This document shows positions 1 through 29,999 of a stretch of DNA of 29,999 nt, one piece after another; within the stretch, counting starts at the first letter, position 1; every line of letters starts with the position of its first letter. Below the pieces are notes generated by a model. That model worked only from the letters and a program-made list of their open reading frames with translations. It searched no databases and was not told the DNA's origin. This DNA is from a virus, in IMG/VR virus record IMGVR_UViG_3300031565_000242, positions 1 to 29,999 of that record; one strand, 5' to 3'. A program made the position numbers and the translations under genes.

Positions 1-1
1 T

Positions 2-151
2 CAATATAATCAATTTGCTAATACTTATACCGAGCGATATTATATCGATTTATTCAAGCGTACTGAAAATGAAAAAATACGAGAACAAAAAAGGTACTCA
101 ATTAAAGATTTGATTCAAAACTCCGATACGAATCAAATTCCACTTAAATAA
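2..151 (+). CDS. 3' end of an unrecognised protein (partial)
   Basis: An open frame enters from the left edge and gives 49 residues before a TAA stop. The visible part is charged and polar (YYIDLFKRTENEKIREQKRY) and ends in DTNQIPLK. I recognise no family and see no membrane segment. It is AT-rich compared with the phage genes to the right and lies on the + strand, like the following PEP-CTERM gene but unlike the phage late operon, so it may belong to the same flanking (possibly host) DNA. A promoter starts four bases after its stop, so the next gene is probably a separate transcription unit. Confidence 0.5.
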   Translation, partial: QYNQFANTYTERYYIDLFKRTENEKIREQKRYSIKDLIQNSDTNQIPLK

Positions 152-154
152 TCC

Positions 155-183
155 TTGACAAACCCGCTCTGCTATGGTATAAT
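155..183 (+). promoter_or_regulatory. Consensus sigma70 promoter for the PEP-CTERM gene
   Basis: TTGACA (155-160) and TATAAT (178-183) are both perfect consensus hexamers, 17 bases apart, the optimal spacing. Transcription would start near 190. AGGAGG at 195-200 is a perfect Shine-Dalgarno sequence seven bases before the ATG at 208. This is the best sigma70 promoter in the window, and it points away from the phage operon direction. Confidence 0.85.
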
Positions 184-207
184 GCGGCAACTTTAGGAGG
201 TTTTAAG

Positions 208-843
208 ATGAAATACCTGCTTTCACTTATCGTAACTCTTGTTCTGATAAGCACTTGCAACGCAGCAATCATCACTATTGAGGCCGATGATTTTGCTGCC
301 GGCACGGATATGGGTATGATTTACGATGATATAAGATTTCGTACTTACAATTTTGCAGGTGGTAAAAGTAGCACTATTTTCGCATTAGAATCATCCAATC
401 CCCTGGGCCTCTTTGGTGATAATTCAATCGGCTGGCAAGACCCTGCAACATCTCTTTTCTATGAATGGTGGTGGAACGTACCCCGTCTTGAAATAGTCAT
501 CGACAACGGTTTTGCTTACCGTATCGATATAAGTGTTACGGCCAAAAGCGGCACGATACCCGGCCCTGTGTTCGTCAAAAGTTATAATAAGTGGTACGAA
601 GTGCTTACGGCAAACTCTACTACCCCCAGTTCTGCTCACATCTCAAATCTTTATACCTATCGTGAAGCCTGCGACATAAAGTATTTTAAGGTTTATTCGT
701 TGGCCTGCTTTGCCCTGGATAACATCCGTATCGACTATCAGCCTGAAGTGCCCGAACCCTCAACTATCATTCTTCTTGCTGGGGGGTTGTTGTTTTTGCG
801 GCGCCGTTCATATCCGCCTGCGCATCCTGGCGTATCTGCTTAA
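208..843 (+). CDS. PEP-CTERM sorting-signal protein
   Basis: An exported protein of 211 residues. Residues 1-19 form a Sec signal peptide (charged MKY, hydrophobic core, probable cleavage after CNA). The mature part is a beta-rich domain starting ITIEADDFAAGTD, an opening seen in planctomycete-type PEP-CTERM proteins. Near the C-terminus comes VPEPS, a hydrophobic helix (TIILLAGGLLFL) and RRR, the classical PEP-CTERM tripartite signal that exosortase recognises at the inner membrane for transfer to the outer surface. After RRR there is an extra tail (SYPPAHPGVSA) where such proteins usually end. That tail, and the sorting signal itself, lie antisense to a small - strand ORF of the phage operon (767-937), so the 3' end may be a junction between flanking and viral DNA. 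The function of the mature domain is unknown. Confidence 0.85.
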   Translation: MKYLLSLIVTLVLISTCNAAIITIEADDFAAGTDMGMIYDDIRFRTYNFAGGKSSTIFALESSNPLGLFGDNSIGWQDPATSLFYEWWWNVPRLEIVIDNGFAYRIDISVTAKSGTIPGPVFVKSYNKWYEVLTANSTTPSSAHISNLYTYREACDIKYFKVYSLACFALDNIRIDYQPEVPEPSTIILLAGGLLFLRRRSYPPAHPGVSA

Positions 844-937
844 TACCGTCCAAAACCTGCTGTGCCAGTTCCTCAACCGTTGCCAGCTTGGTATCGATAA
901 GAAATAATCGCCGGTTTTGTTCGGTCTCATCTGCCAT
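767..937 (-). CDS. Small coiled-coil protein, last ORF of the late operon
   Basis: This is a 56-residue ORF beginning ATG at 937, inside the end of the preceding 88-aa gene (11-base overlap), which suggests translational coupling. The N-terminal part (MADETEQNRRLFLIDTKLAT followed by EELAQQVLDGIKQIRQ) is an amphipathic helix likely to form a coiled coil. The C-terminal part (NGAAKTTTPQQEE) is low-complexity and is encoded antisense to the PEP-CTERM sorting signal of the opposing gene. It may be a lysis or tail accessory protein paired with the upstream membrane coiled-coil protein, but that rests on position only. The C-terminus could be chimeric, created when phage and flanking DNA joined. 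Confidence 0.5.
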   Translation of the reverse strand: MADETEQNRRLFLIDTKLATVEELAQQVLDGIKQIRQDAQADMNGAAKTTTPQQEE

Positions 938-1193
938 CTTTCAGCCCCAGCCCGTTCATTATTAAATCTACTTTTGTTTCAATGCTGGCAAGTTTAGTCT
1001 CAATTCTGGCAACGGCAACACTGTTCTCATTTATCTTTGCCTGTTGTTGCGTAACCGTTTCCTTGAGTGTATTGACCCGTTCACGGTATGTGGCAAAGGT
1101 AGCAAAAGGGCTGCCTATCGCCGCTACCATTATGATTATCAGCCAATAACGCTTTAACAGTATAAAACCGTTATTATTGTTTTTTGTCGTCAT
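927..1193 (-). CDS. Membrane-anchored coiled-coil protein (holin- or spanin-like)
   Basis: 88 residues. A single hydrophobic segment at about residues 15-36 (WLIIIMVAAIGSPFATFA) is followed by a long heptad-rich helix (residues 40-80, with VARIETKLASIETKVDLIMN). The topology would be a short cytoplasmic N-terminus, one inner-membrane span and a periplasmic coiled coil. This is the architecture of Rz-type inner-membrane spanins and broadly of XhlA-like lysis-associated proteins, although no sequence signature fixes the family. The ATG overlaps the stop of the 1058-aa gene (ATGA), so it is translationally coupled. It sits at the far end of the late operon, a common place for lysis genes. Confidence 0.7.
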   Translation of the reverse strand: MTTKNNNNGFILLKRYWLIIIMVAAIGSPFATFATYRERVNTLKETVTQQQAKINENSVAVARIETKLASIETKVDLIMNGLGLKDGR

Positions 1194-4100
1194 GGTTTCA
1201 TAATTTCCTTAATTTGTTGTAAATACTGTTTTCGTTTCCTGGTATATTCATCTTTGCTTATATTGCCGCTTTTTAACCTTTGAGCAATATCCAGCATTTT
1301 GCTGCTAATTTCTTTGGCCTGTCGTTTTTTATCGAATAGTTTGAATTTCTTTTGTTCCTGAACGTCTATTGCCTGTGTGCGAAGTCCGAATAATGTATGT
1401 GCTGTGGTTTCGGGTAATGGCCGGACTTTGCCCGTCTTGCTCGGCTTTTTCAATACAGCTTGTTCAAGTTTATCCCAGTACAACCCTTTAGGGGCAAGGG
1501 ATGGCGTAAGACTTGTCCAAAAATATTTGAACATCTTGAGGCTTTTTTCTTTGGTTGTATCGGTTTCCTTATAAATTTCCCTATCCGTCCATGTCGATTT
1601 ATTATGTATTAGGTCCGAAGCGATTTGAAAAAACGGGTTGGTTATGGCTGATTCGAGTACTCCTCTGCTACTTGCGTTGGCAAGTTCTCCCCAGGGCAGA
1701 ATATATGTCCAGTCGAAAAATCGCAGGTCTCCGTTGTTATCCCGGTAGGGCATAAGCATATAACTGCCGTTTCGCATATATTCGGGCAAAACCTTAGTTA
1801 TTTCGCTGTAATCCTTGTCTGTAAGGTTCAATTTTGCAAGTGAGTACTGTGTTGTCATTTTCGCAATCAATGGATATTTTGCTATTGTATGCGGTCTTGC
1901 TGTTGCGGCCTCAATAACTCGCGGCAGGGCTTTTCTCGGAAATGTATAAAACGGCATAACCCGCCGTGCTATATTTATCTCCCATCGCGTCAGGTCTCCG
2001 TAATCAAAAAGCCATTTATTTGCTTCCTGTACCGCGTCCATCACCGATTTGCCTTGGTCACGCTGCTGGAGATATTTCATGAATTTGTTTATAAATTCCT
2101 CGTGTTGGTACATTTTAGCGGGTTCGCGAACTGCCTTTTTTACGCCGCCGCGAACCGCATTTATCGCCTTGCTAAAGTCGCTGCCTTTGGTCTGTGTTTT
2201 GAGAATATCATCAAGTAGTTCCCCTTTTAATTGCGTTGTCCTCGCAAAGTAATGTTTTGCTGTTGTGTATTCATCGCTGTTTTGTTTGTAATGTTTGAAC
2301 GCTTTAATTGCATATTTTGCTTGCTCCCCATATCCCATACCACTAAGGTCCAACAGTATTTTGTTGGAAAATTTATTACGGAAATGTGTTGCTGGATTGA
2401 GTACTACTTTGCCAAGTTTCCACGACCCGATTAAAGTATCATATATCTGCTCAAACCCGGTGCGCGTCCGTACAATTTCCGTAACATCATCATAAATTCG
2501 CGGATTTACCCATTTTTCCCGCAATGCGCCTAATGCTTTTGTATCACCCAGTTGTTTGAATCCCGGGATTGGAATGTTGCTCGTCCATTCGGGATTTTGG
2601 GCTGCAAACTCAAATAATTTTCCCGTTTCTATATCCGCGCCTTCCTGGATAAGTCTTTTCATTACCGGATACGCCGGTTCCTTTATTTCGCCCATCATTT
2701 TCCGTACTTCAAATGGAATTGGTTGCCGTTGTTTGGCATAATGCGCACGAATACGTTGGGGACTCCATCCGTAAAATTGTTTTTCAAGCACACTAACCTC
2801 TTTGCTTGTATACATCCGCGGCATATATTTAAGGCCGCCTGCGGCAATATCCGATTGTTTGAGTTGACGCGCAATATCATCAATGTTGGTTTGCAATTCT
2901 TCGATTTTTGAAGCTTTACCTGGAAACCGTCTTTGCATAGAACCTATTTTTCTCAACAACGGTGCCTTGCCAATTATTTTACTATCTTCTATTTGTGAAG
3001 CAATTTTAAGTATATCGTTCAGTGTTTGATTAACATACTGAGAAACTTTAGGATTGATTGTAGCGGCCTGTTTTAAGATTTCGGTTGCTGCCTTGTTTCG
3101 TGATGCTCTGTCCATCTTTTCTAAAGACAAAATCTTTTTGCCTAAAATCGTAAGCCTTTTATCGCCAGGCGCAAAATCCATCAACGTTGTTATCTTCTTT
3201 GCTAAAGGACTGCCGGTGCTAACTTCAATGGCAGCATCAATAAAATCATCTCCGGCAGTAACAAGTTTTTTGCCTCTTCGTTCTGCCTTTATTGCAACAT
3301 CAATAAATTTATCTACTAACCGTTTTTGTCTATTCACATCTGGTGTAAGTTTTTCAACTAATTTCAATAAGGTTTTTTGGTATGGCACTTCTTTGAGTTT
3401 TTCTATTTCTCTGACTAACTCAATCTTCTTTTGCATCAATGCCGCAACGCGTTTTTTTGGTAATTTCGTAAGGTATGTTTCCTTTCCAAGAATGCCGAGA
3501 TTTTGCAATTCTCTTGTTGTATGCTCAAACTCAGCAATAATAGGATTCGCTTTTTCGGCCAGTTGTGGTTTTGTGGTAATACCCCCTTTGATAATCTGGC
3601 CGATTCTCAGTTTCACTGCTTCAGGCGTTATCTTTTTACCCGTCTGTTTTGTCAGTTCCTGTGCGAGTCTTTTGATGTCTTTTCCACCGACAGATTTGCC
3701 CAGTTCTGCGGCTTGTTCGGTTCTTGCACCCATCTTGGCCCGCATTATCAATTTGCCTTTTTGCCATTCCGGCAATCGTGCCTGTGCTATTTTTTGTGGT
3801 ATCCCGGTCAACTTTGCTGTTTTGCTGATTCCTTGCAGCAATTTGCCAAAAACCATCGGGTCAACAAGAAAACTTGTTGCCATATCCATTCCTTTGCTGT
3901 AATAACCCGGCGCTTTTTCTCCCGTAACGGACTCATAATATCCGTCCCAAAAATCGCCATACGTCTTGACTTCTTTCGGAACATCCGCTCCCGGAATCCA
4001 CGCCTTGCCGACCGCTTTCATACCTGTGCCCAGGGCCTGCAATTCTTTTGTGGCTTCTTCTTTGGTAAGGTCAAATCGTGGTCTGAATAAATTCCCAAAA

Positions 4101-4366
4101 CTCGTAGATTGTCCTCGTGCCTGCAATGTCTCTTTTCTTGCCTCTAATGCAGTGGCCGCAGGCGTTGCAATCGTATAACCTATCCGCTCGTAAGGCCATA
4201 CAATTAACCCAAGACCCTTCCACAATCCCGCCCCCCCGATAGACATCATTCGTTTTATAAGCGGTACATCATTGTCCTTTTGTGGCTTTCGTTCGGCAAG
4301 TTCCTTGAGCGAATAGCCTTTTTGTTTTTCACCGCCGGCAAGTTCGGTTATAGAAGCCATTATCAT
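1190..4366 (-). CDS. Large internal virion / DNA ejection protein
   Basis: About 1058 residues from the ATG at 4366, which overlaps the stop of the gene before (ATGA). A TTG three codons upstream is a weaker start. The protein is mostly helical, basic and coiled-coil rich (residues 270-500). It contains an aromatic-proline stretch near residues 785-820 (WLFDYGDLTRWE, then RRVMPFYTFPRKALP) of a kind I associate with large internal proteins of short-tailed phages. No signal peptide is present. Hydrophobic helices near residue 50 (GGAGLWKGLGLIVWPY) could contact membrane. Its size and its place after two other internal-type proteins suggest a role in the ejectosome that extends the tail through the envelope. 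I see no catalytic lysozyme or transglycosylase motif. The assignment rests on size, composition and order. Confidence 0.7.
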   Translation of the reverse strand: MIMASITELAGGEKQKGYSLKELAERKPQKDNDVPLIKRMMSIGGAGLWKGLGLIVWPYERIGYTIATPAATALEARKETLQARGQSTSFGNLFRPRFDLTKEEATKELQALGTGMKAVGKAWIPGADVPKEVKTYGDFWDGYYESVTGEKAPGYYSKGMDMATSFLVDPMVFGKLLQGISKTAKLTGIPQKIAQARLPEWQKGKLIMRAKMGARTEQAAELGKSVGGKDIKRLAQELTKQTGKKITPEAVKLRIGQIIKGGITTKPQLAEKANPIIAEFEHTTRELQNLGILGKETYLTKLPKKRVAALMQKKIELVREIEKLKEVPYQKTLLKLVEKLTPDVNRQKRLVDKFIDVAIKAERRGKKLVTAGDDFIDAAIEVSTGSPLAKKITTLMDFAPGDKRLTILGKKILSLEKMDRASRNKAATEILKQAATINPKVSQYVNQTLNDILKIASQIEDSKIIGKAPLLRKIGSMQRRFPGKASKIEELQTNIDDIARQLKQSDIAAGGLKYMPRMYTSKEVSVLEKQFYGWSPQRIRAHYAKQRQPIPFEVRKMMGEIKEPAYPVMKRLIQEGADIETGKLFEFAAQNPEWTSNIPIPGFKQLGDTKALGALREKWVNPRIYDDVTEIVRTRTGFEQIYDTLIGSWKLGKVVLNPATHFRNKFSNKILLDLSGMGYGEQAKYAIKAFKHYKQNSDEYTTAKHYFARTTQLKGELLDDILKTQTKGSDFSKAINAVRGGVKKAVREPAKMYQHEEFINKFMKYLQQRDQGKSVMDAVQEANKWLFDYGDLTRWEINIARRVMPFYTFPRKALPRVIEAATARPHTIAKYPLIAKMTTQYSLAKLNLTDKDYSEITKVLPEYMRNGSYMLMPYRDNNGDLRFFDWTYILPWGELANASSRGVLESAITNPFFQIASDLIHNKSTWTDREIYKETDTTKEKSLKMFKYFWTSLTPSLAPKGLYWDKLEQAVLKKPSKTGKVRPLPETTAHTLFGLRTQAIDVQEQKKFKLFDKKRQAKEISSKMLDIAQRLKSGNISKDEYTRKRKQYLQQIKEIMKP

Positions 4367-5205
4367 TTTTTCCAATATGGTAATAACTCATCAGAATTAA
4401 GAATCTCACTAAAAGTACTGCCTTTATTTACGGCTTGATTTACAAGTTGCATCAATTCCAACGGCAACGAAGGCATTATTTCACTCAATTTATCTCCGGC
4501 CTGTTGTTCTTCCTGTTTAGCCCACCAGTCAGGTGCTGACGGTTTTTCTTTTTTCTCGGTTTCGGCAGGCCATTTCCTGCCGATAATTCCGCGTGCTTTC
4601 GGCGCCAGATTTTCCCACTCCGGCCCGAGTGTTCGCAATACATGGTTTACGGCATCTTCGCGCGACCCAAATGGAATTGTAGTACCGAGCATATCCGTTG
4701 CGCCGCCGGCCTCCAGCTCGCCCAGGGTCTGTTGAATCCGTCCCTCTGTAAACGGTAATTTAAGCGGTTTTGGTTTTTTTCTTTGCGCAGTCAATGCTTT
4801 AGTTGCTCCTATCCGCGACTGCAGGTATTCCTGTTGCAGGGCCGCTTCCGGGTCTGCCAGTCTTGCTATTCCCAAAGCTTCTTGCATCGGGCGTCCGGCC
4901 AGCAATGTCTTTTGAAGTAATTGTATTGGTGTCAGTTGGACGCCTTGCATCATTCCTGTTTCGGTCGGCTGGCCCCCAAGCCAGCCTTCCGTCAAATTCT
5001 GTGCGCCGCCCGGAGTAAATATATCTTCTCCCCCGGCAGTTGGTATTTGCGGTGGGGATAAACTTTTAGCCAATTCAGCCATTTGCTGTTGTTGCTTTTT
5101 TTGACCGTAGTATTGACCTAATCCCTGAGCAAGCATCATCAGGCCTTCCTGCAAGGCTCGTCCTGCTCGTTCCGAACCTGCGGGCGCCGGTATTATCGTT
5201 GCCAT
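4363..5205 (-). CDS. Probable internal virion protein
   Basis: 280 residues. The N-terminal third is rich in Gly, Gln and Ala with a helical stretch (ALQEGLMMLAQGLGQYYGQK) followed by a QQQQ run. The middle is low-complexity, and the C-terminal half is charged and ends in LLPYWKK. No family is recognised. It lies between the S74-domain protein and the giant internal protein, with a SD-like AAGGGATAA before its ATG and a four-base overlap (ATGA) with the next gene. Gln/Ala-rich proteins at this position in podovirus-like genomes are usually pilot or ejection proteins carried inside the head. That role is inferred from position and composition. Confidence 0.65.
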   Translation of the reverse strand: MATIIPAPAGSERAGRALQEGLMMLAQGLGQYYGQKKQQQQMAELAKSLSPPQIPTAGGEDIFTPGGAQNLTEGWLGGQPTETGMMQGVQLTPIQLLQKTLLAGRPMQEALGIARLADPEAALQQEYLQSRIGATKALTAQRKKPKPLKLPFTEGRIQQTLGELEAGGATDMLGTTIPFGSREDAVNHVLRTLGPEWENLAPKARGIIGRKWPAETEKKEKPSAPDWWAKQEEQQAGDKLSEIMPSLPLELMQLVNQAVNKGSTFSEILNSDELLPYWKK

Positions 5206-5206
5206 G

Positions 5207-6415
5207 TCAGTTATCCCTTACATCTATTTTTTGATTAAGTTCTTTTACGGCATTTACAAGCAAGGCTATTACCCCATCATATTTAATAAATTTTATGCCG
5301 TTTATTTCTACGACAGCTTCCGGCAGAACCTTTTCCAGGTCCTGCGCAATAAGTCCCGCTTCCCGTTCAGCCTGTGGCTTCCAGATGTAATGAAAAGTTT
5401 TTCCCTCCAGTTGTTCGACCTTTTCAAGGGCATTTTCTACTGGTTCAATGTTGTCTTTGAGCCGTCTGTCAGACGCTGCCTTCGCTCCGAAATAAGCGCC
5501 GCCGCCCTGGGCTGCCGCACCTGCCAGAGTCTCAAAAGTACTCGGCTTGTAGAATCCTTGGAACCCGATATTTTCAAAGGCTGGTGTACCCAGTACCAGC
5601 GAAGCAAATCGTTGCAACCAGGGGTTTTCATAAGGTTGCGCTTCGCCCCATTGTTGTTGTTGAGCTTCAGCCGTTTGCTGTCTTAATGCTTGTTCCATTG
5701 CACCCATGAACCCCATTTCACCTAATCCGCCGGCTGCCAACTGTTGTCCTTGTGTCGCAAGTTGACCCGGAAGTTGAGCGAAACTGCCGGCCAATCCTGC
5801 CCCCTGCATCTGCCGGTTAAGGTAGTTTTCACGGTCGCTTTGTAGAATGCTGCCAAGCTGACCGGACAGCCCCAGCCCCAGGCTTTCTGCGCTTCTGGCT
5901 AATGCCCTGTTAAGGGCCCCATCCGAAAAAGATTCCTTAAGGCCGGGTATAATGTCCCGCTGCCATGTCTGCATTGCAGGGGCCTTGAAGCTCTGCTCCC
6001 AGTATTCCTTTGCGCCTGTAGGGTCGTATGGCTGACCGGCAGATTGCAGTATTTGTTGACCTATACCAAGAAAATCCTGCCCTTGTGCAGGGTCGAATCC
6101 ACCATAAGCCTTTAGTCCGGCGCGTATGCCAGGCTCATAACCGCCAGCCATTCCAAGGGCCTGTTCCTGTAAAGGCCCAAAAGGAGCTACCCTTTCGCCC
6201 TGATACGGCGTTATTCCCTGGCCGACCTGAGGGGTAAGCTGGCCGGTAAGAGAATCCAGAAATTCTCTCTGGCCTGGCGTTAGAGTTTCGTGTTGCTGTA
6301 CCTTTTGACCAACAGGACCGCCGCCTTCATATCTCCGGCTGCTTAACGGGTTTGTCGGCATTTGAAACATCATGCCGTTTCGGATTACCGTGATTGTCTT
6401 GTCCATTGATTTCAT
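5207..6415 (-). CDS. Virion protein with C-terminal S74 intramolecular chaperone
   Basis: 402 residues. The last 88 (from about residue 315) form a peptidase S74 / endosialidase-type chaperone domain: SDRRLKDNIEP, then GKTFHY, GLIAQDLEKVLPEAV and KYDGVIALLVNAVKEL. In this family the domain drives trimer assembly and then cuts itself off just before the Ser of the SDxRxK motif, here S315. The rest is not a beta-helix fibre but Gly/Gln/Ala-rich sequence with helical stretches (residues 60-300), like the internal or tail-needle proteins of marine podoviruses. The start has GAGGTGACC just upstream, and the gene begins 89 bases inside the preceding one in another frame. Trimeric virion protein is a good call; fibre versus needle is unresolved. 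Confidence 0.85.
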   Translation of the reverse strand: MKSMDKTITVIRNGMMFQMPTNPLSSRRYEGGGPVGQKVQQHETLTPGQREFLDSLTGQLTPQVGQGITPYQGERVAPFGPLQEQALGMAGGYEPGIRAGLKAYGGFDPAQGQDFLGIGQQILQSAGQPYDPTGAKEYWEQSFKAPAMQTWQRDIIPGLKESFSDGALNRALARSAESLGLGLSGQLGSILQSDRENYLNRQMQGAGLAGSFAQLPGQLATQGQQLAAGGLGEMGFMGAMEQALRQQTAEAQQQQWGEAQPYENPWLQRFASLVLGTPAFENIGFQGFYKPSTFETLAGAAAQGGGAYFGAKAASDRRLKDNIEPVENALEKVEQLEGKTFHYIWKPQAEREAGLIAQDLEKVLPEAVVEINGIKFIKYDGVIALLVNAVKELNQKIDVRDN

Positions 6416-6863
6416 TGGTCACCTCTAATAAAATATGCTTTGAGCGTCTTATTCCCAGCTTTTCATACTCGCTTGGGACACCCGGATTAAGTGTTAAAAA
6501 ATGAATTTCTTTTTTTAAGTCAGGCCCTGTTGGCAAACTGAACAGAAAATCTCTTGTTTTTTCCAAGATACGGCTTCTTAGCATAGGCACTGGAGTTTGA
6601 TATTCCTTGTCCAACGCGAAAAACTTCACAAAGATTATGGCGTCAATTGCGTCAATATCGGCCCAAAGAACACCTTTTATCTTGTTGCTTATATCTATTA
6701 AAACATAAAGTAAGGTCAAAGGACTGGTCGTAAACAATTGGCCGAACCTGTATATTCTGTCAATCTTTGCCGCATCCATGTCTTTGGCACTCTCGAACAA
6801 TGAACGCGGTATGAGACAAAAATTGTATATCCGAACAAATTGTAAATTGTCTATGTCAGGCAA
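6327..6863 (-). CDS. GNAT-like acetyltransferase-fold protein
   Basis: 178 residues from a TTG start that overlaps the stop of the ATP-grasp gene by eight bases (TTGCCTGA), so the two are likely translated together. The core has the look of a GNAT fold: a strand with a turn (ISNKIKGVLWADID), a central strand leading to ALDKEYQ, a helix, and a final IHFLTLNPGVPSEYEKLGIR-type strand where GNATs carry their last beta strands. I do not see a clean acetyl-CoA loop (Q/RxxGxG/A), so activity is uncertain. The last 30 residues are polar and out of frame with the start of the S74 gene. Its neighbour suggests that the two modify a small molecule or a virion peptide together. Confidence 0.5.
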   Translation of the reverse strand: MPDIDNLQFVRIYNFCLIPRSLFESAKDMDAAKIDRIYRFGQLFTTSPLTLLYVLIDISNKIKGVLWADIDAIDAIIFVKFFALDKEYQTPVPMLRSRILEKTRDFLFSLPTGPDLKKEIHFLTLNPGVPSEYEKLGIRRSKHILLEVTNEINGQDNHGNPKRHDVSNADKPVKQPEI

Positions 6864-8169
6864 CTTTCAATCCCTTCAATCTTTTCTCGGCCTCTTTCAA
6901 ACCATCCTGCCGGTACTGCAGATAACTGCACACCTTGATTTTCTTAATGGCGTTGTGAAGCCGTCCCCATGCTTCCTGCAGTGTCGGTGCCTTTGCCGTA
7001 ACGGCGCCAAGGATACCATCCGAACCGGCACACTTGATACCGGAGCCGCTGGAGTAAATGTCCTGTGCCCAGAAGAACGGGTAATCCGTGAGATTGCCCA
7101 TAATCGAAACATCTTTGGCAAAGTCGTCGCGCAGGGATTTTACTGCATAAGGAAACGGCGGTATGGTAAGCCTTTCGCTTGCGGCAAAACCGTTACTGAA
7201 ATTTACATCAAAGTCTTTTTTGAAAAAATCCGTTATGCTGCCCGAAAGCAGTGTCAAAAGACAAAACAGCGCATCGTAGCCCAGTCTCGGCGTCCATTCG
7301 AGAAAATACGGCTTGCCCTCGCTGATAATACAATTGGCGTCACACGGGCCGATATAGCCTGCCGATTTGAGCCACTGCGCCATTTTTACCATCATAGGGA
7401 CAACTATGGTGCTGTGGTCTTTTTCAATCCAGACGGTATTGCTCTGGCTGCCTATGGACGGGCCTTTGTTGCCGTCCATAAACCTTTTGCTTTCAATAGT
7501 GCGGTTAAAATGCACGGGGCCTTTTGTGTTCACCCATACTTCGGTGGATATTTCCGTTCCGTCAATCTTCTTTTGAAGGATATAATCGCAGTTATCACCT
7601 ATTCTGGCCTGGTATTCCCCCTGCATTTTTTCGGCAAGCTCACCTGTGAACTTCTCGACATAAGTAAGGTCAAGGTCCTGGTTGTTCTCCGGTTTGAATA
7701 CCCATTTGTCTTTGCGGCCTTTCAAAAAAACAACGCCTTCGGTCAGCGTTTTGAACCGGTGCGTTTCGGGTATTGCAAAACCCATTTTTTCGGCAAGTTG
7801 TGTTCCCTTGCTGCGGTCAAGTTCGATTTCCTCTGTTGCCGCTGCGGCGCCGATTACCCTGTGGTCTTTTTTGAGCTTGTCGGCTACAGGCCCGAACACG
7901 CTCGGCAGGTTCGGTTTAAGGCCGAACATCTTCAAAAGAATTATATCGTACTTTGCCTTTTCGTTCGGGCGGACAATATCGAAAACAACAATATCGGTAT
8001 TCTTTAGTTCCCTTTTCAGATTCGCCGCCGTTATCTTCGGTATAATGCCTTCGTAATTGCCCCTGTACTGTGGGTTATGCAGGTAAATACCTGCGTCAAC
8101 GCCCTCGCGTCTCAGCCGGTAAACCACCGGCAACGTATCGCCGCTTGTGCTGAAAAATAGCATTTTCAT
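6856..8169 (-). CDS. ATP-grasp ligase, PurD-like (phosphoribosylamine-glycine ligase family)
   Basis: 437 residues. An N-terminal Rossmann-like domain (MKMLFFSTSGDTLPVVYRLR) is followed by an ATP-grasp fold with the nucleotide-binding lysine in WVFKPE (K159), an acidic strand (GTEISTEVW, 204-212) and the metal-binding segment FLEWTPRLGYDA (289-300), which matches the position of the E-x-N-x-R-x-G-D segment of PurD. A C-terminal GILGAVTAKAPTLQEAW (385-401) resembles the PurD C domain. Such enzymes join a carboxylate to an amine using ATP. A purine synthesis role is unlikely with no other pur gene nearby. The location between tail genes and beside a GNAT-like gene suggests modification of a peptide, sugar or virion part. 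A 409-aa open frame on the opposite strand is a shadow. Confidence 0.8.
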   Translation of the reverse strand: MKMLFFSTSGDTLPVVYRLRREGVDAGIYLHNPQYRGNYEGIIPKITAANLKRELKNTDIVVFDIVRPNEKAKYDIILLKMFGLKPNLPSVFGPVADKLKKDHRVIGAAAATEEIELDRSKGTQLAEKMGFAIPETHRFKTLTEGVVFLKGRKDKWVFKPENNQDLDLTYVEKFTGELAEKMQGEYQARIGDNCDYILQKKIDGTEISTEVWVNTKGPVHFNRTIESKRFMDGNKGPSIGSQSNTVWIEKDHSTIVVPMMVKMAQWLKSAGYIGPCDANCIISEGKPYFLEWTPRLGYDALFCLLTLLSGSITDFFKKDFDVNFSNGFAASERLTIPPFPYAVKSLRDDFAKDVSIMGNLTDYPFFWAQDIYSSGSGIKCAGSDGILGAVTAKAPTLQEAWGRLHNAIKKIKVCSYLQYRQDGLKEAEKRLKGLKVA

Positions 8170-8172
8170 ACT

Positions 8173-8559
8173 CTATTTCGGAAAGACCTTTACCCGTACC
8201 GTTCCTTCTGCAAGATTAACGGCGCCGCCGGTATTGTTGTTAAGTCGCACCGTCACCGTATCGGCTGCCGTAACATCTGCTGTCAATGTCAAGTCCGTTG
8301 TGTCTAATGAAAAACTCGCTCTTGCGAAATCGCCTAAATTCGCACCGGTAACAGTCACGTCCATTGATTCACCGGCACCGTCCGCAATACTGCCGGGATT
8401 CCACGTTGCCGACACCTGGTAGCCCAGCAGGTGATTGACGCACCTGGCGACGTCCGCGTATATTTGCTCCAGTTGCATTACAAACAACTTGATATAATCC
8501 CGCAGGGGCTTTTTTTCGTCCCAGTCGGTCAATCTCTGTGATTGTTTGAGTTTGTCCAT
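8173..8559 (-). CDS. Small virion protein with a beta-sandwich C-terminal domain
   Basis: 128 residues. Residues 1-45 form a charged helix (KQSQRLTDWDEKKPLRDYIK). The remainder is a compact beta domain with ATWNPGSIADGAGE, VTGANLGDFARASFS and NNTGGAVNLAEGTVRV, a pattern found repeatedly in phage structural proteins and usually left unnamed. A strong SD (GGAAGGAGAGG) stands nine bases before the ATG. It lies directly after the nozzle gene, so it is probably a tail tip, plug or decoration component. Confidence 0.7.
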   Translation of the reverse strand: MDKLKQSQRLTDWDEKKPLRDYIKLFVMQLEQIYADVARCVNHLLGYQVSATWNPGSIADGAGESMDVTVTGANLGDFARASFSLDTTDLTLTADVTAADTVTVRLNNNTGGAVNLAEGTVRVKVFPK

Positions 8560-8562
8560 ATA

Positions 8563-10392
8563 TCAACCTCTCCTTCCCGAACGCTTCATCCAGGGTACTA
8601 TCGCGTGTATGCGCGGTCGCTGTGCAATTGCATCATTGCTTATTTTTATCCGGTGAAAGTCCGCTACCTGGCCCACGTGTATGCGCTTCCAGACCTTGTC
8701 ACCGCCTGAACCGGCGGTATCTTCGCAGGTGATTGTTTTTGTCAGGTATGATGTGGTTCGCTGATTGATATAGAAGTCCACATCGAAGGATATGGTGTCA
8801 TCGACATCTACCAGAAAATCTATAAATCCGAAACTGGCTTTTTGCCCGCCCTCACCGTAAGGGTTCCATCTGCCGCTTTGGGCCTCGAAGGCTATTGCAC
8901 TGCCGTTATCGGCGCCGCTGTCGTTGAGCTTGTAAACATACCCGTCCCGGCAGCCCATAAGCGTTATCGGGAACCCCGCCATAAGCTCCTTATCGTCAAA
9001 GGAGTAGTCAAGCGTATCGAGTACGTCCTCGATGTCATCCAATATCAGGTCATCATCGACCGACCAATAGCCCAAACAGTGCGCATTAAGCCGGTATGTC
9101 GCCCAGTTCGCCTCTTCAAAATTCAATACTGCAAGCCTGTCGGGTAAATCGCTTGCCTGTGAGGCATACGTGGTATAGACGTGGTCCATCTCCTCACATA
9201 CAAGCGAATAGCAATAACCTATCTTTTCCTGGTTGAACTCAAGGACAAGGTCCGGGATTTTATCGTTGATGCCGTCAACGTCCCTGCCGTCACAACTCAA
9301 CATCCGCGTAGGGCCTATGGCCAATAATTCATTGCTGAAGGCCGCAATCGAGAACGTGGCGTAACAGCCTTCGGTATCGGATATTTTCTCGAACCTGAAC
9401 GGCGCATCGGGGTCTGAGGTATAAACAAGCTCCCATACGGAACGCTCGAACCATACGATGAGCCTGCTGCCTATGAAGTCGGCGGCTATAATAAAATCTT
9501 CGGTGTCGGCTTCGCAATAATCGTCGTCGCGCCATTGTGTCGGGGTCAGAGCCACGCACCAGCGCGCCCGCCTGTAGTATTCCGTGCCGCGCTCCTTGGG
9601 ACGCAGTAATATCAAATGTTTCTTCATAACGAATATCATAAGGCACGTATCGACATCGTTGTCCGGGCCGAGTTCGACATCAAGGTCGATATTGAAGCGT
9701 GTAAGACACTCACCGTTATATTTTTGTATCTGGTCCTTGTAGTTGGTTATATAGCCGATGTCTTTCCAGTTCTGGAACCAGAAAAAGTCCGCATCGTCAC
9801 CCGTGAACTCGTCATCGGTATTTGCGCCGTCCGCATCGCCGACTATCTCGGCGGCGTTGGCGTTGTTCCGTAACTCCTCACCATTTTGGAACGTGCCCGA
9901 TACCGTACCGTTAGCAAATACTATCGTCCCGTTGGCATTGCTGCCGCCGAATGTGCCGGTGTCAACGACAACGTAAGCAACCGTACCGGTGGCTTCACTG
10001 GTGGCGCCTTTTATGACACTGGTTGGTATAGGTTGCCAATTTTGCTTTGAGGCATGCTGGAACCGGATTTTGTTTAATGTCAGGTCCTTAAACACACCGG
10101 CGTCATATTTATTAACCCGTTCGGTATCCATTGCAAGCATTTCGGTACTGTTTCCCTGAAAGTAGCTCCATATACCCATAACGGCATTTCCGGGGTTTGT
10201 GTCGGCCTCGGTTGTGGTGTTGGTGTGTACTATTTGCCCGAACTCGGTATATCCTTTCCTCTTTTCCAGCACACCGCGTCTCAAATGGCAGTCGAGCATC
10301 ACCGGAAAAGCGTCCTTCGGCACAAGCCAGGGTTCTTTTGCCGTAACTTTACCCGCCCTGAGGTCATACACGGGATATGGTTCGTATCGCAT
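8563..10392 (-). CDS. Tail nozzle / tail hub protein, beta-propeller type
   Basis: 609 residues, beta-rich throughout. It has recurrent strand blocks ending in W or Y with acidic turns (VMGIWSYFQG, FFWFQNWKDIGYITNY, LIVWFERSVWELVY, NFEEANWATYRL, LMGCRDGYVYKL), as expected for the propeller of podovirus nozzle proteins (T7 gp12 / P22 gp10 type). The N-terminus (PVYDLRAGKV, then DCHLRRGVLEKRKGY) matches the usual opening of this group. Residues 126-190 hold an inserted Gly/Thr-rich beta domain (IKGATSEATGTVAYVVV, GTFQNGEEL) common in phage structural proteins. In the virion it would close the short tail below the adaptor. Confidence 0.75.
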   Translation of the reverse strand: MRYEPYPVYDLRAGKVTAKEPWLVPKDAFPVMLDCHLRRGVLEKRKGYTEFGQIVHTNTTTEADTNPGNAVMGIWSYFQGNSTEMLAMDTERVNKYDAGVFKDLTLNKIRFQHASKQNWQPIPTSVIKGATSEATGTVAYVVVDTGTFGGSNANGTIVFANGTVSGTFQNGEELRNNANAAEIVGDADGANTDDEFTGDDADFFWFQNWKDIGYITNYKDQIQKYNGECLTRFNIDLDVELGPDNDVDTCLMIFVMKKHLILLRPKERGTEYYRRARWCVALTPTQWRDDDYCEADTEDFIIAADFIGSRLIVWFERSVWELVYTSDPDAPFRFEKISDTEGCYATFSIAAFSNELLAIGPTRMLSCDGRDVDGINDKIPDLVLEFNQEKIGYCYSLVCEEMDHVYTTYASQASDLPDRLAVLNFEEANWATYRLNAHCLGYWSVDDDLILDDIEDVLDTLDYSFDDKELMAGFPITLMGCRDGYVYKLNDSGADNGSAIAFEAQSGRWNPYGEGGQKASFGFIDFLVDVDDTISFDVDFYINQRTTSYLTKTITCEDTAGSGGDKVWKRIHVGQVADFHRIKISNDAIAQRPRIHAIVPWMKRSGRRG

Positions 10393-11277
10393 TTAATGTC
10401 CTATTGCTATCCAAAAGACATCGGTAGTAAATTGCGTGCCATTCCTTATGGTCATTGCTGCTGCACTTATTGCGGTAACTGATGCGCTCTCATTAATATT
10501 AGCTCCTGTTAAAGTAACGAAAGCACTTATAATATTATTTGAGAAACTGGCTCCGGCAATTGCAAAGGTTACTACCGTCGTGCCAGCACCAGGTACAGAT
10601 ACTTTGCCAGTTTTTATGCTTAAGCCACCAATAAAATCGTGGTCTTGGCCACCGGCATAAGCAGGGTCGGTTTGGTCATCGACATATTTTTTATTGGCAA
10701 CCTGCGCATCCGCCGCCGGGGCGCCTGATGTTGCAAGTGCCGAAGTATCCGGCAAAGTGGTAACAGCCCCTAAAGTAATACCGTTACTGGTATTGACTTT
10801 GGCTATATTGATATTGGCGGTGTTGGCGACATTTCTGCCCTGCAAATAAGCATCATTGGTAACAATGCCTTTTGTAAAAACGGGTGAAACAGAAAACGTC
10901 TGCGTTAATGCCCACGTATGGATTGCCGCTACCGCCACAGCGATAATCTCGGTCGATACAGGCGTCCACGTGGGCACGGAGTAATCGGTTAAGATATTGA
11001 ATTGGTTATCCGGTGAACTATTGGTATCGACCCACAATGACCCGTTATCTTCTGCGGTAAAGGCCGTACCGTCCACCCTTGCAGTCGGCGCCGAATCCTG
11101 AAAAAAGGGTCGTGCCGAACCTTTCCTGTGGTGCATCTGGTCGGCTACTGTGCCGCCGGTAGAAAACTCATGCTCCCTGTTACAGGCCGTTTCGAGGGCA
11201 TCCTGGTTGGTGCGCACGTGGTCATCGAGTGATTTGGCCTTTATCCCTGTAGCCGGATTCGCTTTGTTCCAGGCCAT
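10393..11277 (-). CDS. Tail fibre-like protein with gp53-like C-terminal domain
   Basis: 294 residues. The N-terminal part (MAWNKANPATGIKAKSLDDH) is helical and probably docks on the tail. Then come HRKGSARPFF and GSLWVDTN, typical of short phage fibres. The middle repeats Thr/Ala/Asn-rich beta segments and contains QVANKKYVDD, a linker motif found in many fibres. The last 70 residues end in FTTDVFWIAIGH, the closing signature of the gp53-like fibre tip domain, which usually carries receptor binding. No signal peptide is present, in contrast to the next three gene products in this part of the operon. Confidence 0.8.
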   Translation of the reverse strand: MAWNKANPATGIKAKSLDDHVRTNQDALETACNREHEFSTGGTVADQMHHRKGSARPFFQDSAPTARVDGTAFTAEDNGSLWVDTNSSPDNQFNILTDYSVPTWTPVSTEIIAVAVAAIHTWALTQTFSVSPVFTKGIVTNDAYLQGRNVANTANINIAKVNTSNGITLGAVTTLPDTSALATSGAPAADAQVANKKYVDDQTDPAYAGGQDHDFIGGLSIKTGKVSVPGAGTTVVTFAIAGASFSNNIISAFVTLTGANINESASVTAISAAAMTIRNGTQFTTDVFWIAIGH

Positions 11278-11278
11278 T

Positions 11279-11902
11279 TTAGTACCCCTTAACTAAAAGT
11301 TTTGCATCACAGGTTACCGTTGTCGCCACAATAATCATCACATCGGCGCCCTGTAAATCCACCCGGCCTTCGGCAACAAGGCCGTTTGTCGGTGATTTTG
11401 CAGTCCAGGCACTGCTCCAGCAATACTCGGTAATGGTCAGGGTATCTGCCATCTCATAACCGCTCATTGTTGATACCTGTTGGCCGATTACAAATGCCAA
11501 CTGGCCGGCATTTACCAGCTCGCAATTAGTTCCGCCGGGGCCTAAAGTGCCCAGGTATATCTGGTAGGTTATAGTCCCCTCGTTGGTTATCCCCATACAC
11601 CGGAACCGGGCGCTGTTTGCCCGACTCGGTATTGCATAAATCGAAATTTCATCATCACCGCTTGACGCCGCCGCTATGGCCGCAACAACTGCAGTGTATG
11701 TGCGCTCATCTGCAGCAAGGGCTGTCGGTTCAGTCCCGTCACTTGTTGTGGAATCCACAACCACCCACGCCTGTTGAGCGCTGTGGAGTTGGCCCGGGTC
11801 AACCATAGAACCTTTTTTGTCATAAGTGTACATGCCCTCAATCGCCCAAACCACGCAAGTTAGCAGGAAGATTATTAAAAATATCGAAGCATATTTTTTC
11901 AT
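11279..11902 (-). CDS. Exported protein in the structural operon, function unknown
   Basis: 207 residues. It begins with a clear Sec signal peptide (MKKYASIFLIIFLLTCVVWA, cleavage after VWA). The mature part is a beta-rich, Thr/Ala-rich domain with GQLHSAQQAWVVVDS, IPSRANSARFRCMG, TEYCWSSAW and a final ATTVTCDAKLLVKGY. Without the signal it would pass as a capsid or tail decoration protein. A SD (AAGGAG) lies nine bases before the ATG. The gene sits between the fibre and the LamG protein, which is also exported. A phage structural protein would normally fold in the cytoplasm, so a role in the host envelope or periplasm must be considered. Confidence 0.7.
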   Translation of the reverse strand: MKKYASIFLIIFLLTCVVWAIEGMYTYDKKGSMVDPGQLHSAQQAWVVVDSTTSDGTEPTALAADERTYTAVVAAIAAASSGDDEISIYAIPSRANSARFRCMGITNEGTITYQIYLGTLGPGGTNCELVNAGQLAFVIGQQVSTMSGYEMADTLTITEYCWSSAWTAKSPTNGLVAEGRVDLQGADVMIIVATTVTCDAKLLVKGY

Positions 11903-11914
11903 TTCAATTTCTCC

Positions 11915-12742
11915 TTATTCGTATCTTGACCGGTTGCGGTCTTTTGTTTCCAGGTAATTCATGTCTTCCCCGTTGACGTAAAGCCAGCTAATCTCAGCCT
12001 GTGTCAATGCACGGTTAAACAACATAAAATTATCGAGAACAAAAACTGTATGTTTGCCTGTCTCCTCATAAGAGCCATCTGGAGCACCTATAAAGATGTC
12101 CGAACCCGCATAACTGACATCTGCAGCACTTGTAAATCCTATTACAGGGCCATCCAAAACCGCGTTGTTGTAAATGTATGCCTTTTTTGCCGTGCAATCA
12201 CGCACCATAGTTATCATGTGCGGAGTGTCATCTGCGTAATGAGATGTATTCAACTCGATATTATCTCCAATCCCCAAAGAGAAATCTATATCTGACCCCT
12301 CTACGTTTTGCAGGTGTATTCTAAGTTCATCACCCTTGTAAAAAACTACGCTCTTATCACTACCCAAAGATGCAGACTTCAGCCAAAAACAGACAGTATA
12401 GCTGCCCGTACCAAATTGAATGGCCGGGCAATCTGGAATTTGAATAATCCCAAAATTCCCCAGTGGGAAATCATTGATTGTGAAAGCTCCAGAACCAACC
12501 AAACCTGTCACATGGCTGTAGCTGGTGTCTTCCATATTGTCTGGCGGGTCAAAGCCCTCGAAAATGGCGTGCATCGTTGCGTGGTTTCCATAAGGTGAGC
12601 TGTCGAGAACAACATTGCTGTCGGCGTTGTCGTTGCACTTCAGTTGCAGCACACAATAGTTCCGCAGGGTTTCGTACCGTTGCCTGTCTGCGTATGCGGT
12701 CATTGCCAGAAACAACAAAATGTAGAGTATTTTCTTCATCAT
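11915..12742 (-). CDS. Exported LamG / concanavalin A-like lectin domain protein
   Basis: 275 residues. The signal peptide is residues 1-18 (MMKKILYILLFLAMTAYA). The rest is one LamG-like domain: VLQLKCNDNADSNVVLDSS and GNHATMH (strand and turn typical of LamG), GSYTVCFWLKSA (the conserved W-containing central strand), HMITMVRDCTAKKAYIYN, then LDNFMLFNRALTQAEI followed by WLY, the hallmark closing motif of this family. Such domains bind glycans. The ATG overlaps the adaptor stop. It probably attaches to cell-surface or matrix polysaccharide, either on the virion or after export by the infected cell. The export signal is the odd part. Confidence 0.8.
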   Translation of the reverse strand: MMKKILYILLFLAMTAYADRQRYETLRNYCVLQLKCNDNADSNVVLDSSPYGNHATMHAIFEGFDPPDNMEDTSYSHVTGLVGSGAFTINDFPLGNFGIIQIPDCPAIQFGTGSYTVCFWLKSASLGSDKSVVFYKGDELRIHLQNVEGSDIDFSLGIGDNIELNTSHYADDTPHMITMVRDCTAKKAYIYNNAVLDGPVIGFTSAADVSYAGSDIFIGAPDGSYEETGKHTVFVLDNFMLFNRALTQAEISWLYVNGEDMNYLETKDRNRSRYE

Positions 12743-13398
12743 TAAAACCTCGGCACAGCCCTTGCCTGGCTGATTTGTTTCAATAGTGGACGGTTAATCT
12801 GCTGGATATGCCACTGGTACGTAGGCACAAGTTCTTTTGCTTCATCGGTTTCGTTATTGTCCATACGAATCAAAATGGCGGTTCCGTAGGCAATAGCAGG
12901 CCCCCAGCGGACATCAAGAGGCACCAAAGAATCACTTGACAAGGCAGCGGGTTTCAAGTCCGCCGCCATCTTGACGGTATAAACCGCATCAGCCTTCGGT
13001 GCTGCATAGAGGATATTGTTATACAGTAAAAACGCTGCGGGCTGGTTTTCCTCCGCTGTTTCATCTGTACTGTCCGCCGGGTACAGTTCAAAGAATTTGT
13101 CCTTGTTCAAATAAAGGGTAGCATTGGAGACATAATCATCCGAATCGGTAACTGTAAGCGGTGTGCTGATAGTAATAACCGTTTCACCAAGTGTATATTC
13201 CCCGCCGTCACCGCTGGCCGTATCGAATGAGTACCAGCCTTTTATTTTTGCCGCATAAACATCTGTCGGGAACTGGTTACGGTAAAAATCGTTGATTAAA
13301 TCATTGATGTCGCTGTCCGATAAATCCGCCGTATCCTGTCTTTGACATAGTTTGCGTACCTTCGCCCGTATTTCCGCTAAAGTCCAGGTGATGGACAT
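12742..13398 (-). CDS. Head-tail adaptor protein (SU10 adaptor / P22 gp4-like)
   Basis: 218 residues. The N-terminal helical region (TLAEIRAKVRKLCQRQDTAD, LSDSDINDLINDFYRNQFP) is the standard opening of adaptor proteins that dock under the portal. A beta domain follows (TLGETVITISTPL, ATLYLNKDKFFELYP, LLYNNILYAAPKADAVYTV), and then a C-terminal helix with RWGPAIAYGTAILI, equivalent to the 'a.a.Ga...l' segment of this family. The start is supported by GAGG nine bases upstream. It would form the ring linking portal and nozzle. The exported LamG gene follows with a one-base overlap. Confidence 0.75.
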   Translation of the reverse strand: MSITWTLAEIRAKVRKLCQRQDTADLSDSDINDLINDFYRNQFPTDVYAAKIKGWYSFDTASGDGGEYTLGETVITISTPLTVTDSDDYVSNATLYLNKDKFFELYPADSTDETAEENQPAAFLLYNNILYAAPKADAVYTVKMAADLKPAALSSDSLVPLDVRWGPAIAYGTAILIRMDNNETDEAKELVPTYQWHIQQINRPLLKQISQARAVPRF

Positions 13399-13426
13399 TG
13401 TCTTGCCTCATAAAGTAAATCCGTAG

Positions 13427-13458
13427 TAATGGATGGGGCGGTTAAGCCCCACCCATTA
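13427..13458 (-). terminator. Strong hairpin between beta-helix and adaptor genes
   Basis: TAATGGATGGGGC (13427-13439) faces GCCCCACCCATTA (13446-13458) across a six-base loop. On the - strand RNA the single mismatch becomes a G-U pair, so the stem is 13 bp. Only a weak T-rich stretch follows on that strand, so it is more likely a partial terminator or an RNA-processing and stability element than a full stop. Confidence 0.6.
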
Positions 13459-13469
13459 AAGTTAAACTG

Positions 13470-16400
13470 TTAATCGCCATCGGCAACCGGGTCAAGCAGA
13501 CCGCTCTTGTTGTCTTCACCTGATACGTAGTTCTCAAACAGCCACATTGCGTCAACATCGGTCAAAGCGGCCGCAATCGAAGTCGTACCTGCCAGATAGT
13601 TGTTTTTCATAATGCCGGTTGTTGCAGCATTAAGGTCAACGGCAATCACCCCTTGATTACAAAAGGTATTGCCAATCAAAGTAAGGTTACGAGAAGCCGC
13701 AGCAGTTGCCAGAAATGCACCCGTCAAGTATGTGCCGTTCGCTATATTATTCTCGAAGATACTGTCATCAGATGAACCAGCTAACAGGATAGCATTTGCA
13801 CATCCGCCGGCGGCATAAGTCGAAAAGTAACAGTTCTTAACCTGAACATCTGAACAGGTAGTTGCAATGCTTATACCGATTACCAGTTCTTCGGCAGCAG
13901 CGCCGTCCCGGAAATAACAACCGTCAACTACCAAACCATCCGCCCCAGCGGCGGCGGTAATGCCGACAGCACAGTCAATAACATCAGACTCTATTTTTAA
14001 GCCTTTAAGTGTAACATTCGCAGCAGTTACGCTTATGGTCGCAGCGGCATTGTCCAAAATGAATACCGGCATCTGGTTATCAGTAGCGTCGCCGGCAGCT
14101 ACAGTAGCGAAAGATGAACCACTACTTATGCCGATAATCGAAACACCCGCAACATCAGCCGTAAATATAGCACCGGTATCCTCGGTCTCTTTATGGCCTT
14201 GCGCGACATAGATAATATCGCCTCGGTTGGCAGAAGTTAAATCCATAGCGGCATCGATGGTATTCAAAGCAGTTGCCCACGTTCCACCGCCACCGGCAGT
14301 TGCACCGGAATCAACATAGATAATCCTGCCTGTACCTTCGATAGCTGGATTAGTTACTGGAGCGGACGGGAAAAGGAAACCCGATTCATCGATAACGTGC
14401 GAAATATAGTTGTCAAAGCATTGCAGTGAGCCAGGGTCTATACAAGTCCCGTATGTGGGCGTGTAACATTTATTGCCGTACATCGTACCTAATGCGGTCG
14501 TAGTAAGTTTTATCGCGTAATCAGAAGGTGAATAGTTGTAAATCGTGTTGTTCCGTATCATCAGGTTAGTATCAATCTTGGTGGAGTGAATAGCCGCCGT
14601 TGTAAAAGTACCATGAAACTGGCAGTCCTCGATTATCAGGTTATCAACCGGGTTGCTGATATTTTCAATAGCGGCTACGTGAGCGCCAACGGCGGTATCA
14701 TTGATGAATTGACACCTCGTAAACCGGACATCATCACATCCACCCGCCAAAGTAATGAGATTGGTGAACTCGTTGGTGGTGTTGTTCCTGAATACACAGT
14801 CCTCGAAAGTCGCACCATCAGAACTGGCATCCAAACTAATGCCCACAGTATTGTCCTGAGTAGAGGGCGTGAAGATAAGGTTTTTATATTTCACATCAGG
14901 TACAGTGTGAGCAAGGCTATCGTTTGCGGTATCAAATGTAAATATCGGCCTTGATTCACCAACGCCTAAACCAATTATCGAAATACCAGCCTTATTAACA
15001 GCTACAGAACCGACGATATTCTCTGCGTGATTTGAAGCTACAAAGATATATGCGCCCGTGTTAGTGGTTGCATCGCCTATGGCAAGAACCAGCGTAGCCT
15101 CGGCGTCAAGCCAACTTGTACCAAGACCACTGCCACCAGCAACGCTTGCGTCAACGTAAAACACATTGTCAGCAGTAGAATCTATGCCAAGCTGGGCCGC
15201 AATATCATCGGTCTGCTTTTGCAGCCATTCGAGCCGTTCAAGATTAGAACCCGCAGCAACTTCGGTAACATCGGAAGTTTCGGCGCTTAGCGGTATGGCT
15301 ATAGCCTGCTGGTCTATAGCGTCAACTCCAAGATTGCCTGAACATTTCAAAGAACCAGGGTCGAGCATCGTCAGATAAGAATCGGAGTACAACGTATTAT
15401 TTACCAGGACACCAGTTGCAGCAGCGCTCAACTGAATAGCGTATTTAGTCGATGTGGTGTTACTTGTCACGTTGTCTATAATCGACAGATTCGTACAGAC
15501 CTGATTTGAGTAAATAGCGCCATTCGCAAACTCACCAAATAAGTTACAGCCGGTTATCGTACATCCGTCAATGGTGCCATCCGTAAGGTCGATAAAACAA
15601 CTGGCGTGAGCGGTGGTAGCGTAGGTATTGTGGTATGTGCAGTCCTTAACGGTTAGTTGGAAAGCCGTTGCGTCAACGTCAATACAAATCACAAATTCCT
15701 CGTTATTAGCCTCACCTCTAATAAACGAGAGGTTCTCAAGCGTGCAGCCGACACCCGTAGATTCAACCCGGAAAACGGTAACTACCTGGTCAGCGCCAGG
15801 TTCAAACCGAATGTTCTTCATTGTAACACCGGCGCCGGTAATAGTGATTTCATCGGTGGATGCATCACAGGTCATCAACGGTCGGGCATCGCCTTCACCC
15901 ATACCGATAACCGTAAGATTGGCTACATCTATAACGACATCGCCTATCTCCTCATCGTGGCCGTCAGCGATATAAATTACATCGCCGGCTGAACTGGCTG
16001 CCTCGGCAGCAGCGAATGTCAGGTGGGCGTTTTCCAAAATCAGACCTGTAGCATCACCAGCCGCCCCACTATCAACGTATCGAACCACTCCCGCGCAACC
16101 TAATATCGTATCGTCTTTGAGGTTCAATTCGTCCTGGCGGAAAACCCATATACCATCGCCTGTTGTTACCTTTGCGGTAAATGCTTCACTGACGGTAAAT
16201 GTGCCTGTTGCCGAAACATAGTCGATAATATCAAAAATCTCACCTTCAGGGGCTGAGCCAACACCGGAAATATCCAGCATACATTTTAACGACCATCCGG
16301 TATTGAAGTAATCATTACCAAAATTGGCTAACGTAGTACATTCTACTATGACGGTACTGGCAGGGTCGCTTGTAGCGGACGCCGCGAAACCAGTAGCGTC

Positions 16401-17708
16401 TATAGAGGCAATCGCTGTGTTGATACCAGACAATGTGGCCGGTATGTCCGTTCCTGTATCTACCTCGATAGCATCGGCTGTTGCCTGCACTGCTGCTGTC
16501 GCAGTGGCAGTCGAACCGGCTGTAGCCGAACCAAAAAGTATTGTCTGCAACTCGGCTGTAGTATCCCATAACGCGGTATCGGCAAGTATCGCATCAAGGT
16601 CGGTCTGGGCAAGAACGAAGTCCCCAAAGATACTATCTCCTGCGGTTCCGGCGGCATCGCCCCTGTAGGGGCCGAACATAGTCTCGAAGTTCCTCGTCTC
16701 GACATTCTCGGTCTGCATTGCTATATTGTCGGGTGATACGAACATAGCATCGCCGACAAGAGCAAAACCAGCGCCGTTGGCGTAACACTTGTTGCCAATC
16801 AAAGCGCCGTTAGCAGAACCATGTAATTGAATTGTCTTGCCTGCTGTGGCGTCCAGGTTGACAACATAGTTACCGACAATCATTATCCCTGTTGAAAGAG
16901 CGGTTGTATGGTCGATAACAGGACCGCTCCAGGTGCCGATGAATGTATTGTTCTGAATGACCGTCTTATCGGAGCCGCCCGCAAAAGTAATCGCAGAGGA
17001 AGGGTTGGCGCTGTCTGTGCCTATAAATCTATTATAGGCAAAAGTCAGATAGTCGGCGTCAGCGGCGACACTTACCATTATCAACTGTTCCATCGTATTG
17101 GACGTTTCCCAGAAATCACAGCCGATAATCCGGGCGCCGTCACCATCTGCGGTAATAACTACGCCTGCCGTTACGCCGCCGGTATAAGCACCTAAAATAC
17201 GAATGTTGTAAAGCGTCACATCGGCTGCACTAATTGTCAGTTCGGCACCGGCGTCCGTTATCAGGGAAAGTTGCGGCATATCTTCACCAGAGCCGATTCC
17301 AACGATAGTAATGCCGGCTATATTCGCATTGAGGGCAGAGGCGGCATTTATGTTTTCCTTGTGTCCCTGCGCGACGTAAATAATATCTCCGGCATTACCC
17401 GTACACAGGGCAATACCTTCCTTCAATGTATCAACTGCCGTTGCCCACGTAGTGCCCGCACCATCTGCGGCGGCGCCACTATCGACATAAAAAATACTTC
17501 CTGTGCCGGTATTGTCGTACAGTCCGCCACTGAGGGCCTGCAGGGCAGTTACTTCGGAATCCAGTGTCCCTATCCGGTCGTTGAGCAATCTTTCGAGTAA
17601 TCGTGGATTGCTCACGTTCCGGTAGTTGATGTCAAATTCGCCCAAACATACGACAGCAGGCAATACCGTCAATACAAACATAATTAACAAACATTTCAAT
17701 CTGTTCAT
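13470..17708 (-). CDS. Exported giant protein with four tandem beta-helix modules
   Basis: 1412 residues with a Sec signal peptide (residues 1-22, MNRLKCLLIMFVLTVLPAVV region) and a short coiled stretch (40-60). Four homologous right-handed beta-helix modules follow, starting near residues 72, 542, 849 and 1129. Each opens with a YVDSG-type strand, then W-A-T-A or its equivalent, then GDIIYVAQGHKE or its variant, and ends in stacked 'NN.F / C.F' rungs with runs of Asn and Cys. A unique linker (about 366-540) separates modules 1 and 2 and contains a Thr/Ala-rich stretch. Similar modules occur in phage fibres and surface proteins that bind or cut polysaccharide; I see no convincing catalytic triad. 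No cell-wall or PEP-CTERM anchor is present. Confidence 0.8.
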   Translation of the reverse strand: MNRLKCLLIMFVLTVLPAVVCLGEFDINYRNVSNPRLLERLLNDRIGTLDSEVTALQALSGGLYDNTGTGSIFYVDSGAAADGAGTTWATAVDTLKEGIALCTGNAGDIIYVAQGHKENINAASALNANIAGITIVGIGSGEDMPQLSLITDAGAELTISAADVTLYNIRILGAYTGGVTAGVVITADGDGARIIGCDFWETSNTMEQLIMVSVAADADYLTFAYNRFIGTDSANPSSAITFAGGSDKTVIQNNTFIGTWSGPVIDHTTALSTGIMIVGNYVVNLDATAGKTIQLHGSANGALIGNKCYANGAGFALVGDAMFVSPDNIAMQTENVETRNFETMFGPYRGDAAGTAGDSIFGDFVLAQTDLDAILADTALWDTTAELQTILFGSATAGSTATATAAVQATADAIEVDTGTDIPATLSGINTAIASIDATGFAASATSDPASTVIVECTTLANFGNDYFNTGWSLKCMLDISGVGSAPEGEIFDIIDYVSATGTFTVSEAFTAKVTTGDGIWVFRQDELNLKDDTILGCAGVVRYVDSGAAGDATGLILENAHLTFAAAEAASSAGDVIYIADGHDEEIGDVVIDVANLTVIGMGEGDARPLMTCDASTDEITITGAGVTMKNIRFEPGADQVVTVFRVESTGVGCTLENLSFIRGEANNEEFVICIDVDATAFQLTVKDCTYHNTYATTAHASCFIDLTDGTIDGCTITGCNLFGEFANGAIYSNQVCTNLSIIDNVTSNTTSTKYAIQLSAAATGVLVNNTLYSDSYLTMLDPGSLKCSGNLGVDAIDQQAIAIPLSAETSDVTEVAAGSNLERLEWLQKQTDDIAAQLGIDSTADNVFYVDASVAGGSGLGTSWLDAEATLVLAIGDATTNTGAYIFVASNHAENIVGSVAVNKAGISIIGLGVGESRPIFTFDTANDSLAHTVPDVKYKNLIFTPSTQDNTVGISLDASSDGATFEDCVFRNNTTNEFTNLITLAGGCDDVRFTRCQFINDTAVGAHVAAIENISNPVDNLIIEDCQFHGTFTTAAIHSTKIDTNLMIRNNTIYNYSPSDYAIKLTTTALGTMYGNKCYTPTYGTCIDPGSLQCFDNYISHVIDESGFLFPSAPVTNPAIEGTGRIIYVDSGATAGGGGTWATALNTIDAAMDLTSANRGDIIYVAQGHKETEDTGAIFTADVAGVSIIGISSGSSFATVAAGDATDNQMPVFILDNAAATISVTAANVTLKGLKIESDVIDCAVGITAAAGADGLVVDGCYFRDGAAAEELVIGISIATTCSDVQVKNCYFSTYAAGGCANAILLAGSSDDSIFENNIANGTYLTGAFLATAAASRNLTLIGNTFCNQGVIAVDLNAATTGIMKNNYLAGTTSIAAALTDVDAMWLFENYVSGEDNKSGLLDPVADGD
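13473..17495 (-). repeat. Four-fold internal duplication of a 260-290 residue module
   Basis: The modules cover about 16614-17495, 15309-16085, 14376-15164 and 13473-14324. Modules 1 and 4 are closest: both carry YVDSGA, WATA and the identical GDIIYVAQGHKE. Modules 2 and 3 have GDVIYIADGHDEEI and GAYIFVASNHAENI at the same place. Modules 2 and 3 also share LDPGSLKC / IDPGSLQCF before their ends. The arrangement indicates repeated in-frame duplication followed by divergence. Confidence 0.75.
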
Positions 17709-17743
17709 TGTCGTATCCTCATTTTAATTACTTAATTGTTACC

Positions 17744-18070
17744 TTATCCTTCACTTGCAGGTATGTCCGGCAGCCTTTGAACTATGACACGGTGATAAGT
17801 TCCAACAACAACGATGCTCTGCCCGGACTCTTGACCTTCTTTATAGGCTTTGCGAGGCATCGCCAGTTTCTCCAAGTGGTCAACTACGCTTTCCGGCAGC
17901 GTACATTCCCCGGTGTTTATGACCGCGTAAGGTGTGCCTTCATAGTTAAATTGCCAGTCCGCGCCCTCGGCCAATTCCTTGTTGGTTATTTTTACTCTTA
18001 CCAGCCGGTCTTGTTTTTTCGGGGCCGCCGTTTCCGGTTTGAGCGGCGCCTCTAATGTTGCTTTTGCCAT
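17744..18070 (-). CDS. Small conserved-looking virion-region protein
   Basis: 108 residues. A disordered Ala/Pro/Lys-rich N-terminus (MAKATLEAPLKPETAAPKKQ) leads into a compact domain with VRVKITNKELAEG, WQFNYEGTPYAVINTGE and CTLPESVVDHLEKLAMPR. I do not recognise the family. It lies after the decoration-like gene and before the beta-helix gene, a place where head completion proteins are found. The start is preceded by TTAACTGAAAGGGTA (18075-18089), an exact 15-base match to the start-associated element of the + strand small genes. Confidence 0.65.
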   Translation of the reverse strand: MAKATLEAPLKPETAAPKKQDRLVRVKITNKELAEGADWQFNYEGTPYAVINTGECTLPESVVDHLEKLAMPRKAYKEGQESGQSIVVVGTYHRVIVQRLPDIPASEG

Positions 18071-18074
18071 AACA

Positions 18075-18089
18075 TACCCTTTCAGTTAA
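18075..18089 (-). repeat. Start-associated sequence copy in the late operon
   Basis: Read on the - strand this is TTAACTGAAAGGGTA, four bases before the ATG at 18070. It is identical to 26641-26655 on the + strand. It includes the ribosome-binding stretch GAAAGGG. The GC-rich dyad seen at the + strand copies is missing here. Confidence 0.7.
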
Positions 18090-18101
18090 TTATTCGGTTT
18101 T

Positions 18102-18758
18102 TTAACTAAGGTCTTCGCAGCGTTGAAATCTGTAAGCTTCAACGTAATATATAGCATCGGTTGTAACTACACTTGCACCTATCGTGATACCGAGACCTTT
18201 GTTGGCAACGAGATTCTCCTCACGGCACATCCAGATATTATCACTTGCATCAGTAGTTGTTTCGCCTGGTACTGTACCCCATGTTGGTTCGGCCCCGGAT
18301 GCAGAAGCACTTTTAGTTATCAACTCATAGACATAACCGTTATGAGTTGTCGGCCTGACAACCGTACCGATAACCGTAGCTGACCTGGCTGTACCAACCG
18401 AATCGTAATCGGCAGTTATGTCGTAATTGCCATAAATGTCGGTCTTTGTCAGTTTGCCGGTCGATGGGTCTTCGAGTAAAACTTGCGGTGTCTTGGCGCC
18501 GTCATAGGCTTTGATTCCACTGGATTCGGTGGTGATTACAGTCGTAACACCAGCTCCGTCAATATCAATACCGTTTTCAGAGACTGAGGCCTCGTAAGTA
18601 ACGTCAGTACCATCTTCCATCATCTCGCCAAACCACTCGAAAAACATCGGAGTGGTTGCATGAAGTTCGGTTATTCTAACTTTTTGCGGAATAAAACCGA
18701 GGTCAAGATTGACTGCCAAAGCAGACCCCTTTAGTTTAAGTAAAACAGGTTCAAACAT
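18102..18758 (-). CDS. Virion protein following the capsid gene, decoration-like
   Basis: 218 residues, beta-rich. The N-terminal domain (LLKLKGSALAVNLDLGFIPQ) resembles proteins encoded just after the major capsid protein. Residues about 130-185 form a short module with VVRPTTHNGYVYELI, then GAEPTWGTVPGETTTDAS and NIWMCRE. This is a small aromatic module (NGyvYe... ePtW... DasdniW) that recurs in phage surface proteins and resembles carbohydrate-binding modules. A SD (AAGGAG) lies eight bases before the ATG. Decoration of the capsid is the likely role, from position and module type. Confidence 0.65.
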   Translation of the reverse strand: MFEPVLLKLKGSALAVNLDLGFIPQKVRITELHATTPMFFEWFGEMMEDGTDVTYEASVSENGIDIDGAGVTTVITTESSGIKAYDGAKTPQVLLEDPSTGKLTKTDIYGNYDITADYDSVGTARSATVIGTVVRPTTHNGYVYELITKSASASGAEPTWGTVPGETTTDASDNIWMCREENLVANKGLGITIGASVVTTDAIYYVEAYRFQRCEDLS

Positions 18759-18798
18759 CGTTAAACTCCTTATTAACTTTTATCAACTTGAATTTTTC

Positions 18799-19764
18799 TT
18801 AACTTCTGCGCGTCACCTTCAGCACAATTACGTTGTTATCGTTCAGGATTCGGCAGGCATACATAAACTTCCAGGCAGCGGTTTGTCTCTGGTCGCCAGG
18901 GTCGGCTGAACCTGCTGAACCTTTGCCGTGCATAATCAATTTGGCATTTGCCTTTTTCAGGTCAACGATGCCGTAAGCGTTTTTGGTAAGGACCACGATA
19001 TAGAAGTATGTCCCCGCTGTTGCCGGAAACGCTTCGGTTGCGGAACCTTCCTTGTGTGCAAGGCTCGATGCAAGGAACCTTACCTCACCAACAGAGCCGC
19101 GCTCTGCTTCCATTACCCCTGTTTGTCTGGCATATTCTGAAGTATTCAGGAACCCGCTTACCTTTTTCAGGTCACTATTGAGCTGGGTGTGCATCAATGC
19201 CCAGTAGGCCGCCATAATCGGCGAAGTTCCCTGCCCGGTGCTTGCCCGTATCATCGGTGCTACCGGACGCGCATCATTGTTTTGCAGCGTGTTGGCAATA
19301 GTGTCGATGTCGTCTTCGTTCAGGCATGTAATCGGGTCCGCTCCATGCGATGCGGTAATGGCTGACGCCGTAGTTACCAGCACGTTTCGCGTCAATTCGT
19401 CCTCAGTGCGATACATCTGGTCGTTAAGTTCACTGACCCCCACATTCAAAATCTTGTTTTCGCAGGTAAATTCGAGGACGTCGGTAATGTGAATATAATC
19501 CATATATTGAGCCAGCGTTGCGCTGATGTCCTGCTTGCTGAGTCTTCTCCCCGGGGGTGTAACACCTTCTGAAATTTCAGTAGTCGCGGTCGGCAATTGT
19601 GCATACCGTCTCCACTTTGCCGTTTTGCCTGCTCCTGAAGGTATGTCGAACCTGTCCGCAAACAGGGCATGAATCAGGTAGGCTTTATTTCGCACCAGCA
19701 GCATCCTCATAAAATAAGCCATTACTGCCGGCGTTATTACTGAAGTAGTTGTAAGATTATCCAT
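18799..19764 (-). CDS. Major capsid protein, N4-gp56 family
   Basis: 321 residues. It has the family hallmarks: an early helix region (VMAYFMRMLLVRNKAYLIHA), the segment GAGKTAKWRRYAQLP followed by EGVTPPGRRLSK, then a strand with AQYMDYIHITDVLEF and the long spine helix region (DQMYRTEDELTRNVL). The length is at the short end of the family. The ATG has AAGGAAG eight bases upstream, a strong site fitting high expression. It lies immediately after the scaffold gene, as expected. The subunit builds the icosahedral shell. Confidence 0.9.
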   Translation of the reverse strand: MDNLTTTSVITPAVMAYFMRMLLVRNKAYLIHALFADRFDIPSGAGKTAKWRRYAQLPTATTEISEGVTPPGRRLSKQDISATLAQYMDYIHITDVLEFTCENKILNVGVSELNDQMYRTEDELTRNVLVTTASAITASHGADPITCLNEDDIDTIANTLQNNDARPVAPMIRASTGQGTSPIMAAYWALMHTQLNSDLKKVSGFLNTSEYARQTGVMEAERGSVGEVRFLASSLAHKEGSATEAFPATAGTYFYIVVLTKNAYGIVDLKKANAKLIMHGKGSAGSADPGDQRQTAAWKFMYACRILNDNNVIVLKVTRRS

Positions 19765-19776
19765 ATCGGTTCTTCC

Positions 19777-20538
19777 TTAATACAGTTGGGCCCCGTTCTG
19801 CTCCGCAATCTTGATGAACTCCTCATCGCTCATATTGACATACCTGCCTTCTTCGCTCAGGCCCCCGCCACCCTTGACGTTGCTGGAGGACTTAACCCTG
19901 TTAGCGTTGGCAACAGCTTCACTAATCTTGTCTGTGTTTATGGGTTTATTTTTGTCCTTTTCGGCGGGTTTGGTCGCTTGATGAATGGTCTGGTATGCCT
20001 TTGCAATCTCATAAGCTGTCAGCTGAGGATTTGAACTTGTCTGTATCTGCGTTATCAGGGCCGGATTGGTTTTTAATGCTTCGTTCAACGGTTTGGCAAA
20101 CTGTCCCCTGGCAATATCTTCAGGTTTTCCAACCAATTGTGAAAAATCAGGACGGTCAAGCTTAAATTGCAGATTTGCAAGCTGGGTGCCTATAGTCCTT
20201 CCGTAATACTCCATAATCTGCTTTTGCTGCTTTACGTTCGGAATGTCCTCATCTCCTTCGAGCCCGACTTCCTTGAAAATATCAAACGTCTCTGTCGGTT
20301 TTTGCCGTTGGGTGGATACATTCGCGCTCATAATCGCAAGTTGCTGCTGCAGTAGTTGGTTTTGAGTTTTCAGTTGCTCGGCTTCGGCAGTCTTTTCCTG
20401 AAAACGGTCATAAGGAACGGTCTGCTGCTCTTGACCTTTTTCTTCTGCCTGGCCGCTGGCTTCAGTTGTAGTATCCTCTGCCTGAGTATCCGTTTGATTT
20501 TCCGCTACTTGATTTTCAACCTGATTTTCCTGTTCCAT
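19777..20538 (-). CDS. Capsid scaffolding protein
   Basis: 253 residues, very polar and mostly helical. Residues 1-40 are Glu/Gln/Thr-rich (NQVENQVAENQTDTQAEDTT). A coiled coil follows (FQEKTAEAEQLKTQNQLLQQ) and a helical C-terminal part ends in basic and polar sequence (ANANRVKSSSNVKGGGG). There are no catalytic or membrane motifs. Composition and position directly before the major capsid gene match phage scaffolds, which guide shell assembly and then leave. The SD (GAAAGGAA) is clear. Confidence 0.85.
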   Translation of the reverse strand: MEQENQVENQVAENQTDTQAEDTTTEASGQAEEKGQEQQTVPYDRFQEKTAEAEQLKTQNQLLQQQLAIMSANVSTQRQKPTETFDIFKEVGLEGDEDIPNVKQQKQIMEYYGRTIGTQLANLQFKLDRPDFSQLVGKPEDIARGQFAKPLNEALKTNPALITQIQTSSNPQLTAYEIAKAYQTIHQATKPAEKDKNKPINTDKISEAVANANRVKSSSNVKGGGGLSEEGRYVNMSDEEFIKIAEQNGAQLY

Positions 20539-20693
20539 TGTTTTTTCCTTTCTGTGACTTCAAGACCCGGCTTCGGCCTGTTTGAGTCTTCGGCGAAAAG
20601 ACCCGCATTTAACGCCATAGCCCGTGTCACTGTTAATTTATCCTTTGTATCCTGCCGCGTGGGCAGCTTGTCCCTGTTTATTAGCTTTCCTTT
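20539..20693 (-). other. Intergenic region before the scaffold gene
   Basis: 155 bases without a convincing gene. It contains a small GGC-CGAA-GCC hairpin on the - strand and a 13-mer, TCGGCGAAAAGAC (20590-20602), that recurs at 20876-20888 inside the next gene upstream. GTCTT and AAGAC flank the first copy as a dyad. I see no promoter that I would defend. A 37-codon open frame here runs out of frame into the scaffold and is not convincing. Confidence 0.4.
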
Positions 20694-21044
20694 TTAGTAC
20701 ACAATCGGCATACCTCTTGCCGACTCCACTACCGGTTCAATTATCTTGTCCTCATATTCAATCTGCGGCTCTACGGGCGCATCCAGCGGCAATACCCAAA
20801 GTTGTTTGATACTGCCCGTCTTGTTGTTGACGAGCCAGCACATTGTATTCAGCATTTTGGGGGGGCGCTTCGCCCTCGGCGAAAAGACTGAACGTAACTG
20901 GCTGTTATTCGCATACCAATTGGCGTGATATAACACATAGTAAGGCTCCCGCCTGTGCTTGTTCTTTGCCAGCACGGCGTCAAAGCCCCGCTCAAACTCA
21001 GCCACCATACAAGGCAGAATTTCACCAGTCTGTACCATTCTCAT
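20694..21044 (-). CDS. Unrecognised protein between portal and scaffold
   Basis: 116 residues, with aromatic residues in YYVLYHANWYANNS and a folded-looking core (MLNTMCWLVNNKTGSIKQLW). The C-terminus is acidic (IEYEDKIIEPVVESARG). No family is recognised. The start is preceded by GGAGATAGGGAA. The segment FSPRAKRPPK, just before the core, is encoded by a GC-rich palindrome with a run of seven G, unlike the rest of the gene, and may be a small insertion. Its place suggests a head assembly accessory role. Confidence 0.6.
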   Translation of the reverse strand: MRMVQTGEILPCMVAEFERGFDAVLAKNKHRREPYYVLYHANWYANNSQLRSVFSPRAKRPPKMLNTMCWLVNNKTGSIKQLWVLPLDAPVEPQIEYEDKIIEPVVESARGMPIVY

Positions 21045-21048
21045 TTCC

Positions 21049-22971
21049 CTATCTCCGTGTCATTGCCGTTTTGCGCGCATTCACGTTCAACGTCTCAAGC
21101 GCAATAATTCTGTCCAACAAACCAAATACATCCTGATTTTTTAGTTTCTGTATCTCTGTAGCCGTCTTAACCCGCGCAAGAACTTTATCAGCACGGTTTT
21201 CCTCGGCTTGAGTCTGTCGCTCAACACCACGCCCCATATCAGCCGCAATCTTCGCTTCACGCATCCGGTCAAGAAGCTGCTTTTCTTTCAGCAATTCCTG
21301 CTGGCCCGCCGCTTCCTGCTGTTCCTGCCTGCCTATTTCCTCAAGCAGTTTCTGCTTCATCTGAATCGGGGCGTTCTCGAAAATCATTCGCCAACTTATC
21401 GGTGCACCCTGATTCTTGGCGTTTATCAGTTCCAGGTAGAACATCTGCCGTTGTGTTTCGGTAAGTACCCCCTCTTGCGGCACTACGTCATATTGTGCCA
21501 GGTCTGTCTTGTAGAATCCCTCTGCAACCGGCTCGTTCAGAATCCGCTCAACACGCTGCGAATTGTAATTTGCCTGAATAAGTTTAATCAGTTTGAAACC
21601 AAGCTGTTTTTTGCTGAATCGAAGATTATCAAATAAATCCTGTAGCGCTACCAGCCCGGCACCCTGCCGCAGTTTCATCAGGTAACCCGACATCTGGGCG
21701 TTCAACTCATCATTGCCGAACATCGAGTCGTTGATGCCGGCAATCTCATTGATAATGCTCATAAGCGTTTGGTTAAGCTGAAGCAGGCCTGGTTGCACAT
21801 CGCCCGGGTTGTCTCTGAATATAATCTTCTGGCCGGCTATCGCCCCTTCTTTTACCAAGAGACCTTTGCCCTGACCGCTGGTATGAATGTCATCCGGGTT
21901 TACCAGGGCATTTTCTTCCGCCACAATGCCCGATGCCATTTGGCTATCGAGAATATCGATAATCTTTGAAAGCCGTTTTGAAAGCTCTCGCTGCGGGCCC
22001 CGAATAGGTCGGACAATACCCTGCAGCTTCTTGGACATATCATCGTAATCGGGATACCAGAACCCCATAATCGCAATGAACGGATATTCGTCTATCTTGT
22101 TCGGGTCCGGGCCGTTCCAAACCAGCCGGCCATTCACGTAACACTCCAACTCAACGGTCTCTTTCTCCTCTGTCCACGATACAAGCTGTAATGGGTATTG
22201 ATTAAGCAGTGCATCAAGCTCTTCTTTATCGCTCTTCCACTCAAAAAACTGCTTTGTCCGGCGATTGCCGATAAATCTTGCTTTGCGAAGTTTTTGTTGC
22301 CAGAACGCCGAATAATTACAGCGTTTACCCTCGTCCCGGCCCCTGCCTCTATAAGCAGAAAACGGCAGGCTTGCTCCGCTTTCAGTAGTTGTTTTGGCAT
22401 ATTCGGCAATGAGATTATCCTTACCCGGCACCAGCGATTGAACGTCCGAAGTTAACATTCCTTCCTCGTGGATTATGATATGGCCGCAATCGCTCAAGTC
22501 GCGCTGGGTAAAGTGCGGGTCCAATAAGCATTTGTTGTAACCTTTGCGGCTGAACTTAATCCGCCCGTTACGGTCAAGATATGGCTCGACAAGGTTCAAA
22601 CCGGTTATCAACGCCCCAACCTCGAAGGCATCGCTTACTATCTCATACCCCCTTTGATTCTCCATCAAAGGCATTACCAAGCCCGTCAACTGGCTCGCTA
22701 CCTTGTCGTCTTCGCCTTCAGCCGGGCCGATTTTCAAAGCAAGCCGGTTGCGCCTCTCATAGCCGGTAATAAGTTTGACGACTCGCCGGGTGAGATTGAA
22801 GTTATTGACCTCGCGGTTCTCCTGCATGAAATACACAATGTCTGCCGCCGTCCAGGGATGGTCCACGACATGCTTAAAGTCAGTGTGAGCCTCTGAAATC
22901 CAGGGATACCAAAGGTCATAAGCGTCGTTAAACGCCGACTCAAAATCCTTTTCTTTGTCCTTGTCGCTCAT
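21049..22971 (-). CDS. Portal protein, P22-like
   Basis: 640 residues, a normal length for this type. Typical features are the N-terminal helical segment (WTAADIVYFMQENREVNNFN), the RRVVKLITGYERRNR stretch, WQQKLRKARFIGNRRTKQ, then YPFIAIMGFWYPDYDDMSKK, and the stem and crown helices (GPQRELSKRLSKIIDILDSQ; INEIAGINDSMFGNDELNAQ). The C-terminal 100 residues are a long charged helix (EEIGRQEQQEAAGQQELLKE), like the barrel of P22 portal. The dodecamer forms the DNA channel and the terminase docking site. The start codon has no SD: the leader is A-rich and begins right after a terminator hairpin (22981-23022), which is unusual. Confidence 0.9.
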   Translation of the reverse strand: MSDKDKEKDFESAFNDAYDLWYPWISEAHTDFKHVVDHPWTAADIVYFMQENREVNNFNLTRRVVKLITGYERRNRLALKIGPAEGEDDKVASQLTGLVMPLMENQRGYEIVSDAFEVGALITGLNLVEPYLDRNGRIKFSRKGYNKCLLDPHFTQRDLSDCGHIIIHEEGMLTSDVQSLVPGKDNLIAEYAKTTTESGASLPFSAYRGRGRDEGKRCNYSAFWQQKLRKARFIGNRRTKQFFEWKSDKEELDALLNQYPLQLVSWTEEKETVELECYVNGRLVWNGPDPNKIDEYPFIAIMGFWYPDYDDMSKKLQGIVRPIRGPQRELSKRLSKIIDILDSQMASGIVAEENALVNPDDIHTSGQGKGLLVKEGAIAGQKIIFRDNPGDVQPGLLQLNQTLMSIINEIAGINDSMFGNDELNAQMSGYLMKLRQGAGLVALQDLFDNLRFSKKQLGFKLIKLIQANYNSQRVERILNEPVAEGFYKTDLAQYDVVPQEGVLTETQRQMFYLELINAKNQGAPISWRMIFENAPIQMKQKLLEEIGRQEQQEAAGQQELLKEKQLLDRMREAKIAADMGRGVERQTQAEENRADKVLARVKTATEIQKLKNQDVFGLLDRIIALETLNVNARKTAMTRR

Positions 22972-22980
22972 TTTTTTGCC

Positions 22981-23022
22981 AAATAAAAAACCCGACAGTC
23001 CTGATTTCTCAGAACTGTCGGG
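22981..23022 (-). terminator. Rho-independent terminator just before the portal start
   Basis: CCCGACAGT (22991-22999) pairs with ACTGTCGGG (23014-23022), and CTGA pairs with TCAG inside, leaving a TTTC loop and one mismatch. On the - strand the hairpin is followed by TTTTTTATTT, the classic U-tract. The portal ATG is ten bases past the tract, so any transcript reading portal from upstream must pass this stop. Confidence 0.85.
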
Positions 23023-23040
23023 CTATTTCTTATGGTAAAG

Positions 23041-23059
23041 AAGTAAGTCCGACTTACTT
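23041..23059. promoter_or_regulatory. Perfect 9-1-9 palindrome, possible operator
   Basis: AAGTAAGTC, one C, GACTTACTT. The spacer is too short for an RNA hairpin, so it looks more like a binding site for a dimeric protein. It lies between the 26-aa ORF and the terminator, upstream of portal. Confidence 0.4.
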
Positions 23060-23081
23060 AAACACTAAATTGTAAAAGATA

Positions 23082-23162
23082 CTACGATTTAAGTTGAATA
23101 TATAACATCAATGCTACTCCACAAAGAAGTCCTGCAAGAAAGCCTATTATAAAATTACTCAT
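23082..23162 (-). CDS. 26-residue single-span membrane microprotein
   Basis: The ORF encodes MSNFIIGFLAGLLCGVALML followed by YIQLKS: a single hydrophobic helix of about 19 residues with small residues (G, A) on one face and a basic tail. Its ATG overlaps the stop codon of the preceding gene (ATGA), and AAGG stands just upstream, so translation by coupling is plausible. Very small one-span proteins in phages can act as holin modulators, superinfection blockers or inner-membrane regulators, but nothing here specifies which. Confidence 0.55.
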   Translation of the reverse strand: MSNFIIGFLAGLLCGVALMLYIQLKS

Positions 23163-23350
23163 ATCCTTACCATCGTCTTACCAACTTCCCCGGTCTTTAA
23201 CTCTGAATTATGCACGTGAAAAGTAACTTCCAGCGTGCCATACACAACTTCTGCAGCCAATCTTCGCAGGTTCTTGAGCATGCGAAACTCCGCATTACTA
23301 ACACTTATGCCAAGCGTCTCAGCAGTTGTCAAGTTTATTTTAGAGTCCAT
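23159..23350 (-). CDS. Small unrecognised protein after the terminase block
   Basis: 63 residues from the ATG at 23350 (a GTG one codon earlier is possible). A helical N-terminal part (AETLGISVSNAEFRMLKNLR) is followed by a beta-like stretch (VVYGTLEVTFHVHNSELKTG) that could form a small DNA- or RNA-binding fold. The ATG lies in the last codons of the preceding gene in another frame, and its own stop overlaps the next ATG, so three small genes are tightly chained. Function unknown. Confidence 0.55.
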   Translation of the reverse strand: MDSKINLTTAETLGISVSNAEFRMLKNLRRLAAEVVYGTLEVTFHVHNSELKTGEVGKTMVRI

Positions 23351-23672
23351 CACAAAATTTTCCCAACTGTGCCTTGCGGACAGGTCCTAATTTCCAAGCT
23401 ATAGTCCAATGCGCCTTCACCTCACGCACCTTTCCAATATCCGCCCTGGTAAGTCCCAGCATCTCATAATTATCATCTTTGACTCTTATAGTTGCTGCCG
23501 GCCAGTAATTTATGACCCATTTTATTCTCTCCTGAAATTCGCTCGGTATAAAAGAATCTATCCCTCTTTGAAGTTCTTTTCTTGCCGCATTTTCAGTCAC
23601 CGGAGTTAAGTCCTCGACTGTCATAAAATCCATGTATTGTTTTGCTGGGTCAAATGGCACTGTTTGCCTCAT
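23340..23672 (-). CDS. Unrecognised protein downstream of TerL
   Basis: 110 residues. The central part is alpha/beta with aromatic residues (FQERIKWVINYWPAATIRVK) and a basic C-terminus (TIAWKLGPVRKAQLGKF). It contains DDNYEMLGLTRADIGKVREV. No family is recognised. It begins immediately inside a 17-base tandem duplication that also contains a second ATG in a different frame. Position between TerL and portal is common for small packaging or head-joining accessory proteins. Confidence 0.6.
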   Translation of the reverse strand: MRQTVPFDPAKQYMDFMTVEDLTPVTENAARKELQRGIDSFIPSEFQERIKWVINYWPAATIRVKDDNYEMLGLTRADIGKVREVKAHWTIAWKLGPVRKAQLGKFCDGL

Positions 23673-23689
23673 GGCACTGTTTGCCTCAT
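23654..23689. repeat. 17-bp tandem duplication across a start codon
   Basis: ATGGCACTGTTTGCCTC is present twice in a row (23654-23670, 23671-23687) plus two more bases. On the - strand each copy carries ATGAGGCAAACAGTGCC. The first ATG (23689) reads six codons (MRQTVP) and stops at a TGA that overlaps the second ATG (23672), the start of the 110-aa gene. Confidence 0.9.
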
Positions 23690-23696
23690 TTTATCT

Positions 23697-25169
23697 CTAC
23701 CCATAATTCAAAGGTTTTCTGTGCCGGTCTGCAAGCTCCCTGGCTTGCTCTGCCGTCATACCCACTCTGCCGCATTTTTTTACGGCTACCGAAGCGTAGC
23801 GCATCATATCCGCCGCATGGTCTGTACCATCCTTTTCCGGCACACCGGTAAACACCGGATTGTCCTCTGTGCTCATTTGCCGATTGATACGTTCGTGGTA
23901 TCCCTGCAAGCACTCAATCAGCCTGGCACATCGAACCTTATCAAACCGGCAGCAGTCAAGAAACTGCCGTGTCCGCTCGATACCCTCGTTTACCCGGTGC
24001 TCACGAGGTAATGCCTTCGGCAAATAATGGAACTGCCGCAGGGTTTCAATCGCCGTCTCACCCGTGATTATCCTGGTTGCGTTGCTATCCATATCGCACG
24101 GCACAAATATATCTGCGTAACGGTACCCACGTTCTAACTTACGGGCATCAAATAACTCAACGTACTTTGCAATACTTAACCCGCTATCCTCGTAATAATC
24201 GATAAAATTAACATTGGTCTCAATCACCTGCATAAAACCAATAGCGGTTGTATAGCCAGGGTCCATAATGATATATACCGGATAGTTCGGGTTATGGTCA
24301 AGGTAATCAAGGAACCGGCCCTTTTTCTCAAGTTCGGCCATCTTCTTGCCGTAGTATGCACCCTCAGCTCCCTTCTCGGATATGCCGCCCTCAACACGCA
24401 CCCTGTATTCATCCGAATCAACCCCATACTTGAGCCTAATCCGCTGCTCATAGTCACGGCCATAAACGCCTGGTATAAGTTGCTCGCCCGTCTGATATAC
24501 CGGTGTATCCTTCACCGAAATCTGTATCCGGTTCCAGGTCGGGTCACGCAAGGCCGCTGCAAAGTCGCCGTACTTGCTTGTGGGATTACCTATAGCTAAC
24601 ACCCGCTTAAACGGTGCGCCGATGTGCTCTATCGCCCTGTATATCTCTGGTAATATGCCCGCTGCCTCATCGAGTATAATCAGCACGTGCTCATTGTGTA
24701 TGCCCTGTACCTTTGTGGCCTCTTGAGTAATCGTGTCCTGGCGTGTCGAAATACCTACGGCATACCATATCCGCCCTGTCGCAGGCTGCATATCAAGCAT
24801 AGTCGCGGTCAGCTTGCCGCCTAACGGAATCCGGGCGCCACTGTGAGCCGTCCTTATCTCACGCCAAAGTAGGTTTTTGACCTGATGTCCGCTCGGTGCG
24901 GTAGTTACCACTGTGCAAGGGCAATAACAATACAAAAATGTCAACGCAATCCGCGCCGCCCCGTAAGTTTTGCTCACACCGTGCCCCGCCTGTACGGCTG
25001 TACGCTCGTTATCACGCACAGAATCATTGACTTCGCACATCTTCGACCAGAGGTGCTCAGGCTGGACGTCTAATGCGTGGGTCATAAACCAGTTATAGTC
25101 CTGCTGGCCGCGTGTAACCAATTCCTGGGCCGCCTCTGCATCAGCCTTGCTTATTGTCGCTGTCTCCAC
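23697..25169 (-). CDS. terL: Terminase large subunit (TerL)
   Basis: 490 residues from a GTG start with GGAG seven bases upstream; the start lies 29 bases inside TerS. The N-terminal ATPase has a Walker A at 62-68 (GHGVSKT), a Walker B (VLIILDEAAG, with D167 and E168) and a coupling motif (IGNPT, 193-197). The C-terminal RNase H-like nuclease has candidate metal residues D303 (IIMDPGY), D359/D361 (VPCDMD) and the DGTDHAAD block (447-454). It drives DNA into the prohead through the portal and cuts the concatemer. The sequence looks intact, with no missing catalytic residue. Confidence 0.95.
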   Translation of the reverse strand: METATISKADAEAAQELVTRGQQDYNWFMTHALDVQPEHLWSKMCEVNDSVRDNERTAVQAGHGVSKTYGAARIALTFLYCYCPCTVVTTAPSGHQVKNLLWREIRTAHSGARIPLGGKLTATMLDMQPATGRIWYAVGISTRQDTITQEATKVQGIHNEHVLIILDEAAGILPEIYRAIEHIGAPFKRVLAIGNPTSKYGDFAAALRDPTWNRIQISVKDTPVYQTGEQLIPGVYGRDYEQRIRLKYGVDSDEYRVRVEGGISEKGAEGAYYGKKMAELEKKGRFLDYLDHNPNYPVYIIMDPGYTTAIGFMQVIETNVNFIDYYEDSGLSIAKYVELFDARKLERGYRYADIFVPCDMDSNATRIITGETAIETLRQFHYLPKALPREHRVNEGIERTRQFLDCCRFDKVRCARLIECLQGYHERINRQMSTEDNPVFTGVPEKDGTDHAADMMRYASVAVKKCGRVGMTAEQARELADRHRKPLNYG

Positions 25170-25575
25170 TTACAACTCCACTTATAGCCTGCGCCAAAGT
25201 TACCTGCCCGCTTACATCGAGCTTCTTTGTGATTCTCTGCCTGAGGGCATTATACTCTCTGATTGCCCCCAGCTTCGAGCCAAAATCGGCATCTTGGGTT
25301 ATAAGAAAAGCTAATTGTTTATCAACATGCTCCTCATTAAGGGTCACCTGAAGCAAATCATTGATATAGGCTAAAACGTTAGTGCTTGTTAGTAGCTTAT
25401 GGGCATTGACTTTAGCGGTGTTGTAGCCCCCTTTTTTGCTCACGTCAATGTCATAGGCCTCACCGTATGATTGTACGCCATTGCCGAAGAACTCCCTATC
25501 TGTAGCATATAATTCGCAGAACCGCTTTCGCCGGAGCGTCAACTTGGCAACCTGTTTTTTGGCTTTATTCGCCAT
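25141..25575 (-). CDS. terS: Terminase small subunit (TerS)
   Basis: 144 residues when started at the ATG at 25575, which has GAAGGG six bases upstream; a GTG seven codons earlier lacks that support. The N-terminal part is a helix-turn-helix type DNA-binding region (LRRKRFCELYATDREFF, GVQSYGEAYDID, GYNTAKVNAHKLL), as in the Terminase_2 family. A central oligomerisation helix and a C-terminal tail (LDVSGQVTLAQAIS) follow, as in TerS proteins that contact TerL. It recognises the packaging site on phage DNA. Confidence 0.85.
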   Translation of the reverse strand: MANKAKKQVAKLTLRRKRFCELYATDREFFGNGVQSYGEAYDIDVSKKGGYNTAKVNAHKLLTSTNVLAYINDLLQVTLNEEHVDKQLAFLITQDADFGSKLGAIREYNALRQRITKKLDVSGQVTLAQAISGVVSGDSDNKQG

Positions 25576-25602
25576 ATAATTCCCTTCTTGAAGCACTAAA
25601 AA

Positions 25603-25731
25603 CTACTTCTTATGGCCCAAAATCAGGCTCCACGCAAGCCTAAAAACCTTTGCTCTGATCCGCGCATCAATCACATTCTGCGCGCCTTTGCGTTGTACTG
25701 CAACTTTTTTTTGTCGTTTATGAATTGCCAT
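25603..25731 (-). CDS. Small very basic ORF at the head of the late operon
   Basis: 42 residues, starting MAIHKRQKKVAVQRKGAQNV and ending HKK, with many Lys and Arg and one hydrophobic patch (FRLAWSLILG). A nucleic-acid-binding role is possible but unproven. The ATG lies only nine bases after a TATAAT hexamer, so the transcript would have almost no leader and I see no SD. It may be translated leaderless, or it may not be a gene at all and the region may simply be the leader of TerS, which starts 27 bases downstream. Confidence 0.4.
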   Translation of the reverse strand: MAIHKRQKKVAVQRKGAQNVIDARIRAKVFRLAWSLILGHKK

Positions 25732-25739
25732 GCCATACA

Positions 25740-25766
25740 ATTATATCATCTGTTTATTTTTGTCAA
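25740..25766 (-). promoter_or_regulatory. Candidate late-operon promoter
   Basis: On the - strand TTGACA (25766-25761) and TATAAT (25745-25740) are both perfect, but the spacing is 15 bases, two below optimum, so activity could be weak or activator-dependent. It points toward TerS. The region up to 25900 is A-rich on this strand and includes a TGTTG/CAACA dyad (25783-25800) upstream of the -35, a possible activator or repressor site. Confidence 0.55.
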
Positions 25767-25899
25767 CATCTTTTTACATATTTGTTGTTTTTCTTCAACA
25801 GGTGCTGTTAGCCAAGTGTCCAGTGATTATTTTATTTCTCTGTTTTTCTGCGTTTTCAGGCCAATAACAATGATTTTCAGCCTTTTTTCGGATTTGCTA
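25767..25899. promoter_or_regulatory. Divergent control region without genes
   Basis: This T-rich (+ strand) stretch lies between the two divergent promoters. It holds the TGTTG-N8-CAACA dyad (25783-25800) and two copies of a TTTTCAG(G)CC word near 25854 and 25874. The open frames across it are T-rich chance products. It is a likely place for phage regulators to switch between the small-gene operon and the late operon. Confidence 0.45.
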
Positions 25900-25927
25900 T
25901 TGACTTTTGGCTGTTTCGGACGATAAT
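25900..25927 (+). promoter_or_regulatory. Candidate promoter of the + strand small-gene operon
   Basis: TTGACT (25900-25905) and GATAAT (25922-25927) each match five of six consensus bases, with a 16-base spacer. Transcription would start near 25934, 16 bases before the long inverted repeat, so the transcript would begin with the structured RNA described next. Confidence 0.6.
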
Positions 25928-25949
25928 AGATAGAGAGGTAAAAATTTTA

Positions 25950-26033
25950 TGGACTCGGCTAAAAACACAATCCAATATCAACCAACAAGCTCGCCTTGTG
26001 TCTGCGTTGCAATTCTGACTTTAGCCGAGTCCA
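25950..26033 (+). ncRNA. Candidate structured leader RNA closed by a 14-bp stem
   Basis: TGGACTCGGCTAAA (25950-25963) is perfectly complementary to TTTAGCCGAGTCCA (26020-26033). Inside the 56-base loop, ACACAA (25965-25970) pairs with TTGTGT (25996-26001) and CAAG with CTTG around a CTCGC loop. The whole forms a compact RNA of about 84 bases at the very start of the predicted transcript. A 63-codon open frame begins one base before the stem, but such perfect pairing argues for RNA function. No known riboswitch or ncRNA family is recognised. Confidence 0.5.
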
Positions 26034-26042
26034 GTCTTCAGC

Positions 26043-26084
26043 GCGGCACAGGCGGGCTTGTTTTATTTATGAAAGGGCAGGTAA
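26043..26084 (+). repeat. Start-associated element, degenerate copy 0
   Basis: GCGGCACAGGCGG (26043-26055) matches the GCGGCACAG half of the later elements without the full dyad. It is followed by GAAAGGGCAGGTAAA, identical to the sequence before the gene at 27091, and directly by the ATG at 26085. Confidence 0.6.
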
Positions 26085-26582
26085 ATGGTATCTGTAAAAA
26101 GTATTCTTGGAGATTACGTGCAAAAACAGAAAAACTATGAGCAAAAACGCGGTAAAATTAACAACAGGATAACCCAGCGCGAAAATCAAATTAAAAGGCT
26201 CAAAAACAAACTTACACGATTGGATCCTATAAACTGGATTGATGAGATACTCCAACCTATCGCTGAGTTACTTGTAAAAAAAATGCCTGACCGGTATTAT
26301 GAGATTTTAGGGCCTTTTGGCTTAACTTCACACACAGCCCTACATTTCTACAAAAAAGAAGTGACTAACAAAAACCGTTTTGAGAAAGGTAACTGCTTGA
26401 GTATAGATTTCAGGCCAGTTAATCTCGATATAGGCGAAATTGTCCTTGTGGATAATACTACTGATACTGGCAAATATAAGAACGGCACAATGGGGGAAGT
26501 AAACGGAATGAACCACCCCAACGTGCCAATGAAAAAAACCATAGACGAATTATTAGACTGGATAAATCGGCAGAATGCCTAA
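26085..26582 (+). CDS. Coiled-coil accessory protein, unrecognised
   Basis: 165 residues. Residues 1-60 form a charged coiled coil (YVQKQKNYEQKRGKINNRIT, then QIKRLKNKLTRLDP). A globular C-terminal domain follows with RYYEILGPFGLTSHTALHFY and NCLSIDFRPVNLDIGEIVLV, and the end is helical (KKTIDELLDWINRQ). No family is recognised. The start is fixed by GAAAGGGCAGG eight bases upstream, part of the repeated element. It is the first and longest gene of the + strand small-gene operon, so it may be an early phage function such as host takeover or DNA handling; this is position-based only. Confidence 0.65.
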   Translation: MVSVKSILGDYVQKQKNYEQKRGKINNRITQRENQIKRLKNKLTRLDPINWIDEILQPIAELLVKKMPDRYYEILGPFGLTSHTALHFYKKEVTNKNRFEKGNCLSIDFRPVNLDIGEIVLVDNTTDTGKYKNGTMGEVNGMNHPNVPMKKTIDELLDWINRQNA

Positions 26583-26584
26583 CA

Positions 26585-26660
26585 GGCTGACCGGCTTTAG
26601 CCCGGTTCGAGTCCGGGCACAGCCTTTGAGATTATTAACCTTAACTGAAAGGGTAAAAAA
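26585..26660 (+). repeat. Start-associated element A1 with T-arm-like hairpin
   Basis: GGCTG (26585-26589) can pair with CAGCC (26620-26624). Inside lies GCCCGG-TTCGAGT-CCGGGC (26600-26618), a perfect tRNA T-arm (G53 to C61 pattern). Then come ATTATTAACC, TTAACTGAAAGGG and the ATG at 26661. Together with A2 it forms a direct repeat of about 55 bases. Confidence 0.8.
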
Positions 26661-27020
26661 ATGGCACGGTACAAAGCAATTTGGATTTATGGCCCGCAAT
26701 GTACGCGGGCAGGGCAAGAAAAAGCACGCCGCGAAGCCAGAACACTCCCGGAATTCGCACAAAAACTCTGCCAAGTTTACGGGAACTTTCTCGGAGACGG
26801 CTTCAGTTGCTACGAATTCAAAAATGAGGATGCCGTCTTCAACTGTTTCGGCTCCGATGATTTGCCGGACTGGTTCGCGGCCGTAACTGGCTACCCTGTA
26901 TACGTTTTCTCAAGCTGTTTCGGACGAGAAATCTTATGCAATCCGACCGCCACTGCGATTATCAATCAGATTCGCGGCGAATCCTACGGTGATTATGATT
27001 TAACGATTATGGGTGTTTAG
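26661..27020 (+). CDS. Small accessory protein, unrecognised
   Basis: 119 residues. The N-terminal half reads ARYKAIWIYGPQCTRAGQEK, a strand followed by a basic helix. Later come VYGNFLGDGFSCYEFKNEDA, LPDWFAAVTGYPVYVFSSCF and a short C-terminal part ending TIMGV. Several Cys and aromatic residues suggest a small folded domain. The start is chosen because GAAAGGG of element A1 stands eight bases before it; the frame at 26575 on the same strand overlaps and lacks this support. Function unknown; probably a non-essential early or host-interaction gene. Confidence 0.65.
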   Translation: MARYKAIWIYGPQCTRAGQEKARREARTLPEFAQKLCQVYGNFLGDGFSCYEFKNEDAVFNCFGSDDLPDWFAAVTGYPVYVFSSCFGREILCNPTATAIINQIRGESYGDYDLTIMGV

Positions 27021-27090
27021 GCTGCCCGGCCTGGTTCGAGTCCGGGCACAGCCCGTAAGATTATTAACCTTAACTGAAAGGGCAGGTAAA
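27020..27090 (+). repeat. Start-associated element A2 with T-arm-like hairpin
   Basis: This is the second copy of the A type. GGCTG (27020-27024) faces CAGCC (27049-27053). The inner hairpin is GCCTGG-TTCGAGT-CCGGGC (27029-27047): relative to A1 a C has become T, which keeps the pair as G-U. ATTATTAACC and TTAACTGAAAGGG are identical to A1. Its first base is the last base of the preceding TAG stop. Confidence 0.8.
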
Positions 27091-27285
27091 ATGGCTGATT
27101 ATATAAATTGTAAATGTTGCCACACGGCCTGTCGCATACGCCGCAGTAAACGGCACGACAAGACCAATCCTGATATATTGCTATGCGGCGAAATTATCTA
27201 TCATCAAAACGGTACAAAGGAATGGCGGGAATACGGCAGAGTCAATGAAAAAACTAATCAGATATTGTCTATGAGTCTTCTTTAG
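27091..27285 (+). CDS. Cys-rich small protein, possible zinc binder
   Basis: 64 residues from the ATG at 27091, directly after GAAAGGGCAGG; the longer open frame from 27013 would include the element itself and is rejected. The N-terminus has C7-x-C9-C10-x3-C14 (NCKCCHTACRIRR) with a further Cys at 32 (LLCGEIIYHQNGTKEWREYG), enough for a small zinc site. No family is recognised. Small zinc-finger-like proteins are common among phage early genes, but a DNA- or protein-binding role is inferred only. Confidence 0.6.
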   Translation: MADYINCKCCHTACRIRRSKRHDKTNPDILLCGEIIYHQNGTKEWREYGRVNEKTNQILSMSLL

Positions 27286-27315
27286 CGGCACAGCCGCAGA
27301 AAGGGATATAAGATT
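27283..27315 (+). repeat. Start-associated element B1
   Basis: The TAG stop of the preceding gene runs into AGCGGCACAGCCGCAGAAAG (27284-27303). GCGGC-ACA-GCCGC is a 5-bp hairpin with a three-base loop. AAAGGG then provides the ribosome site for the ATG at 27316. Confidence 0.8.
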
Positions 27316-27558
27316 ATGGGCCTTAATTATGATAACGAGCATTGCCGCATAGCGGCTAAAATGTTGGAAACAGAACCAGACTTGCTGGATTACCGCCTGA
27401 TAGAATACTTAAATGCTATATCTGCGCTTATAATTTGTGGAGGCGGAGAATTTATCAGCAGGCAAGCAATAGCCGTAGCTATCGTAGGCTGGAGAGAAGA
27501 TAAAGCAGATGATTTTACCGAGATAGCGGCACAGCCGCAGAAAGGGTTAAAAAAATGA
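27316..27558 (+). CDS. Small accessory protein with element-encoded tail
   Basis: 80 residues. It is acidic and helical (HCRIAAKMLETEPDLLDYRL) with a central hydrophobic stretch (NAISALIICGGGEF) and a helix with REDKADDFTEIA. The last ten residues (AAQPQKGLKK) are translated from the repeated element B2, because here the TAG of the element is out of frame, and the stop overlaps the next ATG (ATGA). Function unknown. In the other copies the element begins at the stop codon, so a small indel or a recombination event may have extended this protein. Confidence 0.6.
   Translation: MGLNYDNEHCRIAAKMLETEPDLLDYRLIEYLNAISALIICGGGEFISRQAIAVAIVGWREDKADDFTEIAAQPQKGLKK
27524..27554 (+). repeat. Start-associated element B2
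   Basis: AGCGGCACAGCCGCAGAAAG at 27525-27544, identical to B1 and B3, followed by GGTTAAAAAA and the ATG at 27555. It lies inside the end of the preceding reading frame instead of after its stop. Confidence 0.8.
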
Positions 27559-27746
27559 CAGTGCGCAATGATTGGGTTGGCCATTTACGCAGGTACACTC
27601 TTAGGGAATTGCGCCGCCGGCAAAGCATAAATGAACAGCAAATACAGATTGCATATAAAACTCACAACGCCGATGCTTTAGTGCAGTTGCAAAATATGAA
27701 TGATAGTTTGGCTGAAGCTGTATATCTGAATGAATTTGCTTATTAG
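27555..27746 (+). CDS. Small helical accessory protein
   Basis: 63 residues, basic N-terminus (TVRNDWVGHLRRYTLRELRR) followed by one long helix (INEQQIQIAYKTHNADALVQ, then LQNMNDSLAEAVYLNE) that is likely to dimerise. No family is recognised. The start is coupled to the preceding stop (ATGA) and has the element's AAAGGG eight bases upstream. Confidence 0.6.
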   Translation: MTVRNDWVGHLRRYTLRELRRRQSINEQQIQIAYKTHNADALVQLQNMNDSLAEAVYLNEFAY

Positions 27747-27774
27747 CGGCACAGCCGCAGAAAGAGCAGGAAAA
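27744..27774 (+). repeat. Start-associated element B3
   Basis: The TAG stop of the preceding gene is its first three bases. AGCGGCACAGCCGCAGAAAG spans 27745-27764, and GAGCAGGAAAA leads to the ATG at 27775. Here AAAGGG has become AAAGAG, but AGCAGG supplies an SD-like site. Confidence 0.8.
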
Positions 27775-27969
27775 ATGAACACAATAGAATCAATCCTCAA
27801 ATTAACAAACCAGATAATTAACGACTGGCACGCTGACGCTGCCAACATCCTCAAAGAAGAACCAGCCGGATTACGCTTGGCGCGGGCAATCAAAGACAAC
27901 GCTAATCGAGGGTTACAAACTCAGGCGGCCAAATGGCTGGGCAATGCTCAGCTTACTTTGGGCACTTGA
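27775..27969 (+). CDS. Small helical accessory protein, end of the + strand operon
   Basis: 64 residues, starting MNTIESILKLTNQIINDWHA and continuing ILKEEPAGLRLARAIKD and LQTQAAKWLGNAQLTLGT. It appears fully helical. The longer open frame from 27730 includes element B3 and is rejected. No family is recognised. It is the last clear gene before the convergent junction with the - strand genes. Confidence 0.6.
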   Translation: MNTIESILKLTNQIINDWHADAANILKEEPAGLRLARAIKDNANRGLQTQAAKWLGNAQLTLGT

Positions 27970-28168
27970 TATTGAGACTGGCAACGTATTCAAACAGGTT
28001 GACCAACTTCATACTACAGAAGGCCCGGCAAGGTCAATAAAGTGCCCGTAATGACCGAGATAATTTCAAGTGCGGGGGGGTTTTCCCGCCAATAGGACAA
28101 AGTCGCAACACAGGGCCAGCCAGAGGCCTTAAAATGGATTCTGGCGACTTAACCGTCCAGCCTTATAA
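27970..28168. other. Convergent intergenic region with GC hairpin
   Basis: About 200 bases between the + strand operon and the - strand 50-aa gene. The notable feature is GCGGG-N8-CCCGC (28072-28089), which includes a seven-G run and a four-T run. It could serve as a terminator for either direction, but neither strand has a real U-tract after it. Short open frames here (14-30 codons) have no SD. Confidence 0.4.
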
Positions 28169-28321
28169 TCATATCGGTCCCCAACTAAACTCTGGATTCG
28201 GAATAGGTTCACAAACAGCGATATAAACACCAATGCTGTCCGGCGGCAAATCATATTCTTTAGCCAGTTTTTGCCATACCAACTCTGACAATTCTGATTT
28301 ATATACCCGTATAGCCTTCAT
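28169..28321 (-). CDS. 50-residue protein, unrecognised
   Basis: The sequence starts MKAIRVYKSELSELVWQKLA and ends in NPEFSWGPI, with a short acidic helix and a strand IGVYIAVCEPIP. AAAGG stands nine bases before the ATG. A 30-codon frame on the + strand overlaps but lacks a ribosome site. The gene follows the lipoprotein gene after a hairpin. Function unknown. Confidence 0.5.
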   Translation of the reverse strand: MKAIRVYKSELSELVWQKLAKEYDLPPDSIGVYIAVCEPIPNPEFSWGPI

Positions 28322-28340
28322 ATCATTTACCTTTGCCAAT

Positions 28341-28384
28341 GCGCCCCGCCAAGTCCTTTAGCAGCAACAGGCCGGACGGGGCGC
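28341..28384 (-). other. 8-bp GC-rich hairpin after the lipoprotein gene
   Basis: GCGCCCCG (28341-28348) faces CGGGGCGC (28377-28384) with a 28-base loop. On the - strand it lies between the lipoprotein stop and the 50-aa gene. No U-tract follows, so it is at best a Rho-type or processing signal. Confidence 0.4.
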
Positions 28385-28394
28385 GTACGTATAA

Positions 28395-28838
28395 TTATTC
28401 TTTCGCAGGCAGTTTCCTCAAGGCCCGGATAATGTTCTCGGCCTTCGGGCCTATGGTTTCCGCCAGATACCCTTCAAGGTTGTCCCACTGTTCGCGGTTG
28501 GCTGCCTTGTATGCCTCAATCCCTTGTACGATTGAAGCCGTTGCGCTGTAATACATCTGGCTTTGGGTCTGTGCCGTCACCAATTTAGGTTTGACAGTTT
28601 TCCAGGTTCCATATACCGCACCGCCCGCCGTTGCTACCGGCAAAAGAAAAGGCCAGACAATCCCCAATAGCCCCAGTATGCCGATTGCCGTCTCTGCCGC
28701 CCGCTCAACCTGCCCCACAGTGTTCGGGTCAAGCGAAGTCTGTGTTTGCCCGGTTACGGGGTCTTTCGTACTTATGCAGCCAGCCACTACGAGCGACAGC
28801 CCTGCACACATTACAATTAACAACAATACTTTTTTCAT
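28395..28838 (-). CDS. Phage lipoprotein with a hydrophobic Gly-rich segment
   Basis: 147 residues. A lipoprotein signal peptide (MKKVLLLIVMCAGLSLVVAG then C21, lipobox VAGC) means export and lipid attachment at C21. A polar linker (STKDPVTGQTQTSLDPN) leads to a long hydrophobic stretch at about 50-78 (AIGILGLLGIVWPFLLPVAT, AGGAVYG) that could cross or enter a membrane, followed by a charged helical C-terminus. A lipoprotein with a second membrane segment fits a lysis or superinfection-exclusion role, and it could be partner to the membrane coiled-coil protein at 927-1193. Neither is proven. AAAGGAG stands just before the ATG. Confidence 0.7.
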   Translation of the reverse strand: MKKVLLLIVMCAGLSLVVAGCISTKDPVTGQTQTSLDPNTVGQVERAAETAIGILGLLGIVWPFLLPVATAGGAVYGTWKTVKPKLVTAQTQSQMYYSATASIVQGIEAYKAANREQWDNLEGYLAETIGPKAENIIRALRKLPAKE

Positions 28839-28842
28839 TTTG

Positions 28843-29175
28843 TTACTCCTTTCCTGACTGTAGTAATTCGATAAAATCGTTCAAATCGAGACACACATAG
28901 TCCCGCTCATTGTTTCGACTGAAAATTAAAAGACCTTTTTTATATCCGGCCTGTGTAAATGTCTGCCGAAGTGAATCCCAAATGTTCAAGTGTTCCTGTT
29001 TCTTGCACTCGATTACATAGGGGGCAAGTACCCCGTCCAGGTTGCGCAGGTCCCCTTTTATATCAAGCGCACCGGAACAAGGCACACGCCGCACATTACA
29101 ATCAAAAGCCCTTGACAACAGCTTTGCAATATGCCTTTCGTAGCCTTTACCTTTTCTTTGTGCCGCGCTTGCCAT
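28843..29175 (-). CDS. PD-(D/E)xK nuclease, Holliday-junction-resolvase-like
   Basis: 110 residues with the compact layout of small archaeal-type resolvases: GKGYERHIAKLL (E13), a basic strand ending in SGALDIKGD (S34, D38, D42), then the catalytic E56-C-K58 (IECKKQ) and a strand GLLIFSRNN. D42, E56 and K58 would bind metal. Such enzymes cut branched or damaged DNA, which a phage uses to resolve replication and recombination intermediates before packaging. The start follows the preceding TAG stop closely, with only a weak AGAG, so coupling is likely. Confidence 0.75.
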   Translation of the reverse strand: MASAAQRKGKGYERHIAKLLSRAFDCNVRRVPCSGALDIKGDLRNLDGVLAPYVIECKKQEHLNIWDSLRQTFTQAGYKKGLLIFSRNNERDYVCLDLNDFIELLQSGKE

Positions 29176-29177
29176 CT

Positions 29178-29459
29178 CTAATGCTTTACTCTAAAAATAT
29201 AATGTCCCCCGCGTTCGGACCTTTGCCAACACATTGAATAAAATAGTATATTTTCGCGCAAAGCCTCAATAATGCTTTCGTTCCCGGACCAACCCGCCGT
29301 TGATAAATGATAAACATCACCAGCAAGTTCTTCTTTCCAAAATCCAGAATGGGCATATTTCCATCGTTCCCGGATATAACCCATAAGCCCCTTGAAATCC
29401 GTGTCCCACTCCCTGATTTTCTGTAGTTCACATTCTTCCGGGTAGCCATCTATGTCCAT
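29178..29459 (-). CDS. Small phage protein with GWSGNE / RGGHY motif
   Basis: 93 residues from the ATG at 29459, which has AAGGAG six bases upstream; a TTG start seven codons earlier is less likely. It contains STAGWSGNESIIEALREN and later RSERGGHYIFRV. I have seen this combination in many phage hypothetical proteins, but its function is not known to me. It is mostly helical with several Trp residues (RERWKYAHSGFWKEE). The gene is tightly packed with the nuclease gene. Confidence 0.65.
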   Translation of the reverse strand: MDIDGYPEECELQKIREWDTDFKGLMGYIRERWKYAHSGFWKEELAGDVYHLSTAGWSGNESIIEALRENILFYSMCWQRSERGGHYIFRVKH

Positions 29460-29505
29460 ATCAATCTCCTTGCCTATCAACTATCTTTTCACAAACATAG
29501 CCTGG

Positions 29506-29775
29506 TTAGCTTTCGATTATTTTCTTTAGTTGTTCCAAACTGACCAGTTCGATAGAAACTTCTTGCGGGTTTGCGGAATAATCGTATCTCAGCGGTGCAT
29601 CCAGACTATCGCTTAGGGCCGCCAAATTTTGCAAGCCCGCCATATCGTTTACACTTGCCGAATACTTTGTTGCCGATATACGTTTATCCCCAACCATTCG
29701 GTAGCGTATGCCGTGCTGATTGCTCGATGTCTGTTTATATTCAGTAACATACTGGTAGTGTTTCTGGAATTTCAT
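29506..29775 (-). CDS. Unrecognised small protein
   Basis: 89 residues. The N-terminal half is strand-like and basic (MKFQKHYQYVTEYKQTSSNQ, RYRMVGDKRISATKYS). The rest is helical with LQNLAALSDSLDAPLRY and ends LVSLEQLKKIIES. The ATG overlaps the stop of the preceding partial gene (ATGA), with GAAAGG seven bases upstream. No family is recognised. Confidence 0.6.
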   Translation of the reverse strand: MKFQKHYQYVTEYKQTSSNQHGIRYRMVGDKRISATKYSASVNDMAGLQNLAALSDSLDAPLRYDYSANPQEVSIELVSLEQLKKIIES

Positions 29776-29999
29776 AAATCGCCTTTCTGCTTGTCAGCGG
29801 CCAATAGGGCCTGTATTTCCGGCCTCAATTCGTCAATCAAAAACCACATATTTTTATGTACGTTATCACGATGCGCCGCAATAAGTTTCTCTGCCGGCGC
29901 CGCCCTGATTTTCTCAGAGTATTCTTTGCGCACTTCGACCCGCTGCTTGCCTACAGTCGTTTGTTCAAAATCAGCCTCATTGAAATTGTTTTCGATAAA
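29772..29999 (-). CDS. 3' end of an unrecognised protein (partial)
   Basis: The last 75 residues of a gene that enters from the right edge. It is helical and charged, with KQRVEVRKEYSEKIRAAPAE and WFLIDELRPEIQALLAADKQ before the stop. I cannot name the family. It is chained to the next gene by an ATGA overlap, so the - strand genes at 28395-29999 form one tight operon that continues beyond the window. Confidence 0.6.
   Translation of the reverse strand, partial: FIENNFNEADFEQTTVGKQRVEVRKEYSEKIRAAPAEKLIAAHRDNVHKNMWFLIDELRPEIQALLAADKQKGDL

Follow-up and report, generated by a model that had tools for sequence, protein, structure and literature searches.

A small hairpin abutting a weak Shine-Dalgarno sequence recurs at gene starts in a tailed-phage operon and in unrelated phages

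Hairpins upstream of a gene start are usually treated as obstacles to translation or as regulators of it. The closest described system to the locus considered here is that of the start-associated sequences (SAS) and extended SAS (ESAS) of cluster K phages, which are dispersed repeats lying directly upstream of starts, contain the Shine-Dalgarno (SD) sequence and accompany non-structural genes only (PMC3203893). The SAS is a 13-mer, GGGATAGGAGCCC (with at most two deviations), situated 3-7 bp before the start codon; about half of its copies have an inverted repeat just upstream (imperfect, 17 bp), and apart from one copy in Corndog it is confined to a single phage cluster (PMC3203893). Folded RNA ahead of a ribosome binding site (RBS) has also been considered in other settings: structured mRNAs, such as that of rpsO, dock on the ribosomal platform (Marzi 2007, as cited in PMC4611024), and in work on 5'UTR structures, single hairpins farther upstream gave no rise in translation on their own, and translation was abolished by G-quadruplexes placed 10 bp ahead of the SD (PMC10543253).

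Here, we analyzed a 29,999-nt stretch of viral DNA (positions 1 to 29,999 of IMG/VR record IMGVR_UViG_3300031565_000242; herein referred to as the window), which is part of a tailed-phage genome with its terminase, portal, major head protein and tail fibre genes on the - strand. The window is a 30-kb portion of a 44,251-bp contig (IMGVR_UViG_3300031566_000100) to which it is 100% identical and whose 126-bp repeated ends give a circular map of ~44.1 kb. Six small genes form a short + strand run behind one promoter and a leader hairpin predicted at -29 kcal/mol over 25945-26040 (table 1), and database comparison allowed no function to be assigned to any of the six proteins. A 63-aa open reading frame (ORF; 25949-26140) spans the leader inverted repeat and overlaps gene 1, and either a leader peptide or an anti-termination RNA is possible there. 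The window also carries, at 208-843 (+), a 211-aa ORF with a PEP-CTERM motif (22.9 bits, cut-off 20.7), sitting, in a phage genome, behind a near-perfect TTGACA/TATAAT promoter.

An earlier, sequence-only reading of the window had placed a related element before each of the six small genes, made up of a dyad, GAAAG(G/A)G and an A-rich run into the ATG. The sequence bears this out, but the copy at 26043 is weak: it retains GGCACAG and GAAAGGG, its dyad is poor and its minimum free energy fold there has only 3 bp. The named parts do occur in each copy; in copies 2 and 3, however, they are not adjacent, the dyad being a longer hairpin and GAAAGGG lying 22 nt downstream of GGCACAGCC. The identical 20-mer AGCGGCACAGCCGCAGAAAG, noted at 27284, 27525 and 27745, proved exact and on the + strand only; it recurs nowhere else in the window even at three mismatches, and dinucleotide shuffles yield none. 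The longer repeat shared by two copies likewise stood up, at 54 nt and 93% identity (26600-26653 and 27029-27082), and GGCACAGCC occurs six times on the + strand and never on the - strand of the whole 44.1-kb genome, with five of the six occurrences belonging to these elements. Within this genome the element is restricted to the small-gene operon; elsewhere in it AGAAAGG and GAAAGG serve as ordinary SDs without a hairpin.

The anatomy is simplest in copies 4-6, where a 5-bp hairpin (GCGGC-ACA-GCCGC) abuts AGAAAG(G/A), the ATG follows 16-18 nt beyond the hairpin and the stem pairs have probabilities of 0.98-1.0 when a short segment is folded. Upstream sequence in copies 4 and 6 could lengthen the stem across the SD, which, in the predicted fold, would lower access and tells against a role in initiation. 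What comes after the hairpin is AGAAAGG and not the T run of an intrinsic terminator. Four of the five later copies had been said to lie at or near a TTAG or TAG stop of the preceding gene, which is true of genes 2, 3 and 5, whose UAG stops overlap the element foot (27018-27020, 27283-27285 and 27744-27746; 3/5 junctions), but not of genes 1 and 4: gene 1 ends in TAA (26580-26582) just ahead of copy 2, and the TAG at 27524 is out of frame, gene 4 ending instead in a TGA (27556-27558) that overlaps the next ATG. The stops of genes 3 and 5 supply the first paired G of the copy 4 and copy 6 hairpins, and that of gene 2 supplies the first paired G of the long hairpin of copy 3.

The two long copies hold in addition a T-arm-like GGTTCGAGTCC followed by CACAGCC, together with a CCTT able to pair with the AAGG of the SD, and a switch is possible. 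A tRNA or att-type origin for these copies was rejected, ARAGORN finding no tRNA in the window or in the whole genome. The 19-nt core of the long form occurs in no viral contig besides the window phage, and Rfam returned only chance-level matches in 25000-29000, none above the gathering score.

Table 1. Positions of the promoter, leader, element copies and small genes in the window
Feature	Position	Strand	Details
Sigma-70-like promoter TTGACT-N16-GATAAT	25900..25927	+	Ahead of the small-gene operon; consensus match only
Leader inverted repeat	25950..26033	+	Arms 25950-25971 / 26012-26033, 86% complementary
Copy 1 (weak)	26043..26084	+	GGCACAG 26045-26051; GAAAGGG 26071-26077; ATG 26085
Copy 2, long form	26583..26660	+	Hairpin CCCGG-TTCGAGT-CCGGG; GGCACAGCC 26616-26624; GAAAGGG 26647-26653; ATG 26661
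Copy 3, long form	27020..27090	+	Shares the 54-nt repeat with copy 2 (93% identity); ATG 27091
Copy 4	27285..27304	+	Hairpin GCGGC-ACA-GCCGC 27285-27297; AGAAAGG 27298-27304; ATG 27316
Copy 5	27526..27545	+	Hairpin 27526-27538; AGAAAGG 27539-27545; ATG 27555
Copy 6	27746..27765	+	Hairpin 27746-27758; AGAAAGA 27759-27765; ATG 27775
Small gene 1, 165 aa	26085..26582	+	Weak match to phrog_14492 (unknown function, E 1.8e-4)
Small gene 2, 119 aa	26661..27020	+	No database match
Small gene 3, 64 aa	27091..27285	+	UAG stop 27283-27285 overlaps the copy 4 foot
Small gene 4, 80 aa	27316..27558	+	3' end reads through copy 5
Small gene 5, 63 aa	27555..27746	+	UAG stop 27744-27746 overlaps the copy 6 foot
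Small gene 6, 64 aa	27775..27969	+	

The likeness to the cluster K sequences that had been drawn from the window is apt, for there too an inverted repeat lies just upstream of the SD-containing repeat (PMC3203893). The inverted repeat directly upstream is present here with 5 bp instead of 17 bp, the SD is AGAAAGG with a small-loop hairpin touching it, and the design extends to unrelated phages and bacterial genes; in this genome the element stands only at non-structural genes, and the module is found elsewhere in those unrelated phages and bacterial genes. None of the six window starts has GGGATAGGAGCCC, the elements reading AGAAAGG or GAAAGGG. By analogy, the element resembles the extended SAS of cluster K, its closest known counterpart, and is not a member of that family.

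One function proposed for the element was that of a portable boundary for gene exchange, in which identical stop-hairpin-SD-start junctions would provide recombination homology in the manner of PeSL, the promoter-terminator cassettes that T4-type phages are said to carry (work reportedly by Arbiol in 2010 and Comeau in 2014). The exact 20-mers and the 54-nt repeat between successive genes would suit such a role, as would the stop codon within the foot at three junctions and the ~20 dispersed composite copies of another phage (G002, below). However, no exchange between conserved boundaries is seen. The five nearest relatives (terminases 66-77% identical, one contig 44 kb) mostly have GAAAGG-type SDs and hold no element within three mismatches, and the operon is missing beside the terminase in L468 and L470, where that region is readable at length; elements therefore do not persist while genes change, and the pattern that had been suggested for a check, gene content varying while the elements stay, is absent from these five relatives. 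Many unrelated phages and bacterial genes have just one copy and need no boundary role, which we regard as improbable. Because the nearest relatives lack the element, the module appears to have been gained within the history of the operon. L468 has a start-linked repeat of its own at ~12640-12920 (reverse-complement coordinates), consisting of GGATTGATTGAAAGGATCGAAAATG and a variant with no hairpin, in a + strand operon beside the terminase.

Beyond these relatives, an exact scan with a 19-mer over 2.9 million viral contigs returned 19 stretches with 25 copies in 18 viral contigs (three of the copies being in the window-identical contig). A start codon follows all 25 copies, which lie a few to 16 nt ahead of a plausible start, several of them directly behind a stop; the core thus adjoins starts in other phage contigs, as the sequence-only reading had proposed to check, and does so in unrelated ones. 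According to BLASTN and protein comparison, most carriers have no detectable DNA similarity and few common ORFs; those compared are unrelated except for G002/G012 and two Aureimonas species, with a few pairs sharing one or two distant proteins. At orthologous starts of G002/G012, and of the two Aureimonas species, the element is retained and the flanks diverge. A slightly degenerate scan adds start-linked variants, including GTGGC-TCA-GCCAC (C-G changed to T-A on both sides) and the loops CCA, GCA and TCA, and the stems found differ while retaining their pairing (GCGGC, GTGGC, GCGGG, GCGAG and GCCGG). A 30-nt query containing the element found only coincidental matches among 50,697 phage records of named isolates, the one in PX29 lying on the strand opposite its neighboring genes. 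Thirty identical bases, CAGCAGGTAGCGGGTAATGCCAATCCTGCC (L074 8090-8119, L085 13365-13394), are common to the window's genome and to contig G014, which is otherwise unrelated to it and in which they lie ~25 nt upstream of a hairpin-SD element.

Multiplication of the module in G002 and L205 parallels that in the window phage. G002 (IMGVR_UViG_3300018050_001860) holds ~20 modules in 34.9-45.8 kb (L069, L070), with stems of the types GCGGC, GCGGG, GCGAG and GCAAC and most of them behind a second conserved hairpin; the resulting composite of ~75 bp (CCCGAATCCCGAAAACTGGAGCGGGGTTAG... plus the SD hairpin) stands at successive starts in about 18-20 copies. The contig also encodes a tmRNA and six tRNAs. 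L205 holds four copies of a composite (- strand, reverse-complement positions ~1384-3604) that runs from a GGGGCCCCGCCGGGGCCC hairpin through a spacer to a GCCGG-RCA-CCGGC hairpin, (A/G)GAAAGG and the ATG, with AGAAAGG in three copies and GGAAAGG in one. These composites (hairpin, spacer, hairpin-SD) resemble the PeSL cassettes as cited, and the window element is like those cassettes in forming repeated stem-loop cassettes between small genes; it is unlike them in being tied to an SD, in having no U-tract after its hairpins and in showing no promoter at the internal junctions (by eye, at copies 4-6).

Loop and stem are identical at three starts of one operon, and GCGGC-type copies often carry an NCA loop, as would be expected of a binding site through which a specific regulator, protein or RNA, jointly controls these starts. 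However, a free-stem scan demanding an NCA loop yielded a hairpin at 0/94 new sites (two others were already known), and the loop is therefore not generally demanded. The same core, moreover, precedes unrelated phage genes as well as bacterial lon and rpsO, which makes the phage-specific regulator of the sequence-only reading unlikely; for specific regulators as a whole, we consider the explanation highly improbable.

A different concern is that GC-rich palindromes might simply fall beside a common purine SD and have no function, given that AGAAAGG is an ordinary SD in this genome, that huge collections produce coincidences and that several species-genome matches are merely coding sequence. 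Whether it is the design that recurs, or just its sequence, was examined with the stem left free. Sites of the form GC-N9-GC-AGAAAGG-N7-ATG were sampled from viral contigs, duplicates were removed and the inner three pairs were scored, with arms re-paired between sites as the null and with GTA for ATG, or AAGGAGG for AGAAAGG, as controls; the sets are samples and not a census, with counts taken among the matches listed and from contigs that may be related. The 5-bp triloop hairpin abuts AGAAAGG..ATG in 14/98 listed sites against 1.4% expected (binomial p ~1e-10), compared with 2/88 listed sites in the GTA control (expected 1.75%; Fisher p 0.0035 against the ATG sites), and both control hairpins have a real ATG with an open frame slightly downstream. 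Canonical AAGGAGG..ATG shows a weaker excess (6/105 listed sites, 1.8% expected); that AGAAAGG shows the larger one is no more than suggestive (p 0.058). In a further set of 227 AGAAAGG starts, three 5-bp triloop hairpins touch the SD (gap 0), compared with a single one summed over the 11 other gaps, and in 29 sites gathered with no filter on distance the hairpin ends 14.9 +/- 1.7 nt from the ATG. SD-abutting hairpins across all SD types in 1,971 viral genes number 7 against ~2 expected at each of two positions, an excess too small for a general feature of viral starts, which we rejected; the effect is hence tied to AGAAAGG-type starts. The element is real and more than chance: a 10-fold excess over re-paired arms and a near absence without a start codon among the matches listed, together with 25/25 viral 19-mer copies at starts, leave coincidence or ascertainment scarcely credible.

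In 84,980 species genomes, GCGGCNCAGCCGCAGAAAGG has 20 matches, of which ~8-9 are at starts and the others are coding sequence; the start-site matches include lon (two Aureimonas species), rpsO (a Clostridia MAG) and a two-copy planctomycete site. The free-stem pattern gave 12 matches in 240 alphaproteobacterial and 117 Oscillospirales genomes, which are near-chance numbers and include a single full hairpin, that of the already known Aureimonas lon site, so the module is uncommon in bacterial chromosomes. Starts of lon were read in 30 Aureimonas relatives and one group of seven was examined, in which a hairpin stands against GAAAGG with its outer pair G-C in three sequences and A-U in three, the loops being 3-5 nt in those six. 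As read from these orthologues, the lon stem change is a compensatory one, resting on one pair, and 10/500 shuffles gave covariation as high. G-U and A-C pairs in the phage sample number 4 versus 2, too few to prove selection at the RNA level.

We hypothesize, and consider it probable, that the element serves translation initiation as a cis-acting RNA module. The module would consist of a 5-bp hairpin, usually with a loop of 3-5 nt, whose 3' foot lies against the weak, purine-rich SD AGAAAGG, with the start codon 12-19 nt beyond the hairpin. In the 30S initiation complex, a distance of ~15 nt ahead of the start codon corresponds roughly to the upstream edge of the bound mRNA, and the hairpin could therefore stay folded. 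With AGAAAGG paired to 16S rRNA, the folded hairpin would lie immediately beyond the side of the 30S subunit where the mRNA exits, and may act as a backstop or docking handle that keeps the subunit on a weak SD. Such a role is consistent with the geometry, with the freedom of the stem sequence and with the closer tie to AGAAAGG, and we infer that the element works in initiation at the RNA level. A simple unmasking or insulating role for the hairpin is unsupported, because it does not lower the predicted energy of opening the RBS (median 5.2 kcal/mol with the hairpin versus 4.6 with its pairs forbidden, and 5.15 kcal/mol at sites without a hairpin).

Docking of the rpsO type likewise involves a folded RNA on the 30S subunit, directly ahead of the SD; those folds, as far as the citing account presents them, are larger and trap the ribosome for autoregulation, whereas the window element is a 5-bp hairpin with no known ligand. 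The proposed backstop also recalls the 5'UTR structures that raise translation as physical barriers, which are G-quadruplexes and longer hairpins lying farther upstream than the window hairpins, and the published hairpin and G-quadruplex results count against it (PMC10543253).

Where a stop codon forms the foot of the hairpin, stop and next SD would be brought close, favoring coupled or re-initiated translation, and the stops in the window suggest that coupling may be aided in this way at some junctions. A stop precedes the hairpin in 27/46 sites, versus 124/382 sites without a hairpin (sites having a stop). This commoner stop, and the mostly intergenic placement of the hairpins, would also follow if they acted in mRNA stability or processing, shielding intercistronic RNA from exonucleases or forming a 5'-terminal stem-loop after upstream cleavage or initiation; the SD hairpin of G002 and L205, preceded by a second, terminator-like hairpin and a spacer, could be near the 5' end of a transcript. 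However, stability leaves both the gap of 0 to the SD and the tight distance to the ATG unexplained, and copy 5 lies within the coding sequence of gene 4, such that we consider this explanation rather unlikely.

For the window phage, an initiation module would have been gained within an early-type operon and then copied to successive gene starts. The recurrence of the hairpin-SD design at gene starts of many unrelated phages and some bacterial genes points to an undescribed translation-start module, and a search of open-licence literature found no description of it. More tentatively, and with somewhat less than even confidence, we suggest that a convergent 'hairpin-backed Shine-Dalgarno' serves phages, and some bacterial genes, as a general module for initiation, making a weak SD efficient or coupling it to the preceding stop, with phages spreading copies over their operons. 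If true, a small hairpin against a weak SD, with a free stem and fixed geometry, would be a simple rule for reading phage operons; it would help in calling the starts of tiny early genes and would offer a testable explanation for start-associated inverted repeats like those of cluster K phages.
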